Below, in pieces: positions 1-64,000 of a DNA stretch of 64,000 nucleotides (its first letter is position 1; each line of letters begins with the position of its first letter). Source of the DNA: Candidatus Terasakiella magnetica (lineage in GTDB: Bacteria; Pseudomonadota; Alphaproteobacteria; Rhodospirillales; Terasakiellaceae). The translations under genes and the position numbers were made by a program. The stretch covers positions 1 to 64,000 of the forward strand of contig NZ_FLYE01000005.1 of NCBI RefSeq assembly GCF_900093605.1, read 5' to 3'. Under the pieces are notes generated by a model. The model was given only the letters and a program-made list of their open reading frames with translations. It had not been told where the DNA came from and made no database searches.

Positions 1-24
1 CTTCTGGCCTGCGCCAGAATGACC
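1..24. repeat. REP-like palindromic repeat copy, 3' of ftsK
   Basis: A 7-bp perfect stem (TTCTGGC/GCCAGAA, 2-8 with 13-19) with a 4-base loop. Read on the minus strand it is GTCATTCTGGC followed by the mirrored arm. It resembles the short GTCATTCCCGC...GCGGGAA palindromes scattered in many proteobacterial genomes, and three further degenerate copies are in this window (about 39357, 51236 and 59538). It starts about 17 bases beyond the ftsK stop, so it could also act as the ftsK terminator. The copy may be cut by the window edge. Confidence 0.45.
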
Positions 25-35
25 AGAACGGAAAT

Positions 36-2408
36 TTATTCAACCCCGTCCTTACCTGCCATGATTTTACGGCGACCCACACGATCAGGGGCTGTGACAA
101 TGCCTTCTTCTTCCATCTGGTCCACAATGCGCGCTGCCCGATTATAACCAATTGAAAGGCGACGCTGAATATGGCTGGTTGAGGCTTTACCATCTTGAAT
201 ACAAATCTGAACCGCCTGATCATAAAGCGCATCCCCACTGGATGTATTGCCGCCCACAGCACCTGTTGGCATGACTAAACCGTCAATAGGCTCATCACTT
301 TCTTCAGTGACCGCTTCAACATAGCTCGGCTCACCCTGTTTTTTCAGATGGGTGACCACTTCTTCAACTTCTTCATCTGAGGCAAACGGGCCATGCACAC
401 GTGAAACCTGACCACCGCCCGGCTTAAACAGCATATCCCCCATACCCAAAAGCTGTTCAGCACCTTGAGTTTCCAAAATAACGCGCGAATCGATTTTGGT
501 TGTCACCGTAAAGGCAATGCGTGAAGGGAAGTTGGCTTTAATCGTTCCGGTCATCACATCGGTTGACGGACGCTGGGTCGCCATAATCAAATGGATGCCG
601 GCTGCACGTGCTTTTTGTGCCAAAGACTGAATACAGGCATCAATCTCTTTACCCACCATCAACATAAGATCGGCAAACTCATCCACGATAATCACAAGGA
701 ACGGCATAGCCTCCATATCAAGGGGCTGTTCTTCGAAAATCGGTTTACCTGTTTCAGGATCAAATCCGGTTTGAACGCGACGCGTGAGCACCTCGCCTTT
801 CTTGCGGCTTTCTTCCAGCTTGGCATTATAGCCGGAAATATTTCGCACCCCAAGGTTTGACATCAAACGGTAGCGCTCATTCATTTCCTGAACACACCAT
901 TTCAGTGCCATCACCGCCTTGCCCGGCTCCGTCACCACAGGGGAGAGCAAATGTGGAATGCCGTCATAGACAGACAATTCCAACATTTTCGGGTCAATCA
1001 TAATGAACTTACATTGTTCTGGTGTCATGCGATAAAGCAGGCTCAAAATCATGGTATTTACACCAACCGACTTACCAGAACCTGTTGTACCAGCCACCAA
1101 CAAGTGTGGCATACGGGCCAAGTCCGCCATGACGGGTTGCCCACCAATATCCACACCCAACGCCATGTTAAGCGATGCTTTTTGGTTCTCAAAACTTTGG
1201 CTTTCCAACAGCTCGCGCAAATAAACCGTTTCGCGCCGTGCATTTGGCAGCTCAATCCCAATCACGCTACGCCCCGGCACAACCGCAATACGAACCGACA
1301 CCGCAGACATGGAACGTGCAATATCATCAGCTAAAGAAATAACCCGCGATGTTTTTGTGCCTGCCGCAGGTTCCAGCTCATAAAGGGTGACAACTGGGCC
1401 CGGGCGTACTTCAACAATTTCACCTTTAACGCCAAAATCACCCAAAACCTGTTCTAACAGTTCTGCGTTATGTTCAAGAGCCGCGCGGTCAATTTTTGAG
1501 GCTTGCTTTTGCAAAGTGCTGGCTTCACACAACAGATCAAGCGGCGGGAAGTTATAGCTATCAGGGGACAGAACCAGATTTTGCTGTTTGGCTTTTTGTG
1601 ATTTTTTCGGCAAGACCACTTCGGCTTCAGGGGCCTTAATCTTCTTGGCTGATTTCTTGCGTTTTAAAACCGTAATTTCTTCTTCAATCCCGCCTTCTTC
1701 TTCCTCGATCATTTCTTCAAGCTTGGTGCGCTGAAGGACATTTACACCTTTGCTCACCGCTTGGGCTGAACCATGGACTGTCCCTTTGGCAGCCACAGCA
1801 ACACCATGGCCCATATGGGACCATTCACGTTTGGAAAGGGCCAGACCATAAATCAAACCGACAAAACCAAACACACCGCAGATCACAGCAAAAAAGAGAT
1901 CCAAAAACGGCACTTGGCCCAGACCAAACAGGGCAACCAGCCCGAAAAGCCGCTCACTCAACATCAATCCGGCCAAACCGCCCAAACCACTACGCAGCGG
2001 CCAATCAGACGGCATGGCAAATGCATGGACTGCGACAGAAAGAAACAGGGTTGCAAAACATAAAACAATCAGGCGCATCCATAAATTGGAAACCATCTGT
2101 TTTGTAGAAATACGCCATGCCCATGAAAAGAGAACGAGAACAGGGATTGCACTCATCAATCCAAAGGACTGCATCATCACATCAGCCACATAAGCCCCAA
2201 TTGGCCCTAAGAGATTTTGCACATCATGGGGTGAGGCACTGTTAAAAGAAGGATCACCCGGTGTGTAGCTCAGCAAAATCATCGATAAGATAATTGCGCC
2301 TGCACCCAACATCAGACCTGAAATTTCAATTGCGCGATGGGTCAAAAAGTCCCGTGCACCCGGGGGTAAAAGCGGGCTGCGTTGCGGTTTTGTTGTCGTG
2401 CGGGCCAT
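36..2408 (-). CDS. ftsK: DNA translocase FtsK
   Basis: 790-residue septal DNA pump that moves chromosome ends across the closing septum and activates XerCD recombination at dif. The N-terminus carries about four membrane segments (roughly residues 30-48, 85-100, 112-130 and 155-195). An acidic/basic linker (about 230-280) follows, then the alpha/beta motor with Walker A GTTGSGKS (about 440-447) and Walker B VIIVDEFAD (about 573-580). A C-terminal winged-helix gamma domain, which in this family reads KOPS, ends the protein. The linker is short, as is usual in alphaproteobacteria. The start is the ATG at 2408; a TTG lies one codon upstream. It is the last gene of its strand at the window edge. 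Confidence 0.97.
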   Translation of the reverse strand: MARTTTKPQRSPLLPPGARDFLTHRAIEISGLMLGAGAIILSMILLSYTPGDPSFNSASPHDVQNLLGPIGAYVADVMMQSFGLMSAIPVLVLFSWAWRISTKQMVSNLWMRLIVLCFATLFLSVAVHAFAMPSDWPLRSGLGGLAGLMLSERLFGLVALFGLGQVPFLDLFFAVICGVFGFVGLIYGLALSKREWSHMGHGVAVAAKGTVHGSAQAVSKGVNVLQRTKLEEMIEEEEGGIEEEITVLKRKKSAKKIKAPEAEVVLPKKSQKAKQQNLVLSPDSYNFPPLDLLCEASTLQKQASKIDRAALEHNAELLEQVLGDFGVKGEIVEVRPGPVVTLYELEPAAGTKTSRVISLADDIARSMSAVSVRIAVVPGRSVIGIELPNARRETVYLRELLESQSFENQKASLNMALGVDIGGQPVMADLARMPHLLVAGTTGSGKSVGVNTMILSLLYRMTPEQCKFIMIDPKMLELSVYDGIPHLLSPVVTEPGKAVMALKWCVQEMNERYRLMSNLGVRNISGYNAKLEESRKKGEVLTRRVQTGFDPETGKPIFEEQPLDMEAMPFLVIIVDEFADLMLMVGKEIDACIQSLAQKARAAGIHLIMATQRPSTDVMTGTIKANFPSRIAFTVTTKIDSRVILETQGAEQLLGMGDMLFKPGGGQVSRVHGPFASDEEVEEVVTHLKKQGEPSYVEAVTEESDEPIDGLVMPTGAVGGNTSSGDALYDQAVQICIQDGKASTSHIQRRLSIGYNRAARIVDQMEEEGIVTAPDRVGRRKIMAGKDGVE

Positions 2409-2497
2409 CAAAATTCTCTTTCAACATGCAGATAGAGTCACTGTTATGCTCTAGTCTATATAAAGAGAGTTAAGGGATGGTTTACGGTGATTTTGTT

Positions 2498-3001
2498 CTA
2501 TTCGAACTCTTTGACAAGCGCCTCAAAACTCACGCCCCATGAAGAAAATGGATGTTCTGAGATGTAAGAATTAAAGAAACGATTATCATGGCTGACTTCC
2601 GGTCCAGCCCAATCGGGTTTTTCAAAAGATTGATCAGGGCTTTCCAGTTCAATTTCTGCCATAACAAGCCCGTCATTAACCCCATGAAATTCATCAATTT
2701 CCCATGTATTACCCGCAGCTTCAAGGGTATAGCGGGTTTTCTCAATAGCATCGCCGCACAGTTCAGCGAGCATTTTTTCACAATCTTCATTGGGAATTTC
2801 ATATTCAAACTCAAGGCGTGAAATCCCGCCGCGATCTGCCTTGATGGTGAGGAAGGATTTTGGCCCCTTGGTGCGCACCCGCACGACCACGGACTCATCC
2901 TTGCTGATATAGCCTTGAGAGATTTTCTTACAATCAGCCCCGTCTTTCCAACCAGACCCGATTACCAGAAATTTACGTTCAATTTCCAACTGGTTTGACA
3001 T
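2498..3001 (-). CDS. CYTH domain protein (triphosphate tunnel family)
   Basis: 167 residues. The N-terminal signature EIERKFLV (residues 6-13) is the ExExK motif of the CYTH superfamily, which includes class IV adenylate cyclase, thiamine triphosphatase and inorganic triphosphatase. Alternating charged strands (VVVRVRTKG, FLTIKAD, RLEFEYEIP, WEIDEFHG, VMAEIELES) are the inward-facing Arg/Lys/Glu residues expected of the tunnel. Bacterial single-domain members are mostly triphosphatases acting on inorganic triphosphate. Substrate cannot be read from sequence. It lies 17 bases downstream of the NUDIX gene on the same strand, so the two are probably cotranscribed as a pair of phosphate-hydrolysing enzymes. 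Confidence 0.9.
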   Translation of the reverse strand: MSNQLEIERKFLVIGSGWKDGADCKKISQGYISKDESVVVRVRTKGPKSFLTIKADRGGISRLEFEYEIPNEDCEKMLAELCGDAIEKTRYTLEAAGNTWEIDEFHGVNDGLVMAEIELESPDQSFEKPDWAGPEVSHDNRFFNSYISEHPFSSWGVSFEALVKEFE

Positions 3002-3018
3002 GATTGCTCTCTTTCTTT

Positions 3019-3462
3019 TTAGTCTTTGGCAAAAGCCACGTTTAAGGCCGCGCGCACCACTGGATTAATCTCATATTTTTTCTGATCTTTTATGTCATGC
3101 GCACTCATCATGCGCCATGCGGAATGTTCATCCGAGAGTTTGATTTTTTCAAACTTATGATCAATCTCACAGGCATAAAAAATCATCACCCGTTCGGCTT
3201 TGTCTTTTTCTTCAAAACTACGTCGCCCGGCATAAATGATATCGCCAACATTGACCTTATCAAAACCGATTTCTTCCAAGATTTCACGTGCGATACTTTT
3301 TGCCATATCTTCGCCCGCATCCAACTTGCCCCCGGGAATATCCCAATGGCTTTTACCTGCCTTTTCCATCATCAAGATGCGGCCTTTTTTATCTTTGATA
3401 ATGGCTTTCTGGCTTACTGAAAAGAGAGCGCAGTCATTTATGAGAGAGGGCACGGGTTTCAT
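3019..3462 (-). CDS. NUDIX hydrolase
   Basis: 147 residues. The Nudix box GGKLDAGEDMAKSIAREILEEIGF lies at about residues 44-67 and fits the consensus GX5EX7REUXEEXGU, with the catalytic REILEE helix intact. Such enzymes cleave nucleoside diphosphates linked to another moiety. The substrate (oxidised dNTP, ADP-ribose or a nucleotide sugar) is not determined. It is upstream of the CYTH gene in the same orientation. The ATG at 3462 is the first in the frame. Confidence 0.92.
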   Translation of the reverse strand: MKPVPSLINDCALFSVSQKAIIKDKKGRILMMEKAGKSHWDIPGGKLDAGEDMAKSIAREILEEIGFDKVNVGDIIYAGRRSFEEKDKAERVMIFYACEIDHKFEKIKLSDEHSAWRMMSAHDIKDQKKYEINPVVRAALNVAFAKD

Positions 3463-3667
3463 CCTGTCCTGATATTTGAAAAACAGCTCTTCAGTTTTGC
3501 CATAAGTGGAAAGCCATTGTCGACATGCAATTGCAAAGAAATGTTAAGCTATTGTGAAAATCCGGTAAAAGGTTGGAAAAAAAGGAAAAAATACCCCCCT
3601 ACAAGCTCCTTTAATGCTAGGCAAAATAAACAAAAATTGTCAGGCAATTCAGGGAAGGTCCTATCTC

Positions 3668-4483
3668 ATGCCATTCAAGCATATTTTGCTGCACCTCGAC
3701 GCAACGCAACAATGTGAAAAACGCATCACCATTGCCATTGATTTGGCAAAAAAAGGCGATGCACACATTACAGCACTTTTCTGCCAAACCGACCCGGAAA
3801 TGTCGGCAATTGTTGGTAATCACCCTGTCAGTGACGACCTGCGCAAATTGGCAAAAACGGCTGAAGAAGGCTTCTTGGCAAAAACCGAAGAAGCCGGTGT
3901 TCGTGCCAGCGTCAACAGCGCACTTTGCACCAGCCACGCACAAGTCATTCAGGCTGTCACATGGGCAGCGCGCACCAGCGACATTGCCATCCTTGGTCAA
4001 TATGACTGGTCCAAGAACTACAGCGCGATCCCGTCTGATCTGGCTGAAAATGTGATTGTTCATTCCGGTCGTCCGGCTCTTGTCATTCCATTTGCAGGTG
4101 ATTTTGCCAATATTGGCACACGTTGCCTTGTGGCTTGGAATGGTGGTCGTGAATCTTCACGCGCACTTAACGATGCCATCCCGATGATGAAAGACGCCAA
4201 AATAGTTGAGATCTTCGCCATTCAAAAAGAAGGCGTAAAACGTCCTAGCGAAAATGAGCTAGTTGAACATCTTGATAAATACGGCATTCCAGCAAAAGCA
4301 GCCCATGCCAAACGTGAAAACGTCGGCGTCACAGACTTGCTGCTATCTCATGCCGCAGATGAAAGCTCTGATCTGATCGTCATGGGTGCCCATGGTCATT
4401 ATGGTGTGTCGCATATGCTGCGCGGTGGCAACACCCGCGAAATCCTCAAGCATATGACCGTGCCTGTGTTGATGTCGCATTAA
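3668..4483 (+). CDS. Universal stress protein, tandem UspA domains
   Basis: 271 residues starting at MPFKHILLHLD; the frame is open further upstream, but this ATG matches the family start. Two Usp domains lie in tandem. The second ends with the ATP-binding motif GAHGHYGVSHMLRGGNTREIL (GxxGxxx...G-rich-T), while the first has a degenerate version. Tandem Usp proteins of this type are common in alphaproteobacteria and act as soluble stress-survival factors. The 205-base upstream gap holds its promoter region. The gene is convergent with the next one, and only 19 bases separate the two stops, with a CCATGG...CCATGG element between them. Confidence 0.9.
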   Translation: MPFKHILLHLDATQQCEKRITIAIDLAKKGDAHITALFCQTDPEMSAIVGNHPVSDDLRKLAKTAEEGFLAKTEEAGVRASVNSALCTSHAQVIQAVTWAARTSDIAILGQYDWSKNYSAIPSDLAENVIVHSGRPALVIPFAGDFANIGTRCLVAWNGGRESSRALNDAIPMMKDAKIVEIFAIQKEGVKRPSENELVEHLDKYGIPAKAAHAKRENVGVTDLLLSHAADESSDLIVMGAHGHYGVSHMLRGGNTREILKHMTVPVLMSH

Positions 4484-4502
4484 TCGACATTTTCACCATG
4501 GA

Positions 4503-5174
4503 TCACTTCCATGGATAAATCTTTAAGTTAGGCCAGACGCTTTTCCAGCGTTTGGCCTTTGCTTTATAGGCATCGGGAAATTCCAGCATATGATTGGGCC
4601 GCACGATCATGCGCAAGAGATTTTCAAACCCAAAGGGTGCATCAAAAGAAATGCGCGAGCCGCCGCGTCCTTGCAAGGCAATGGCCTGCACTTTTGAGGG
4701 ATAATAGCGCAAGGATTCAGTCGCCGATTTAAGCTCAGGATAGGGCAGGCCGAATTTGGGCTCATACCACATATGAACACGTGACTGGTTTTTTACCTGA
4801 ATTTTCACATCCAAATCCTGAAAAAGCGCATCTGCGCGCAAAGCCATGACTTCTTCGGCTTCACGGCTTTGGTCCGGGTCATAATAGATCAAGTCATAAT
4901 CTAAAATTCCATCACAAGGGTTATGCCCTTCCACCACATTCCACACGGTTTGAAACAAACAGCCCGACACCAGCCAGCAATCTGGTGCATCCAGCATATG
5001 CATGCGATCTAAAATAATCTTGTTATAGGGGTTCATCAGCACAAGCTTGATCAAGGTATCGGCATTGCGCGATACGTCATAGCGCGGCAGATTATCGGCA
5101 AAAAGGAGGCTTTCCTCCCCATCACTGGGAAGCTCACGGCGGTATCGATTGACAATATGCCCTTTACGTCGCAT
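4503..5174 (-). CDS. Nucleotidyltransferase-like protein (DUF925/NTP_transf_6 type)
   Basis: 223 residues. The block WLVSGCLFQTVWN...ILDYDLIYYDPD (about residues 67-100) holds the acidic DYDLIYYD motif that stands in for the metal-binding Asp pair of polymerase-beta-like nucleotidyltransferases, followed by a conserved VKNQSRVHMWYEPKFG segment. This matches the uncharacterised family PF06042. The biochemical role is unknown in the family. It is a single gene between the convergent stress gene and the EamA exporter, with a gap of 55 bases to the latter. Confidence 0.8.
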   Translation of the reverse strand: MRRKGHIVNRYRRELPSDGEESLLFADNLPRYDVSRNADTLIKLVLMNPYNKIILDRMHMLDAPDCWLVSGCLFQTVWNVVEGHNPCDGILDYDLIYYDPDQSREAEEVMALRADALFQDLDVKIQVKNQSRVHMWYEPKFGLPYPELKSATESLRYYPSKVQAIALQGRGGSRISFDAPFGFENLLRMIVRPNHMLEFPDAYKAKAKRWKSVWPNLKIYPWK

Positions 5175-5229
5175 GACGCCCTTTTCCTCAACACTTGTGA
5201 AGATAAGATAACAAATTTATCAGGTAAAA

Positions 5230-6117
5230 TCAGCCGCTTTTACGTTTTAGATTGCTCACGAAAATGCCAACGAAAATGATCCCAAGCGCACTGAGCATCT
5301 CTGTCGGGACTTTTTCCCCCAGCGCAAGGGCGGCAATCCCCACGCCAAAGACAGGCACGAGATAGTTATTTAAGGCCAGAAAACTCACACCGGAGGTATT
5401 GATCACCTGTAACAATAAGATATTGGCAAGCGCGGTTGGAAAGAGCCCAAGATAAATCAACGCACCGAGATGTTTTACATCCGCACTATAGGTCCATGGC
5501 TGATCAATAATGATGGAGGCTGGCACCATCATTATTGCTGCAATAATCATAGAACCAGACGCCACCACCATAAACGGCACATGGGAAAGCCTGCGCGCAA
5601 TGATTGAGGCCCCGCCATAACAAAGTGCGGCACTGACAATCGCGCCTTGGGCCACAAGGTCTTGGCCCAATCCATAAAGCACACTGGGGCCAACCAAGAC
5701 AAGCAAGCCAGCAAAACCAATACAGACCCCCGCCACCATATAGGGGCTGAGCTTTTCATCATCGGTAAAGAAATGCGCCATGATCGGCACGCTAAGCGGA
5801 ATGGTTGACATTAAAACAGCCGTCATGCCGCCATCGACAAAATGCTCCCCCCATCCAATGAGAAAGAAAGGGGCGGCATTACCTAAAACCGCAAGCCAAA
5901 ACAGACCAATCCAGACAGAACGTTCCCGCGGGATGCTCTCTTTGCGAATGATGGCAATAAAGCTCAGCACCACAGCTGCCAAAGCAATGCGTGCAGCCGC
6001 TATAGACACAGGTCCGACTTCCTCCAAGGCGATTTTAATCATGGTGAAGCTTGAGCCCCAGATCATCGCCAAAATGACGAGCATGATAAATCCGCTAATG
6101 GAGAGGGATTTGGACAT
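5230..6117 (-). CDS. EamA/DMT-family inner-membrane transporter
   Basis: 295 residues, about ten hydrophobic segments in two EamA repeats. The first repeat carries the typical WGSSFTMIKIALEEVGPVSIAAARI entry; the second carries YGGASIIARRL and FPTALANILLLQVINTSG. Drug/metabolite superfamily proteins of this topology export amino acids, metabolites or drugs. The substrate is not predictable. It is likely monocistronic; cobT lies upstream on the same strand, 59 bases away. Confidence 0.9.
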   Translation of the reverse strand: MSKSLSISGFIMLVILAMIWGSSFTMIKIALEEVGPVSIAAARIALAAVVLSFIAIIRKESIPRERSVWIGLFWLAVLGNAAPFFLIGWGEHFVDGGMTAVLMSTIPLSVPIMAHFFTDDEKLSPYMVAGVCIGFAGLLVLVGPSVLYGLGQDLVAQGAIVSAALCYGGASIIARRLSHVPFMVVASGSMIIAAIMMVPASIIIDQPWTYSADVKHLGALIYLGLFPTALANILLLQVINTSGVSFLALNNYLVPVFGVGIAALALGEKVPTEMLSALGIIFVGIFVSNLKRKSG

Positions 6118-6176
6118 TGTTTCTTACATCCCTTTTTTCGTCATGCAGGTACAGACCTGTATCAGTATGACAATTA

Positions 6177-7202
6177 TCAGTCTTTGGTTGCCACGCCCGC
6201 ATCGCCAAAGGTTGCCATATTATTATGGCACGCCACAGCTGAGCGCACGAGGCCCACAGCCAAGACCGCACCACTGGCTTCACCCAAACGCATATCCAAA
6301 TCAAACAAGGCTTTCTTGCCGATTTTTTCACAAAGCAACTGATGGCCCGGCTCTACGGAATTATGCGCCACCATGCAATGATCCAACGCCCCCTTACAGG
6401 TGGCTTCCAAGGCAGCAACTGCACTGGTACAGACATAACCATCCAGCAAAACCGGAATGCGTTTCATGCGCGCAGCCACAACTGCACCTGCCATGGCAAC
6501 CAGCTCACGCCCGCCAAGACAACGCAATACATCCAGCCCGTCTTTCATGGCGTCTTTATTGACCAGTACCGATTCGGCCACAACGGCGATTTTATGACCC
6601 ATGGCTTCATCATCAACACCTGTGCCGCGACCAACCCATGTTTCTGCCGCCCCGCCATAAAGCCCATGGGCCACGGCAGCGGCTGATGTTGTATTGCCAA
6701 TGCCCATCTCACCAATACATAACAGGTCAGTATGGTCTTTAACCGTTGTCATACCATAAAAGAACGCTTCTGCCATATCTTCATCAGACATGGCTGGCCC
6801 TTTAGAAAAATCGGCTGTTGGTTGATCCAGCGCCATTTCATGAACTTGCAGGTCCACATCAAACGTCGCACAAATCTGGTTGACTGCCGCCCCGCCATTA
6901 ATGAAGTTCTGCACCATCTGCCCCGTCACTTCTGGGGGATAGGCTGACACGCCGCGCGCCACAACACCGTGGTTTCCGGCATAGACATTACAATGAACCG
7001 ATTTTGCCCGTGGCGGGTATGAGCCCTGCCATCTTGCCACCCAATGGCTGACTTCTTCCAAACGGCCCAGCGAGCCTTCCGGCTTGGTCAATTGTGGTTC
7101 ACGCGCATCGGCCTGTTGTTTGGCACTTTGGGAAAATTCAGGTAAAACTTTTAAAACTTCGCGGATGTCATCCAGTGATTTTACATGGGGTAACGTATTC
7201 AT
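6177..7202 (-). CDS. cobT: Nicotinate-nucleotide--dimethylbenzimidazole phosphoribosyltransferase
   Basis: 341 residues. CobT transfers phosphoribose from nicotinate mononucleotide to dimethylbenzimidazole to give alpha-ribazole phosphate, the lower ligand of cobalamin. Recognisable blocks are EPQLTKPEGSLGRLE near the N-terminus, YAGNHGVVARGVSAYP, GEMGIGNTTSAAA and HNSVEPGH with the catalytic Glu near the C-terminus. The ATG at 7202 was preferred over the longer frame to 7277, because GGGA sits at a good distance upstream and MNTLPHVKSL is a natural beginning. It is divergent from cobS across 78 bases, which is too short for a cobalamin riboswitch. Confidence 0.95.
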   Translation of the reverse strand: MNTLPHVKSLDDIREVLKVLPEFSQSAKQQADAREPQLTKPEGSLGRLEEVSHWVARWQGSYPPRAKSVHCNVYAGNHGVVARGVSAYPPEVTGQMVQNFINGGAAVNQICATFDVDLQVHEMALDQPTADFSKGPAMSDEDMAEAFFYGMTTVKDHTDLLCIGEMGIGNTTSAAAVAHGLYGGAAETWVGRGTGVDDEAMGHKIAVVAESVLVNKDAMKDGLDVLRCLGGRELVAMAGAVVAARMKRIPVLLDGYVCTSAVAALEATCKGALDHCMVAHNSVEPGHQLLCEKIGKKALFDLDMRLGEASGAVLAVGLVRSAVACHNNMATFGDAGVATKD

Positions 7203-7280
7203 AATATCCCTACTCTCTTTCCCAATGGCGGATCGTTCGTTATAAGAACATAACTTTACAAAAGAGATAGCACGCAAACC

Positions 7281-8075
7281 ATGACAGATACCAGTTCAAC
7301 CTTTGAAAAAAATGCGCAAAACCCTAAAGCTTGGTGGGAAGATATCCAACTGGCAGTCGTCTTCCTCACCCGACTGCCGTGGAAGTTGAAAGAAGAGCTC
7401 GCCCCACAGGCCTTAAACCGTGCGCTTCGCGCCTTTCCCTTAATCGGGCTTTTGGTTGGCGGTCTGTCTGCCACGGTTTATGGACTTGCCCATATCTTTG
7501 AAATTCCACCCCTTGCCTGTGGCTTGCTTGCTGTGCTCACCAGTGTGTTGTTAACAGGCGCGCTTCATGAAGATGGCTTGGCCGATGTTGCAGATGGTTT
7601 TGGCGGGGGCGCAAGCCGGGAGCGCAAGCTTGAAATTATGCGCGACAGCAGCCTTGGCAGCTATGGCACCATTGCGCTTATCCTATCCATTGGTCTGCGC
7701 AGTGCCGCCCTTGGCGGGTTTGAAGACTGGATGGTGGGCGCGAGTGTTATTGTGGCGGTTTCCTGCCTATCGCGCATTGCACCTGCCTTGTTGATTTACC
7801 TGATGGAAAGCGCGCGCACGGATGGCCTTGCTGCTAGCATGGAAAAACCGGACTGGATGATTGTGGTGCAAGCATGCGGGCTTGGCATTGCGCTTTTCTT
7901 GTTATGTACGCCGCTTGATGCCGGATTTGTCACCATAGTCATGGGCTTCACCGCCCTTTATGTTTTCCAAGGTCTTGCACAAAAACAAATCGGCGGGCAA
8001 ACAGGCGATGTGTGTGGCGCTGCCCAACAGGTGATGGAAATAACAATGATTGTGGTGCTGGCAGGATTGGCATGA
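7281..8075 (+). CDS. cobS: Adenosylcobinamide-GDP ribazoletransferase (cobalamin synthase)
   Basis: 264 residues, integral membrane protein joining adenosylcobinamide-GDP and alpha-ribazole (phosphate). The family signature LHEDGLADVADGFGGG (about residues 95-110) is complete, and hydrophobic helices fill the second half. The N-terminal W-x-D-x-x-x-A-V-x-F-L-T-R-L-P motif is also typical. It overlaps the next gene by ATGA, so the two are translationally coupled. Together with the divergent cobT it forms the nucleotide-loop assembly module. The corrin-ring genes are not in the window. Confidence 0.95.
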   Translation: MTDTSSTFEKNAQNPKAWWEDIQLAVVFLTRLPWKLKEELAPQALNRALRAFPLIGLLVGGLSATVYGLAHIFEIPPLACGLLAVLTSVLLTGALHEDGLADVADGFGGGASRERKLEIMRDSSLGSYGTIALILSIGLRSAALGGFEDWMVGASVIVAVSCLSRIAPALLIYLMESARTDGLAASMEKPDWMIVVQACGLGIALFLLCTPLDAGFVTIVMGFTALYVFQGLAQKQIGGQTGDVCGAAQQVMEITMIVVLAGLA

Positions 8076-8683
8076 GCCTAAGCATCACCAAATTTCATTG
8101 GATACGCCATGCCCCTGTCAAAGCCATGATGCCCGGTCGCATCTATGGGCAGCGCGATGTGGGCTGTAAACTAAATGATACGGAACGTTTGCTCTCTTTG
8201 GCAGACCAGCTTCCCAAAGAGGGGATTTGGGTCAGCTCAAGCCTGTCGCGCACAAAAAAAACCGCCAAGGCCATTGGTGAGCAAAAGGGCTGGAAAGTGC
8301 GCCCACTGGCCTATAAAGAACTGATGGAACAGAACTTTGGCCTTTGGCAAAGCAAAACATGGGACGAGCTGGAAGATGACCCCGCAGGTGATGCATTTTG
8401 GAAAGACCCCGCCGCCACCTGCCCACCAGATGGCGAGAGTTTTGAGCAACTCTGCACACGGGTGCAAAAATGCATCAACCACCTGATTAAAAAATATAAC
8501 GGACAAGAAATCATCTGTGTGGCCCATGCAGGCACCATTCGCGCAGCCCTTGCCCAAGCCTTGGATATGACGCCAGCGTCTGCCTTGCGCCTAAAAATTG
8601 ATACGCTGTCGCTTTCACAAATCAGTCATTTTAGCGACCCTGATAAAGACAACACATGGTCTGTTGAGCGGGTTAATTTTTGA
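8072..8683 (+). CDS. Histidine phosphatase, CobC-like alpha-ribazole phosphatase
   Basis: 203 residues from the ATG that overlaps the cobS stop. Phosphoglycerate-mutase-like fold: the phospho-acceptor motif is IRHAP (near residue 10, RHA rather than RHG), followed by GRIYGQRDVGCKL, the SSLSRTKKTA block and the distal VAHAGTIRAAL motif. In the cob context it most likely removes phosphate from alpha-ribazole 5'-phosphate. A general phosphatase role cannot be excluded. The operon ends here; the next promoter follows within 10 bases. Confidence 0.85.
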   Translation: MSLSITKFHWIRHAPVKAMMPGRIYGQRDVGCKLNDTERLLSLADQLPKEGIWVSSSLSRTKKTAKAIGEQKGWKVRPLAYKELMEQNFGLWQSKTWDELEDDPAGDAFWKDPAATCPPDGESFEQLCTRVQKCINHLIKKYNGQEIICVAHAGTIRAALAQALDMTPASALRLKIDTLSLSQISHFSDPDKDNTWSVERVNF

Positions 8684-8688
8684 TCAAA

Positions 8689-8737
8689 TTGACAATTCGC
8701 AATGAACATTAGATTAGCCTAAAATAAAATCTCCTAA
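8689..8737 (+). promoter_or_regulatory. Crp/FNR-type box and class II promoter of the octaheme cytochrome operon
   Basis: TTGAC-AATT-CGCAA (8689-8702) is a two-half-site Crp/FNR-family box of the FNR/NnrR type. Exactly 22 bases lie between it and the -10 hexamer TAAAAT (8725-8730), so the box centre would be at -41.5 of a start near 8737, the class II FNR geometry. The same box with the same spacing occurs at 11075. A weaker sigma-70 reading (TTGACA-N17-GATTAG from 8689) overlaps it. Confidence 0.6.
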
Positions 8738-8784
8738 AAAAATGGACAAATCCCACTGAAATGGGCGGAACAATTTTTTAGGAG
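8731..8784 (+). promoter_or_regulatory. Inverted repeat enclosing the octaheme cytochrome ribosome-binding site
   Basis: CTCCTAAAAAA (8731-8741) pairs perfectly over 11 bp with TTTTTTAGGAG (8774-8784). The right arm includes the first part of the strong AGGAGGAGG ribosome-binding site (8780-8788). A small CCCA/TGGG hairpin lies inside the loop. A transcript starting near 8737 would lack the CTCCT part of the left arm, so only longer transcripts could mask the site. Confidence 0.45.
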
Positions 8785-8793
8785 GAGGCATAA

Positions 8794-10377
8794 ATGTCGA
8801 TCAAACATCTACTTGGGCGTGGATTGATCGCATGTATGTTGATGGTGTCACCCGCCCTTGCGGCGATGGATAAAACCTCAACTGCAGACCACACCCAATT
8901 CAAACAGCTCCAGCAGGAGTTTAAAACCGGACCGGACGTGACAGCGGCTTGCTTAGAATGTCACACCGAAGCATCCAAACAACTTGAAAAGACCACGCAT
9001 TGGACATGGCAGTTTGACCATATGAACGGTCAAAAGCTCGGCAAACGTGAAGTGGTCAATAACTTCTGCGGCACTGTGGCTTCAAACGAGGCACGTTGCA
9101 CCAGCTGCCATATTGGCTATGGCTGGAAAGATTTACGAAAAGAACATCCTGCGGGCAATAATGTGGACTGCCTTGTCTGTCATGACACCACAGGGAAATA
9201 CAAAAAATACCCAACCGCTGCGGGCCATCCAAATTACGAGCCTAAAGCATGGCCGCCAAAATCTAAAAAAATCCGCCCTGTTGTGGATTTAAAAATGGTC
9301 GCTCAAAAAGTCGGCCCAACCTCGCGTGCAAACTGCGGGGCCTGTCATTTTTATGGCGGTGGCGGCGATGGGGTAAAACATGGTGATCTAGATAGCTCCC
9401 TTGCCAACCCCAACAAAGAACTTGATGTCCATATGGCAAAAGAGGGCGCGAATTTCAGCTGTGCCACCTGCCATAACCCTAAAGGCCATGATGTACCGGG
9501 CTCACGCTTTGACATGCAGGCCAAAGATACCAAAGGCATTGATGTTGCCAGTGCTGAATATAAAGATCATGCCTCTTGTGAATCATGTCACAGCATGAAA
9601 CCGCACAAGAAAACAGCCAAGCTGAATGATCATACCGATAAAGTCGCCTGTCAGACCTGTCATATCCCTGAATTTGCCCGCGGCGGTGTTGCCACCAAAA
9701 TGTGGTGGGACTGGTCCCAAGCTGGCAAAATGAAAAATGGTAAACCTTTTGCCATCAAAGATGATAAAGGCCACATGATTTACCATAGTAAAAAAGGTGA
9801 CTTCAAACTGGCTGAAAATGTCGTGCCTGAATATGAATGGTTTGACGGCAAAATGCGCTACACCCTGCGCAGTGACAAGCTTGATGACAGTAAAAAAGTC
9901 GTACCGATTAACACGTTTGGGGGGTCTTACAATGATCCGAACGCACGGATCTGGCCTTTTAAAGTCATGCGTGGCAAACAGCCTTATGACACTGTGAATA
10001 AAACATTCCTTGTCAGCCATGTATTTGGCAAAGACAAAACGGCCTATTGGAAAAACTTCGACTGGCAAAAAGCTTTAACAGCCGGGTCTAAATATGTCGG
10101 TGAGCCTTACTCTGGCAAATTTGATTTTATCGAAACAACTTACCACTGGCCCCAAACCCATATGGTGGCCCCAAGTGATAAGGCACTGGGCTGTGATTCC
10201 TGCCACACCAAAGGCGGACGTTTGGAAAAACTCACAGGTTTCTATATGCCGGGTCGCGATAAATCCGACACGTTGGATACCTTGGGCTTTGCTTTAATCG
10301 GGCTGACCGGAGCAGGCGTGGGCGTACATGCGCTTTTGCGTCTTTTGGGTCGTCGTAAAAATAACGGGGAGGGCTAA
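8794..10377 (+). CDS. Octaheme c-type cytochrome, tetrathionate reductase family (OTR)
   Basis: 527 residues. A signal peptide ends at about residue 23 (VSPALA). Eight CxxCH heme sites are visible: near residues 53, 102, 126, 181, 223, 262, 286 and one near 470. The order and spacing fit the OTR family, whose Shewanella member reduces tetrathionate, nitrite and hydroxylamine in vitro. A C-terminal hydrophobic helix plus RRK anchor (last 35 residues) would tie the periplasmic domain to the membrane; this is not part of the soluble Shewanella form. It is followed after 3 bases by a cytochrome b that can deliver quinol electrons. Physiological substrate is uncertain: tetrathionate, nitrite or another N/S oxide. 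The Shine-Dalgarno AGGAGGAGG is unusually strong. Confidence 0.92.
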   Translation: MSIKHLLGRGLIACMLMVSPALAAMDKTSTADHTQFKQLQQEFKTGPDVTAACLECHTEASKQLEKTTHWTWQFDHMNGQKLGKREVVNNFCGTVASNEARCTSCHIGYGWKDLRKEHPAGNNVDCLVCHDTTGKYKKYPTAAGHPNYEPKAWPPKSKKIRPVVDLKMVAQKVGPTSRANCGACHFYGGGGDGVKHGDLDSSLANPNKELDVHMAKEGANFSCATCHNPKGHDVPGSRFDMQAKDTKGIDVASAEYKDHASCESCHSMKPHKKTAKLNDHTDKVACQTCHIPEFARGGVATKMWWDWSQAGKMKNGKPFAIKDDKGHMIYHSKKGDFKLAENVVPEYEWFDGKMRYTLRSDKLDDSKKVVPINTFGGSYNDPNARIWPFKVMRGKQPYDTVNKTFLVSHVFGKDKTAYWKNFDWQKALTAGSKYVGEPYSGKFDFIETTYHWPQTHMVAPSDKALGCDSCHTKGGRLEKLTGFYMPGRDKSDTLDTLGFALIGLTGAGVGVHALLRLLGRRKNNGEG

Positions 10378-10380
10378 GTC

Positions 10381-10992
10381 ATGAAACGCGTCCTTATGTA
10401 TAAACGTTTTGAACGTTTCTGGCACTGGGCACAGGCCGTACTGGTCTTGATGCTCGCCTTCACGGGTTTTAACATTCACGGCACCTTTGATGTGGTGAGC
10501 TATGAGCAAGCTTCAGAAATGCATGGCATTTTATTATGGTTGCTCTTGGGCTTATGGGCCTTTGCCATTTTCTGGCATTTCACCACAGGGGAATGGAAAA
10601 ACTATATTCCCACAACGGAAAAACTGGGCGATGTGATCCGTTATTACAGCTCCGGCATCTTTAAAGGGGAAGAACATCCTTATGAGAAAACACCGGAAAA
10701 GAAACTCAATCCCTTGCAACGCATCGCTTATTTGAAATTAAAACTGATCATCAATCCGGGCTTGATAATCTCCGGCTTGCTCTATCTGTTTTATAACGAA
10801 TGGCCTGAAGCTGTGGCGGCGATCTTGAGCTTGGAAATCGTTGCCTTGATCCACACAGCCTTTGCTTTCTTCATGGTTACCTTTGTGATTGTCCATGTGT
10901 ATCTGATCACCACCGGTCATACGGTTGGCGCGCACTTAAAATCCATGGTCACAGGCTATGAAGATATTCCAGACCACAAAGGCGCTGAATAA
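10381..10992 (+). CDS. Membrane cytochrome b (b561/hydrogenase-type)
   Basis: 203 residues, four hydrophobic helices. Candidate heme ligands lie in the first helix (RFWHWAQA), the second (EMHGILLWLL and FWHFTTGEW) and the fourth (VIVHVYLITTGHT), as in di-heme cytochrome b subunits of Ni-Fe hydrogenase, formate dehydrogenase and thiosulfate reductase. With the upstream octaheme cytochrome it makes a two-gene quinol-to-periplasm electron path without any molybdenum or iron-sulfur subunit. The start is three bases after the upstream stop, with GGGGAGGG as ribosome site inside the end of that gene. Confidence 0.9.
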   Translation: MKRVLMYKRFERFWHWAQAVLVLMLAFTGFNIHGTFDVVSYEQASEMHGILLWLLLGLWAFAIFWHFTTGEWKNYIPTTEKLGDVIRYYSSGIFKGEEHPYEKTPEKKLNPLQRIAYLKLKLIINPGLIISGLLYLFYNEWPEAVAAILSLEIVALIHTAFAFFMVTFVIVHVYLITTGHTVGAHLKSMVTGYEDIPDHKGAE

Positions 10993-11020
10993 CACCTCTT
11001 CCATTCAGTGCTACCTTGAT

Positions 11021-11058
11021 ACGCTCTCTTTTTTCAAACAAAAGAGAGCGTTTTTTTT
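11021..11058 (+). terminator. Intrinsic terminator of the octaheme cytochrome operon
   Basis: An 11-bp perfect stem ACGCTCTCTTT (11021-11031) / AAAGAGAGCGT (11041-11051) with a 9-base loop, then a run of eight T. It closes the two-gene operon and separates it from the small-RNA promoter that follows 17 bases later. Confidence 0.9.
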
Positions 11059-11074
11059 AATTAATTTGCACCAA

Positions 11075-11123
11075 TTGATAATTCGCAATGTGCAAAGACC
11101 AAGTTTCGCACATTATCCCCTCA
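11075..11123 (+). promoter_or_regulatory. Crp/FNR-type box and class II promoter of the predicted small RNA
   Basis: TTGAT-AATT-CGCAA (11075-11088), with 22 bases to the -10 hexamer CATTAT (11111-11116), gives a predicted start at about 11123. The surrounding 18 bases (11073-11090) match those upstream of the octaheme operon (8687-8704) at 17 of 18 positions, and the box-to--10 spacing is identical. It lies between two terminators, so it must serve a short transcript. Confidence 0.6.
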
Positions 11124-11206
11124 CCCGCTGAAAAGGTACCCTCCCTTCAGCATTTGATCTTAAAACCCTCTTTCACCTCCCCAGACGTGAAAGAGGGTCT
11201 TTTTTT
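11123..11206 (+). ncRNA. Predicted FNR-type-controlled small RNA with two anti-Shine-Dalgarno hairpin loops
   Basis: From the predicted start to the T run this is about 84 nt with no ATG. Hairpin 1 is GCTGAA/TTCAGC (11127-11132 with 11146-11151), and its 13-base loop ends in CCCTCCC. Hairpin 2 is a perfect 12-bp stem ACCCTCTTTCAC/GTGAAAGAGGGT (11165-11176 with 11187-11198), loop CTCCCCAGAC, then about seven T (11200-11206), making it the terminator. C-rich loops complementary to ribosome-binding sites are typical of several alphaproteobacterial trans-acting small RNAs. Its neighbours are the octaheme cytochrome operon upstream and pgk downstream. Expression and targets are inference. Confidence 0.6.
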
Positions 11207-11276
11207 GTTCAAACAAAAGCAAAAATATGTATAGTGCGCCCAACCATATTGATGTTGCGAACACAAAGGAAATCCC

Positions 11277-12476
11277 ATGTCTCAATTCAAAACACTGAGT
11301 GATTATGATGTTGCCGGAAAACGCGTTCTGTTGCGCGCAGATTTAAACGTCCCCATGAAAGACGGCGTCATCACAGACACCACACGAATTGATCGCACTT
11401 TGCCCACCATTCAGGAATTGGTGGAAAAAGGTGCCCGCGTTGTTCTCATCACCCATTATGGTCGCCCAAAAGGCCAGCGTGTGGCTGAAATGTCGGTTCA
11501 ACCCATTGCAGGCGCGGTGGCTGAAAAACTGGGTAAAGACGTTAAATTTGCCTCAAACTGTATTGGGGACGAAGCTGAAAGCACAGTTGCCAGCCTTGGT
11601 GATGGTGATGTGTGTATTTTGGAAAACTTGCGTTACTACAAAGAAGAAACCGATAACGATCAAGGCTTTGCTGAAAAACTGGCAAAACTTGGTGACATTT
11701 ATGTCAATGACGCCTTTTCTTGTGCGCACCGTGCCCATGCCTCTACCGAAGCCCTTGCACGTTTGTTGCCTTCTGCGGCAGGTCGTTTAATGCAGGCTGA
11801 ACTTGAAGCCCTTTCTGGCGCACTTGAAGCCCCAGAGCGCCCTGTGGCTGCTCTTGTTGGTGGGGCAAAAGTCTCAACTAAACTTGATGTTCTCAATAAC
11901 CTCACAGCCAAAGTCGACATGTTGATCATTGGCGGAGGCATGGCAAATACTTTCCTTAATGCCCAAGGCATCAATATTGGCAACTCTTTATGTGAACATG
12001 ACTTAGCTGATACGGCAAAAGAAATCATTGCCTCTGCTGCAAAAAATGGCTGCGATATCATGCTGCCTGTTGATGGTGTAGTCGCCAAGGAATTTGCCGC
12101 AAATGCAGAAAACCGCACTGTCAATCTTGCTGATGGTGTTGAGGGCGATGAAATGATCTTGGATGTGGGTCCGGCTTCTGTAGCAGATGTGAAAGAGCGT
12201 CTTGCCAAATGTAAGACAATCGTTTGGAACGGCCCCATGGGTGCCTTTGAAATCGCGCCTTTTGATAATGGTACAAACGGTGCGGCCCAAGCAGCAGGTG
12301 AGCTGACCAAAGCGGGCAAGCTTGTTTCTGTTGCAGGTGGGGGTGATACGGTTGCCGCCCTTGAACATGCAGGCGCAAAAGCTGATTTCACCTATATTTC
12401 AACAGCAGGCGGGGCCTTCCTTGAATGGTTGGAAGGTAAAGAGCTGCCCGGCGTTGAAGTGCTACGCGTCAAATAA
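11277..12476 (+). CDS. pgk: Phosphoglycerate kinase
   Basis: 399 residues, the usual bacterial length. It interconverts 1,3-bisphosphoglycerate and 3-phosphoglycerate with ADP/ATP. Visible signatures are [14 protein letters not shown] (the N-terminal PGK signature, about residues 17-30), [36 protein letters not shown] and the C-terminal nucleotide-binding [17 protein letters not shown] precedes the ATG at a good distance. TATAGT (11230-11235) could be its -10. The only GAPDH gene in the window sits in the arsenate operon; no central-glycolysis gap accompanies pgk. Confidence 0.97.
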
Positions 12477-12488
12477 AAAATCTAAATC

Positions 12489-12525
12489 TCACCCCGGCTT
12501 AACTTGAAGCTGGGGTGATTTTTTT
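12489..12525 (+). terminator. Intrinsic terminator of pgk
   Basis: TCACCCCGGCTT (12489-12500) pairs with AAGCTGGGGTGA (12507-12518), one G-T opposition in 12 positions, followed by seven T. The upstream GTG of the mmcB frame (12515) lies inside the right arm, which argues against that GTG as start codon. Confidence 0.85.
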
Positions 12526-12529
12526 CAAG

Positions 12530-12967
12530 ATGATGACCCAAACAGCGAACATCACCAAAGGTGCAGAAATTCTGTTAACAGATATGGGCTATGCCTGTCT
12601 CACAGAAATGAAACTGCCAAATGAGCGCCGTGTTGATGTGATTGGCCTCAACAAAAAAGGCCAAATTTTCATCGTAGAAGTTAAATCCGGCCTTGAAGAT
12701 TTCCGCACCGATCAAAAATGGCAAGACTATCTTGGCTATTGTGATTTCTTTGCCTTTGCGGTCGATGAAACTTTTCCAAAAGACATCCTCCCCCCTGAGC
12801 ATGGTTTGATCATTGCCGATCAATTTGAAGGCTTTCAACAGCGCCAAAGTCCTGAAAATAAGCTCAATGGGGCACGCCGTAAAAGCCTAACCTTAAAATT
12901 TGCCCGAACCGCTGCAAAAAGGCTTACAAAAAGATCAGGTTTAATTTCTGCTCAGAAAACCGTATAG
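12530..12967 (+). CDS. mmcB: MmcB family DNA repair protein
   Basis: 145 residues from the ATG at 12530 (12533 is equally possible). A PD-(D/E)xK nuclease-like core is visible: RRVDVIGLNKKGQIFIVEVKSG places the Asp and the ExK pair as in restriction-like nucleases, followed by DFRTDQKWQDYLGYCDFFAFAVD. The family was named in Caulobacter, where MmcB is a damage-response gene. The very short gap after the pgk terminator leaves little room for a separate promoter, so read-through from pgk is plausible. Confidence 0.85.
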   Translation: MMTQTANITKGAEILLTDMGYACLTEMKLPNERRVDVIGLNKKGQIFIVEVKSGLEDFRTDQKWQDYLGYCDFFAFAVDETFPKDILPPEHGLIIADQFEGFQQRQSPENKLNGARRKSLTLKFARTAAKRLTKRSGLISAQKTV

Positions 12968-13004
12968 TCTGCAAAATTATTTTTACAGATATAAGGCCAT
13001 GGTC

Positions 13005-14423
13005 ATGCAACAAAATCTTTCACTGCCTCAAGCCCTGCAATATGCGATGCAGCAGATCAATGGCAAGCAGTTCCCCCAAGCGCAAGACCTGCTCACTCAA
13101 ATCTTGAAACAAGTTCCCAATCATCCTGATGCCCGCCATCTTTTAGGCGTCACTTACATGATGCAGGACAAATTCAAGCAGGCCCAAAACGAAATTAAGA
13201 AATCCCTACAGGGCAATCCTAAGTTTGCCATGGCCCATTATAATATGGGTAATGTGCTCATAGGTTTGGGAGAACCGATCAAAGCCATCACGTCTTTTAA
13301 AAAGGCGCTTAAAATTCAGCCTGATTATCTCCAAGCACACCGCCGCCTCTGTGATGCGCTTTATGCTTCTGAACAATTTGATGAGGCGGAGAAAAGCTAT
13401 CGCGACCTGATGGGAAAAATGCCCAAGGACGTCTCCTTAGTCGTCAATCTTGCTGATATGCTTGATACCCAAGGTAAATGGGATGCGGCTGAAGAACTTT
13501 ATCAAAAAGCCATCGATATGGCCCCAAGCGAGGCTGTGCTTCATACCAAGCTTGCCAACACGCTTAATCAGGCAGGTAAATCCAAAGAAGCTGAAAAAGT
13601 TATCAAAAAAGCCTTGAAGCTCAAGCCCGATTTCCACCCCGCCCATATGGCTCATTCCTATATTATGCTCAGCCAAAGCAAGGCCAAAGAAGGCCTAAAA
13701 GCCGCCGACAAAGCCTTGGAACTTTTCCCCGGTGAAACAACGGCTGTGGCGTGGAAACTGACCGCGCTTGACCAATTAGGCGGTGGTGAAGAATATGACC
13801 GCTATATGGATTTTGACACATTTGTAAAACCTGAATGGGTGGATGTGCCAGAAGGCTTTAAAGATATCGACGCCTTTAACGAAGCCTTGGTCAAACATGT
13901 GGAAAACCACCCCAAACTGTTTGAATTTGAACATTACGAAGTGACGCGCTACGGCAAGGAAGTCAAAGATATCTATTCTGAGCCCATGGGCCCGGTCAAA
14001 CAACTCAAAGCTGCCATGGAGAAACATGTGGCTGAGTATATCGCCAACTTGCCTGATGACCCTGATAATCAGTTTGTTGCCACAGCCCCAAAAAAATGGC
14101 GCATCAAGTCTTGGGCCAATATCCTGTCTGGCCCCGGTCGCCAGATCGCCCATATCCATGGTGAGGCTTGGATGAGTGGCTGTTATTACGTGCGCCTGCC
14201 CGATATTATGAAATCAGACGATAATCCAAACAATGCAGGCTTTATCGAATTTGGTCAGATCAATGATGAGTTCCCTAATCTCACCACAGATCGTTTACGC
14301 TTTATTCAGCCCAAAGAAGGTTTGGTCGCTTTGTTCCCGTCTTACCTCTATCACTCTACAGTTCCGACGGAGAGTACCCAGCCACGCATCGCCATTGCCT
14401 TTGATGTGGTGCCTGTAAAGTGA
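13005..14423 (+). CDS. TPR protein with C-terminal 2-oxoglutarate/Fe(II) oxygenase-like domain
   Basis: 472 residues from the ATG at 13005, chosen because AAGG (12993-12996) is 8 bases upstream; the ATG at 12999 leaves only 2. The first 250 residues are about six to seven tetratricopeptide repeats (for example AMAHYNMGNVLIGLGEPIKA). The C-terminal 120 residues match the putative 2OG-Fe(II) oxygenase family seen beside glycosyltransferases. HIHGEAWMSGCYYVRLP gives the first metal site, and PSYLYHSTVPTESTQPRIAIAFDV gives the distal His and the Arg that binds 2-oxoglutarate. Substrate is unknown; the next genes suggest protein or sugar modification in a surface-glycan pathway. It overlaps the next gene by 4 bases. 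Confidence 0.85.
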   Translation: MQQNLSLPQALQYAMQQINGKQFPQAQDLLTQILKQVPNHPDARHLLGVTYMMQDKFKQAQNEIKKSLQGNPKFAMAHYNMGNVLIGLGEPIKAITSFKKALKIQPDYLQAHRRLCDALYASEQFDEAEKSYRDLMGKMPKDVSLVVNLADMLDTQGKWDAAEELYQKAIDMAPSEAVLHTKLANTLNQAGKSKEAEKVIKKALKLKPDFHPAHMAHSYIMLSQSKAKEGLKAADKALELFPGETTAVAWKLTALDQLGGGEEYDRYMDFDTFVKPEWVDVPEGFKDIDAFNEALVKHVENHPKLFEFEHYEVTRYGKEVKDIYSEPMGPVKQLKAAMEKHVAEYIANLPDDPDNQFVATAPKKWRIKSWANILSGPGRQIAHIHGEAWMSGCYYVRLPDIMKSDDNPNNAGFIEFGQINDEFPNLTTDRLRFIQPKEGLVALFPSYLYHSTVPTESTQPRIAIAFDVVPVK

Positions 14424-15322
14424 CAAAGGTCTCTTACGTCATAACGGTCTATAACAAGGCCGCTTTCCTGCCCGGTGTCATTGAGGCCATCAAAAAACAG
14501 GAAGGTGAGTTTGAGCGTGAGTTGGTTTTTGTCAATGATGGCTCAAGTGATAACTCCCTTGAGATCGTAAAAGAGGAAACCAAGGGGCTAGACAATGTCG
14601 TTATCATTGATCAAAAAAATCAAGGCGTTGCCATTGCCACCAACAACGGGGTGAAAGCTGCCCGTGGCAATATCATTAAGCTGGTCGATTCTGATGATAT
14701 TCTCGCGCCATTTTGTACAGAACTTTTGCTCAAGACCATGGTTGAAACCCAAAGTGATTTTGTGTTTGGGATTTCCGGTGAATATGACAGCGAAATCAAT
14801 TTTGAACCCCCGCATGAGCCTGAGGTCGTGACCTTTGATGATCCGCTTTATAGCGTGATTGATCGCGGCTTTGCCCGTGTGAGCCACTGCCTGTTTAAAA
14901 AAGAGCTGTTTAAAAAAGCAGGCGGCTGTGATGAGAGGGTCTTTTCCCAAGACCATTCCTTATTCATTCGGCTTTCCACCCATGGCAAACTGGCACAAGT
15001 GCGCCATATTGTGTGTTTATCGCCTATGGATGAGCCCGGGCGCATTATGAACAACAATGCTCAAGTCATTCATGATGCTACCATTGCACTGGCCTATCAC
15101 CTTCAAGACCATACGGAACTGAGCGCAAAACAAAAAGCCACCGCACAGAAAAAGATCATCTCGCGCGTTTGGAAATGGGCAAAAAAGGAACATAAGGTCG
15201 GACTTTTCAGTTCTGAATTCCTGCTTTATGTGGTGTCACGCTGCGGGGTAAAGCTGCAAGGCGAACAACTGGTCTATCTTTGTGGCATTTTTCGAAAAAA
15301 CGCTACTGTCAGACGGCCTTAA
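14420..15322 (+). CDS. Glycosyltransferase family 2 protein
   Basis: 300 residues starting at a GTG that overlaps the previous stop. It has a GT-A fold: VSYVITVYNKAAFLPGVIEAIKKQ at the N-terminus, VFVNDGSSDNSLEIV (nucleotide binding) and KLVDSDDILAP carrying the DxD metal-binding motif (about residue 95). A CDERVFSQDHSLFIRLS block supplies the likely catalytic ED/QD region. It transfers a sugar from a nucleotide donor; donor and acceptor are unknown. It is cytoplasmic, with no clear membrane helix. It is coupled to the TPR/oxygenase gene. Confidence 0.9.
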   Translation: MTKVSYVITVYNKAAFLPGVIEAIKKQEGEFERELVFVNDGSSDNSLEIVKEETKGLDNVVIIDQKNQGVAIATNNGVKAARGNIIKLVDSDDILAPFCTELLLKTMVETQSDFVFGISGEYDSEINFEPPHEPEVVTFDDPLYSVIDRGFARVSHCLFKKELFKKAGGCDERVFSQDHSLFIRLSTHGKLAQVRHIVCLSPMDEPGRIMNNNAQVIHDATIALAYHLQDHTELSAKQKATAQKKIISRVWKWAKKEHKVGLFSSEFLLYVVSRCGVKLQGEQLVYLCGIFRKNATVRRP

Positions 15323-15367
15323 TTCTGCTACAAGCAGGACAAATCATCTCAATCGGGGTAGGAAACC

Positions 15368-16129
15368 ATGAGCCAGCCAGAAGTTACGTTTGTTCTGACC
15401 AGTTGTGGTCGTGTCGATCTTCTGCAAAAAACGATCGAAAGTTTTGAAAAACAAAACACCTACCCGATCAAACGCGCCATCATCACTGAAGACTCCTGTG
15501 ACCCTGAGGTCTATCAACAGGTCCAAGACCTATTTGGTGATCGCTTTGAGATTTGGGCCAATAAAGAAAAGAAAGGCCAGATCAAATCGATTGTGGATGC
15601 CTATGCCAGCATTGATACGCCTTATATTTTCCACTGTGAAGATGACTGGGAATTCACCCGTCCAAACTTCATTGAAGAATCCATGGCGATCCTTGAAAGC
15701 AATCCAAAAATTCTCCAACCCTTTTTGGAAAGCATTGAAGATGCCAATATTGCCACCGAAAGTGTTGAGCTTTTCAAAGCTGAAGACAAGGTTGAACTTG
15801 AAAGCACAAGTTACCTGACTTTTAGTGTGGCTGAAGGTTGGGAATGGGGCTTTTTCTCGTTCAAACCGGGCCTGCGCCGCAAAAGCGATTACGACCTAAT
15901 CAACGGCTATGCGCGCTTTACAAACGAGCTGGATATCGGCTGTGTCTATAAAGAGCAAGAGTTTTACTGTGTCGTTCTAGACCCACCAGCCATGATCAAC
16001 ACAGGTCATGAACGCCATGTGGCCGACCCGACGCGCATCTGGCCCAAACGCCGCAAAGCCGGTAAAGAAAAAGGCCTCAGACGCCTCGCCAAACATGTCA
16101 AACGCCTCTTTCGCGAAGGAAAGTGGTGA
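15368..16129 (+). CDS. GT-A glycosyltransferase-like protein
   Basis: 253 residues. The N-terminus VTFVLTSCGRVDLLQKTIESF and the acidic motif HCEDDWEF (about residues 83-90) resemble family 2-type GT-A enzymes with an EDD metal site. The C-terminal 50 residues are strongly basic (KRRKAGKEKGLRRLAKHVKRL), perhaps a membrane-surface contact. It lies 45 bases after the previous glycosyltransferase and is followed directly by the FkbM gene, so all three are probably one transcript. The donor is unknown. Confidence 0.8.
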   Translation: MSQPEVTFVLTSCGRVDLLQKTIESFEKQNTYPIKRAIITEDSCDPEVYQQVQDLFGDRFEIWANKEKKGQIKSIVDAYASIDTPYIFHCEDDWEFTRPNFIEESMAILESNPKILQPFLESIEDANIATESVELFKAEDKVELESTSYLTFSVAEGWEWGFFSFKPGLRRKSDYDLINGYARFTNELDIGCVYKEQEFYCVVLDPPAMINTGHERHVADPTRIWPKRRKAGKEKGLRRLAKHVKRLFREGKW

Positions 16130-16130
16130 C

Positions 16131-16871
16131 ATGAAACAGACAATTCGCGACCTTAAAGAAAAACACGTTAAACACCGTTTTCTCTATAAGCTGTACCGCC
16201 TGATAAAACACACCCCCTTCCAAGCCTATGCCAGCTGGGGCGAAGACTTAATCGTCTCTCGCATCTATCGCATCGGGCGTTTTAAAAAGAAAAACTATAA
16301 AGGGGTTTTTGTTGATGTAGGCTGTAACCATCCGGTTATTGGCAACACAACCTACCCACTTTATAAAATGGGTTGGCATGGCCTCAACATTGACCTGACA
16401 GCCGATAACATCATGTTATGCTCGCGCCTAAGAAAACGCGATATCAGCATTCAATGTGCCATCAGTGATGAAGAAGGCGAGATCGAATCGTATATTTTTG
16501 ATCCGGGCAGCGGTTTAAACACTCTTGATAAAGAAGCCGCTGACGAAGGCGCTAAACTTATTGGCAAGCCTTACACTATTGAAAAAATCAAATCTCAGCC
16601 TTTAAATAAAACCATTGCTGAAAACCTTGGTGACAAAAAAATCGATGTGCTTAATGTCGATGTTGAAGGCCATGAAATGTCCGTTCTGGGTACCTTTGAT
16701 TTTCACAAATATGCCCCTGATGTGATCATCTGTGAAATCCATGCTGAAACGGTTGAAGACGTGATCAATAAAGAAGTCTATCAGCTCATCAAAAATAATG
16801 GCTATCACTGTTTTTCTTATTGTGGATCAACAGCCCTCTTTGCCCGTAATGGCTGGGACTATACCCTATAA
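16131..16871 (+). CDS. FkbM family methyltransferase
   Basis: 246 residues from the ATG one base after the previous stop; the frame is open 123 bases further upstream inside the preceding gene, which I discount. GVFVDVGCNHPVIGNTTYPLYK is the SAM-binding glycine-rich loop, followed by WHGLNIDLTADN and the FkbM block KIDVLNVDVEGHEMSVLGTFDF. FkbM enzymes O-methylate sugars or polyketides; in this cluster a glycan methyl cap is the natural guess. The stop overlaps the convergent small membrane-protein gene by 6 bases. Confidence 0.88.
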   Translation: MKQTIRDLKEKHVKHRFLYKLYRLIKHTPFQAYASWGEDLIVSRIYRIGRFKKKNYKGVFVDVGCNHPVIGNTTYPLYKMGWHGLNIDLTADNIMLCSRLRKRDISIQCAISDEEGEIESYIFDPGSGLNTLDKEAADEGAKLIGKPYTIEKIKSQPLNKTIAENLGDKKIDVLNVDVEGHEMSVLGTFDFHKYAPDVIICEIHAETVEDVINKEVYQLIKNNGYHCFSYCGSTALFARNGWDYTL

Positions 16872-17048
16872 GGTGTCGCGACGTTTTTGATCTGCTTTTC
16901 CCATACTCAAAAAAGTCACCCGCAATAAAACCAGCATCGCCAATACGATGGTTGAACCAAAAACAAGGACAAGGGTGAACGGGTCATCAATCGCTTGAAC
17001 CATATCTTCAAGAAACGGATATTCTTTGATCAGTTCATCAAGGCTCAT
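16866..17048 (-). CDS. Small single-span membrane protein
   Basis: 60 residues from the ATG at 17048, which overlaps the upstream heptosyltransferase stop as ATGA on the minus strand, with GGAAG at a usable distance; a GTG at 17063 is an alternative. An acidic amphipathic N-terminus (SLDELIKEYPFLEDMVQAIDD) is followed by one membrane helix (about residues 24-44) and a basic tail. I do not recognise a family. Coupling to the GT9 gene suggests a partner of that enzyme or its complex. Confidence 0.6.
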   Translation of the reverse strand: MSLDELIKEYPFLEDMVQAIDDPFTLVLVFGSTIVLAMLVLLRVTFLSMGKADQKRRDTL

Positions 17049-17992
17049 GACTGTTTCTTCCACAGGTTAAGGGCAGCTTCATACGCCATATCTACCGATA
17101 AACTGTCCATCAGGCTATCGGTTTTTTTGTGATCGAAATTTTCACCAAACAGCTCGAGAAAAGGCACTTTGGTGCGCACGGTTGCGCAATGCTCCCCCCA
17201 AGGGCTATAGAGTTTTTCCTGTGTTGGGCCAAAAAGGCCAAGGGTGGGGATGTTTGCCGCCACCGACATATGCATCAGGCCACTGTCATTGCCCACATAA
17301 AATGAACAGCGTTTCAAACAGGCATAGACAACGGGCAGGCTATGTTCGCCAATTAAATCAATCTTCTGGCTTTCCTCCAGCCCGTTAATCAATCCTTGTG
17401 CCTGTTCACGCTCAGAGACATGACCAAACAGGGCGATTTTCACCCCGGCTAAGGGGCCATCAGGGGCGGTGAGGCGTTGGCAAAGTTCTAAGAAGTTTTC
17501 TGCGCGCCATGTTTTCCCGCGCCAATTTGCCGTTGGCCCCACAGCGAGAATTTTTTCCCCCTTAGGCAATAAGGTATCGGCCTGTTCTTCATGGGCCTCA
17601 TTGGTCCATAACACGGGGCCTTGGGCGATATCGAGATCAAGAAGGTCTGAGAAAAGTTCCACACGGTGTTTTGATTTATCATCGCGCAATAAATGCGTGC
17701 CACGCAGTGTGGGAAACAGGTAAGTGATCGGCCCATTGCGCAGGTCAATCACGCGGTACCACCATGTAAAGCCGCACTCTTTCCACAAATCAACCCAATG
17801 CATGGAGCGTTTCTTTTTCGTCATCACAAGGATGCGTTCCACCTGCGGGGTGGCTTCAAACAAGGGCGCTGCCACCGGGCCACAGGCAATGGTAAATTTT
17901 GCCTCTGGATGGCGCTCAATTAAATTATTGAGCAAGCCTGTTGATAAAACCGCATCACCGATACGTGTGGATGTAATGAAAAGAATGCGCAA
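17045..17992 (-). CDS. Glycosyltransferase family 9 (heptosyltransferase-like)
   Basis: 315 residues, GT-B fold. The N-terminus MRILFITSTRIGDAVLSTGLL contains the conserved Asp of the heptosyltransferase family (RIGD). The C-terminal half has FYVGNDSGLMHMSVAANIPTLGLFGPT, the nucleotide-sugar-binding signature. Such enzymes add heptose or related sugars to the LPS inner core at the cytoplasmic face. It is followed by the overlapping 60-residue membrane protein; the 121-residue membrane protein lies 38 bases upstream on the same strand. Confidence 0.88.
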   Translation of the reverse strand: MRILFITSTRIGDAVLSTGLLNNLIERHPEAKFTIACGPVAAPLFEATPQVERILVMTKKKRSMHWVDLWKECGFTWWYRVIDLRNGPITYLFPTLRGTHLLRDDKSKHRVELFSDLLDLDIAQGPVLWTNEAHEEQADTLLPKGEKILAVGPTANWRGKTWRAENFLELCQRLTAPDGPLAGVKIALFGHVSEREQAQGLINGLEESQKIDLIGEHSLPVVYACLKRCSFYVGNDSGLMHMSVAANIPTLGLFGPTQEKLYSPWGEHCATVRTKVPFLELFGENFDHKKTDSLMDSLSVDMAYEAALNLWKKQS

Positions 17993-18030
17993 AATATTAG
18001 ACCTTCGGGTCTGATGAAACCGTCACTCTT

Positions 18031-18396
18031 TTAAAACTCAATGATGGAACTGTAAAGGGCTAGAAAAACCAGCATCAAAACAGTCGCCCCACTGACCACA
18101 CCAAGAGCAAACAACATATTCATAAATGTGCGCAACGGATGGCTGGAACGTTCTTCAAAACGACGTTCCTGACTGCGCTTCTCACGCCCACCCACGATGG
18201 TGAGATAATATTGTTTTTTGATAAAGGGAATGCTCAAGCGAATATTAATCGGATGTTTGCTCGTCCAGCTCGGCTCTTCAACCGCCTCATTTAAAGAATG
18301 ACGGCGCCACTCATCCAGCGAGGCCAAGACATCACCTTCAACGGGTAAATTTTCCCCCTCTTGTGACATGTCCGAATCTTTAATTTGCTTGCTCAC
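18031..18396 (-). CDS. Membrane-anchored protein of unknown function
   Basis: 121 residues. The N-terminal 95 residues are hydrophilic with a central strand-rich patch (HPINIRLSIPFIKKQYYLTIVGGREKRS) and a run of Arg/Glu. One membrane helix lies near the C-terminus (about residues 95-117). A tail anchor after a basic cytoplasmic domain is the likely topology. No family is recognised. It heads the minus-strand set with the GT9 gene, and its promoter must lie in the 198 bases shared with the divergent glutamate dehydrogenase. Confidence 0.6.
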   Translation of the reverse strand: MSKQIKDSDMSQEGENLPVEGDVLASLDEWRRHSLNEAVEEPSWTSKHPINIRLSIPFIKKQYYLTIVGGREKRSQERRFEERSSHPLRTFMNMLFALGVVSGATVLMLVFLALYSSIIEF

Positions 18397-18416
18397 ACCG
18401 CACCTACTTTTTACTC

Positions 18417-18513
18417 ATTTACGTAAATATACGTGCTCTTGGCCTTATATAAAAGGATATATCTGGGGAAAATTCATAATAAATCAACAAATTGCGCGTA
18501 TTTACTTGTAAAT
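18417..18513. promoter_or_regulatory. Pair of ATTTAC/GTAAAT dyads between divergent genes
   Basis: ATTTACGTAAAT (18417-18428) and ATTTACTTGTAAAT (18500-18513) share the same half-sites with 0 or 2 central bases. Their centres are 84 bp apart, eight helical turns of B-DNA. They sit in the regulatory region between the 121-residue membrane protein and the glutamate dehydrogenase. The binding protein is unknown. Confidence 0.4.
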
Positions 18514-18557
18514 TCGTGATTTTTTCCTAGCCTTTAATATAGAGGAAAAAACCTCAC

Positions 18558-18611
18558 ATGTTTAACGACCCGCAAAAAGTGGGCGAAAACAGGGATGAAT
18601 GGGATGAATAA
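18558..18611 (+). CDS. Possible 17-codon leader ORF overlapping the glutamate dehydrogenase start
   Basis: An ATG at 18558 opens a short frame encoding MFNDPQKVGENRDEWDE. Its stop TAA (18609-18611) lies inside the first codons of the dehydrogenase, in another frame. AGAGG is about 12 bases upstream. Terminating ribosomes would be placed at the dehydrogenase start. It may equally be chance; no conservation data are available here. Confidence 0.25.
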   Translation: MFNDPQKVGENRDEWDE

Positions 18612-21600
18612 GACGCTCTCGAAGTCGGAACAGCAAAAGGCTGACCTCATCAATAAGGTTGCCAAACTCATCAATGACCGCCTGCCCAAAGCTGAAAAGC
18701 TTGATGCTGAAAAATTTGTTCGACAATTCTTTGAAAAAGTCCCCCCTCGTGACCTGATCGGTCGAAACGAGGAAGAGGTTTATGGTTCCGCCCTTGCTTT
18801 TTGGCGCTTTGCCTATCAGCGACAAAGTGAGGAAAGCCTCATTCGGGTTTATAACCCAAACTTGGAAGAACACGGCTGGCAAAGCGATCATACGGTTGTT
18901 GAAATTTGCACAACAGACCGCCCCTTCTTGGTTGATTCCATTGCATCTGCCTTGGCTGAACATGATATGACCATCTATCTGACCATCCATCCGGTCATTC
19001 AGCTTTGTCGCGAAGAAGATGGACGCCTAAGAGCCACTTGTAATGCCAAAGAGGTCGAAATTTGTGGCAAGACCTGTGCAAAAGAGTCTTTCATGCTCTT
19101 TTTGGTCAATCGCCATTCCAATATGGACCATCTTCAAGAAATCCATGACAGCCTTACCCATTGCTTGGAAGAAGGCAACGCCGCGGTTCGTGACTGGCTT
19201 AAAATGCGTGATTTCGCTCAAGAAACCACTGATCATCTCACAAAAAAACTGCCCAATGCCAAATCCGAAGAATACCGTGAGTTTTGCGATTTCATGCAGT
19301 GGGTCCATGATGATCATTTCACCTTCTTAGGGGCCTGTGATTTTGAGATTAAGGGAAAAACCGTTGTCCCGGTAATGGATGGGGCTTTAGGCATCTTGTC
19401 TAATCCAAAATCCAATATTTTAGATGAGATCAGCCAGCTTGCCACCAGCCCGGCCTCAGAAAAAGGCCGTTTCACCGAAGACAGCACGCCCATCATGCTG
19501 GCAAAAACATCCCATAAGTCCATGGTCCATCGCCCGGTTTATATGGATGTAGTTTGCATCAAACGTTATGGTGCAAAAGGCAAAGTTATTGGTCAACGGG
19601 TCTTTGTCGGGCTCTTTACATCTGCGGCCTACAGCCGTGCCCCCCATGACATTCCGCTCATGCGCATGAAATCAAGCCATGTCATGCAAAAGGCAAATTT
19701 TGAGCCCTCCAGCCATAACCGAAAAGCTTTGGCTCATATCATCGATACATTCCCACGCGATGAGCTGTTTCAAATTTCTGAAGATGACCTTTATGAAATT
19801 TGTATGGGTGTTCTCCATCTACAAGAGCGCCAGCGCGTGGCCCTATTTGTGCGCCAAGATGATTTCAAACGTTTTGCCTCCTGCCAGATTTATATCCCGC
19901 GCGACAGTATGACGACTGAGCTGCGCCATCTCATGCAGGATATCTTGGAGCGCGCCTTTAACGGTGAAGTCATGGCCTTTTACACCCAGATTGGGGATGC
20001 GCCACTGGCCCGCTTACATGTGATTGTCTCCACACCGGGTAAACGCAAAAAGTCCGTTGATATTTTTGAAGTTGAATCTCAACTGATTGATGCGGCGCGC
20101 AACTGGCCTGATCAATTGCGCGACCAGCTTGTCACCAGCAATGGGGAAGAAAAAGGCCTTGAGCAGTTCCGCCGTTATGGCAGTGCTTTTCCCGCAGGCT
20201 ATATTGAAAGCCACAATGCAGCCGTCGCCGTTTCAGATATCACCAAGCTTGATGATGTGATTGAAACTGGTGAGCTTCAACTCAGCCTTTATCGCCCGAT
20301 TGAAGCAGCGCAAAATGTGGTGCGCTTTAAGCTTTATCATCCCAATAAAGCCGTGCCGCTTTCTCATGTTTTACCCATGCTGGAAAATATGGGGCTGTTG
20401 GTTTTAGATGAGCATCCTTATCCCATTAAGCCAAGCCAGGCCGATATGGATGTCATCATGATGCATGATTTCGGGCTGGAAACCTCAACGGGTGAAGGGG
20501 TCGATCTTTCTGCCATTCGCAAAAGTTTCCAAGAAGCTTTTCGCCATGTCTGGAACGGCAGTGTTGAAAATGACGGTTTTAACCGTCTGGTTATTCAGGC
20601 AGGCATTCAGCCTTGGCCTGTTATGTTGCTGCGCGCTTTATGTAAATACCTGCGCCAAGCCAATATTCCGTTTTCACAAACCTATATGCAGCGTGCCCTT
20701 GCCTATAACCCGCAAGTCACCCGCTTATTGATTGATCTTTTCTATGAGAAGTTTGATCCAGAGCGTCAGCAAGATGACAAGAAAATCAACAGCATTCGCA
20801 GTGAAATTCTAGATATCCTTGATAGCGTACAAAATGCCGATGAAGACCGGATTTTGCGCCGCTTCCTCAACCTGATTGATTGCACATTGCGCACAAACTA
20901 TTTCCAAAAAGAGCGCGGCACGGGAGAAGTTAAAAATTACGTCTCCTTCAAGTTCAACTCTATGGAAATTGAAGACCTGCCCTTACCGCGGCCTTGGCGT
21001 GAAATTTTCGTCTATAGCCCGCGCATCGAAGGAGTGCACCTGCGTGGTGGTCCGGTTGCGCGCGGTGGCCTAAGATGGTCTGATCGCCGGGAAGATTTCC
21101 GCACTGAAATCCTTGGTCTGGTAAAAGCCCAGCAAGTGAAAAACGCCGTTATTGTACCTGTGGGTTCAAAAGGCGGCTTTGTGGTCAAACAACCGCCAAA
21201 TGAAGGCGGGCGCGATGCCTTTATCAGTGAGGGCATTGAATGTTACATCACCTTTATTCGCGGTCTGCTTGATCTCACCGATAATTATATCAGCGGCAAA
21301 GTCATCCCGCCCCAACAGGTTATTCGCCATGATGACGATGATCCTTATCTGGTAGTTGCTGCCGATAAGGGCACCGCGACTTTTTCTGATATCGCCAACC
21401 GTGTCTCTGAAGAATACGGCCATTGGCTGGGCGATGCCTTTGCTTCTGGCGGGTCTGTTGGCTATGACCATAAGAAAATGGGCATCACCGCCAAAGGGGC
21501 GTGGGAATCGGTCAAACGCCATTTCCGTGAAATCGGTAAAGACATCCAGACGCAAGATTTCACTGCTGTTGGTGTCGGTGATATGGGCGGTGATGTTTTT

Positions 21601-23460
21601 GGTAACGGCATGTTGCTGTCCAAACACATCCGTTTGGTCGCTGCCTTTAACCATATGCATATTTTCATTGATCCCAATCCAGACTCAGCCAAATCATGGG
21701 AAGAGCGCAAACGCCTGTTTGATGCGGTTAAAGGCTGGGATCATTATGATACATCGCTCATTTCAAAAGGCGGCGGTATCTTTGAGCGTTCCGCCAAGCA
21801 AATTGATATCACCCCTGAAATTCGAAAAGCCTTAAGCCTGCCTAAAAACACCAAGTCGCTTTCCCCCAGCGAGCTTATTCGCGCCATCTTAAAATCAGAG
21901 ATCGAACTGCTCTGGTTTGGGGGCATTGGGACCTACATTAAGGAAAGCCACGAATCAGATGCAGATACGGGCGATCGCGGCAATGATGCGATTCGCATTG
22001 ATGCACCAGAGCTGCGCTGTCAGGTTATTGGCGAGGGCGCCAACCTTGGCTGTACGCAAAAAGGTCGGATTGAATATGCCTTACATGGCGGGCGCAACAA
22101 CACCGATGCCATTGATAACTCAGCTGGGGTGGATTGTTCTGACCATGAAGTAAACATCAAAATTCTGGTCAACCAAGTGGTTGCTGATGGTGATATGACC
22201 ACCAAACAACGCAACAAACTGTTAGAACAGATGACCGATGAGGTCTCAGAACTTGTCTTGCGTGACAACTACCTGCAAAGCCAAGCCATCACCATGATCC
22301 ATGAACGCGCAACTGACTTGCTTGATCAACAAGCCCGCTTGATGAAATATCTTGAGCGCAATGGGCGTTTGGACCGTGATGTGGAAGTTCTGCCCAATGA
22401 TGAAGTGCTGGCTGAACGTCAAGCTGCGCAAAAAGGCCTGACCCGACCGGAAATTTCTGTCTTAATGCCTTATGCTAAAATCTGGCTTTATGATCAGTTA
22501 CTGGAATCAAAACTACCGGATGACCCCCGTCTTGAAGAAGACCTCATCCGTTATTTCCCCTCTGACCTTCAACAGACATTTGAATCTCAGATTACCAAAC
22601 ATATGCTGCGTCGTGAAATTATCGCAACCCATATCACCAATTCCCTGATCAACCGTGTGGGCGGCACATTTGTTACCCAGACTATGGAAAATACCAATGC
22701 CACACCGGATGATATTGCGCGTGCCTATCTCATCACCCGAGATTCATTTGGCCTGCGCGAAACATGGGAAGAAATTGAAGCCTTGGATAACAAGGTTTCA
22801 GCCCAAGAACAGGTGCGTATGCTCATTCAGGTAAACCGCCTGATTGATCGCGGCACCAAATGGTTCTTGCGCAATTGTGAACACCCCATTGATATCGGCA
22901 AAACCGTTGAAGCCTTTTCAGATGGGCTACAAAAACTTGGCGAGCGCCTTGAAGACGTCTTGCCTGAAAATGTACTTGCAGCCCATCTAAATCAGGCCCA
23001 GACCTTTATTGATAATGGCGTGCCTGAAAAGCTTGCCAAAAGTGTTGCCGGTAAAGTGGTTCTGGTTTCTGGCTGTGATATTGTCGGCATTGCCCATTCA
23101 CGCGATATGGATGTGGTTAATGTCTCAAAAATCTACTTTGCTGTTGGCGCGCGCTTTGATCTGGGATGGATGCGCGCAACAGGCGAGCAACTCGGCCTGA
23201 AAAACCACTGGCAAAAACTGGCGGTCGGGGCCTTGATCGAAGACCTCTATACTTATCAGTCCACCCTGACCTATGGCGCGATTGAACATCATAATAAAGG
23301 GGCCGATGCGTTAGATGGTCTTGAGAAATGGATTGAGCAAAACCAAACCGTTGTAGACCAAACCGACCAGATGCTGGCAGAAATGAAAACCACACCAGGT
23401 GTTGATTTCGCCATGTTAACGGTTGCTGCCAAACAACTGCGCGATATGATCTCTCAATAA
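18604..23460 (+). CDS. gdhB: NAD-specific glutamate dehydrogenase, large type (GDH2)
   Basis: 1,618 residues from the ATG at 18604, chosen because AGGG lies 9 bases upstream; at the alternative ATG 18595 it would be directly adjacent. This is the roughly 180-kDa NAD-dependent enzyme family that deaminates glutamate to 2-oxoglutarate for catabolism. The N-terminal half has the ACT-like regulatory regions (TDRPFLVDSIASAL near residue 105). The central part has the catalytic domain, with GGPVARGGLRWSDRREDFRTE, VPVGSKGGFVVK and the Rossmann segment VGVGDMGGDVFGNGMLLS. The C-terminal third is helical and family-specific. It is monocistronic between a regulatory region with paired dyads and a bidirectional terminator. 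The gene symbol is used loosely in this family. Confidence 0.95.
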   Translation: MNKTLSKSEQQKADLINKVAKLINDRLPKAEKLDAEKFVRQFFEKVPPRDLIGRNEEEVYGSALAFWRFAYQRQSEESLIRVYNPNLEEHGWQSDHTVVEICTTDRPFLVDSIASALAEHDMTIYLTIHPVIQLCREEDGRLRATCNAKEVEICGKTCAKESFMLFLVNRHSNMDHLQEIHDSLTHCLEEGNAAVRDWLKMRDFAQETTDHLTKKLPNAKSEEYREFCDFMQWVHDDHFTFLGACDFEIKGKTVVPVMDGALGILSNPKSNILDEISQLATSPASEKGRFTEDSTPIMLAKTSHKSMVHRPVYMDVVCIKRYGAKGKVIGQRVFVGLFTSAAYSRAPHDIPLMRMKSSHVMQKANFEPSSHNRKALAHIIDTFPRDELFQISEDDLYEICMGVLHLQERQRVALFVRQDDFKRFASCQIYIPRDSMTTELRHLMQDILERAFNGEVMAFYTQIGDAPLARLHVIVSTPGKRKKSVDIFEVESQLIDAARNWPDQLRDQLVTSNGEEKGLEQFRRYGSAFPAGYIESHNAAVAVSDITKLDDVIETGELQLSLYRPIEAAQNVVRFKLYHPNKAVPLSHVLPMLENMGLLVLDEHPYPIKPSQADMDVIMMHDFGLETSTGEGVDLSAIRKSFQEAFRHVWNGSVENDGFNRLVIQAGIQPWPVMLLRALCKYLRQANIPFSQTYMQRALAYNPQVTRLLIDLFYEKFDPERQQDDKKINSIRSEILDILDSVQNADEDRILRRFLNLIDCTLRTNYFQKERGTGEVKNYVSFKFNSMEIEDLPLPRPWREIFVYSPRIEGVHLRGGPVARGGLRWSDRREDFRTEILGLVKAQQVKNAVIVPVGSKGGFVVKQPPNEGGRDAFISEGIECYITFIRGLLDLTDNYISGKVIPPQQVIRHDDDDPYLVVAADKGTATFSDIANRVSEEYGHWLGDAFASGGSVGYDHKKMGITAKGAWESVKRHFREIGKDIQTQDFTAVGVGDMGGDVFGNGMLLSKHIRLVAAFNHMHIFIDPNPDSAKSWEERKRLFDAVKGWDHYDTSLISKGGGIFERSAKQIDITPEIRKALSLPKNTKSLSPSELIRAILKSEIELLWFGGIGTYIKESHESDADTGDRGNDAIRIDAPELRCQVIGEGANLGCTQKGRIEYALHGGRNNTDAIDNSAGVDCSDHEVNIKILVNQVVADGDMTTKQRNKLLEQMTDEVSELVLRDNYLQSQAITMIHERATDLLDQQARLMKYLERNGRLDRDVEVLPNDEVLAERQAAQKGLTRPEISVLMPYAKIWLYDQLLESKLPDDPRLEEDLIRYFPSDLQQTFESQITKHMLRREIIATHITNSLINRVGGTFVTQTMENTNATPDDIARAYLITRDSFGLRETWEEIEALDNKVSAQEQVRMLIQVNRLIDRGTKWFLRNCEHPIDIGKTVEAFSDGLQKLGERLEDVLPENVLAAHLNQAQTFIDNGVPEKLAKSVAGKVVLVSGCDIVGIAHSRDMDVVNVSKIYFAVGARFDLGWMRATGEQLGLKNHWQKLAVGALIEDLYTYQSTLTYGAIEHHNKGADALDGLEKWIEQNQTVVDQTDQMLAEMKTTPGVDFAMLTVAAKQLRDMISQ

Positions 23461-23462
23461 AG

Positions 23463-23499
23463 AAAAAAGCCCTCGCATCATCTGTTTGCGAGGGCTTTT
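23463..23499. terminator. Bidirectional intrinsic terminator
   Basis: A nine-bp perfect stem GCCCTCGCA (23469-23477) / TGCGAGGGC (23487-23495), flanked by six A on the left and four T on the right. It can end the dehydrogenase transcript in the plus direction and grpE in the minus direction. Confidence 0.85.
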
Positions 23500-23530
23500 G
23501 ATCTTCTATCTAAGATATTTTTACTTTAGA

Positions 23531-24238
23531 TCAGGTTTCCTGATTAAGCTTTTCACCTGACTCAGCGCCTGCATTTTCATAAGCATCCGTGGCAGCAGCG
23601 GCTTCATCAGCTGGGGCTTCCTCAGAAGGGGCTTCATATTTTGGACCGCCTTTTGTCACACCAACCATGGCTGGACGCAACAAACGGTCATGGATCACAT
23701 AACCATCCTGCATCACCTGACCAACAAGGCCTGAAGGCTGGCTTGGGTCTTGAATTTCAAACATGGCTTGGTGCAAGTTATGGTCAAAGGGCTGGCCTGC
23801 CGCCTCAATGCGCTTGATACCGGCTTTGTTAAAAGCGTTTTGCAGCTCACGCTCGGTCATTTCAACACCTTTGATCACATCGGTGTCTTTCATGTCTTCT
23901 GGTGTGCTGTCCATTGCGCGGCTCAGGTTATCAGCCACAGAAACCATTTCACGCGCAAAGTTGGTCACGCCGTATTTAAGCGCGTCTTGTTTTTCACGCT
24001 CCCCACGGCGGCGCACATTTTGCTCATCAGCAACCGCACGCATCCATTTGCTTTTCATTTCTGCCAGTTCGGCTTCCAGCTGGGCAACACGATCACCGGC
24101 TTTTCCCTCTTCAGCAAACCCTTGAACATCTGCTTCCAGTGTCTCTTCAACCGGGGCTTCTGCCTGCTGTGGAGCTGCTGTTTCTTCAATGACTTCTTCG
24201 TTATTTTCAGGTGTTGCTTGTGTATTTTCGCCTGACAT
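23531..24238 (-). CDS. grpE: Nucleotide exchange factor GrpE
   Basis: 235 residues. GrpE releases ADP from DnaK. It has a long acidic, Ala/Glu/Pro-rich N-terminus, a coiled-coil dimerisation helix (RVAQLEAELAEMKSKWMRAVADEQNVRRRGEREK, about residues 53-86) and the C-terminal beta domain with FDHNLHQAMFEI, QDGYVIHDRLLRPAMVGVTKG. The C-terminal tail is also Ala/Glu-rich and longer than in E. coli. It is downstream of hrcA with a 21-base gap, an arrangement frequent in alphaproteobacteria; dnaK and dnaJ are not in the window. Confidence 0.97.
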   Translation of the reverse strand: MSGENTQATPENNEEVIEETAAPQQAEAPVEETLEADVQGFAEEGKAGDRVAQLEAELAEMKSKWMRAVADEQNVRRRGEREKQDALKYGVTNFAREMVSVADNLSRAMDSTPEDMKDTDVIKGVEMTERELQNAFNKAGIKRIEAAGQPFDHNLHQAMFEIQDPSQPSGLVGQVMQDGYVIHDRLLRPAMVGVTKGGPKYEAPSEEAPADEAAAATDAYENAGAESGEKLNQET

Positions 24239-24259
24239 TTTGTCTTCTCTTTAACCTAG

Positions 24260-25297
24260 TTAACCAATTAAACGGCCGATAACCTTAGAGGTATAATCAA
24301 CCATCGGAATGATGCGCGCATAGTTGATACGGGTTGGACCGATCACACCAATGGCGCCGACAATTTTTTGATGACCGTCATGAAACGGGGCCACCACCAT
24401 AGAGCAGCCGGACACGTTAAACAACGGATTGTCCGACCCAATAAATATTTGTACGCCTTCTGCATGATCCGCAAGGCGCAGAAGCTTTAGCAGGGTTTCT
24501 TTCGTTTCCAAAGCCTCAAATAACGAGCGGATGCGTTCTAGGTCGCCAACGGCGGATATATCATCCAATAAATGGGCCTGTCCACGCACAATAAGCGAGC
24601 CTGAATCAGCTGAACCACCTGCCCATTGGGCCAATCCGGTTTCCACAACGCGGGTTGTCAGCTCATCAAGTTGCGCCTTATGGCTTTGCAATTCCTTGTT
24701 TATTTCATCAACCCCGCCTGAAACGGTTTGCCCAACCAGCTTGGCCCCCAGATAATTACTGGCCTGCACCAAGGCACTGGGTGGGATATCAGGTGGGGTT
24801 TCAATCACGCGGTTTTCCACCACGCCATTTTCCATCACCATAATCACCAAGGTGCGCCCCGGTGATAAATTGACAAATTCAATATGTTTCAGCGGCGAAT
24901 CCGCTTTTGGCGCAAACACGAGTGAGGCACAACCGGACAGGCCCGAAATCATGCCTGAGGCCTCATTCATCACATCATCAAACTGGCGACCTTTTGCTGC
25001 ACATTCTGCATCAATGGTGCGCCGTTCCATTTCCGGTAAATCACCAATTTCCATCACCCCGTCGATAAACAGGCGCAACCCCGCTTCCGTTGGCATCCGC
25101 CCGGCAGAGGCATGGGGGGAATGGAGCAACCCCATATCTTCAAGATCAGCCATCACATTGCGAATGGAGGCTGGCGATAAGGAATTTTCCAGCAATTTGG
25201 AAACCGTGCGTGAGCCCACAGGCTCACCCGTTGCCATATAAGCATCCACAATGCGCCTAAAAATATCACGCGATCTATCGTTTAAATTACTTAACAT
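24260..25297 (-). CDS. hrcA: Heat-inducible transcription repressor HrcA
   Basis: 345 residues. N-terminal winged helix: RSRDIFRRIVDAYMATGEPVGSRTVSKLLENSLSPASIRNVMADLEDMGLLHSPHASAGRMPTEAG is close to textbook HrcA. A GAF-like and dimerisation region follows, ending in VGAIGVIGPTRINYARIIPMVDYTSKVI. HrcA binds CIRCE operators at groE/dnaK-type operons and is stabilised by GroEL. I find no CIRCE (TTAGCACTC-N9-GAGTGCTAA) upstream of hrcA itself. It is cotranscribed with grpE. Confidence 0.97.
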   Translation of the reverse strand: MLSNLNDRSRDIFRRIVDAYMATGEPVGSRTVSKLLENSLSPASIRNVMADLEDMGLLHSPHASAGRMPTEAGLRLFIDGVMEIGDLPEMERRTIDAECAAKGRQFDDVMNEASGMISGLSGCASLVFAPKADSPLKHIEFVNLSPGRTLVIMVMENGVVENRVIETPPDIPPSALVQASNYLGAKLVGQTVSGGVDEINKELQSHKAQLDELTTRVVETGLAQWAGGSADSGSLIVRGQAHLLDDISAVGDLERIRSLFEALETKETLLKLLRLADHAEGVQIFIGSDNPLFNVSGCSMVVAPFHDGHQKIVGAIGVIGPTRINYARIIPMVDYTSKVIGRLIG

Positions 25298-25303
25298 GAA
25301 AGA

Positions 25304-25332
25304 AATTTAGTGCGGATACCCTGATGCGTCAA
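25304..25332 (-). promoter_or_regulatory. Sigma-70-type promoter of hrcA-grpE
   Basis: Read on the minus strand: TTGACG (25332-25327), 17 bases, then TAAATT (25309-25304), directly upstream of the hrcA ATG. The -35 overlaps the 3' end of the binding-protein gene. The transcript would have a leader of only a few bases, so hrcA may be nearly leaderless. Confidence 0.5.
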
Positions 25333-26117
25333 TTCTTCTGCTCAGACTTTGCAAATTCTGCCCAACGATCAACATATTCCAACAAGGTCCGTTGAGCTTC
25401 ACCACTTTGCAACATTTCCCCATAACGACGCGACACATAGGGCAGAAAAACCTTACAGGGAGAGCCTTTGGTAAACCCACTATGGATCACGCCGTCATTG
25501 ATATTGACCTCAAGGGGCTTTACCTGATCACCATTTTTAAGTGTTGAAAAATGCGCCAACCCCACATAACGCCCATGAATGAAATATTCCGTGCGACCGC
25601 TTAAAAGTTTTTTCAAATTACTTTCTGTGGAAAAACCATCTTCAAGTGTCAAAAATTTCTGCGCAAATGAATCAAAAGAGCCCCCATAACGGTCCCCGGC
25701 ATTTTTACCGCCTTTTTTATTGATGAGATCGGCCCATTCATCATATTCAAAGGCTGAATTCGCCTTCATAAAAACCGCAAATGGGTTAGGCGCAATCGGT
25801 TTTGTGGTAAATTCTAAAAACAGCGCACGCTCTTGGGTTTTCTTTAAGGCAAGCACCATATCAAATCGGCCCGCTTTGGCAGAACTCAACACCCGTTTCC
25901 ACGGCCCCTCATAACGGGCCTCAAACTCTATACCAAGTTCATCAAATATCTTTTTAGTCAGCGCAACACTGGCCCCAATGATTTTGCCATTAGCCTTCCA
26001 GTGATAGGGCGGATATTCAGGATGGGCCGTTGCAATGACTTTGTTGCATTCATGGGCCTGAGCGGGCCTTGCCAACCCCATAAGCCCCATAAAAACAGCC
26101 AAAAACAAAAGTCTCAT
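25329..26117 (-). CDS. Periplasmic substrate-binding protein (SBP_bac_3 family)
   Basis: 262 residues from the ATG at 26117; the frame extends 5 codons upstream, but MRLLFLAVFMGLMGLARPAQA is the natural signal peptide. The mature part begins HECNKVIATAHPEYPPYHWKANGKIIGASVALTKKIFDELGIEFE, typical of family 3 solute-binding domains used for polar amino acids. No permease or ATPase gene is adjacent, so it may be an orphan receptor or one of the alphaproteobacterial transporter-independent variants. Ligand is unknown. Confidence 0.85.
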   Translation of the reverse strand: MRLLFLAVFMGLMGLARPAQAHECNKVIATAHPEYPPYHWKANGKIIGASVALTKKIFDELGIEFEARYEGPWKRVLSSAKAGRFDMVLALKKTQERALFLEFTTKPIAPNPFAVFMKANSAFEYDEWADLINKKGGKNAGDRYGGSFDSFAQKFLTLEDGFSTESNLKKLLSGRTEYFIHGRYVGLAHFSTLKNGDQVKPLEVNINDGVIHSGFTKGSPCKVFLPYVSRRYGEMLQSGEAQRTLLEYVDRWAEFAKSEQKN

Positions 26118-26285
26118 AAAGCAGACACCCATTTAATTACCAGACCACAATAGCACATTTTCAGCCTTGCTTCTTTATCTTTACCATGGCTTCCTCAATC
26201 TTCTTGCGTGTTAACTATTGTCCTTGACCAAAACCCTATGGTACACCCGAGTTAACAAATTCACGCTGTATGGGAATACGAAAAA

Positions 26286-26504
26286 ATGATCACGATGGAC
26301 GAAATCCAAAAAGTCACCGCGCACCTGCGCAAAACATTTGGTAACGACAAAATCCGCATCCAACCGCCAAAGAAGCCGGAACACCCGATTGAAGTCTATG
26401 TTCTGGACGAATTCATTGGCGTGCTGCACCGTGACGAAGACGAAGGCGAAGTGTCTTATGATCTCAATATCTCCATCATCGAAGACGATCTGATCGACCT
26501 ATGA
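26286..26504 (+). CDS. DUF3126 family protein
   Basis: 72 residues: an N-terminal helix ([16 protein letters not shown]) and three strands ([47 protein letters not shown]). This short family is restricted to alphaproteobacteria and is of unknown function. It overlaps rph by ATGA, so it is translationally coupled to RNA 3'-end maturation. The 153-base gap upstream is the promoter region of the rph-rdgB operon. Confidence 0.85.
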
Positions 26505-27223
26505 CACGTCCAAGCGGCCGCGCTGCCGACCAACTGCGCGACATCAGCTTTGAAATGGGTTTCTCCAAATATGCAGAAGGTTCCTGCCTGATTAAATTTG
26601 GTGACACCCATGTTTTATGCACCGCCACCGTGGAAGAAAAAGTCCCCGGTTGGATGCGTGGCTCCGGTGAGGGCTGGGTGACAGCAGAATATGGCATGTT
26701 GCCACGCTCCACCCACGGTCGCATGCGTCGTGAAGCCTCAAGCGGAAAACAATCGGGTCGCACACAAGAAATTCAACGCCTGATCGGTCGCTCCTTGCGC
26801 GCGGTCTGTGACCTTAAAGCCATGGGCGAAATTCAAGTCCGTGTGGATTGTGATGTGATCCAGGCTGATGGCGGGACACGCACAGCCTCCATTACGGGGG
26901 CCTATGTCGCCATGTATGCGGCTTTTCAAAAAATGAGGGAAGAAGGCAAGTTGGAAACCATTCCGCTCACTTGTGAAGTGGCTGCGGTTTCTTGTGGTAT
27001 TTTTGAAGGCACGCCTGTTCTTGATCTGGATTATGATGAAGACAGTAACGCTCAGGCTGATGCCAACTTTGTGCTCACAGGCAGCAATGGCATTGTGGAA
27101 ATTCAAGGTACAGCCGAAGAAGATCCCTTTTCCCAAGATGAATTCATGCAACTTCTTAGCCTTGCCCAAAAAGGCATTGGGGAGTTAGCTATTAAACAGC
27201 GTGAAGCCTTAGGTCTGGAGTAA
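26501..27223 (+). CDS. rph: Ribonuclease PH
   Basis: 240 residues, standard length. It is a phosphorolytic 3'-to-5' exonuclease trimming tRNA and rRNA 3' ends. Conserved blocks are [18 protein letters not shown] at the N-terminus, [24 protein letters not shown] and the phosphate-binding [10 protein letters not shown], then [27 protein letters not shown]. Four bases separate it from rdgB, the classical rph-rdgB pairing. Confidence 0.97.
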
Positions 27224-27227
27224 AATC

Positions 27228-27839
27228 ATGCGCAAACTCGAAGCCGGAAAACTCGTTATTGCCAGCCATAATGCGGGCAAGGTACGTGAAATTCAGGACC
27301 TTCTTGCCCCTTTTGGTATGGAAGTTATTTCAGCGGGCGATTTAAACCTGCCTGAACCTGATGAAACCGGTGAAACGTTTGAAGAAAACTCCCTGCTTAA
27401 ATCTTTAGCAGCCGCCAAAGCCTCAAACCTGCCTGCACTTGCTGATGATTCCGGTCTTAGCGTTGCTATTTTAAGCGGCGCACCGGGCATCTATTCAGCA
27501 CGATGGGCAGGCCCGCGCAAAGATTTTGATCGTGCCCAGAAAAAAGTTGCTGATGCGGTGGCTGAATATGACACCATTGAGCAAAAGGCTGATCGCTCAG
27601 CCGCCTTTATCTGTGCACTTTCCCTTGCATGGCCTGATGGTCATACAGAAGTGTTTGAAGGTCGTGTTGAAGGCCAAATGACATGGCCTGCACGTGGTGA
27701 GAAAGGTTTTGGTTATGATCCAACCTTTATCCCCAACGGGTATGACATTACCTTTGCCGAAATGGACCCGGCTGAAAAACATAAAATCAGCCACCGCGCC
27801 GACGCCTTCCAGCAATTGGTTGCCGCCTGTTTTTCTTGA
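27228..27839 (+). CDS. rdgB: XTP/dITP diphosphatase (RdgB/HAM1)
   Basis: 203 residues. It removes non-canonical purine triphosphates (XTP, ITP, dITP). The N-terminal nucleotide loop is [38 protein letters not shown] is the metal-binding catalytic segment, and [10 protein letters not shown]...[12 protein letters not shown] completes the signature. It is in an operon with rph upstream and the DUF924 gene 16 bases downstream. Confidence 0.96.
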
Positions 27840-27855
27840 TAAAAAAGAGTGAGCC

Positions 27856-28422
27856 ATGAGTAAAGATATCAACCGCATCCTGACTTTCTGGTTTAACAGC
27901 ATCAATCCGGCTGAAATGGCCACTCACCGTGAAGAATGGTGGGTTAAAAATGCTGATTTTGACAAACAGATCACTGATGAATTTTCAGAAGTCTATGAAA
28001 AGGCCGCTAAAGGTGAGCTGCAAAACTGGCAAAACACGCCACTGGGTGCAGTTGCCTTGGTCATCGCGCTTGACCAATTCCCGCGCAATATGTTTCGCGA
28101 TTCCAAAAAAGCTTTTGCAACCGATGCTCAAGCGCGCAAAATCACCCGCCATGCGGTTGAGATGGGGTTTGATCAGCATCTTCCCCTGGGGCCAAGACTG
28201 TTTCTCTATCTGCCGATGGAACATAGCGAAAGTGCTGTAGATCAAAACGCCAGTGTTACCTTGATCAACACATTAGGTGATGAAGGCTACAGCGAATATG
28301 CCGTTAAGCACCAGATGGTGATTGAAAAATTCAGCCGTTTCCCCCATCGCAATGACGTCTTGGGCCGCGCCAGTACGGAAGAGGAAATTGCTTTCCTCAA
28401 CCAACCCGGATCGCGCTTTTAA
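27856..28422 (+). CDS. DUF924 family protein
   Basis: 188 residues. It starts with ILTFWFNSINPAEMATHREEWWVKNADFDKQI and contains ALVIALDQFPRNMFR and LFLYLPMEHSES, the recognisable blocks of the DUF924 (TPR-like) family, which is widespread and of unknown function. It is the last gene of the DUF3126-rph-rdgB run; GAGTGAGCC precedes the ATG. Confidence 0.88.
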   Translation: MSKDINRILTFWFNSINPAEMATHREEWWVKNADFDKQITDEFSEVYEKAAKGELQNWQNTPLGAVALVIALDQFPRNMFRDSKKAFATDAQARKITRHAVEMGFDQHLPLGPRLFLYLPMEHSESAVDQNASVTLINTLGDEGYSEYAVKHQMVIEKFSRFPHRNDVLGRASTEEEIAFLNQPGSRF

Positions 28423-28430
28423 TCGTTAAA

Positions 28431-28940
28431 TTACTTCGAGCAAGCCTTGCGCATGGTCTTATAAGCCGCAGAAATCCCTTTAAGGGAATAAACATCTGTG
28501 GTTTTTGTCCCGCGTGTGGAGGTCCCCTTCACGCTCATGTTTGAGCCTGCGCGCATCATTTTGACTAAGGATGCATCGTCTTTGGCTTCATAAGTCCAGG
28601 CAGTTTCACCAGAGCCAAACAGCTTATAGCCTTTTTTACCGATCTGAACGCGAACATCATTGTTCTTTTTCAGTGGGTAGCCCTGATGGAAACTCACCAC
28701 ATCCTTAAAACCTTCGTTTTTGCGCAACGTCACTAAAACGTAAATGTCACTGCGTTTTTTAGAATGGCTGGCCTTGGTGGGAACGGAGGCAATATAGCAC
28801 ACAGAAGCTTTTGCCTTTTTATCAGCAAAAACGTCCCAATCACCATGGGGGCCTAAAAACTCAAAACCGGCGGCAAAAGCCCCTGAAGACAGGACCAGAG
28901 CCGTCACAAAAGAAAAAATATATGTCATGCGTTTCATCAT
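28431..28940 (-). CDS. Invasion-associated locus B (IalB) family periplasmic protein
   Basis: 169 residues from the ATG at 28940 (a second ATG follows immediately). The signal peptide is KRMTYIFSFVTALVLSSGAFA. The mature domain carries GPHGDWDVFADKKAKASVCYIASVP and the C-terminal YSLKGISAAYKTMRKAC, matching the shorter alphaproteobacterial IalB-like family. Two Cys residues (one early, one at the end) could form a disulfide, as in this family. The role is unclear outside Bartonella. It is a single gene. Confidence 0.8.
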   Translation of the reverse strand: MMKRMTYIFSFVTALVLSSGAFAAGFEFLGPHGDWDVFADKKAKASVCYIASVPTKASHSKKRSDIYVLVTLRKNEGFKDVVSFHQGYPLKKNNDVRVQIGKKGYKLFGSGETAWTYEAKDDASLVKMMRAGSNMSVKGTSTRGTKTTDVYSLKGISAAYKTMRKACSK

Positions 28941-28973
28941 GACTTTGTCATAGCACAAGAGCCTTAACAAATT

Positions 28974-29087
28974 CTAACCACAGCCCTGATCGCCATAAAT
29001 ATATTTCAGCAAAATAGGTGCCACAAGCGTTGTCACCATCAACATGGTCAAAGGACAAAGAATAAGTCCATGACCGCCTCCCATCAT
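28974..29087 (-). CDS. Possible small hydrophobic protein, 37 residues
   Basis: An ATG-ATG at 29087 opens a frame to TAG at 28974. After MMGGGHG comes a long hydrophobic segment (LILCPLTMLMVTTLVAPILL) and a short polar tail KYIYGDQGCG. A single-span membrane micro-protein is possible. No good ribosome-binding site precedes the first ATG; TATAAGATAATAT lies about 20 bases upstream and could make a leaderless or short-leader message. No family is recognised. Confidence 0.3.
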   Translation of the reverse strand: MMGGGHGLILCPLTMLMVTTLVAPILLKYIYGDQGCG

Positions 29088-29151
29088 TTTTATGCGATCA
29101 TGGCTATATTATCTTATAAAATGGCGCCAAAACGATAAGAGTCGGCAAGGC

Positions 29152-31008
29152 TTAACCACTACGTCCAAACAGCCGTTCGATATCTTTAAGCTTAAGCTCC
29201 ACATAGGTCGGACGGCCGTGTTTGCATTGACCGGAATGGGGCGTTGCTTCCATTTCACGCAACAGTGCATTCATTTCATCCAGTGTTAAGCGGCGACCTG
29301 CACGAATAGAACCGTGACACGCCATGGAGCCACAGACATCCATCAGCTTATCTTTTAAAGCCATGGCCTCATCGACCTCTGCTAAGCTATCAGCAATATC
29401 CTGAATCAGGCCCTGAACATCCACCTTGGCCCCAAGCATGGCAGGTACTTCACGCACCACGACTGTGCCAGAACCAAAATTTTCCAAGACAAGCCCCATT
29501 TCTTCAAGCTCACTTGCACGGGTAACCAAACGGTCCGCATCTGCCATATCCAGCTCAACCACTTCGGGGATCAACAGGCCTTGGCGCTTGACCCCGTTAT
29601 CGTCCAAATCTTTCTTGATACGTTCATAAACCAAACGTTCATGGGCGGCATGTTGATCCACCATGATGATGGCATCGCCACTTTGGGCGACAATATAAGT
29701 TTCATGAAGCTGTGCGCGTGCCACACCTAAAGGATATTCAGCAGGGGGATCGCTCATCTCCACATCTGAAGACTGGCGCACATCGGCTTGCGGTGGGGCA
29801 TCAAGCCCACTTAAAGGAGCCTGAAAAACAGCTGCGGCCTCGCGCATGCCTTGGGAAGGATTTGGCATGGGATTATAATGCCCAAAGCCCCCGCCCCCTG
29901 CAGGTCTTGAGGTAATAGCGCGCGCCATCTCAACGGCTTGTGCATCCATTTGATGAGGCGCTTGCATGGAGGCTAAGGCTTCTTCACTCACCGTGGTGGA
30001 AGCTAAATGACCAGCGCCGCCCAATGCTTTTTTAAGCCCGCTTACAATCAGGCCACGCACCCCTTGGGCATCGCGAAAACGCACCTCTGCCTTTGCCGGA
30101 TGCACATTTACATCAACGGCGCGCGGGGGCAGTTCAATAAACAGGGCTAAAAGCGCATGGCGATCATGGGCAAGAAAATCACGATAGGCTGCACGCACCG
30201 CGCCATAAAGCTGCTTATCTTTAACTGGGCGACCATTGACAAAAAAGAATTGAAGCGCGTTATTGCCCCTATTTAACGTCGGCAAGCTGATATGGCCCCT
30301 TAGGCGCACATTTTCACGCTCCACATCAATCGCAATGGCATTTTCAGCAAAATCACGCCCCATAATGCCGCGCAAACGCTCCAGCATGGCTTCAAACAAA
30401 TCCCCATGGCTGGCGGGCAGTTTTAACAAGCTGCGCACCCCATCAGAAAGGGTAAAGCTGATCTCTGGGTGGCACATGGCAAGACGTTTCATCATGTCCA
30501 AACCATGGTTTAACTCTGTACGCGGGGCTTTTAAAAATTTTAAGCGCGCGGGCGTGGCAAAAAACAAATCGCGCACTTCAACGCGGGTCCCTTGGGGGTG
30601 GGCAGCGGGTTCTGGCCCTTCTATCTCACCGCCTTCAACGCGGATACACCAAGCGTTTTCCGCTTCTTTGGTGCGCGAGGTAATGGACATGCGCGCAACC
30701 GAACCAATAGAGGGCAAGGCCTCACCCCGAAAGCCTAAGGTATCGATATTAAACAGGTCTTCATCCGGGATTTTTGAGGTGGCATGGCGCTGCACGGCAA
30801 GTTCGAGTTCTTCCGGTCCCATGCCGCAACCATCATCGGTGACGGATAACAACACACGCCCGCCTTCTTTCATCACCACATCAATTTTAGAAGCCCCAGA
30901 ATCAATGGCATTTTCCACCAATTCCTTCATGGCTGAAGCGGGGCGTTCCACCACCTCACCGGCGGCGATTTGGTTAATCAATGTTTGGGGGAGAAGACGG
31001 ATACCCAT
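29152..31008 (-). CDS. mutL: DNA mismatch repair endonuclease MutL
   Basis: 618 residues. The N-terminal GHKL ATPase is complete: ELVENAIDSGAS, VTDDGCGM and DTLGFRGEALPSI. The C-terminal domain has the endonuclease motif DQHAAHERLVYE, i.e. DQHA(x)2E(x)4E, and the CKHGRP motif, so this MutL should nick DNA itself, as expected in bacteria without MutH. The linker (about residues 330-430) is Ala/Pro/Met-rich. Two bases separate it from the upstream pgi stop, so they share a transcript. Confidence 0.97.
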   Translation of the reverse strand: MGIRLLPQTLINQIAAGEVVERPASAMKELVENAIDSGASKIDVVMKEGGRVLLSVTDDGCGMGPEELELAVQRHATSKIPDEDLFNIDTLGFRGEALPSIGSVARMSITSRTKEAENAWCIRVEGGEIEGPEPAAHPQGTRVEVRDLFFATPARLKFLKAPRTELNHGLDMMKRLAMCHPEISFTLSDGVRSLLKLPASHGDLFEAMLERLRGIMGRDFAENAIAIDVERENVRLRGHISLPTLNRGNNALQFFFVNGRPVKDKQLYGAVRAAYRDFLAHDRHALLALFIELPPRAVDVNVHPAKAEVRFRDAQGVRGLIVSGLKKALGGAGHLASTTVSEEALASMQAPHQMDAQAVEMARAITSRPAGGGGFGHYNPMPNPSQGMREAAAVFQAPLSGLDAPPQADVRQSSDVEMSDPPAEYPLGVARAQLHETYIVAQSGDAIIMVDQHAAHERLVYERIKKDLDDNGVKRQGLLIPEVVELDMADADRLVTRASELEEMGLVLENFGSGTVVVREVPAMLGAKVDVQGLIQDIADSLAEVDEAMALKDKLMDVCGSMACHGSIRAGRRLTLDEMNALLREMEATPHSGQCKHGRPTYVELKLKDIERLFGRSG

Positions 31009-31010
31009 AA

Positions 31011-32660
31011 TTAGATAAATTCTTTCTTCAGTCGTTTCATATAGTGAATTAAGCCAGCCGTTGATGAATCCTCATCCATAATCGGCACTTCGCCCATCAG
31101 TTTTGGTTTAATCTCGCTTGCCAGTTCCTTGCCCAATTCCACACCCCATTGGTCAAAGGAATTGATGTTCCACAAAATCCCCTGAACAAAGATTTTATGC
31201 TCATAAAGGGCAAGCAACTGACCAATGGTAAAAGGCGTCACCAAGGGCAAGATGATCGAGTTGGTCGGCTTGTTTCCCGGAAATGTCTTATGCGGGGCGA
31301 CCAGATCGATCTTTTCATCGCTCAGGCCTTCGGCTTTGAGTTCTGCGCGCACCTCATCTTCGGTTTTACCACGCATTAAGGCTTTGGTCTGAGCCAAGAA
31401 GTTTGAGAGTAAAATAGTCTGATGTTCGCGCAAAGGATGGTGGTTATTTGCCACCCCGATAAAATCCATGGAACACTTCCAACTGCCTTGATGAAGAAGC
31501 TGAAAAAACGAATGCTGCGCGTTGGTGCCTGCATGACCAAAAACAATCGGCCCTGTGGAATAATCAACTGGACGGCCTTCCAGATCAACCCGCTTGCCAT
31601 TGCTTTCCATATCCACTTGCTGAAGATATTGTGGAAAACGCGTTAAATACTGATCATAAGGCAGCACCGCATGGGTGGACCAGCCAAAAAAGTTGGAATA
31701 CCACACCCCCAAAAGCGCCATGATAACCGGCATATTATGTTCAATGGGTGAGGTTCTGAAATGCTCATCCATGGCGTGCGCGCCTTCAAGCATTTCTTCA
31801 AACTTATCCATGCCGATGACCAGCGCAATCGCGAGACCAATCGCCGACCATGTGGAATAACGCCCGCCGACCCAATCCCAAAAGGGAAACATATAATCCG
31901 TATCAATGCCGAAATCCGCGACTTTTTCCTCATTGGTGGAAACCGCCACAAAATGTTTTGACACCGCACCTGAGCCCAGACGTTTTACCAACCATGAACG
32001 CGCAGATGTGGCATTGAGCATGGTTTCTTGGGTGGTAAATGTTTTTGAGGCCACAATGAAAAGCGTTGTTTCCGGGTCTAGGTTGCGCAAAGTCTCCACA
32101 AGGTGGGAGCTATCCACATTTGAGATAAAGCGCGGGGAAAGATCATCGCGCTGATAGCTACGCAAAGACTGCAAGGCCATAATCACGCCAAGGTCAGACC
32201 CGCCAATGCCGATATTGACCACCGTTTTAATATGACGCCCGGTCACACCGCGCCATGTGCCTGAGCGTACATCTTGGGTAAAACGGCGCATTTTATTTAG
32301 CACATCGCGCACATCGGGCATGACATCGCGCCCATCCACCATCATGGGGCGCTCAGACCTGTTGCGAAGCGCCACATGGAAAACCGCGCGGTCTTCTGTC
32401 ATGTTGATATGTTCACCCGCAAACATGCGATCGCGCGCTTTTAACACACCGCATTCATCTGCCAGATTTGACAAAAGCTTCATGGTTTCTTCGGTGATGC
32501 GGTTTTTGGAATAATCCAGCAACAAACCAGTTGAGCGCTCAGAGAATTTTTCAAAACGCTCCGGGTCTTGTTCAAACAAATCGCGCATATGCAGCGGTTT
32601 GATCTCCCGATGATGAGCCTCTAAGGCCTGCCATGCTGTGCTTTGAGTCAGTGCGCTCAT
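31011..32660 (-). CDS. pgi: Glucose-6-phosphate isomerase
   Basis: 549 residues, normal for the long bacterial form. It interconverts glucose-6-phosphate and fructose-6-phosphate. Signatures are [61 protein letters not shown], the [19 protein letters not shown] block with its catalytic His, and the C-terminal [14 protein letters not shown] with the active-site Lys after it. It is transcribed towards mutL with a 2-base gap. Confidence 0.97.
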
Positions 32661-32733
32661 GAATTTACCTGTGTTTTCCCTTTGCCAAACAGAAAAGCTT
32701 TAAAAAGAGCCCCCTGCTTTCACAAGGAACACA

Positions 32734-35700
32734 CTAGACACTTTTCTTTAAAAAGGGAATCCCTGTGCGCAAATTCTTCATATCTTCCATCACGGCTAAA
32801 AGGGCAGGCACAACCACCAGCACAAGCAAAGTCGCCACCATCAAGCCAAAGACAATGGTAATAGCCATGGGGATGAGAAATTGTGCCTGAAGGCTCGTTT
32901 CAAACATCAAGGGTGTCAGCCCGCCAATGGTGGTGGCAGAAGTCAGGATCACGGCGCGCAAACGCTCAATCGTGCCTTGTGCAATGGCGGTTAAGGAATC
33001 TTCACCCATATCAAGATGCTCTTTCACCGTTGAGACCAAAATGATGGAATCGTTAATCACAATGCCGCTTAAGCCCACCAGCGCCACAAGGCTTAAAATC
33101 GTTAAGTCATAGCCCATGATGAAATGCCCAAAGGCCGCCCCCACAAACCCAAAGGGAATGACCGACATCACCACAACGGGTTTTGAATAACTGGAAAAGA
33201 CCCATGCCAAAATGATGTAAATGGCACTAAAGCCAACCACGACCCCTGTGAGCATATCACCAAAGGTGCGTTTTTGCTCTTCTGCTTTACCGGCAAATGA
33301 AACACTCACCTTATGTTTTGCTGCAATATCATCCACCCCATCGCGCTCTAAAGCCTCAATGATCTGGCCTGTACTGGTGGCAGATTTATTAAGCTCTCCC
33401 GTGATGGAGACCTGACGGGTGCCATCTTCACGCTTTACCGTGGCAAAACCCGTTTCGGTGCGCACATTGACCACTTGGCTTAAGGGCACTTCTGCCCCGC
33501 TTGGGCTGCGCAGATAAAGCCCATCAAGGCTGGTTTGTGAGATATGGGCGCGGTCAAACTGCACGCGGATCAAGACTTCTTCATCACCACGTGGAAAGCG
33601 TTTGGCAATCGCACCATCAAAACTGTCACGCACCTGACGCGCCACATCCTGTGTGGTAAAGCCCAAGGCTTGACCATGGGGTGTGACTTCTAAAATCGCC
33701 TCTTCCTTACCATAGGGTAAGTCATCTTCAATGGCAGAAATACCGGGATAACGTTTTAACAATCCCACTACATCATTGGCTGCGGCCTTGAGGTTTTGAA
33801 TATCATCGCCATTAATGCGGATATCCACATCCCGCCCAGGCGGGCCTGCTTGAACCGGAATGAGGGTGAGCTTTTGCAAACCCGCCTTTTGATCCAGATT
33901 TTTGCGCCACATATTTAAAAATTCTTCTGTGCGGATATCGCGTTTATCGGACTCAATCAGCTCCACATAAATCCCGCCCAGATGGTCACTGCCTGCTGAG
34001 GAAGACGAGCCCCCATGACCGCCCCCTGCTGACACCCGTGTGCCGATTTTTGCCACATGGGTTTTAATCAACTCTCCGCCAAGTTCTTCATTGGCGATAT
34101 AAAGCGCGCGCTCAAGCTCATCCACCATAATCTGGGTTTCACTGCGCGGGGTCCCTGCGACCATTTCCACATTGGCATAGACCCGCTCGGCCTCTGGTCC
34201 TTTAAAGAACTGAAAGCCCACACGCCCGCCTGCTACAAGGCCAAAACTGATGATTAAAAAAGCCACAGCCGTTGCCAAGGTGACATAGCGATATTCCAAC
34301 ACGCGATAGGTCAAATTGGCAAAATGCACATCACGGATATGGTTGAACTTGTCGTTAAACTTCTTTCTAAAACCATTGGCTTCTTCAGGCTTGCCTTTAA
34401 GGGCGTGGCGCATATGGCCCGGCATAATGAGGAAACATTCAATCAAACTGGCAATAATCACCGAGATCGCCACAAAAGGGATCGCTGCTATGATCTGGCC
34501 CATAATATCTGAAATGGCAAGCAAGGGCATAAAGGCTGCAATGGTGGTGAGGCTGGAGGCAAAAACAGGGGTCAGCATACGCAATGCCCCCCCTTCTGCG
34601 GCTTCCACAGGGGAAAGCCCACGCCGGCGCAAGGTTTCAGAATGTTCCCCCACCACAATGGCATCATCCACCACGATCCCGATTGCCATGATCAGGCCAA
34701 ACAGGCTGACCATATTAATGGACTGGCCTGAAAGCTTCATGACAAACATGGTGGCAAGGATGGAAACCGGAATGCCTGCTGCCACCCAAAAAGCCACCCG
34801 TGTATTTAAAAATAAAAACAAAATGGCAAGCACAAGAGCCAGACCGGACAGGCCATTATCAAGCAAGAGATTAATGCGGTCTTTAATCAAATTGGCCTGA
34901 ATTTCATATTGATCCAAACGCATGTTTGGCGGCAGGCTTGGGCGCACTTCAGTAAGAAACTCGCTCACAATTTTATCCACCACCAGCGCATCAGCAGTGG
35001 TGGAACGACGCACCTGTAATTCAACAGCGCGATTTTTTTGAAAACGCACTTCCACGCCATCTTCTTCAAAGCGCTCAGACACTTGTGCTATATCAGATAA
35101 TTTAAGTTTCTCACCCGTTTGGCGTGCCAAAATCTCGATATCTGCCACACCTTCAGCGGTTTTCACCTCACCCAGACCACGGATTTGCTTGGCTTGAGCG
35201 CCCCCTGTCACTCCTGCGGGGATATCTTGAGAAATGCGTGCAATACGATTGGCAATATCATCAATGGTCATATCGAGACGACGCAGGGTTTCAGGCAGCA
35301 CATCCACCCAAATCTCTTCATCGCGCGCCCCATTTAGATCGACCTTATCCACCCCGCGCGCCAAGAGCTCATCGCGCATTTCTTTTGCCATGGCTTTTAG
35401 GGCGGCTTCAGGATATGGCCCGCTGAGTAACAAGCGGGTAATGGGCTCATAGCGCACCACCCGGTTAATCACAGGCTTTTCGCTATCTTCAGGTAAGGTC
35501 GTCACCCCGCCAATGGCTGTTTCCACATTTGATAGCGCGGTCTGCATTTCAGTACCCGCTTCAAACTCAATGGAGATTGAGGCCGAACCCTCATTAGAGG
35601 TGGATTTGACATGTTTAACGTTATCTAAAAAACGCAGCTCAGGCTCAAGGGCCTGCACGATATTGGCATCCACATCTTCAGCCCCCGCACCGGACCATTT

Positions 35701-35874
35701 CACCGAGACGGAAACCACATCAATGCCAAAGCTTGGGAAAAACTGCACATTTAAGCGCATCAACCCCACCACACCAAGCAGGATCATCAAAAACATCAAT
35801 AGGTTTGGGGCCGTGCGATGGCGTGTGAAAATGCTGACCAGATTAAACCGGCTTTCATTATGACCCATCGTCAT
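32734..35874 (-). CDS. RND-family efflux permease
   Basis: 1,046 residues with the duplicated RND architecture: an N-terminal helix, a large periplasmic loop, a six-helix bundle, a second loop and a second bundle. Helix 4 carries GLIMAIGIVVDDAIVVGEHSE, the Asp pair of the proton relay. The subfamily looks like the less studied HAE1-type exporters with a Gly/Ser-rich insert (VSAGGGHGGSSSSAGSD) in the second porter loop. It works with the adaptor encoded directly upstream; the stop of that gene overlaps this start. No outer-membrane channel gene is present here, so a shared TolC is expected. Confidence 0.93.
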   Translation of the reverse strand: MTMGHNESRFNLVSIFTRHRTAPNLLMFLMILLGVVGLMRLNVQFFPSFGIDVVSVSVKWSGAGAEDVDANIVQALEPELRFLDNVKHVKSTSNEGSASISIEFEAGTEMQTALSNVETAIGGVTTLPEDSEKPVINRVVRYEPITRLLLSGPYPEAALKAMAKEMRDELLARGVDKVDLNGARDEEIWVDVLPETLRRLDMTIDDIANRIARISQDIPAGVTGGAQAKQIRGLGEVKTAEGVADIEILARQTGEKLKLSDIAQVSERFEEDGVEVRFQKNRAVELQVRRSTTADALVVDKIVSEFLTEVRPSLPPNMRLDQYEIQANLIKDRINLLLDNGLSGLALVLAILFLFLNTRVAFWVAAGIPVSILATMFVMKLSGQSINMVSLFGLIMAIGIVVDDAIVVGEHSETLRRRGLSPVEAAEGGALRMLTPVFASSLTTIAAFMPLLAISDIMGQIIAAIPFVAISVIIASLIECFLIMPGHMRHALKGKPEEANGFRKKFNDKFNHIRDVHFANLTYRVLEYRYVTLATAVAFLIISFGLVAGGRVGFQFFKGPEAERVYANVEMVAGTPRSETQIMVDELERALYIANEELGGELIKTHVAKIGTRVSAGGGHGGSSSSAGSDHLGGIYVELIESDKRDIRTEEFLNMWRKNLDQKAGLQKLTLIPVQAGPPGRDVDIRINGDDIQNLKAAANDVVGLLKRYPGISAIEDDLPYGKEEAILEVTPHGQALGFTTQDVARQVRDSFDGAIAKRFPRGDEEVLIRVQFDRAHISQTSLDGLYLRSPSGAEVPLSQVVNVRTETGFATVKREDGTRQVSITGELNKSATSTGQIIEALERDGVDDIAAKHKVSVSFAGKAEEQKRTFGDMLTGVVVGFSAIYIILAWVFSSYSKPVVVMSVIPFGFVGAAFGHFIMGYDLTILSLVALVGLSGIVINDSIILVSTVKEHLDMGEDSLTAIAQGTIERLRAVILTSATTIGGLTPLMFETSLQAQFLIPMAITIVFGLMVATLLVLVVVPALLAVMEDMKNLRTGIPFLKKSV

Positions 35875-37118
35875 TTGATCATCACCTTCACGCCGATGCC
35901 CATTTCAGCAAAGCGGGTGACACAGATGATATCTCCGCCTTGCAAGCCTTCGCTGATCAACATATTCGCCCCATCGCGCGCAGCCACTTTGATCTGGCGC
36001 TGATAAAGCCGCCCGTCTTTCACCACATAGACAAAGCTGTTGTCATGAACCGCACGCGCAGGAAGCGAAACCACATTTTGATAAGTCTCATCCGGAATGC
36101 CCACTTCAACAAACACACCGGGGCGCAGGTCCGTATTTAACGTCAGACCAGACAGAGTACCAAAAACTTTACGCCCGCCCGTTGTGGCGTCCACACGGGC
36201 ATCAATACGGATGATTTCAGCCTCATATGAGGCGATTTTATCACCGCGCCTTACATTGACGCTGACTTTACGCCCTTTTAAGTCATTAAGGCGGGTTAAA
36301 CGGGCATAATCAGCTTCACTAACATGGAAACTCACCTCTAAACGCTCTAAAGAGATTAAGCGACCCAAACGGTCTGAGGTGGAAACCTGCTTACCTGCTG
36401 TCACATCCGTATCTGTTAAAAAACCCTCAAAAGGTGCTTTAAGCTGGGTGTCAGCCACATCACGCTGGGCTTTGCTCAGGGCGGTTTTGGCTTTTTCAAG
36501 GCTCGATTCAGCCTGAATAACTTGGGATTTATAACGCGCAATAGTTTGTTCGCGCACCAGCAGTTTTTGCTTGCGATCATTTAAGTTGGTCAGCGCATCA
36601 TCATAGGCCTTTTTACTCACGGCTGAGCGTTTGAGCAATTTTCGTTGGCGCTCTACCTCGCGCGAGGCCAGATTGACTTGCCTTTTATCAACAGGCTGGA
36701 GCTTTTCTTCACCCACCAACATGGTCTTAAATTCTTCAAGCTTGGCTTCGGCTTCTTTTAAATCCGCATGGCGTTCTTTTTCAGTGGCGAGATAATCAAA
36801 CCCGTCAATGGTCACCAGCACATCACCAGCGCGCACCGAGGCCCCATCGCCTAAATCATTATGAACGGAAATCACCGTGCCAGAGACTTGGGCGCGCAAT
36901 TCCGCCTCGCGGCCTGCGCGAATTTCACCATAGCTTTGCAAAATCGGCTTCACATCGCCAAACGCAACCTCTTGGGTTTGCACAGGCCAGAAACGTTCTT
37001 CGACTTCTTTTAAAGGTGTCTGTGGTTTGGTTGCCTTTAAAACCGCAAATATCGCAATTGCCGCCACAACAATACCAACTGCAATCAATGGCTTTTTAAA
37101 ACGCTGCCAAATTTCCAT
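35871..37118 (-). CDS. RND efflux periplasmic adaptor (membrane fusion protein)
   Basis: 415 residues. It has an N-terminal signal-anchor helix (PLIAVGIVVAAIAIFAVLKA), a lipoyl half-domain (ILQSYGEIRAGREAELRAQVSGTV), a long coiled-coil hairpin (about residues 115-210), the second lipoyl half (LKAPFEGFLTDTDVTAGKQV) and a beta-barrel domain. It links the permease to an outer-membrane channel. The 4-base ATGA overlap with the permease gene indicates coupling. Its promoter region (37119-37204) is very AT-rich and contains two direct copies of AGTATATT, 17 bp apart. Confidence 0.93.
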   Translation of the reverse strand: MEIWQRFKKPLIAVGIVVAAIAIFAVLKATKPQTPLKEVEERFWPVQTQEVAFGDVKPILQSYGEIRAGREAELRAQVSGTVISVHNDLGDGASVRAGDVLVTIDGFDYLATEKERHADLKEAEAKLEEFKTMLVGEEKLQPVDKRQVNLASREVERQRKLLKRSAVSKKAYDDALTNLNDRKQKLLVREQTIARYKSQVIQAESSLEKAKTALSKAQRDVADTQLKAPFEGFLTDTDVTAGKQVSTSDRLGRLISLERLEVSFHVSEADYARLTRLNDLKGRKVSVNVRRGDKIASYEAEIIRIDARVDATTGGRKVFGTLSGLTLNTDLRPGVFVEVGIPDETYQNVVSLPARAVHDNSFVYVVKDGRLYQRQIKVAARDGANMLISEGLQGGDIICVTRFAEMGIGVKVMIK

Positions 37119-37145
37119 AAACCCAAACCCTTAAAAATTTTGTCG

Positions 37146-37170
37146 AGTATATTGTATTTAATAGTATATT
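37146..37170. promoter_or_regulatory. Direct repeat AGTATATT x2 in the RND operon promoter region
   Basis: AGTATATT at 37146-37153 and 37163-37170 (17-bp period), about 30-50 bases upstream of the adaptor start. On the minus strand this reads AATATACT twice, so each copy also contains a -10-like TATACT. It may be a repressor site or simply AT-rich promoter sequence. Confidence 0.3.
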
Positions 37171-37204
37171 ACCAAACAGTGAAATAACTCACACTTATTT
37201 GGTT

Positions 37205-37600
37205 TTATATTTCGGGTTGGGGACGTTTTGAGACCAGACGTGGCAAATGACTGAGCTTTTTCTTCTCAGCTTTTTCCGCAAGTTTGAGTTTGCGTTTTTT
37301 CGGCTCTAACAGGTCTTTGCCTGTAAAGGATTTATGCGGGCCTGCTGCGCGTCTGGCTTCTATTGCTTCAAGGGTGCGTTTGACCAAATCTTCTTGATCA
37401 GGAGAATGCACACAGGCGCGGATATGGACACGCGCAATCACATCCATGCGTTTGTGAAGGGTGCGATAACGACGATGGGCTTCCAGCCAAACAATATAAG
37501 CAGACAGAGTCCAAGGATGGGCGGGAAAAGCCTTAAGCTTTCTCTGCCCACACCAGTCTTTAAACTCCAGCCACTCTTTGCGGCGGTGCGGCGCGTTCAT
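37205..37600 (-). CDS. Stand-alone protein resembling the core-binding domain of tyrosine recombinases
   Basis: 131 residues. The segment RRKEWLEFKDWCGQRKLKAFPAHPWTLSAYIVWLEAHRRYRTLHKRMDVIARVHI reads like the N-terminal SAM-like DNA-binding domain of phage-type integrases (helix, short loop, P-A-x-x-x-T-L-x-x-Y, then helix). The catalytic domain with the R-H-R-Y residues is absent; the tail instead is Lys/Arg-rich. It is either a domesticated DNA-binding protein or the relic of an integrase. No attachment-site repeat or mobile genes lie beside it. Confidence 0.55.
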   Translation of the reverse strand: MNAPHRRKEWLEFKDWCGQRKLKAFPAHPWTLSAYIVWLEAHRRYRTLHKRMDVIARVHIRACVHSPDQEDLVKRTLEAIEARRAAGPHKSFTGKDLLEPKKRKLKLAEKAEKKKLSHLPRLVSKRPQPEI

Positions 37601-37633
37601 TGAATTTAATCCAAATGATCATTAGCGGGTCAA

Positions 37634-38776
37634 TTACACAGAGCGTTTTTCATGCTGTCTCAGTGCAAGGCCCAAAAGGATGCCTAAAACACCCATTAGA
37701 GTCATTATAAAAAAGGCCTCGACCCCAAAGCTCTCATAGAAATAGCCAACAAATAGCAGCGTGATGCCCGCACCCACCCCATAAGCAGAGGCGCCATAAA
37801 GGCTTTGGGCTGTGGCTGAAAACTCAAGGGAAACTGCGCGACTCATGAAAGCCATCGCGCCTAAATGCATGGCCCCAAAACTAAAGGCATGAAGGGTTTG
37901 CACCGCTAAAAGTACCCCTTGGCCCGGATCATAAGCCAGTATGCCCCAACGCAGCACACAGGCGATGGCGGCGAGAAGCAACAAGCTTGAAGGGGCAAAA
38001 CGCGCCCCGATTCGCCCACCAAAAATGAAAAAGATCACTTCCGCCACCACAGCTTCCCCCCATAAAAAGCCGATAAACCCGTCACTATAACCAAGGCTGC
38101 GCCAATGAAGCGTTGCAAAGGCATAATAAAGCGCGTGGGAGCCATGAATACAGGCCACCGTTGCCATAAAAAACTGAAATTTTCGATCCATCAAAAGGGT
38201 GCGCACAGGTTTGCCAGCCCGACCCAAAGGCGCAATGCGCACATCGGGCAAACCTAAAATTGCCATCAAGGTGAGGAGGATGGAGATTAAAATCGTCCAG
38301 TAAATCACCTGCTCATTCGTCAGTTCCAAAATAAAGCCAAACCCTGCGGACATGGCAATAAAACTTAAGGACCCCCACAAACGCATGCGCCCATACTGGA
38401 TTTTGGTTTTACGCGTAGATAACAAGGTAATGTTATCGCCAAACGACATGATTGGTGCCCAGCTTATACCGTAAAAGAGCGAGACCATAAATAAGGCGAA
38501 AAAGCTTTCCACGAAATAAAAGGCAGCAAAGCAAAAAAAGGAGGTGGCGGTGAAAAACAGCATCAGCCTTTTTCGCTCCCCCAACTTATCGCCCAAACTG
38601 GCAAACAGCGGGGAGAACACCACTTTACCCAAAACCGGAATGGCAGTGAGAATGCCGATTTCCACCCCGCTCATGCCACGGGCTTGCAACCACACAGGCC
38701 AGAAGGGCAGCATACAGCCAATGACGAAAAAAATGCTGATGTAAAAGCTGGAGAGACGAAAGGCAAGCAGGGGCAC
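37634..38776 (-). CDS. MFS transporter (MFS_1-like, phenylpropionate/nucleoside type)
   Basis: 380 residues from the GTG at 38776. The open frame runs further back into ubiX, but VPLLAFRLSSFYISIFFVIGCMLPFWPVWLQARGMSGVEIG is the natural first helix of this family. About twelve membrane helices; the block SFGDNITLLSTRK is at the usual loop. Substrate is unknown. It starts 7 bases after the ubiX stop, so the two are in one operon. Confidence 0.82.
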   Translation of the reverse strand: MPLLAFRLSSFYISIFFVIGCMLPFWPVWLQARGMSGVEIGILTAIPVLGKVVFSPLFASLGDKLGERKRLMLFFTATSFFCFAAFYFVESFFALFMVSLFYGISWAPIMSFGDNITLLSTRKTKIQYGRMRLWGSLSFIAMSAGFGFILELTNEQVIYWTILISILLTLMAILGLPDVRIAPLGRAGKPVRTLLMDRKFQFFMATVACIHGSHALYYAFATLHWRSLGYSDGFIGFLWGEAVVAEVIFFIFGGRIGARFAPSSLLLLAAIACVLRWGILAYDPGQGVLLAVQTLHAFSFGAMHLGAMAFMSRAVSLEFSATAQSLYGASAYGVGAGITLLFVGYFYESFGVEAFFIMTLMGVLGILLGLALRQHEKRSV

Positions 38777-38783
38777 AGAGGCT

Positions 38784-39347
38784 TTACACACCTTTCCAGC
38801 GCTCAAACAAATTATGCTCGATATCAAACTGGTCCAAGGCCTTGCCAATGGATTGATGGATAATGTCTTCAACCGTTTGGGGCTTATGATAAAAGGCGGG
38901 AACCGGAGGCAATATGGTTGCGCCAAGGTCTGCGCATTTTGCCATTAATTCAAGATGGCCTTTATGAAGCGGTGTTTCGCGCACCATCATGACAAGGCGG
39001 CGACGCTCTTTTAAACAAACATCAGCTGCGCGGATCAACAGGTTTGAATTATCCGATGTGGCCACACCCGATAAGGTCTTAATCGCACAAGGCGCTATAA
39101 TCATCCCCTTGGTTTTAAACGACCCGCTGGAAATGGAAGCGCCCATATTTTTTGTATCATGGACCACATCAGCCAAGGCTTTGACCTCGTCCAAAGAAAC
39201 ATCGGTTTCCAGTTCTAGATTAACCTGTGCACTATCACTGACCACCAGATGGGTGGGATGACCGATCTCTTTTAGGGCGCGCAAAAGCTCCACGCCGTAA
39301 ATCACACCAGAAGCACCGGAAATGCCGATAATAATAGGTAGGGTCAT
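38784..39347 (-). CDS. ubiX: Flavin prenyltransferase UbiX
   Basis: 187 residues from the ATG at 39347, which has GAGG 6 bases upstream; a GTG one codon earlier is less likely. It makes prenylated FMN, the cofactor of UbiD decarboxylases. Signatures are IIGISGASGVIYGVELLRAL at the N-terminus, SSGSFKTKGMIIAPCAIKTLSGVATSDNSNLLIRAADVCLKERRRLVMMVRETPLH and PPVPAFYHKP near the end. Its partner ubiD is in the same window at 59603, on the same strand but 20 kb away. Confidence 0.95.
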   Translation of the reverse strand: MTLPIIIGISGASGVIYGVELLRALKEIGHPTHLVVSDSAQVNLELETDVSLDEVKALADVVHDTKNMGASISSGSFKTKGMIIAPCAIKTLSGVATSDNSNLLIRAADVCLKERRRLVMMVRETPLHKGHLELMAKCADLGATILPPVPAFYHKPQTVEDIIHQSIGKALDQFDIEHNLFERWKGV

Positions 39348-39356
39348 CACTCACCT

Positions 39357-39385
39357 CGTCATTCCCGCAAAAAAAAGCAGGGATC
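39357..39385. repeat. REP-like palindromic repeat copy
   Basis: CGTCATTCCCGC, eight A, then GCAGGGATC: an imperfect palindrome (TCCCGC/GCAGGGA) of the same type as at 1-24 and 59538. It lies 10 bases upstream of the ubiX start, at the beginning of the 476-base non-coding stretch before rpoH. Confidence 0.4.
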
Positions 39386-39476
39386 AAGAATGCCATAAAT
39401 TCAATATACCAAATTTCCCACTTTTGCAGGAATACCGTCTTATAAAAGAAATACTCGACTAAATAAATGAGTTATT

Positions 39477-39510
39477 CTTGACTCACCCGATAAAATCCCC
39501 ATAATGGAGA
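39477..39510 (+). promoter_or_regulatory. Sigma-32-like (and sigma-70-like) promoter of rpoH
   Basis: CTTGACT (39477-39483), 13 bases, CCCCATAA (39497-39504) closely fits the heat-shock consensus CTTGAAA / CCCCATnT. The same bases read as sigma-70 TTGACT-N16-CATAAT. Transcription would begin near 39510 and give a leader of about 310 nt. Autoregulation of rpoH by sigma-32 is known in Caulobacter. The rest of 39386-39476 shows nothing I can name. Confidence 0.5.
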
Positions 39511-39626
39511 ACATAACGGGAAGGTTGCCCATATTTGGGGACTTTTTACCAGTTGATCTCGCACATTTTTAGTGGGGATCACAAAAACGTGACCATAAAT
39601 TCGTATTGCTTTTAAAGGATATGACC

Positions 39627-39665
39627 ATGACTGTGATCTACTTCACTCTCTCTTCTCAAATGTAA
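39627..39665 (+). CDS. Short upstream ORF in the rpoH leader
   Basis: ATG at 39627, with AAAGG (39614-39618) 8 bases upstream, opens 12 codons (MTVIYFTLSSQM) ending TAA at 39663-39665. Its codons 7-11 contain the CTCTCTCTTCTC run that is complementary to the rpoH ribosome-binding site. It might couple translation of the leader to exposure of the rpoH start. Coding status is unproven. Confidence 0.35.
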   Translation: MTVIYFTLSSQM

Positions 39666-39817
39666 CGCTATGGTTCCTGTGCATGGATTTTAATGCACCG
39701 GCAATAACACAAACATATTTCTTTTGAACACGTGCATCGTTTTTAGCGTGTTTGGTTGTGACCCAGATTTATTTTCGATCGCATGGTCACGACCGCCTAT
39801 AAATGAGAATAGGGAGT
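39645..39817 (+). promoter_or_regulatory. Structured rpoH leader with long-range ribosome-binding-site pairing
   Basis: CTCTCTCTTCTC (39646-39657) can pair antiparallel with GAGAATAGGGAG (39805-39816), which contains the rpoH Shine-Dalgarno AGGGAG: 10 Watson-Crick pairs, one G-U and one mismatch, extendable by an A-U at each end. Between the arms are two closed hairpins, GTGCAT/ATGCAC (39679-39698) and a fully paired 10-bp stem GGTTGTGACC/GGTCACGACC (39754-39763 with 39785-39794). This is a candidate RNA thermometer or uORF-controlled switch. Confidence 0.4.
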
Positions 39818-39823
39818 TACACC

Positions 39824-40714
39824 ATGTCCGTTCTTTCTGCCAACCTACCCGCATTGCCGCGTGATTCCGGTGACAGTTTGAATACATTTTTGCGCGAAGC
39901 CTGGAAGTTTCCCATGCTCAGCGCAGATGAAGAATATATGCTGGCAAAACGTTTCCACGACAGTGGCGATGTAGATGCCGCCCATAAGCTGGTAACAAGC
40001 CACCTGCGTCTGGTTGCCAAAATCGCTATGGGTTACAAAGGCTATGGCCTGCCTGTTGCTGATCTGATTTCAGAAGGTAACGTCGGGCTGATGAAAGCTG
40101 TGAAGAAGTTTGAGCCTGAAAAAGGTTTTCGCTTATCTACCTATGCCATGTGGTGGATCAGGGCTTCGGTCACTGAATATATCCTGCAAAGCTGGTCTAT
40201 GGTACGCCTTGGCACGATGGCAGCACAAAAGAAGCTGTTCTTCTCGCTTCGTCGCACCAAAAACAAGCTTGAGATCATGGATAATGGCGAGCTGACACCT
40301 GATCAGGCCCAAGCCATTGCCAATGAGACCAACGCGACCCCTGATGAGGTACGCCAGTTAAACCGTCGCTTGGCATCGCGCGATATGTCGCTTAATGCAC
40401 CGCTTTCTATTGATGAAGGTGGGGAACATCAAGACCTTTTGGAAGATGATCGCCCCAATCCTGAACATATGGCAAGCAACAGCCAAATCAGCGCCCTTCG
40501 CAGTGAAGTGGTCGGTGAAGCCTTAGAAAACCTCAATGAGCGTGATCGCGATATTTTTGAGCGTCGCCATCTTTCAGAGGAGCCACCAACCCTTGAAGAA
40601 TTGGGGATGGAATATGGTATTTCACGCGAACGCGTGCGCCAGCTTGAAGCCCGTGCTTTTGGCAAGGTGAAGGAATTTATCCTTGGTCATAGTGTTGCGC
40701 CCCAACTGACTTAA
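39824..40714 (+). CDS. rpoH: RNA polymerase sigma-32 factor RpoH
   Basis: 296 residues from the ATG at 39824, with AGGGAG at 39811-39816. It is the heat-shock sigma factor. Region 2 is SHLRLVAKIAMGYKGYGLPVADLISEGNVGLMKAVKKFEPEKGFRLSTYAMWWIRASVTEYIL; the diagnostic RpoH box QKKLFFSLRRTKNKL follows; region 4 ends with PTLEELGMEYGISRERVRQLEARAF. It directs transcription of chaperone operons such as those involving grpE here. A 310-nt leader suggests post-transcriptional control. Confidence 0.97.
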   Translation: MSVLSANLPALPRDSGDSLNTFLREAWKFPMLSADEEYMLAKRFHDSGDVDAAHKLVTSHLRLVAKIAMGYKGYGLPVADLISEGNVGLMKAVKKFEPEKGFRLSTYAMWWIRASVTEYILQSWSMVRLGTMAAQKKLFFSLRRTKNKLEIMDNGELTPDQAQAIANETNATPDEVRQLNRRLASRDMSLNAPLSIDEGGEHQDLLEDDRPNPEHMASNSQISALRSEVVGEALENLNERDRDIFERRHLSEEPPTLEELGMEYGISRERVRQLEARAFGKVKEFILGHSVAPQLT

Positions 40715-40741
40715 AAAGCGGCTTTCCATACTCCCTCTTGT

Positions 40742-40773
40742 CATCATTCCTTCTACTTTTAAAAGGAATGATG
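40742..40773. other. Perfect 11-bp hairpin downstream of rpoH
   Basis: CATCATTCCTT (40742-40752) / AAGGAATGATG (40763-40773) with a 10-base loop. No T run follows in either direction, so it is not a standard intrinsic terminator. It may protect the rpoH message 3' end or be another dispersed palindrome; GCATCATT/AATGATGC at 63393-63428 resembles it. Confidence 0.5.
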
Positions 40774-40890
40774 CGAGGGCGGAGCATGACCCGTTTTTTC
40801 AACAATTTACATATAAATTTGCGCGTTTAATTTTAATCTATTACACTTCCTGCCAAGACAAAAAGATCAAAGTCATACTCAGGGAAATTC

Positions 40891-42399
40891 ATGTCGATCA
40901 AACTTAGCAACAGGCTTTTCTTTCGCCAGACAAGGAATGCTATTTTTGTTGCCTTGACCTTGGGTATCGTGATTTCCGTTGGGCAAATCATTTTCGATTT
41001 TTATTCTGAGCAAAAACGCATCGATGAAACCGTTCATCAGGTTCTCAACACCACCAAAGAATCTGCCTCTCAAGCTGCTTATAGTTTGAATAATGAACTG
41101 GCCTTGCGCGTGGTTAAGGGCTTGTTTGAATATCAACCGATCTATTCAGCCCAGATCAATGATGATTTTGGTCGTCAACTGGCCTCCCTTGAGCGCCCGC
41201 CGATTAAGCATGATATGGAATGGCTCGGCCCCATGATCAGGACAGATCAAAACCTTTACACCGTGCCTCTTTATGCCGTTGGTGGGCAAACGGTTATTGG
41301 GGAAATGCGGGTGCTGGTCGATCGCTTTCTTATTGCACAAAACTTTCTGGATCGTGCAGGTCTCGTTATTCTGACAGGTATTTTTCGAAATCTCATTCTC
41401 GCCATCTTCTTTGGCTTTTTGTTTTATTTCACCCTAGGGCGCCCGGTGATGCAGACCATCCAAAATCTCGCCACCATCGACCCAAACCAGCCCGGTAAAA
41501 CCCACCTACATACCCCAGCAGGCCATCATGAAGATGAACTTGGTTTATTGGTGCGCAAACTCAATAGCATCATGGCGGATTTTGATGACACGCTGCAACA
41601 GCGCTATATGGCAGAAGATGAGCTTAAAAGAAACCAAAACACCATTCGCCAACTGAACCTGCGCCTAGAAGAGCGCGTGCGCCAACGCACAAGTGAGCTT
41701 GAAACCGCCAATAAGGAAATGGAAGCCTTTACCTATTCAGTTTCACATGATCTGCGCGCACCTTTGCGCACCATTGGTGGGTTTAGCAATATTTTGCAGG
41801 AAGAATATAGTGAACAGCTTGATGAACAAGCCCAACATTATATTGAACGTGTGCATTTAGGCACACAAAAGATGGAACGCCTGATCAACGATCTTCTCAA
41901 ACTCTCACGCACCACACGCGGTGAAATGCATCGCAAAGATTTTAATCTTTCTGCCCTGGCTGATGAGATCATTACTGAGCTGCGCCAAAATGAGCCTGAG
42001 CGCGATATTTCTGTGCATATCTCCCCTAACCTCAAAGCTTATGGTGACCAGCGCTTAGTCCGTATCATGCTTGAAAACCTGCTTGGTAATGCATGGAAAT
42101 ATACCCAGCTTAATGACGAGCCTTCTCTGTTTTTAGGGCTCACAGATAAAAACGGTCAAGAAACCTTTTATATTCAAGATAACGGGGCAGGCTTTGACAT
42201 GAACTATGCCGATAAGCTTTTCACCCCGTTCCAACGGCTGCACTCTTCCAAAGAGTTTGATGGCACCGGGGTCGGTCTTGCCACGGTGCAACGTATCATC
42301 CACCGCCATGGCGGTGAGATTTGGGCCGATGCTTTGGTTGGAAAAGGCGCAACTTTCTATTTCACCTTGCCACGCCCTTTTACAGAATTTAGCGCTTAA
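40891..42399 (+). CDS. Sensor histidine kinase
   Basis: 502 residues. Membrane helices lie at about 16-36 and 157-181, flanking a 120-residue periplasmic sensor. A HAMP-like region (about 185-235) and a coiled coil follow. The phospho-acceptor is His286 in TYSVSHDLRAPLRTIGGF, and the ATPase has ENLLGNAWKYT, DNGAGFDMNYADKLFTPFQRLHSSKEFDGTGVGLATV. The phytochrome-like C-terminal half suggests signalling to single-domain receivers. A response regulator gene follows on the same strand after 110 bases and is its likely partner. The signal is unknown. Confidence 0.93.
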   Translation: MSIKLSNRLFFRQTRNAIFVALTLGIVISVGQIIFDFYSEQKRIDETVHQVLNTTKESASQAAYSLNNELALRVVKGLFEYQPIYSAQINDDFGRQLASLERPPIKHDMEWLGPMIRTDQNLYTVPLYAVGGQTVIGEMRVLVDRFLIAQNFLDRAGLVILTGIFRNLILAIFFGFLFYFTLGRPVMQTIQNLATIDPNQPGKTHLHTPAGHHEDELGLLVRKLNSIMADFDDTLQQRYMAEDELKRNQNTIRQLNLRLEERVRQRTSELETANKEMEAFTYSVSHDLRAPLRTIGGFSNILQEEYSEQLDEQAQHYIERVHLGTQKMERLINDLLKLSRTTRGEMHRKDFNLSALADEIITELRQNEPERDISVHISPNLKAYGDQRLVRIMLENLLGNAWKYTQLNDEPSLFLGLTDKNGQETFYIQDNGAGFDMNYADKLFTPFQRLHSSKEFDGTGVGLATVQRIIHRHGGEIWADALVGKGATFYFTLPRPFTEFSA

Positions 42400-42509
42400 A
42401 AAATTTCCTCACCCATTTAAAGGATGCATCTCATCACAAATGTGTCATTATCGCTTTGACGTAAGAAATAACTACATTTAGATAGGCATTTTCTTTATCG
42501 GGGGGATAA

Positions 42510-42875
42510 ATGAAAACAATATTGATCGTAGATGACGATCCCATGGTTTTAGAAAGTACTAAAACCTATCTTGAGCTCAAAGGTTTTAATACAATCTGTG
42601 CACAAGATGGTGACGAGGCACTTAAAAAAGTTGAAACGGCAAATGTTGATCTCGCACTCATAGATATTTTTATGCCTAAACGCGGTGGGTTTGAAACCAT
42701 TATGGCCTTACATGGGTCTATTCCCGTGATTGCCATGAGCGGTGTATCTTCCCATCGCTTCGAGCCTTTAGAATTTGCCCAAAGCATTGGGGCAGAACGC
42801 ACACTTTCAAAACCGTTTCTGCCTGACACCCTGCTTGAGATAATCAATGAGTTGCTAAAACCTGAGAAAACATAA
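42510..42875 (+). CDS. Single-domain response regulator
   Basis: 121 residues: a receiver domain only. Key residues are Asp8-Asp10, the phospho-acceptor Asp52 in ALIDIFMP, Ser77 and Lys101-Pro102. GGGGGAT precedes the ATG. There is no output domain, so it acts by protein contact or in a phosphorelay. It shares an unusual common pattern (DIFMPxxxGxETI, IAMSG, PLxxAQSxGA) with the regulator at 52129; the two are paralogues. Confidence 0.92.
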   Translation: MKTILIVDDDPMVLESTKTYLELKGFNTICAQDGDEALKKVETANVDLALIDIFMPKRGGFETIMALHGSIPVIAMSGVSSHRFEPLEFAQSIGAERTLSKPFLPDTLLEIINELLKPEKT

Positions 42876-42885
42876 TTTAAATATT

Positions 42886-42918
42886 GTTCGCAATACGAAC
42901 TGTTGTATAGTTATACAA
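42886..42918. promoter_or_regulatory. Two adjacent dyads upstream of the hydrolase gene
   Basis: GTTCG-CAATA-CGAAC (42886-42900) and TTGTATA-GT-TATACAA (42903-42918) are perfect inverted repeats with 5- and 2-base centres. The second overlaps a -10-like TATAGT. They lie 29-60 bases upstream of the GTG start of the hydrolase and look like an operator over its promoter; the regulator is unknown. Confidence 0.45.
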
Positions 42919-42946
42919 AAATAACCAGCAACTCATCGGTGCGATC

Positions 42947-43735
42947 GTGAAGACCATTTTCCAAGACATTACCCTGCACTCTCAAACCATGCGGGCCAAA
43001 CATCTTATTCTTTGTGAAGAAAAGAGCGACCGCCCCACACTGGTTTTCCTTCATGAGGGCTTGGGCTGTCTTGAACTTTGGAAAGATTTTCCAGAAAAAC
43101 TCTGCCAAGAAACCGGCCTTAACGGCTTTGTTTATGAGCGTATCGGCTTTGGTAAATCCTCCCCCTTGGGCTTGGTGCCGCGCCCCATTGATTATCTTGA
43201 GCGCGAAGGCCGTGATGTGCTGCCTGCGGTTTTAAAACAGGCGAATATTGAGCGCCCTTTACTGGTTGGTCACAGTGATGGGGGCTCCATCGCCTTAATT
43301 TATGCCGCCTTTCACCCAAACAAACTGGTCTCAGCCATCACCGAAGCCGCCCATGTCTTTGTTGAGGACGTAACTTTGCTGGGCATTCGCAAAGCAGGTG
43401 AGCTTTATTTTGACGGTGCCCTCAAACCAAAACTTGAACGTTACCATGGTGGAAATACGGACAAAGCTTTTCGCGGCTGGCACGATACATGGCTCACCCC
43501 TGAATTTGCAAAATGGAATATGGAAAAACTCCTGCCCCACATTACCTGTCCGCTTTTGGTTATTCAGGGCATTAATGATGAATATGGCACCCAGCATCAA
43601 GTACAATCCATTGTAGAAAACTCATCAGGCCCGGCGACCCCGTTCATGGTGCCTGATTGCGCCCATATCCCTCATTTTCAATCTCAAGATCTGGTTTTAC
43701 AATCCATGGTGAACTTTATTGCAAAACTTGCCTAA
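42947..43735 (+). CDS. Alpha/beta hydrolase
   Basis: 262 residues from a GTG. It has the hydrolase fold with FLHEGLGCLELWKDFPEKL (oxyanion region) and the nucleophile elbow VGHSDGGSIAL with Ser in G-H-S-D-G. A late Asp (QGINDEYGT) and the His in PDCAHIPHFQ complete the triad. It resembles C-C-hydrolase/esterase subfamilies, but the substrate is unknown. No strong ribosome site is visible. The gene follows two operator-like dyads. Confidence 0.88.
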   Translation: MKTIFQDITLHSQTMRAKHLILCEEKSDRPTLVFLHEGLGCLELWKDFPEKLCQETGLNGFVYERIGFGKSSPLGLVPRPIDYLEREGRDVLPAVLKQANIERPLLVGHSDGGSIALIYAAFHPNKLVSAITEAAHVFVEDVTLLGIRKAGELYFDGALKPKLERYHGGNTDKAFRGWHDTWLTPEFAKWNMEKLLPHITCPLLVIQGINDEYGTQHQVQSIVENSSGPATPFMVPDCAHIPHFQSQDLVLQSMVNFIAKLA

Positions 43736-43800
43736 AAGCTTGCTTTTTAATGGTTTTTTATGCATTGTAGGGCGTCTTAAAGATCGGGAATAAAGTTTTT

Positions 43801-45087
43801 ATGTTAAAAGCGCGGCTATCAAAAATTGCATTGTTTGCCCATATGCTGGTGCCGCTTGCCTTTATTGCCATTTCTGTTTTATTGCTAAACCCACAGAACC
43901 TTTTGGTTGAGGACTCTCAAACCTTTCTTGATTTCTCTGCCAATCACTCATTGGGTTATCCGGTTTTTTTAAAGCTTATCCAGCTTTTTTCTGCGGATAA
44001 TCATGTCATTTCTTATGTGCAAATTGCTTTATTCAGCCTTGCCCTTGTGCATATTTCCATTGGTATCTTCAAAATAACGACAAACCATCTCTTTGGTATT
44101 CTCTCAGTCGTTCTGCTCTGTACCAATCCGTTTACTCTTGATATCCATTATAAGCTTTCCCCAGACTCGCTATTTCTAAGTCTAAGCTTACTGATGATCG
44201 GCTTTATCATTTCAGCCTATCGTTATGCCAATTTCCTCAATTTATTGGGCTTTGGGCTCAGTCTTGGGCTTTGTATGGTCATCCAGCCATATGGTCTGGC
44301 TTATCTGCCGCTTATTCTTTTTGTGGCCCCCATGGTCACGCTTAAAAACCATTGTTCTTTAGCCAAAGCTTTTCTCTTGCCCGCACTGGCCTGCCTTGCC
44401 CTCACCATCAGTGAGGCAACCATGTATAAAGCCCTGCATGAAGGTCAAGATTTCAGGCCCGCGACCCAGCATATCTACGGCAATGCACTTTTGATGGAGA
44501 CAACCCAAAGCTCCCCTTATGCCACACAAGACCCACGCACGGGGATTTGGGAAAAAATTGAAACTGATCTTCGCCCTGTTCGAACAGAAATCTGGGGTCT
44601 TGAGACCCATGAAGAACGAAGCGCTCTTTTATTAAAGCAACTGGATCAATTAAAAGACAGTTTCGCCATCAATGCCATGACGCAAGCAAGCTTCCTGCTT
44701 GATAAATCGGTTGATGATATTCGAATGGATATCGCTTCTTCGCGCATCATTCAGGCGCCACTGGCCTATTTTCGTATTATGATTGAACATTATCGCAGCA
44801 TCTGGAAAGAGCCCTACGGGTTAAGCTATGTGATTTTAATCATCAGCGCTTTAACCGTCCTTATGGGTCTATGGATGTGGATAACACGCACGGCCTTTAA
44901 CGGACCATTTGCCCTATCATTTTGCAGTGCTTTTGGCCTGCAATCCCATATCTTCTTGCTCGCCCATACGGGTGTGGGCCATGCGGGGCCTTTAGTGTTT
45001 TTAAGCCCGCTGATCATTTTAATGGTGATCGGCCTGTTCTTCAGCTTTTATATCAGCTTCATTAATCCGTTACGCACAAACGGCTAA
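43801..45087 (+). CDS. Multi-spanning membrane protein, GT-C glycosyltransferase-like
   Basis: 428 residues with about nine to ten hydrophobic helices. Early motifs VEDSQTFLDFSANHSLGYPVFLKLIQLFS place an acidic residue and an L-G-Y-P-x-F segment in the first periplasmic loop, as in GT39/83-type mannosyl- and arabinosyltransferases that use polyprenyl-phosphate sugars. A large soluble loop lies at about residues 215-330. Overall similarity cannot be judged by eye, so the glycosyltransferase assignment is tentative. It ends 26 bases inside the convergent deoxyribosyltransferase gene. Confidence 0.6.
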   Translation: MLKARLSKIALFAHMLVPLAFIAISVLLLNPQNLLVEDSQTFLDFSANHSLGYPVFLKLIQLFSADNHVISYVQIALFSLALVHISIGIFKITTNHLFGILSVVLLCTNPFTLDIHYKLSPDSLFLSLSLLMIGFIISAYRYANFLNLLGFGLSLGLCMVIQPYGLAYLPLILFVAPMVTLKNHCSLAKAFLLPALACLALTISEATMYKALHEGQDFRPATQHIYGNALLMETTQSSPYATQDPRTGIWEKIETDLRPVRTEIWGLETHEERSALLLKQLDQLKDSFAINAMTQASFLLDKSVDDIRMDIASSRIIQAPLAYFRIMIEHYRSIWKEPYGLSYVILIISALTVLMGLWMWITRTAFNGPFALSFCSAFGLQSHIFLLAHTGVGHAGPLVFLSPLIILMVIGLFFSFYISFINPLRTNG

Positions 45088-45580
45088 GATATTTCACGGC
45101 CTCTTCAGCCGTTTCAACAATGGCCTGTGCCCCACACGCCATCATCAGATTATCCAAGAGATCAAAATCCTCAACCATCAACCCTTTGGGGTCAAATTGC
45201 AGGCCGTGTGAGGGCTCAAGCTCCCCATAATAGGCCTGACAACGCTTGAGATAATTTTCAGTGATGCCATAGCCCACCACCGGGATCGCTTTGGCAACAC
45301 CGTAGCCCATTTCAAAGGCCGTGCCGCCATCCATACCGGGGCCGCGAAACATTTCCATATTGGCGATAATGCCATCACAGCTATCAATCATCTCAATATT
45401 GGCCTGATAAATCGCCCGTGCTGCCTCATGTTTAGACATAGAAGCAATATCCAAACCCGCATCCATGGGAAACACCCCCTCACACCCGTTCGCCGCACAT
45501 AAAGCCTTTAATTCAGCACATTGCGCCATGGGGTCTTTATAAAAAACATCCGGTCCGGCAAGGTAAATACGCGGGGCCAT
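45062..45580 (-). CDS. Nucleoside 2-deoxyribosyltransferase
   Basis: 172 residues. The N-terminal RIYLAGPDVFYKDP carries the family's AGP loop. IDSCDGIIANMEMFRGPGMDGGTAFEMGYGVAKAIPVVGY includes the catalytic Glu (AFEMGYG) and substrate-binding residues. It exchanges bases on 2'-deoxyribonucleosides or hydrolyses deoxynucleoside monophosphates. AAGGAGGAAACCCC upstream of the ATG is a strong ribosome site. It is divergent from the arsenic operon. Confidence 0.9.
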   Translation of the reverse strand: MAPRIYLAGPDVFYKDPMAQCAELKALCAANGCEGVFPMDAGLDIASMSKHEAARAIYQANIEMIDSCDGIIANMEMFRGPGMDGGTAFEMGYGVAKAIPVVGYGITENYLKRCQAYYGELEPSHGLQFDPKGLMVEDFDLLDNLMMACGAQAIVETAEEAVKYLSRLCVTD

Positions 45581-45676
45581 GGGGTTTCCTCCTTAAATTA
45601 CGTTCTGCCAAGATGGCTGATCTTAGCCTGCAATACAATAATAACCTCCCTCCTTAGAATTTCATAAAAATGTCAC

Positions 45677-45710
45677 TTGAAAAATCTATTATTTCGATTA
45701 TTTTCGAAAT
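45677..45710 (+). promoter_or_regulatory. Promoter and palindromic operator of the ars operon
   Basis: ATTTCGATTATTTTCGAAAT (45691-45710) is a perfect 7-6-7 palindrome ending at the base before the arsR ATG. TTGAAA (45677-45682), 16 bases, then TATTTT (45699-45704) would be the promoter, with the -10 inside the operator. There is no room for a Shine-Dalgarno sequence, so arsR is probably translated from a leaderless mRNA. Confidence 0.6.
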
Positions 45711-46013
45711 ATGGAAACTAAAGATGCAGCAGACATGTTAGCCGCCCTTTCTTATGAAGCACGGCTGATGATTTTTCGCTATCTGGTTCGTATGGGGCCT
45801 GAAGGGGCATGTGCAGGTGATATTGCAAAAGACTGTGAGATTACCGCCTCCACCTTATCGCACCATCTCAACCAGATGCGAAACGCAGGCTTGATTGAGC
45901 GCACCCGCCAATCACGCTCGCTCATCTATGTTGCCAATTTTAACTCTATGAATGCCCTGATCGACTTTCTCTCAGATGAATGTTGCAACGGGCAACCGGA
46001 ACTCTGTCGTTAA
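45711..46013 (+). CDS. arsR: ArsR-family arsenic-responsive repressor
   Basis: 100 residues, winged helix: [15 protein letters not shown], then the recognition helix [29 protein letters not shown]. Three C-terminal Cys (Cys91, Cys92, Cys99 in [11 protein letters not shown]) resemble the As(III) site of Acidithiobacillus ArsR (Cys95, Cys96, Cys102) rather than the CVC site of plasmid R773 ArsR. It should repress the downstream gapdh-arsJ genes by binding the palindrome in front of its own start. [14 protein letters not shown] matches the family beginning. Confidence 0.93.
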
Positions 46014-46024
46014 AGGAAAAAACT

Positions 46025-47035
46025 ATGACCTTAAGAGTCGCCATTAATGGATTTGGCCGCATGGGCAAGCTGGTATTGCGTGCGGGCTGGGATAATCCCG
46101 AGCTGGAATTTGTCCATATTAACGAGCCTAAAGGCGGGGCAGACTGCGCGGCCCACTTGTTGGAATTTGATACGGTGCATGGCACATGGGGTCATGAGAT
46201 TTCTTCCACCCCTGAAAGCATCACCATTGATGGCAAACGCTTAAGCTATAGTGAGGAAACATCACCAGAGGCCGTTGACTGGGCGGCACTGGGCATTGAT
46301 CTCTTGTTAGAATGTTCCGGTAAATATCGCACAGATGAGCTGCTTCAACCATTTTTAGATGCAGGCATTAAAAAAGTGCTGGTGGCTTGCCCGGTTAAAA
46401 CCGAAGGCGCGCTCAATATCGTCTATGGGGTGAACGAGCATCTTTATGACGCAGATACGCACAATATCATTACGGCAGCATCTTGCACCACCAACTGCAT
46501 TGCGCCTGCCATTAAAGTGCTGCATGAAAAAATCGGTATTGAACGTGGTTCCTTCACCACCATTCATGACCTGACCAATACCCAAGTTATTGTAGATAGC
46601 CCGCATAAAGATTTACGCCGGGCGCGCTCAGGTGTGAATTCACTGGTCCCGACAACAACGGGTTCTGCCACCGCTGTCGCGGTTATTTATCCCGAACTTA
46701 AAGGTAAGCTCGATGGTCATGCGGTGCGCGTTCCACTGCTCACCGGATCACTCACTGATTTTTGCTTTGAGATGAAACGCGAAATTACTGCTGAAGAGGT
46801 CAACGCCCTGTTTGAAGAAGCAGCCAATGGGGAATTGAAGGATATTCTTGGTTTTGAAAAACGCCCCTTGGTTTCCACCGATTTCACCACCGATGCGCGC
46901 TCGGTCATTATTGATGGGCCAAGTACCATTGTGGTCGATGGCACCCACCTGAAAGTTTATCTGTGGTATGATAACGAATGGGGTTATGTGAGCCGTATGA
47001 TCGATATTGCCCAGATGATTTCTGAAAAAACATGA
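46025..47035 (+). CDS. ArsJ-associated glyceraldehyde-3-phosphate dehydrogenase
   Basis: 336 residues from the ATG at 46025. NAD-binding [17 protein letters not shown] and the catalytic Cys154 in [11 protein letters not shown] are intact, with HTT-equivalent [11 protein letters not shown]. In ars operons this GAPDH forms 1-arseno-3-phosphoglycerate from arsenate, the substrate exported by ArsJ. The neighbours (arsR 11 bases upstream, arsJ overlapping by ATGA) support that role over glycolysis. The HINEPKGG segment replaces the usual VNDLTD/INDPFI motif, a feature of this clade. Confidence 0.93.
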
Positions 47036-48255
47036 CCAACGAGCTTAAAAACTACGCCTGTGTAACAGCCAGCTATTGGGGCTTCACCTTATCAGATGGG
47101 GCCTTGCGCATGCTGGTCCTGTTACATTTCCACCATCTTGGCTACACTCCGCTGGACCTTGCCTTTCTGTTTCTTCTTTATGAAGCCATGGGCATTGTGA
47201 CCAACTTTGTCGGGGGGTGGATTGGCGCGCGTTTTGGTCTCAGGCTCACTTTATTTGCAGGGCTTTCAACCCAGATTGTCGCCCTCACCATGCTTTCCTT
47301 ATTACAAGAAGGCTGGACGATTGCCTTTTCTGTCGCCTATGTCATGGCGGCTCAAGCCCTAAGCGGGGTTGCCAAGGACCTAACCAAAATGTCCTCTAAA
47401 AGTGCAGTCAAACTGGTGGTGGCCGATGAAGGGCTTTTGTTTAAATGGGTCTCGCTCCTCACCGGATCAAAAAATGCGCTCAAAGGCATTGGCTTTTTCT
47501 TGGGCGGACTTTTGCTGGAAATGCTGGGCTTTCAAATGGCGCTTTGGTCAATGGCAGGGGCATTGGCCTTAATCTTGATCTTTGCCGTTGCTGCTGTTCA
47601 GCGGGAGCTTGGGAAAGCCAAATCCAAGATCACGGGCAAAGATCTGTTTTCCAAATCACGCGAGATCAACATCCTGTCTTTTGCACGCATCTTTTTGTTT
47701 GCCTCGCGCGATGTCTGGTTTGTGGTTGGCCTACCTATCTTCATGGCAGAAAAACTCGGCTGGAGCTTTGATGAGATCGGCCTGTTTATGGCGGCGTGGA
47801 TTGTGGGTTATGGTATTATCCAAGCCTTTGTGCCCAAAATCACCCGCAAAACGACTGATGCAAAAAGCGGGGCAAACGCTGCCAAACTCTGGGGCTTTAT
47901 CCTGTTTATCCTACCCGCAAGCCTTACGGCGGCTTGTTATTATCTGCCTGATGACATCACATGGATTCTCATTTCAGGCCTCTTGGTGTTTGCCCTTGTT
48001 TTTGCGGTTAATTCCTCTGTGCATTCCTTCCTGATTGTGGCCTATAGCGATGCCGATAAAGTCTCTTTAAGTGTCGGGTTTTATTATATGGCAAACGCGG
48101 TTGGGCGCTTGCTCGGCACCTTGCTTTCTGGTCTGGTCTATCAAATGGCGGGGCTTGAGGCATGTCTTGGTGTTTCCGCCCTCATGGTGCTTATTGCCGC
48201 CACCAGCGTGATGTTTTTAAATAAAAAAGGCCAAAATGAAATATCCCCGACCTAG
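47032..48255 (+). CDS. arsJ: ArsJ organoarsenical efflux permease
   Basis: 407 residues, major facilitator with about twelve helices. The N-terminus [45 protein letters not shown] is the characteristic ArsJ start; [22 protein letters not shown] is in the middle. It expels 1-arseno-3-phosphoglycerate, which then falls apart outside, giving arsenate resistance without arsenate reductase. It is translationally coupled to the GAPDH gene and is the last gene of the operon. Confidence 0.93.
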
Positions 48256-48273
48256 GACCTAGATCGGGGATAT
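48241..48273. terminator. Hairpin between arsJ and purD
   Basis: ATATCCCCGA (48241-48250) / TCGGGGATAT (48264-48273), a 10-bp perfect stem containing the arsJ stop codon in its 13-base loop. The following T run is weak (TTTT after six bases), so termination strength is uncertain; it serves two convergent genes. Confidence 0.5.
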
Positions 48274-48304
48274 CATCAAATTTTAAAAGAGGGCTAAACA
48301 GCTC

Positions 48305-49585
48305 TTAGCTATTTTCACGCTCAACTGCGCGCCAACCAATATCGCGACGACAGAAACCTTTTGGCCAATCAATGGCATCAACGGCCTGATATGTGGTGGC
48401 TTGAGCCTGCTTCACAGACTGACCACGACCCGTCACGCCCAAAACACGCCCGCCTGTTGCCAGCACTTTATCGCCTTCAGCTTTTGTGCCTGCATGAAAG
48501 ACAAAGGCATTTTCAACCCCGTTGGCATCAGCCAAGTTTTTAATCTCGGTGCCCTTCTCATAAGACCCCGGATAACCTTCTGCCGCCATGACCACAACCA
48601 TGGCGGTTTCATCGTGCCACTCAAGGCTAATGTCATCAAGGCGACCTTCTGCTGCAGCTTCAAGCGCTTCAAGAACATCAGACTTCCAGCGCATCATCAG
48701 CACTTGGCATTCAGGATCACCAAAACGGATGTTATATTCCAAAACCGTTGGCACACCATTTTCAACCATCAAGCCGCAAAACAGCACGCCTTTATAAGGG
48801 CAGCCTTCTGCCGCCATGGTTTTAATCAACGGTGTAATGGCCGTTTCCATGATCTTGTCACAAATTTCAGGAGACGCAATCGGCGTTGGGGAATAAGCCC
48901 CCATACCGCCCGTATTTGGCCCCTTATCGCCATCATATGCCGCCTTATGGTCTTGGGCCGCAGCTAAGGGCAGCGCGCGCTCACCATCGACCAAGGCAAA
49001 GAAAGAACATTCTTCACCGCGCAGGAAGTCTTCAATGACGATTTCGTTACCCGCATCGCCAAAGATTTTCTCACCCATCATGTCATCAACGGCCTTAAAA
49101 GCTTCTTCAACACTCTCACAGATGATCACGCCTTTACCCGCTGCCAGACCGTCTGTTTTCACAACGATCGGCGCGCCATTTTCACGAATGAAATCTTTGG
49201 CTTTATCTGCATCAGTAAAACGACCATAGCCTGCTGTAGGGACGCCTGCCTTAGCACACATATCTTTCATAAAGCCTTTAGAGCCTTCAAGCACAGAAGC
49301 CGCTGCACTTGGGCCAAAGGCTTTAATGCCTGCTTCTTCCAGCTTATCAACCATACCCAGCACAAGCGGGGCTTCAGGGCCAACCACCACAAGGTCAATG
49401 GCGTTGTCTTTGGCAAAAGCAACCACGCCGTCCACATCTTCAGCGCCAACGTTCACACATTCAGCCACATCTTTAATGCCCGCATTACCCGGTGCACAAT
49501 AGAGTTTTGACAGTTTAGCCGACTTGGCAATGGACCAACACAGCGCATGTTCACGACCACCGGAACCAACAACGAGTACTTTCAT
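48305..49585 (-). CDS. purD: Phosphoribosylamine--glycine ligase
   Basis: 426 residues, ATP-grasp enzyme of purine synthesis (GAR synthetase). Signatures are MKVLVVGSGGREHALCW, VVGPEAPLVLGMVD, PIVVKTDGLAAGKGVIIC, the PurD signature RFGDPECQVLMMRW and DDISLEWHDETAMVVVMAAEGYPGSYEKG. The length is normal. It is divergent from xseA across about 68 bases. Confidence 0.97.
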   Translation of the reverse strand: MKVLVVGSGGREHALCWSIAKSAKLSKLYCAPGNAGIKDVAECVNVGAEDVDGVVAFAKDNAIDLVVVGPEAPLVLGMVDKLEEAGIKAFGPSAAASVLEGSKGFMKDMCAKAGVPTAGYGRFTDADKAKDFIRENGAPIVVKTDGLAAGKGVIICESVEEAFKAVDDMMGEKIFGDAGNEIVIEDFLRGEECSFFALVDGERALPLAAAQDHKAAYDGDKGPNTGGMGAYSPTPIASPEICDKIMETAITPLIKTMAAEGCPYKGVLFCGLMVENGVPTVLEYNIRFGDPECQVLMMRWKSDVLEALEAAAEGRLDDISLEWHDETAMVVVMAAEGYPGSYEKGTEIKNLADANGVENAFVFHAGTKAEGDKVLATGGRVLGVTGRGQSVKQAQATTYQAVDAIDWPKGFCRRDIGWRAVERENS

Positions 49586-49653
49586 GGTATCTTCTTTCCC
49601 AAAAACTGATTTTGATGTTCACAAGTTGACAATTGTTTAGCATATTACCCCCC

Positions 49654-51216
49654 ATGACTGACAACCCTTTTGCAGATGCATTTGAAACACCCGCGCAGCA
49701 TAATCAGCCTGTCTTTAGTGTTTCCGAACTTTCAGGCGCCCTCAAACGTACGGTGGAGGACGCTTTTTCTCTTGTGCGTGTACGCGGTGAAATCTCTGGT
49801 TTTAAGCGCGCCGCCTCCGGTCATCTTTATCTCGCACTAAAAGATGAAAATGCCGTGATGGATGCGGTGTGTTGGAAAGGGGTTGCCGCCAAGATCGATC
49901 TTAAGCCCCAAGACGGGATGGAAGTTGTCTGTAAAGGCCGGCTCACCACATACCCCGGGCGCTCTAAATACCAGCTTGTGATCGAATCCATGGAGCTTGC
50001 TGGTGAAGGCGCGCTACTTAAGCTGCTGGAAGATTTAAAGCGCAAACTGGCGGCAGAAGGGCTTTTTGATGAAAGTCGCAAAAAACCATTACCGTTTTTG
50101 CCCAAAACCATCGGCATTGTCACCTCACCCACAGGCGCGGTTATTCGCGATATCATGCATCGTCTAAATGATCGTTTCCCCCGCCATGTCTTGCTTTGGC
50201 CCTGTCTTGTGCAAGGTAAAGGCGCTGCTGAACAAGTGGCAAAGGCCATTAAGGGCTTTAATGAAATTGATGGCACAGGTGATGTACCACGCCCTGATCT
50301 TATTATTGTGGCGCGCGGCGGTGGCTCGCTGGAAGATTTATGGTCTTTTAATGAAGAAGCCGTTGTGCGCGCCGCCGCCTATAGTGATATCCCGCTGATT
50401 TCTGCTGTGGGTCATGAGACCGATACCACCTTAATTGATTATGCCTCAGATCGGCGCGCCCCCACCCCAACGGCGGCGGCGGAAATTGCCGTGCCTGTGC
50501 GCCGTGATCTTTATGCCCAAGTTCTTGATGATGGTGCGCGCCTTGAAGCCGCTATCAACCGCAGCCTTGAAGAGCGCAAAATCCGTGTGACCTCGGCTGC
50601 ACGTGCCATCCCTAACCCTCAGCGCATGGTTGAAGATATGACCCTGCGCCTTGATGACCGTGTGGAGCGCCTTGGCAATTCAGCCCAGAACCTGCTTCAA
50701 CGCCATGGCATGCGGGTTGAACAACTGGCGTCAAAAATTCCACAGCCCCAGCAGCAAATCCAAAATGCGCAGGAACGTCTTTTAGGGCGCACCCAAGCTT
50801 TAATGTCGAGCTATCAATCCTTCCTTCAAAAACGTCAAAGCCGTTATGATCGCACCAGTGCCTTAGTTCGGCGCAAGGCTATTGATGATCAGGTGGAACG
50901 TTCCAGCCAGAAACTGGGCAGCCTGTCAGCCTTATTAGAAAGTTATTCTTATAAAAGCGTTCTTGATCGCGGTTTTGCGCTGGTGAGTGATAAAGACGGC
51001 AAAGCGGTAACGGCCTCTGCGGGTCTGTGCAGTGGGGATGAGCTTTCCATCCAGTTTGGTGGAGATGATCAAGTTGATGTGCTGGTCAATGGTGAGGGTG
51101 TTGCGCCAACTGCGCCCCCCACCCCCAAACCAGCCCCTGCGCCTGCACCAAAAGTAAAAGAAAAACCAAAGACCAAAGCCAAAACACCATCGCCAGAACA
51201 AGGGAGTTTGTTTTGA
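49654..51216 (+). CDS. xseA: Exodeoxyribonuclease VII large subunit
   Basis: 520 residues from the ATG at 49654; the frame reaches back to a TTG at 49633 and neither has a clear ribosome site. The N-terminal OB domain (FSVSELSGALKRTVEDAFSLVRVRGEISGFKRAASGHLYLALKD) is followed by the catalytic block PKTIGIVTSPTGAVIRDI, RGGGSLEDLWSFNEE and SAVGHETDTTLIDYASDRRAPTPTAAAE. A long coiled coil follows, and a C-terminal Pro/Lys-rich tail ends in QGSLF. The small subunit xseB is not in the window. Confidence 0.96.
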   Translation: MTDNPFADAFETPAQHNQPVFSVSELSGALKRTVEDAFSLVRVRGEISGFKRAASGHLYLALKDENAVMDAVCWKGVAAKIDLKPQDGMEVVCKGRLTTYPGRSKYQLVIESMELAGEGALLKLLEDLKRKLAAEGLFDESRKKPLPFLPKTIGIVTSPTGAVIRDIMHRLNDRFPRHVLLWPCLVQGKGAAEQVAKAIKGFNEIDGTGDVPRPDLIIVARGGGSLEDLWSFNEEAVVRAAAYSDIPLISAVGHETDTTLIDYASDRRAPTPTAAAEIAVPVRRDLYAQVLDDGARLEAAINRSLEERKIRVTSAARAIPNPQRMVEDMTLRLDDRVERLGNSAQNLLQRHGMRVEQLASKIPQPQQQIQNAQERLLGRTQALMSSYQSFLQKRQSRYDRTSALVRRKAIDDQVERSSQKLGSLSALLESYSYKSVLDRGFALVSDKDGKAVTASAGLCSGDELSIQFGGDDQVDVLVNGEGVAPTAPPTPKPAPAPAPKVKEKPKTKAKTPSPEQGSLF

Positions 51217-52037
51217 TTAAACACCTTAAAGCCCTGTGGCTTCCTGCTTTTGCAGGCACTTTCATTTTCCTTCTATCTTCTTTTGCCCATGCCGGAAGTT
51301 ATTCCTTAAAAGGTGAATTTAAACAGGGTGGTTTGATTTTTGGCACGACCACACCGGGCAGTATTGTGAGCCTTGATGCCAAGGAAATACTGGTCTCCAA
51401 AGACGGGCTTTTCTTGTTGGGTTTTGGACGTGATCATAAAAAACAAAGCCATCTGATGATCACCTATCCCGATGGCACACAGGCTGATGAAACCTTAAAA
51501 ATCGCCAAGTCTACCTATAAAATACAGCGCATTAATGGCTTGCCCAAAAAGAAGGTGACGCCTGATCCGGTTGCGACCAAACGTATCATTGCTGATAATG
51601 GCGCTGTCATAAAAACCCGCAAAATCACAACCCCACAAGCTTGGTTTGCCTCGGGCTTTGACTGGCCTGTACAAGGGCGCATTTCAGGGGTATTTGGCTC
51701 ACAACGTATTTTAAATGGCAAGCCACGCAGCCCCCATAAAGGGACGGATATTGCCGCGCCCACAGGCACTTTGATCAAGGCTGATGGCGCAGGTAGAATA
51801 TCGCTGGTTCATCAAGATATGTATCTGATGGGTAAATGCGTGATGATTGATCACGGTCACGGGCTGCAATCCATCTATATTCATATGAATGAAATTTTGG
51901 TGCAAGAAGGCCAGATGGTGAAAAAAGGCGACCCTGTGGGTAAGGTCGGCAAGACCGGACGTGCAACAGGTCCACACCTCCATTGGGGGGTGAGTCTTAA
52001 TAATGTCGCTTTAAATCCAGAATTATTAGTGAAATAA
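51213..52037 (+). CDS. M23-family metallopeptidase, periplasmic
   Basis: 274 residues from a TTG that overlaps the xseA stop (TTGA), with AGGGAG upstream. A signal peptide ends at about AHA (residue 27). An N-terminal beta-domain of about 110 residues precedes the LytM/M23 domain: FDWPVQGRISGVFGSQRILNGKPRSPHKGTDIAAPTG gives the first zinc His and Asp, and GRATGPHLHWGV gives the H-x-H pair. It should cut peptidoglycan cross-links or regulate amidases. Part of its signal peptide (ALWLPAFAG) is encoded by a REP-like palindrome. Confidence 0.9.
   Translation: MIKHLKALWLPAFAGTFIFLLSSFAHAGSYSLKGEFKQGGLIFGTTTPGSIVSLDAKEILVSKDGLFLLGFGRDHKKQSHLMITYPDGTQADETLKIAKSTYKIQRINGLPKKKVTPDPVATKRIIADNGAVIKTRKITTPQAWFASGFDWPVQGRISGVFGSQRILNGKPRSPHKGTDIAAPTGTLIKADGAGRISLVHQDMYLMGKCVMIDHGHGLQSIYIHMNEILVQEGQMVKKGDPVGKVGKTGRATGPHLHWGVSLNNVALNPELLVK
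51236..51262. repeat. REP-like palindrome inside the signal-peptide codons of the M23 peptidase
   Basis: CCTGC-TTTT-GCAGG (51243-51256) with flanks resembling the dispersed GGATTCCCGC...GCGGGAATGAC type. The translation LWLPAFAG is very like the WIPAFAGMT peptide commonly produced when such repeats are read through. It suggests that the repeat was captured as coding sequence. Confidence 0.35.
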
Positions 52038-52045
52038 GTATCCCT

Positions 52046-52080
52046 ATCCCCCATATGGGTGTTATGGGGGATTTTACTTT
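52046..52080 (+). terminator. Intrinsic terminator after the M23 peptidase gene
   Basis: ATCCCCCATA (52046-52055) / TATGGGGGAT (52063-52072), a 10-bp perfect stem with a 7-base loop, followed by TTTACTTT. It ends the xseA-peptidase transcript before the response regulator gene. Confidence 0.75.
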
Positions 52081-52128
52081 GCTGTATCACCCCATGTGAT
52101 GATCAACCCGAAGTGAAAGCACCACATA

Positions 52129-52488
52129 ATGGCGACAGTTCTTCTTGTCGATGATGATATTGATATCCGTCTTTCCATGTCTGTTGTCCTAGAAGGACAA
52201 GGCTATGAGACCTTGGTGGCTGAAAATGGTGTTGAAGCGATCAAACAGCTTGAAGGTCATACGGTTGATTGCGTTTTACTGGATATTTTCATGCCGGAAA
52301 AAGATGGCTATGAAACCATTGGGGAAATCCGCAGGCATTATCCCCAAACAAAAATCATCGCCATGAGTGGTTATAATGAGCGTAGCTTCAGCCCACTTGA
52401 TTATGCCCAATCACTTGGCGCTGACCTTGCCCTGACAAAGCCTTTTAGTGCAGATGAACTTAAGGTCTCTCTTAAAAAATTGCTTTAA
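52129..52488 (+). CDS. Single-domain response regulator
   Basis: 119 residues, receiver domain only: Asp8-Asp10, phospho-acceptor Asp52 (VLLDIFMP), Ser80 and Lys104-Pro105. Closely related to the regulator at 42510, with the shared blocks DIFMPxxxGYETI, IAMSG and PLDYAQSLGA. No kinase gene is adjacent; the kinase at 40891 is the only one in the window. It converges on the lipid A acyltransferase gene with a 4-base overlap. Confidence 0.92.
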   Translation: MATVLLVDDDIDIRLSMSVVLEGQGYETLVAENGVEAIKQLEGHTVDCVLLDIFMPEKDGYETIGEIRRHYPQTKIIAMSGYNERSFSPLDYAQSLGADLALTKPFSADELKVSLKKLL

Positions 52489-53384
52489 TCTTTAGGCCAG
52501 CGGCGATGTAGCCAAAGCCATTGTTCTGGGCGCTCGCTAATCCAGTCTTCCAGCATTTTGTTGATCTCTGTCATAATCAACAGCATATCATCTTTGCGAT
52601 TGCCCGTTTTATTGATTTCCATGGGCTCAAAAAACGTAATTCTGAACTTCACCCCGCCAAGACGCTCAATACGCACAGGCACAATGGGGCAATCATATTT
52701 TAAGGCAAATTGGGCAATGGCAGGTGCAGTCATGGCCTCGCGCCCAAAAAACGGGACCGAAATACCATCATTCATTTTTTGATCCACCAACATGGCAAGA
52801 TGACCGCCTTTTTTCAGCACATTTAAGGCTTCACGCGCGCCTTTACTGCCCTTGGGGATCAAGCCACATTCAGGCGTGGGTTTGCGTTTGGCAAACAGTT
52901 TGCGCATATGGGCGTTATCGGGTTCGCGATAAATCAGATGCACGGGTACGGGCGGGCTATGTTGTGCGCAACCCAAAGCGCAAAATTCCCAGTTGGCGAG
53001 ATGACCGGAAAAGAAAATCCCACATTGATCATCGCCTTCCAAAAGGGCGATATTTTCAGCCCCGACCACTTCAAAACGATCCGGGTCTGAATAGACATTC
53101 ATTTTAGAGACTTGGGGAAACTCAAAGGCCACACGCCCGAGATTTTCCCACATTTTAAAGATGATCTGCTCAATCTCTTGTGCAGTTTTATCAGGAAAGG
53201 CTTTTTGCAAATTATCGCGTGCAATGCGCGTGACCTTCAGCTTTGGCCCAATGGTGCGCGCAATGGCCCCACCAATGGCAGAAGCCAGATCAATCGGCAA
53301 TAATCCCATCACAAAAAACAGCGTATGGGCAATCATGCCCTGCACTGGATGCGTGATATATTTTTGCACATTAAATGACGACAT
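52485..53384 (-). CDS. Lysophospholipid/lipid A acyltransferase (LpxL/HtrB-like)
   Basis: 299 residues, one N-terminal membrane segment. The acyltransferase signature is FFSGHLANWEF (H-x4-E/N type: HLANWE), with GGHLAMLVDQKMNDGISVPFFGREAMTAPAIAQFALKYDCPIVPVRIER and the C-terminal WLHRRWP. LpxL-type enzymes add a secondary acyl chain to Kdo2-lipid A at the inner membrane. It is the last gene of the lpxK-waaA-DUF374-msbA run (18-base gap to lpxK), which fits. Confidence 0.88.
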   Translation of the reverse strand: MSSFNVQKYITHPVQGMIAHTLFFVMGLLPIDLASAIGGAIARTIGPKLKVTRIARDNLQKAFPDKTAQEIEQIIFKMWENLGRVAFEFPQVSKMNVYSDPDRFEVVGAENIALLEGDDQCGIFFSGHLANWEFCALGCAQHSPPVPVHLIYREPDNAHMRKLFAKRKPTPECGLIPKGSKGAREALNVLKKGGHLAMLVDQKMNDGISVPFFGREAMTAPAIAQFALKYDCPIVPVRIERLGGVKFRITFFEPMEINKTGNRKDDMLLIMTEINKMLEDWISERPEQWLWLHRRWPKD

Positions 53385-53402
53385 GTTGAAAAGCCTTGCA
53401 CC

Positions 53403-54383
53403 CTACTCTTTGCCCAAAAGGGGAGAAAGTACAGGCTTTAACACGTCCAACCCCTGCCAGACTAGGGAGATTTTGATCCAGTCGATATCTTTTTTCATAT
53501 TTTCAGGCAGGCGCATGCGATCTTTTTGCGTCGTGATCAGGCTGGCGCCCTGATTTTTCGCCCGTTCTTTAAGGGCGTTAATTTCTTCATTTGAATAGGG
53601 GTGATGATCTGCAAAGCCCACTTCCTCACAAAGCTCAGCCCCCAAGCTGCGCAATGTCTCAAAGAACTTCTCGGGTCGCCCAATCCCGGCAAAAGCCAAA
53701 AGCTTTTTACCTTTTAGATCGTCCCGGGGATCCACTTGAATCTCTGCTTTAATAAGTGGAAGGTCAGGCCGGATATTACCAATACGCGCAAGGCTTCCGG
53801 TTTTATCCTCCCCAATCAGGATAAGTCCTTGGGCGCGCGCCAAGCCAGTGGTGAGTTTTTCGCGCAACGGGCCTGCGGGAAAGACCTTTTCATTGCCATG
53901 ACCAAAGCCACCATCCACCACCAAAATCGACACATCTTTATAAAGATGCGGATTTTGATAACCATCATCCATGATGATCACATCTGCACCTTGTTCCACA
54001 CACATCTTGGCCCCTGCCACACGATCAGCCGATACACAGACAGGTGCGAGCTGTTTTAACAATAACGGCTCATCCCCAACCCCAACAGCGGTATGATCCT
54101 CAACCATCACAGGGCCAGCTAAACGCCCGCCATACCCACGCGATAAAAAGATCGGACTTTTACCCGCCTCCATTAAATAGTGCGCAATGGCAAGGGCTGT
54201 TGGGGTTTTTCCCGCCCCGCCCATGGTGATATTGCCAATACATAAAACAGGTACAGGCGCTTTCCAGCGCGCTTGCTGATTTGCCCGGCGTGTGGTGGCC
54301 TGATGATAGAGCGCCCCGATGGGCGAGAGCAGGCGTGCGCGCAAAGTCTTCTTGCCAAAATTCCAAAAAGAAGGCGCTTTCAT
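53403..54383 (-). CDS. lpxK: Tetraacyldisaccharide 4'-kinase
   Basis: 326 residues. It phosphorylates the 4' position of the lipid A disaccharide. It has an N-terminal membrane-contact helix, the P-loop GNITMGGAGKTPTALAIAHYL (about residues 51-71), SRGYGG, and DDGYQNPHLYKDVSILVVDG, which carries the catalytic Asp-Asp. Its start overlaps the waaA stop by one base (TGATG), so the genes are coupled. Confidence 0.95.
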   Translation of the reverse strand: MKAPSFWNFGKKTLRARLLSPIGALYHQATTRRANQQARWKAPVPVLCIGNITMGGAGKTPTALAIAHYLMEAGKSPIFLSRGYGGRLAGPVMVEDHTAVGVGDEPLLLKQLAPVCVSADRVAGAKMCVEQGADVIIMDDGYQNPHLYKDVSILVVDGGFGHGNEKVFPAGPLREKLTTGLARAQGLILIGEDKTGSLARIGNIRPDLPLIKAEIQVDPRDDLKGKKLLAFAGIGRPEKFFETLRSLGAELCEEVGFADHHPYSNEEINALKERAKNQGASLITTQKDRMRLPENMKKDIDWIKISLVWQGLDVLKPVLSPLLGKE

Positions 54384-55654
54384 CAGCCCTCTCCTTTACC
54401 CAAAAGCCCTTGCAGTGCCGTCATGGTTTTCCCTAAAACAGCAGCTTGCATATAAGCGACGATCTTGGCATTAGCAGCCTGAACGTCACGTGCCTTTTCA
54501 TCACGAAAAAGCTCTGTTAATTTGGCTGCTATCTCAGGTTCATCTGCGACAATGGAAATGGCTTTACCATCAATGAAACGTTCCATCATCTCTTCAAAAT
54601 TGGTCATATAGGGACCACAGATTAAAGCACAATCAAGCCGTGCCGCCTCAAGCGGGTTTTGCCCGCCCAAAGGTTCCATGGATTTCCCCATAAACACTAG
54701 GGGAGAGAGACGATAAAACAGGCCAAGCTCACCTAACGTATCAGCCACATAGACATCTGTTTGCGGGTTTAATTCATCCTTTTGGCTACGCTGCGCAACA
54801 CTCAGGCCCAACTCTTTAAGCTCGCTAACAATTGTGCTTCCGCGCTCAGGATGGCGCGGTGCAATGAGGGTCAGGAGATTAGGGAATTGTGTTTTTAAGG
54901 CCTGATGGACACGGCCCATCATGACTTCTTCACCGTTATGAGTACTCGCTGCTAACCAAAGAGGTCGAGCCTCAAGGGTTTTTCTAAGTAAAACCAGCTC
55001 CTCTTCATCGCATGGTAAATCCGGGGAAGCATATTTTAAATTACCAAAAGATTCCACATGTTGTGCACCAAGCTGTTGATAGCGCAGGGCGTCTTTTTCC
55101 GTTTGGGCAAGGCACAGGTCAAAACAGCCCAACAATGTCTGGATAAAACCTTTTAGTTTTTGCCATGTGGCTAAGGATTTATCTGACATACGTGCATTAA
55201 CCAATGCCATTTTGACACCGCGTTTTTTCGTTTCCACCACCAGATTGGGCCAGAGTTCACTTTCGGCCCAAATGGCATAGTCAGGTTGCCAATGGTCCAA
55301 AAAAGCCCGCACATAAGGCAAACGGTCCACAGGGACAAACTGATGAATAACACCCTCAGGCAAACGTTTTTCCATTAAGGCAGCTGAGGTGATCGTGCCT
55401 GTGGTGATCATCACGTTAAAGGTGGGATATCTCTTTTGAATTTCATCAATCAGCGGCAAAAGAGAAATGGCTTCCCCCACACTGGCGCCATGCAGCCAGA
55501 CCATTTTACCCAAAGGTCTCGCAATGGAAGCTTGCCCCCTGCGCTCAGGAAAACGCGTGGGATGTTCTTTGCCACGGGCTAAACGTTTTTTGAGATAATG
55601 ATTAATCATCGGGCCAGTGATGGTGGTGAGCCCGCGATAAAGTGAATAGATCAT
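54383..55654 (-). CDS. waaA: 3-deoxy-D-manno-octulosonic acid transferase (Kdo transferase)
   Basis: 423 residues, GT30 fold. It adds Kdo residues from CMP-Kdo to lipid IVA. Signatures are WLHGASVGEAISLLPLIDEI with the catalytic Glu, WAESELWPNLV, NARMSDKS, LIAPRHPERG and the C-terminal PLGGQNPLEAARLDCALICGPYMTNFEEM. It is adjacent to the DUF374 stop without a gap and upstream of lpxK. Confidence 0.95.
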   Translation of the reverse strand: MIYSLYRGLTTITGPMINHYLKKRLARGKEHPTRFPERRGQASIARPLGKMVWLHGASVGEAISLLPLIDEIQKRYPTFNVMITTGTITSAALMEKRLPEGVIHQFVPVDRLPYVRAFLDHWQPDYAIWAESELWPNLVVETKKRGVKMALVNARMSDKSLATWQKLKGFIQTLLGCFDLCLAQTEKDALRYQQLGAQHVESFGNLKYASPDLPCDEEELVLLRKTLEARPLWLAASTHNGEEVMMGRVHQALKTQFPNLLTLIAPRHPERGSTIVSELKELGLSVAQRSQKDELNPQTDVYVADTLGELGLFYRLSPLVFMGKSMEPLGGQNPLEAARLDCALICGPYMTNFEEMMERFIDGKAISIVADEPEIAAKLTELFRDEKARDVQAANAKIVAYMQAAVLGKTMTALQGLLGKGEG

Positions 55655-56347
55655 CTAAGCAGGCTCCACCGCAGGATGACCTGTGAGGCGATCAGCCTCA
55701 TTGGTCACATGGGTCAGCTCATCTTCAATTTTTTGCTGCCATTGATCAAGCTCCTCACCCTTTGCTTTTTTAGGGACCTCAATTGCATCCCCCCAGACAA
55801 ACACCCCTTTTGAAAAAGGCAAGGCCACACAGAAACGGTCCCAACTGCTGACATGTTTGCGCCGTGTTGAGCCAAAAGCACAGGGGATCACAGGCACGCC
55901 AGACATTTTTGCCACATTAACCACACCCGCACTAGCGCGCATGCGCGGACCGCGCGGACCATCTGGGGTAATGCCGATACATTGCCCGTTTTTTACCGCC
56001 TTAAGCATGGCGCGCAGGGCCGTTGCCCCGCCTTTGGATGTGGAGCCCTCAATGGTGTGGATACCAAAATGCCCCACCGTTTGGGCGATCAACTGCCCAT
56101 CGCGATGCGCAGAGATCAACATATGGATATCTTTTTTGCGATCCCAGCAATAAGGCATCAATAAAATGCGCCCATGCCAGAACGCGAGGATGAAAGGCTT
56201 ACCTTCATCCCAAAAACGTTTCGGCACCTCGCCATTTATCACATCCCAGCGCCCGGTGAGATAGACAAAGCGGATATATTGCGCCCCGACCCAGCATAAA
56301 AACTTTCGAAACCCGTCTGATTTGGTGATGGATTTGATCAAGCTCAT
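55655..56347 (-). CDS. DUF374/LPLAT-type acyltransferase-like protein
   Basis: 230 residues. FILAFWHGRILLMPY carries the acyltransferase-like H-x-x-R segment, SAHRDGQLIAQTVGHFGIHTIEGSTSKGGATALRAMLKAVKNGQCIGITPDGPRGPRM is the family core, followed by SGVPVIPCAFGSTRRKHVSSWDRF. DUF374 proteins are membrane-associated and frequently sit in lipid A operons; the reaction is not established. It overlaps msbA by ATGA and abuts waaA. Confidence 0.9.
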   Translation of the reverse strand: MSLIKSITKSDGFRKFLCWVGAQYIRFVYLTGRWDVINGEVPKRFWDEGKPFILAFWHGRILLMPYCWDRKKDIHMLISAHRDGQLIAQTVGHFGIHTIEGSTSKGGATALRAMLKAVKNGQCIGITPDGPRGPRMRASAGVVNVAKMSGVPVIPCAFGSTRRKHVSSWDRFCVALPFSKGVFVWGDAIEVPKKAKGEELDQWQQKIEDELTHVTNEADRLTGHPAVEPA

Positions 56348-58122
56348 GCGTTTTCCACACTTTCATCATCAGAAAATTGCATGGCATATAGCTTGGCATA
56401 GATACCGTCATGATCGATCAATTGGGCGTGCGTGCCTTGTTCAGCCACACGGCCCTGATCAATCACATAAATCAGGTCCGCATCCACAACGGTTGAAAGA
56501 CGGTGCGCAATCACCAAAGTGGTGCGCTCTTTCATCAGCTCAGTTAAGGCCGCCTGCACTTTGCGCTCACTTTGAGTATCAAGCGCAGATGTAGCTTCAT
56601 CCAACAACAGGATCGGTGCATTTTTTAACATGGCGCGCGCAATGGAAACCCGCTGGCGCTGCCCACCCGATAGCTTGACCCCATCTTCGCCGACAATGGT
56701 GTCATACCCTTCTGGCAATTCCATAATGAATTCATGAGCCGCTGCATGTTTGGCAGCTTCAATGATCTCTTCTTCACTCGCCTCAAAACGCCCATAAGCG
56801 ATATTGGCACGGATGGTATCATCAAACAGGACAATTTCTTGGCTCACCAACGCGCACGCTTTGCGCAATGACGTCAAGTTCACATCGCGTATATTCTGCC
56901 CATCAATGAGAACTGAGCCATCATTCACATCATAAAAACGCGGCACAAGGTTCAACACGGTGGATTTCCCCGCCCCGCTTGGCCCCACAAGGGCGACGGT
57001 TTTACCCGCTGGAATATCCAAAGTAAATTGATGCAGGGCAGGCTTGTCTTCCTCATACGAAAACTCGATATCCTTAAATAAAATCCCGCCCTGTTTCACC
57101 TGCAAGTCCGGTGCATCTAGAGCAGCTTGAATGGAAGGCTCGATATCGCGAATGGTATACATGCGCTCTGCACCCGCTAAGCCGCCTTGCATTTCAGAGT
57201 TCAGGTTTGCCAGACGTTTTGCAGGCTCATAACACATCAGGGCAGAGCCTAGAAAGGCCATGAAATCGCCTGTGGTTTTCACCCCTTCAATCACCTGATA
57301 GCCGCCATACACAATCACCACAGCAACTGCAAAACCCGCAACTGTTTCCATAATCGGCGAGTTTAAGGCCTTGGTGCGCTCTGCCTTAAAGACAAGCGCA
57401 CGGATATTTTCCGTAATGCCGCGCACACGGCCCTGTTCGTATTTTTCCATACGATAGGCTTTGACATGGCGAATGCCTGACAGGGTCTGGCCCAACAAAG
57501 TAATCAACAAGCCAATTTCTGTCTGTGTATTGACCGTGACTTTACGAATGCGACGTCCCAATTTTAAAACAGGGCCAATGGTAATGGGAAAAACCACCAA
57601 GGCCAATAAGGCCAGCTGCCAGTTGGTGGTCAACATCACGATAACCATACCGATCAGTAAGGTTAAATCTTTACCCGCACTGGTAAGGACCTTGGTTGCG
57701 GTATTGCGCATCAAAACCGTATCGTTGGTGATACGGGCAACCAATGTGCCGCTGGGATTGGCATGAAAGAAGTTTAAATCCATGCGCATAAAATGATCAT
57801 ACATTTTAACCTGTAGATCAGTCACAATGCGCAAACCCAACCAGGACATGCTCGCAGCCTGCCCATAATAGGCAATGGATTTCACCAGATAGATGAAGAT
57901 AATCGCCACCCCGATGGTCCAGAGCATTTCTTCGTTTTTATTGGTAAAAATATCATCAAAAACAGGCTTGAGAATAAACATACTCATAGACGCTGCCACA
58001 GAAGACACCAGCATAAAGACCAGCGCTAAAAAGACCTGCATTTTATACGGACCGACACTTTCTTTAACGAGACGTTTCATCAAAGAGAACGTGCGGGTGT
58101 CCAGCTTCTTTTTCTGTTCCAA
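56344..58122 (-). CDS. msbA: Lipid A export ABC transporter MsbA (permease-ATPase)
   Basis: About 592 residues from a TTG at 58122, which has GAGGAA 9 bases upstream. A TTG at 58146 and an ATG at 58080 are alternatives, so the N-terminus is uncertain. Six membrane helices are followed by an ABC domain with Walker A ALVGPSGAGKSTVLNL, signature VKLSGGQRQRVSIARA, Walker B ILLLDEATSALD and the H-loop IAHRLS. It flips lipid A-core across the inner membrane. It sits with lpxK, waaA and an lpxL-like gene, which supports the specific name over a general multidrug exporter. Confidence 0.9.
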   Translation of the reverse strand: MEQKKKLDTRTFSLMKRLVKESVGPYKMQVFLALVFMLVSSVAASMSMFILKPVFDDIFTNKNEEMLWTIGVAIIFIYLVKSIAYYGQAASMSWLGLRIVTDLQVKMYDHFMRMDLNFFHANPSGTLVARITNDTVLMRNTATKVLTSAGKDLTLLIGMVIVMLTTNWQLALLALVVFPITIGPVLKLGRRIRKVTVNTQTEIGLLITLLGQTLSGIRHVKAYRMEKYEQGRVRGITENIRALVFKAERTKALNSPIMETVAGFAVAVVIVYGGYQVIEGVKTTGDFMAFLGSALMCYEPAKRLANLNSEMQGGLAGAERMYTIRDIEPSIQAALDAPDLQVKQGGILFKDIEFSYEEDKPALHQFTLDIPAGKTVALVGPSGAGKSTVLNLVPRFYDVNDGSVLIDGQNIRDVNLTSLRKACALVSQEIVLFDDTIRANIAYGRFEASEEEIIEAAKHAAAHEFIMELPEGYDTIVGEDGVKLSGGQRQRVSIARAMLKNAPILLLDEATSALDTQSERKVQAALTELMKERTTLVIAHRLSTVVDADLIYVIDQGRVAEQGTHAQLIDHDGIYAKLYAMQFSDDESVENA

Positions 58123-58167
58123 CGCGTGATGTTCCTCATACCCCAAAATTTGAGGCGCACATTATCA

Positions 58168-59517
58168 TTAAGAGGATTGTCCGGCAACTGTAAGTCCATC
58201 AATACGCAGGCTTGGCGCATTGGTGCCGTATTTAAATTCCAGATCATCAGCCGGAGTTAAATTCATGAACATGTCTTTTAAGTTCCCCGCAATGGTCAAT
58301 TCAGACACGGGATAGACAATTTCACCATTTTCAATCCAGAAACCCGCCGCCCCGCGGCTGTAATCCCCTGTCACCGTATTCACGCCCATGCCGATGAGCT
58401 CGGTGACATAAAAACCCTGCTTGATCGCCCCGATCATTTCTTTAAGGGAATGCTCACCTGCTTCCATATAGAAATTCGTTGTACTGGGTGAAGGTGGAGA
58501 GCCTGTACCGCGTGCCGCATGGCCCGTGCTTTCAAGGCCGAGCTGGCGCGCTGAGCGTAAATCAAGTATCCAGCTATTGAGCACACCGTCTTTAATAATC
58601 TCGCGTTTTTGATTGGCTAAACCTTCCCCATCAATGGGTTTGGAGCGCAAACCACGTTTGCGATGCGGGTCATCCACAATGGTGATTTTAGAGCCAAAAA
58701 TACGCTCATCCATACGGTCTTTTAAAAAACTGGTGCCCCGTGCAACAGAATTGCCGTTAATCGCCCCTGTTAAATGCCCCAAAATTCCGTTTGAAACCCG
58801 TGTGGAATAAATGATCGGCACCTGCTGAGTTTCCACTTTGCGTGGATTAAGGCGTGCAACGGCCTTTTCACCAGCCTTCAGCCCAACCTCTTCAGGCTTA
58901 TCTAAATCTTGTGCAAAAACGGCTGAGGTATATTCATAATCACGCTCCATCTCCGTGCCACTACCTGCCAGAACCGAGGCACTGATAGAACAACCAGATG
59001 AGCTATAGGCATGGGATAAACCGTTTGAGGCTGCAATTGCCACATCATGGCGCCCCCAACTGGCCTCTGCCCCTTCTGAGTTGGTCACCCCTTCAACTGC
59101 GCGTGCGCTTTCTTCAGCCTTTGTTGCCCAATCAATTAATTGGGCTTCATCAGGCTCATAAGGATCATAGCCCTCCACATCGGGAAATTCAGTTGCGAGC
59201 TGATCAGGATCAGCCAAGCCACAATAGGGGTCTTCTGGCACCACGCGTGCCATATCAACACAACGCTGGGCCAACTCATCTAGCGCATCGGCGTTAAAAT
59301 CACTGGAAGAAACAATGGCTTGGCGCTTACCAATAAAGACGCGCAAGCCCATGTCCTGGCCTTCAGAACGTTCAAGATTTTCTGGTTTACCCAAACGTTG
59401 GGACAATGACAAAGACGTGCCTTGCACCAAAACCGCATCGGCAGACTCTGCGCCAAGCTTTTGGGCTTTTTCAATCAGGTTATTTAACAGATCAAGATTG
59501 TTCTGGTGCTGGCTCAT
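58168..59517 (-). CDS. pmbA: Metalloprotease-related protein PmbA/TldE
   Basis: 449 residues. TldD/PmbA family: LRVFIGKRQAIVSSSDFNADALDELAQRCVDMARVVPEDPYCGLADP near the N-terminus and GHAARGTGSPPSPSTTNFYMEAG in the C-terminal half. PmbA lacks the HExxxH of its partner TldD and forms the TldD/TldE protease complex; tldD is not in this window. It lies 45 bases or less before msbA on the same strand, and 85 bases after ubiD with a REP-like repeat between. Confidence 0.93.
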   Translation of the reverse strand: MSQHQNNLDLLNNLIEKAQKLGAESADAVLVQGTSLSLSQRLGKPENLERSEGQDMGLRVFIGKRQAIVSSSDFNADALDELAQRCVDMARVVPEDPYCGLADPDQLATEFPDVEGYDPYEPDEAQLIDWATKAEESARAVEGVTNSEGAEASWGRHDVAIAASNGLSHAYSSSGCSISASVLAGSGTEMERDYEYTSAVFAQDLDKPEEVGLKAGEKAVARLNPRKVETQQVPIIYSTRVSNGILGHLTGAINGNSVARGTSFLKDRMDERIFGSKITIVDDPHRKRGLRSKPIDGEGLANQKREIIKDGVLNSWILDLRSARQLGLESTGHAARGTGSPPSPSTTNFYMEAGEHSLKEMIGAIKQGFYVTELIGMGVNTVTGDYSRGAAGFWIENGEIVYPVSELTIAGNLKDMFMNLTPADDLEFKYGTNAPSLRIDGLTVAGQSS

Positions 59518-59537
59518 TTATTTTTTCCTTATCACTT

Positions 59538-59561
59538 GTCACCCTCACGAACGCGGGGATC
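59538..59561. repeat. REP-like palindromic repeat copy between ubiD and pmbA
   Basis: GTCACCCTCACGAACGCGGGGATC resembles the GTCATCCCCGCGAAAGCGGGGATC type of dispersed repeat, with several differences in the left arm. It fills much of the 85-base gap between two minus-strand genes. Confidence 0.35.
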
Positions 59562-59602
59562 GCCTTTCTTTCAAGATATTCCAATTCTTGAAACAATCAA
59601 GC

Positions 59603-61114
59603 TCACTCTTTCCAAATCGGCTCGCCTGAACCCGGCAGGCCGAGGCTGTCCCAAATATCAGAGACTTTATCCACCACCTCTTGGTCCATGCGGATTTTCT
59701 CGCCCCATTCGCGGTGGGTTTCATTGCCCATCTTGTTGGTAGCATCCCAACCGACTTTGCCGCCAAGCCCGCTTTCAGGTGAGGCAAAATCAAGATAATC
59801 AATCGGGGTATTTTCCACCATCATGGTATCGCGCACAGGATCCATGCGCGTTGAAACCGCCCACCAGACATCTTTCCAATCCCGACAATCAATATCCTCA
59901 TCCACCACAATGATGAATTTCGTATACATAAATTGGCGCAAGAAAGACCAACATCCCATCAAGACCCGCTTGGCATGACCGGGATAAGCCTTTTTAATGG
60001 AAACCACCGCCACACGATAAGAACACGCCTCTGGCGGTAGCCAGAAATCCACAATTTCAGGGAACTGTTGCTGCAAAAGCGGTACAAACACATCATTTAA
60101 GGCTTCACCCAACACTGAGGGCTCATCCGGTGGACGCCCGGTAAAGGTGGATAAAAAGATCGGTTTTTTGCGCATGGTAATGGCGCTGATTTCAAAAACA
60201 GGGAAATCTTCCACACTGTTATAATAACCGGTGTGATCCCCATAAGGTCCTTCTGCGGCCTCTTCATCATGGCGCACATAACCTTCAAGCACGATCTCTG
60301 CCTCAGCAGGCACTTTAAGCGGGACGGTCTTACAATCCACCAGTTCGACTTTCTTGCCACGCAGCAATCCGGCAAACTGATATTCTGAAAGTGTGTCAGG
60401 CACGGGGGTGACCGCGGCTAAAATGGTGCCCGGATCAGCACCGAGCACAATGGCAACGGGCATAGGCTCATTTTTCTCTTTGACCCAGCGCGCAAAATGC
60501 TGCGCCCCGCCGCGATGCTTAAGCCAGCGCATGATGCAGCGGTTTTTACCCAGCACCTGCATGCGATAAATGCCCAGATTAAAATTATCTGTTTTGCCCG
60601 TGCCCGGCCCATGGGTCACCACCAAGGGCCATGTAATAAGCGGCGCAGGCTCACCGGGCCAACAGGTCTGGATGGGGAAATCAGCCAAATCAATATCATC
60701 GCCTTCCAACACCACTTCCTGACAAGGTGCTTTGCGCACGGTCTTGGGCTTCATGGACATGACGGTTTTTGCCAGTGGCAGCAGGCTTAAGGCTTCTTTA
60801 AAACCACCGGGAGGCTCAGGCTGTTTTAAAAAGGCCAGTGTCTCGCCAACTTCGCGCAATTGAGACGGCTCACGGTCCATCCCCCAAGCCACGCGCTCAA
60901 CCGTGCCAAATAGATTGACCAGCACGGGGATGTCATATTTGCGCCCCTCAGCAGTCTCTACATTTTCGAATAAAACAGCCGGGCCTTCTTCTGCCAAAAG
61001 GCGGGTCTGAATTTCTGTCATTTCCAGAACAGGTGAGACAGGTGTGCTCACCCGTTTTAAACGCCCTTCTTTTTCCAGACGATCCATAAAATCACGCAGC
61101 GATGAAAACGGCAT
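59603..61114 (-). CDS. ubiD: UbiD-family decarboxylase (4-hydroxy-3-polyprenylbenzoate decarboxylase)
   Basis: 503 residues from the ATG at 61114, with GAGGG 8 bases upstream; a GTG at 61129 gives five more residues. It is the prenylated-FMN-dependent decarboxylase of ubiquinone synthesis. It starts [52 protein letters not shown] is the cofactor-binding block, and [12 protein letters not shown] with the catalytic Glu region follows. The cofactor comes from UbiX (38784). The length is standard. Confidence 0.95.
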
Positions 61115-61208
61115 GTCAGACACCCTCACTCAAAAAAATCCTTCACGTCATCTCATAACAAGGAGCGAACAAGACTTACAGAACTTTATCTTAAATCAGG
61201 ACAGTTTA

Positions 61209-61523
61209 ATGATGATTCCCGCCCAAACGACCAAAGAACTCCTCGAATCCTTACATGGTGAGCTGATCACCCGTGAGGGGGAGCCCGATTATGCGCGCTA
61301 TAACGTGATGGAAACCCTTGATAAACGCTTTTGCTCTTTTTGTAATCTTATTGCTAATGCCGAAGATGATTTAAGCATTATCCTATCGTTGATTGATAAG
61401 GACCCCGACTGTAAAGACCACAGCCCGCTTAGAAAGCTTCAGGCGCTGGTGGATTATGTAGAAATTGCCTGTGCAATTTATGCTAGTGAGCCTAAAAAGC
61501 CTGTAAATACAATCTTGCATTGA
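61209..61523 (+). CDS. Small protein of unknown function
   Basis: 104 residues from the ATG at 61209, which has AGGA 7 bases upstream. The frame is open back to 61044, but an earlier ATG at 61113 would overlap the ubiD start codon and has no ribosome site. It has an acidic, helical composition with two close Cys (CSFCNLIANAEDDLSIILSLIDKDPDCKDHSPLRKLQALVDYVEIACAIY). There is no membrane segment. I do not recognise a family. The next gene, the HD-GYP protein, starts 80 bases downstream on the same strand. Confidence 0.65.
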   Translation: MMIPAQTTKELLESLHGELITREGEPDYARYNVMETLDKRFCSFCNLIANAEDDLSIILSLIDKDPDCKDHSPLRKLQALVDYVEIACAIYASEPKKPVNTILH

Positions 61524-61603
61524 TTATCTTGAAAGCTCTATAAAAATTCTACAAAGCTGTTAGAATAGCTTCAAATAACACAACAAAATTAGGTTTTAGG
61601 CAC

Positions 61604-63382
61604 ATGGAAGATAGACGGGAAAATAGATATCGCAAACTTTTGGATATCAGCCTTGCCCTCTCAACGGAACGTAACTCAACCCGTTTGATGGAACAAATTC
61701 TAGATGAAGCCAAAACCATGTGTAACGCCGATGGCGGAACACTTTATCGCGTGATTGATGATGATAAACGCCTGCGTTTTGAGATCATGCGAAACGACAG
61801 CCTCAATATCTATAATGGCGGCACCTCCGGCAATGAGATCAAACTGCCACCTGTTGAGCTGTTTAATGCAGAAACAGGGGAAGAAAACCACAAAAACGTG
61901 GCTTCTTATTGTGCGCTTTCCAAGAAAACCATCAGTGTTGATGATGCCTATACTTTTGCCGATTTTGATTTTGCTGGTACCAAAAAATTCGATGAAGCCA
62001 CGGGCTATCGCTCCAAGTCCTTTTTGACTGTACCGCTTTATAACAATGAAGGTCGTGTTATTGCGGTTTTGCAGCTCCTCAATTCACAAGACCGTGAAAC
62101 CGGCGAAGTTGTGCCTTTTGATACGGAACTTCAGCCCTTTGTGGAAGCCTTGGCAGCCCAAGCCGCCATCGCCCTTGATAACCAGCTCCTTGTTGAAGCG
62201 CAAAAAGAATTGCTTGCTTCTTTCATCAGCCTGATTGCAGGCGCGATTGACGCCAAATCTGCTTATACAGGTGGTCACTGTCAACGTGTGCCTGTGCTAA
62301 CCGACATGTTGGCAGATGCGGCAAAAGGTGAGACAAAAGGTGTCTTTGCTGATTTTGATATGAGCGAAGAAGACCAATATGAGCTGCATATCGCAGGCCT
62401 GCTGCATGATTGCGGTAAAGTCACCACCCCTGAATATATCGTGGATAAAGCCACCAAGCTTGAAACCATTTATGACCGCATCCATGAAGTGCGCATGCGT
62501 TTTGAAGTAATGAAACGCGATGCAGAAATCAATTACCTCAAGGCTGTAGCCGCAGGCGGTGATGAAAAAGGCCTGAAAGAAGCGTTTGATAAACGCATTA
62601 CCCAGCTTGATGATGATTTTGCCTTTATCGCAGAATGTAATGTGGGCGGTGAGTTCATGGCACCTGAGCGTATGGAACGCCTTGATGAAATCTCCAAACT
62701 GAAATGGACACGCACGCTGTCTGATCGCCTTGGTATCGGTCATGAAGAAAAGACCCGCAAGGAATCCGCTGGGGAAGAAGCACCTCTGCCAACGGTGGAA
62801 AATATTCTCTCTGATCGCGCTGATCATATCTTTGCGCGCAAAGATAAATCTTTGTTTGAAGAGGGTAACCCGTATGGCTTTAACATGGCGCCGCCTGAAA
62901 ATATGTATAATCAAGGCGAGCTTTATAACCTGAAGGTCAAAGCTGGTACGCTTACAGAAGAAGACCGCTTTAAAATTAACGATCACATCGTGCAAACCGT
63001 TATTATGCTTGATCAACTGCCGTTTCCGCGCCACCTCAAACGGGTGCCGGAATATGCAGGGGGTCACCATGAGAAAATGGACGGCACAGGCTATCCGCGC
63101 AAGCTCAATTCCGATGATATGTCCTGGCCTGCACGCATGATGGCAGTGGCTGATATCTTTGAAGCTCTCACAGCGGCTGATCGCCCTTATAAACTGCCCA
63201 AGACCCTGTCACAGTCTGTGAAGATCATGTCCTTTATGGTGAAAGACAACCATATTGATAAAGACCTGTTTGAGCTGTTCCTAAGCTCGGGTAAATATAA
63301 GGAATATGCAGAGAAATTCCTGAAACCTGAACAGATTGATGAAGTTGATATCAGCCAATATGTCAAAACAGCTGCAGAGTAA
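61604..63382 (+). CDS. GAF and HD-GYP domain phosphodiesterase with a large insertion
   Basis: 592 residues. A GAF domain fills about 1-195 (LYRVIDDDKRLRFEIM, SKSFLTVPLYNNEGRVIAVLQLLN). An HD-GYP domain follows: CQRVPVLTDMLADAA, LLHDCGKVTTPEYIVDKATKLE with His268-Asp269, HIVQTVIMLDQLPFP, then GGHHEKMDGTGYPRKL with H488-H489 and GTGYP at 494-498, and DIFEALTAADRPYK. Normally about 65 residues separate HD from HHE; here it is about 220, so a 150-residue helical insert (about 287-436) splits the domain after the DKATKLE segment. Such enzymes hydrolyse cyclic di-GMP or bind related ligands. It is cytoplasmic. Confidence 0.88.
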   Translation: MEDRRENRYRKLLDISLALSTERNSTRLMEQILDEAKTMCNADGGTLYRVIDDDKRLRFEIMRNDSLNIYNGGTSGNEIKLPPVELFNAETGEENHKNVASYCALSKKTISVDDAYTFADFDFAGTKKFDEATGYRSKSFLTVPLYNNEGRVIAVLQLLNSQDRETGEVVPFDTELQPFVEALAAQAAIALDNQLLVEAQKELLASFISLIAGAIDAKSAYTGGHCQRVPVLTDMLADAAKGETKGVFADFDMSEEDQYELHIAGLLHDCGKVTTPEYIVDKATKLETIYDRIHEVRMRFEVMKRDAEINYLKAVAAGGDEKGLKEAFDKRITQLDDDFAFIAECNVGGEFMAPERMERLDEISKLKWTRTLSDRLGIGHEEKTRKESAGEEAPLPTVENILSDRADHIFARKDKSLFEEGNPYGFNMAPPENMYNQGELYNLKVKAGTLTEEDRFKINDHIVQTVIMLDQLPFPRHLKRVPEYAGGHHEKMDGTGYPRKLNSDDMSWPARMMAVADIFEALTAADRPYKLPKTLSQSVKIMSFMVKDNHIDKDLFELFLSSGKYKEYAEKFLKPEQIDEVDISQYVKTAAE

Positions 63383-63392
63383 ACCATGCGCT

Positions 63393-63428
63393 GCATCATT
63401 TTCGAGTTAATCGAAACGCAAATGATGC
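63393..63428. other. Hairpin directly upstream of the last gene
   Basis: GCATCATTTTCGA (63393-63405) and TCGAAACGCAAATGATGC (63411-63428) form an 8-bp outer stem and a 5-6-bp inner stem around GTTAA, with an asymmetric bulge. It ends four bases before the ATG at 63433, leaving no free ribosome-binding site. No T run follows, so it is probably not a terminator. Confidence 0.45.
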
Positions 63429-63432
63429 TCAC

Positions 63433-64000
63433 ATGACTTTACAACGCGCCCTTGGCTATCCCTATGATATCCCCAGCACTTCTTATGTTCTAGAAGGCGA
63501 AAAAGTCTGTCCATGGCGGGGCGAGATTGATCTAAGTACGCGCTTGCCTGTGCTGGCCTGCGGATCAAACCAGTCGCCCACCCAATTATTGCGCAAATTT
63601 GGCCCCACGGACCTGCCTGTTATGGCGGGATGGCTGCAAGATTACGATTCGGTCTATAGCGCGCATTTCACCAGTTATGGTTCCATCGCTGCGACTTATC
63701 ATTATGAAAAGGGCGTGCGTTCGCGCCAAATGATCACATGGCTGGATCAAGACCAGCTTGAGGTGATGCATCAAACCGAAAGCCTTGGGGAAAATTACGA
63801 ATTTGTTGAGATGGACAATCTCCATTTTCATTCTGATTGTCATCAACGGATTACAACGGCGCATAGTTACAATAGCTTGCTTGGCCCCTTCAGGCTTGAT
63901 GCCCTGCCCATTGCCATAAGGGCCATCACGGCGGTAAGCCGCCCTTACCCAGCATTAGACCAAGAAGAGCTTCAAAAGAAAGTCATCAAAAAACTGGGCT
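63433..64000 (+). CDS. Partial gene, possible gamma-glutamylcyclotransferase-like fold protein
   Basis: The frame is open from ATG 63433 to the window end (189 codons, C-terminus missing). LPVLACGSNQSPTQLLRKFG resembles the YGSN substrate loop of the gamma-glutamylcyclotransferase-like fold, followed by a segment with several aromatic strands (VYSAHFTSYGSIAATYHY). The assignment is weak and the gene may be an uncharacterised family. No Shine-Dalgarno sequence is visible, and a hairpin covers the site where it should be. Confidence 0.55.
   Translation, partial: MTLQRALGYPYDIPSTSYVLEGEKVCPWRGEIDLSTRLPVLACGSNQSPTQLLRKFGPTDLPVMAGWLQDYDSVYSAHFTSYGSIAATYHYEKGVRSRQMITWLDQDQLEVMHQTESLGENYEFVEMDNLHFHSDCHQRITTAHSYNSLLGPFRLDALPIAIRAITAVSRPYPALDQEELQKKVIKKLG

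Follow-up and report, generated by a model that had tools for sequence, protein, structure and literature searches.

The 64,000-nt stretch of Terasakiella DNA analysed here (the window, from genome G000) carries a small RNA gene of about 84 nt upstream of pgk, whose structure, conserved loop and operator are established by sequence comparison among six species of the genus. The whole proposal, to which we give a probability of roughly two in three, is that this free-standing sRNA is activated by an FNR/FixK-type regulator and that its loop blocks GGAGGG ribosome-binding sites (RBSs) in trans. The predicted sRNA would then probably act as a low-oxygen brake on selected proteins.

The RNA unit and its attachment to pgk

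The initial annotation had read from the letters of the window a regulatory box, a 22-nt gap, the hexamer CATTAT, a start near 11,123, two hairpins and a terminator, and direct reading finds all of them in place on the forward strand. The terminator of the octaheme cytochrome (otr) operon occupies about 11,020–11,058, its T run ending at 11,058. It is followed by the operator TTGATAATTCGCAA (11,075–11,088), the 22-nt gap (11,089–11,110), the −10 hexamer CATTAT (11,111–11,116) and the small RNA (11,123–11,206, with a predicted 5′ end). Hairpin 1 (11,127–11,151) pairs GCTGAA (11,127–11,132) with TTCAGC (11,146–11,151) around the loop AAGGTACCCTCCC, in which ACCCTCC lies at 11,138–11,144. The intrinsic terminator (11,165–11,206) consists of a 12-bp stem (11,165–11,176 with 11,187–11,198) closed by the loop CTCCCCAGAC and followed by a C and seven T. 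The 84 nt had also been described as lacking a start codon; ATG is absent, but TTG and GTG occur. A leader-peptide reading found no support: the G000 RNA has no ATG, and no reading frame appeared to persist in the relatives.

The segment 11,123–11,206 folds at −29.6 kcal/mol (z = −6.3), which none of 200 shuffles equalled, and the six sequences folded independently give z values of −3.9 to −7.6 in agreement with the alignment structure. In the six-sequence alignment 98.1% of the cells pair, eight of the 18 pairs are changed on both sides and none of 500 shuffles reaches the paired percentage or the covariation score, the covariation figures leaning towards the given structure since the covariance-model alignments are fitted to it. 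Slid structures pair in at most 53% of the cells. Covariance-model alignments were used because a MAFFT alignment of five rows misplaced the loop. The covariation lies mostly in the terminator stem, where 7 of 12 pairs are changed on both sides; five of the six pairs of the hairpin 1 stem are invariant, and the sixth turns from A-U into U-A in G004.

A DNA search returned one strong relative, G003, with 80% identity over 171 bases upstream of pgk. By a covariance-model search, which the initial annotation had suggested, together with reading of the regions upstream of pgk, the unit with its box and hairpin 1 was recovered from each of the six Terasakiella species searched, always upstream of pgk: at C5:11118 in G000, C26:26100 in G001, C1:39759 (minus strand) in G002, C1:3024415 in G003, C24:262361 in G004 and C149:31631 in G005. 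The score of the G004 copy, 41.5 bits, is within reach of ordinary terminators, and this copy was accepted because it lies between a cobC-like gene and pgk, has the same type of box (TTGCGAAATCGCAA) and contains GCGCTGAT...ACCCTCC...ATCAGCGC.

The neighbours were judged from their translations. The gene order is cobC-like phosphatase, box, RNA and pgk in G002, G004 and G005, with further genes before pgk in G004, while the otr operon sits between the cobC-like phosphatase and the sRNA in G000 and G001. Other genes lie upstream of the sRNA in G003, where otr is missing and the RNA persists; the sRNA therefore follows pgk and not otr. The framing of the locus as an otr-pgk neighbourhood is not supported, the RNA staying with pgk where otr is absent or elsewhere.

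The syntenic anchor pgk (11,277–12,476, forward strand) has its own promoter sequence just upstream (TATGTATAGTGC), which is kept as TATGTATA(G/T)TGC in all six species. Depending on the species, the sRNA lies between about 70 nt and 1.5 kb from pgk. Because pgk has this promoter sequence and genes intervene in G001 and G004, the sRNA is no pgk leader. More generally, it is very improbable that the element is a mere terminator or leader of a neighbour, either a read-through otr terminator or a pgk attenuator, with no independent RNA. The element does end in a terminator between otr and pgk, and in G001 the stretch from otr to the box showed no otr terminator; however, the otr operon of the window has its own terminator, pgk has its own promoter sequence throughout, the unit persists where otr is missing and as far as 1.5 kb from pgk, and conservation extends to hairpin 1 and its loop, though a terminator needs neither.

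The operator and its candidate regulators

With the implied start at 11,123, the centre of the box falls at −41.5, the class II position of FNR-family activators. On sequence evidence, an FNR operator at this activating position is conserved before the sRNA in six species, and boxes like it, similarly spaced, precede otr in five. The six-species comparison backs the annotated reading of a free-standing sRNA gene with a class II Crp/FNR-family box and an anti-Shine-Dalgarno (anti-SD) loop.

In the six genomes together, the asymmetric box pattern TTGANAANTCGCAA was counted 17 times and its reversed control once; a few of the 17 are intragenic and look like chance. When 17 boxed promoters were compared, the −10 match was best with a gap of 22 nt, 3.18 of 6 against 1.97 ± 0.36 at other gaps, the matches themselves being modest (3–4 of 6). 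In each of the six sRNA promoters the −10 element has A as its second base and T as its sixth. In G002, G004 and G005 a longer leader separates the box from hairpin 1, so that the start is less certain there.

The sites at which the box recurs are the sRNA, a 33-aa ORF after a Crp/Fnr-family regulator gene (seen in five species) and otr. In the window the operator TTGACAATTCGCAA (8,689–8,702, forward strand) stands 22 nt from TAAAAT, before otr itself (8,794–10,377, forward strand; TIGR04315, E 3e-190), which encodes an octaheme cytochrome of the tetrathionate-reductase family and is the co-regulated neighbour of the sRNA. All five otr operons found have an FNR-type box, the others being TTGATAAATCGCAA, TTGAGATTTATCAA, TTGCGAATTATCAA and TTGATGTATATCAA; the box in G004 (C39:48471) lies directly before otr. 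The box TTGATGTATATCAA of G005 has the form TTGATN4ATCAA, the canonical FNR consensus. Its presence before one otr operon identifies the operator type by comparison, and on this comparison the sRNA box is an FNR/FixK-type operator. An activator of this type at −41.5 would switch the sRNA on, most likely at low oxygen, and the otr operon would be turned on together with it by the same type of activator.

The regulator gene before the boxed 33-aa ORF has Fnr as its best NCBIfam match, below the cut-off, and the recognition helix ETTSR. Its product has two N-terminal cysteines and one central one (CESCGIRHLALF ... ELCQIP). E. coli FNR uses four cysteines. Since one N-terminal Cys of FNR is missing from the Fnr-like regulator, an Fe-S oxygen sensor is not assured. 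Six Crp/Fnr proteins of the G000 genome exceed the Pfam cut-off, and the one at C1:244222, with C-x2-C-x9-C and a central C, could be the sensor, judging from its cysteines. A separate locus (G000:C44:161523-162436; L177, L178) holds tandem Crp/Fnr-family regulator genes, both with the recognition helix KPESLSRAL. The 33-aa ORF encodes a single-span product (MDNIAMFGVGGVVTTVVVSAGLLIFLIRKINGN and variants; L068 1580-1681, also L067, L070, L072 and L077; five species), follows directly after the Fnr-like regulator gene with the box and spacing seen at the sRNA, and has no match in NCBIfam. In G001 (C50:245, L081) the same box precedes a gene that is DsrE-like by eye, followed by a rhodanese-like gene, a hint that the regulon may be connected with sulfur.

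The box could also answer a Crp/FNR-family sensor of another signal, such as NO, redox state or sulfur compounds, with the rest of the mechanism unchanged. The missing cysteine fits this, as do the boxes before a tetrathionate-reductase family gene and before the DsrE-like protein gene; the canonical TTGATN4ATCAA before otr in G005, the ETTSR helix and Fnr as the best family match speak against it, and we hold another signal to be unlikely, though deserving of some weight.

The conserved loop, its candidate targets and a look-alike

The motif (A/U)CCCUCC is found in the hairpin 1 loop of all six species, as ACCCUCC in five and AUCCCUCC in G001. The annotation had counted two anti-SD loops. That of hairpin 1 is conserved, but the terminator loop drifts across the six species (CTCCCCAGAC, TTCCCCAGAC, CCCAGTAT, CCCGTCTG, ATCCCT and TTTTTTAG), which rules out a second conserved anti-SD loop. 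In the sequences compared, constraint is visible on one anti-SD loop only, that of hairpin 1.

We infer from sequence the transcription of the gene, the identity and signal of its regulator, Hfq dependence and the anti-SD action. The RNA would end in the intrinsic terminator, whose U tail suits Hfq, and Hfq would stabilise it. The loop (A/U)CCCUCC would be single-stranded and pair with GGAGGG-type RBSs in trans, and this pairing would block translation of a set of mRNAs.

Among 51 genes of the window, loop 1 of G000 pairs best with the Shine-Dalgarno sequence (SD) GGGGAGGGC of the b-type cytochrome of the otr operon (10,381–10,992, forward strand), at −16.9 kcal/mol; in the comparison with background genes this site gave −16.6, and 2% of the background is as strong. 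The gene is a speculative target. The otr site AGGAGGAGG, which had been put forward as a target, proved mid-field, 39% of the background being at least as strong. The cytochrome b SD of G001 (AAGGAGGGAU) reaches −17.0 (0 of 82 background genes as strong) and matches the altered loop of that species, AUCCCUCCUU, perfectly over 10 bp, and the otr SD of G002 reaches −16.3 (0 of 68). With each species' own loop, an RBS of the otr operon is therefore the strongest or nearly so in G000, G001 and G002, in a post hoc test with two sites tried per species, 51–92 background genes and starts set by a crude rule. The operon sites are weak in G004 and G005, where 20–36% of the background is as strong, and the G001 and G002 sites pair equally well or better with the loops of other species. 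The otr-cytochrome b operon is accordingly to be treated as a candidate target in three species, a lead and not a finding.

A genus-wide conserved pairing site was not found in the six genomes, either by the pairing predictions or by a scan for GGAGGGT before ATG (GGAGGGT-N2-8-ATG), which gave 7–30 sites per genome. The sole gene matched in three species was lexA, recognised by eye, and it was not taken as a target. In these three of the six species (L216, L266 and L296) the gene has a GGAGGGTG-type RBS complementary to the sRNA loop.

The pairing and the shared box bear on an incoherent feed-forward brake, in which one FNR-type regulator activates the sRNA as well as the otr-cytochrome b operon, whose output the sRNA then caps by pairing with one of its RBSs, much as PcrZ caps FnrL-activated photosynthesis genes in Rhodobacter (PMC8139620). 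Such a brake seems to us rather unlikely. The box stands at both promoters, and the SD of cytochrome b in G000 and G001 or of otr in G002 pairs best or nearly best; but the pairing is weak in G004 and G005, G003 keeps the RNA without otr, strong SDs pair with any CCUCC loop, and the sites of G001 and G002 suit the loops of other species as well or better.

An sRNA look-alike lies at the 3′ end of the otr operon (10,975–11,059, forward strand; fold z −6.5), with 46.6 bits under model R2, just above the 42 bits of chance terminators. Its hairpin GGCGCTGAAT/ATTCAGTGCT spans the stop codon, with the loop AACACCUCUUCC, and is followed by the terminator, a two-hairpin layout like that of the sRNA. 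The GCTGAA of the look-alike is part of the coding end and occurs also in G001, where the rest is missing. It may be a decayed duplicate, a 3′-end-derived sRNA or a coincidence. A self-contained circuit, in which one FNR-type regulator drives the otr-cytochrome b operon and the adjacent sRNA, the latter capping the operon through pairing at its RBS, with the sister module over the stop codon as a second sRNA or a decoy, is a quite doubtful extension.

The sRNA might instead be a sponge or titrator of another sRNA or of a protein rather than an mRNA-pairing RNA, as CrfA titrates the aR8 RNAs of Caulobacter (PMC12559287). C-rich motifs of this class join RNA-RNA pairing of that kind (PMC12559287), and the otr 3′ end offers a look-alike with the loop CACCUCUUCC; the polarity of the conserved loop, however, is anti-SD and not SD-like, resembling SisA-D rather than CrfA, which leaves the sponge reading with little probability. 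The trans-acting, RBS-blocking RNA is the reading we prefer.

Comparison with known small RNAs

Rfam searches at gathering and permissive thresholds gave nothing convincing, and in the whole window no family attained its cut-off. Outside Terasakiella, no convincing copy turned up in 317 genomes of the order (DNA search and model R1), in 40 relatives (R2) or in 80 pgk neighbourhoods of named genomes; the inspected outside matches of 20–42 bits were mostly ordinary G+C-rich terminators, which also shows that the E-values of R2 are overoptimistic for scores under about 45 bits. Wherever more than 40 genomes were covered, the filters were strict enough to let the G005 copy escape, so that a diverged homologue may exist elsewhere. 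On present evidence from these searches, the sRNA appears genus-specific to Terasakiella. No open-access paper was found that names both Terasakiella and a small RNA. A same-order relative carries a two-hairpin element with C-rich loops and a terminator, GCCTACA-CTCCCTGA-TGTATAGGC (L045, G087:C161:9674-9757), which has no FNR box and is possibly another anti-SD sRNA.

In working, the Terasakiella sRNA would be like FnrS and PcrZ (PMC8139620). The FnrS of enterobacteria is an FNR-activated sRNA that represses functions dispensable without oxygen (PMC8139620), but it belongs to a different bacterial class and differs in neighbourhood and seed, and the Terasakiella sRNA has no Rfam match. For PcrZ of Rhodobacter sphaeroides, control by FnrL may be indirect (PMC8139620), whereas the box at −41.5 suggests direct control of the Terasakiella sRNA. 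The NarS of E. coli, an FNR-regulon RNA from an mRNA 3′ end (PMC8139620), is a parallel for the look-alike of the otr 3′ end, while the Terasakiella sRNA itself has its own promoter.

With aR8, MmgR and SisA-D the RNA shares an alphaproteobacterial host, an anti-SD motif and the Rho-independent terminator, the last of these a feature of the aR8/MmgR group that the Terasakiella sRNA has. The seed is UACCCUCCCU against UUUCCUCCCU in aR8 (8 of 10 positions); the aR8 10-mer itself is absent, with UACCCUCCCU in G000 and G003, AUCCCUCCUU in G001 and other variants elsewhere. In aR8 the motif stands unpaired downstream of a weak hairpin, and in most species the copy neighbours an N-formylglutamate amidohydrolase gene (PMC12559287), whereas the Terasakiella motif is a hairpin loop by pgk. 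The linkage to that amidohydrolase gene was not seen, the neighbours being the cobC-like phosphatase, otr or other genes, and pgk. C-rich anti-SD motifs in hairpin loops are known from SmelA075-type RNAs (PMC3927594). The ar14 (RF02344)/SmelA075 type has three CCUCCUCCC loops, in contrast to the two hairpins and one conserved CCCUCC loop found here, and the ar14 score of 20.5 bits falls short of the gathering cut-off, 58.8. From these sequence comparisons, the Terasakiella sRNA is best called a new, previously uncatalogued sRNA family of a known kind, with a predicted FnrS/PcrZ-like working and a seed like those of aR8 and the SmelA075 type.

Few lineages are known to have oxygen-controlled sRNAs, and direct FNR-type control in alphaproteobacteria is poorly documented. 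For the sRNA described here the operator is clear and the seed defined, and a genus that can be cultured supplies six natural variants, T. pusilla DSM 6293 among them, so that its control, seed and targets are open to direct test. Furthermore, it ties an RNA to the expression of a multiheme cytochrome, although otr would not be its only reason to exist.
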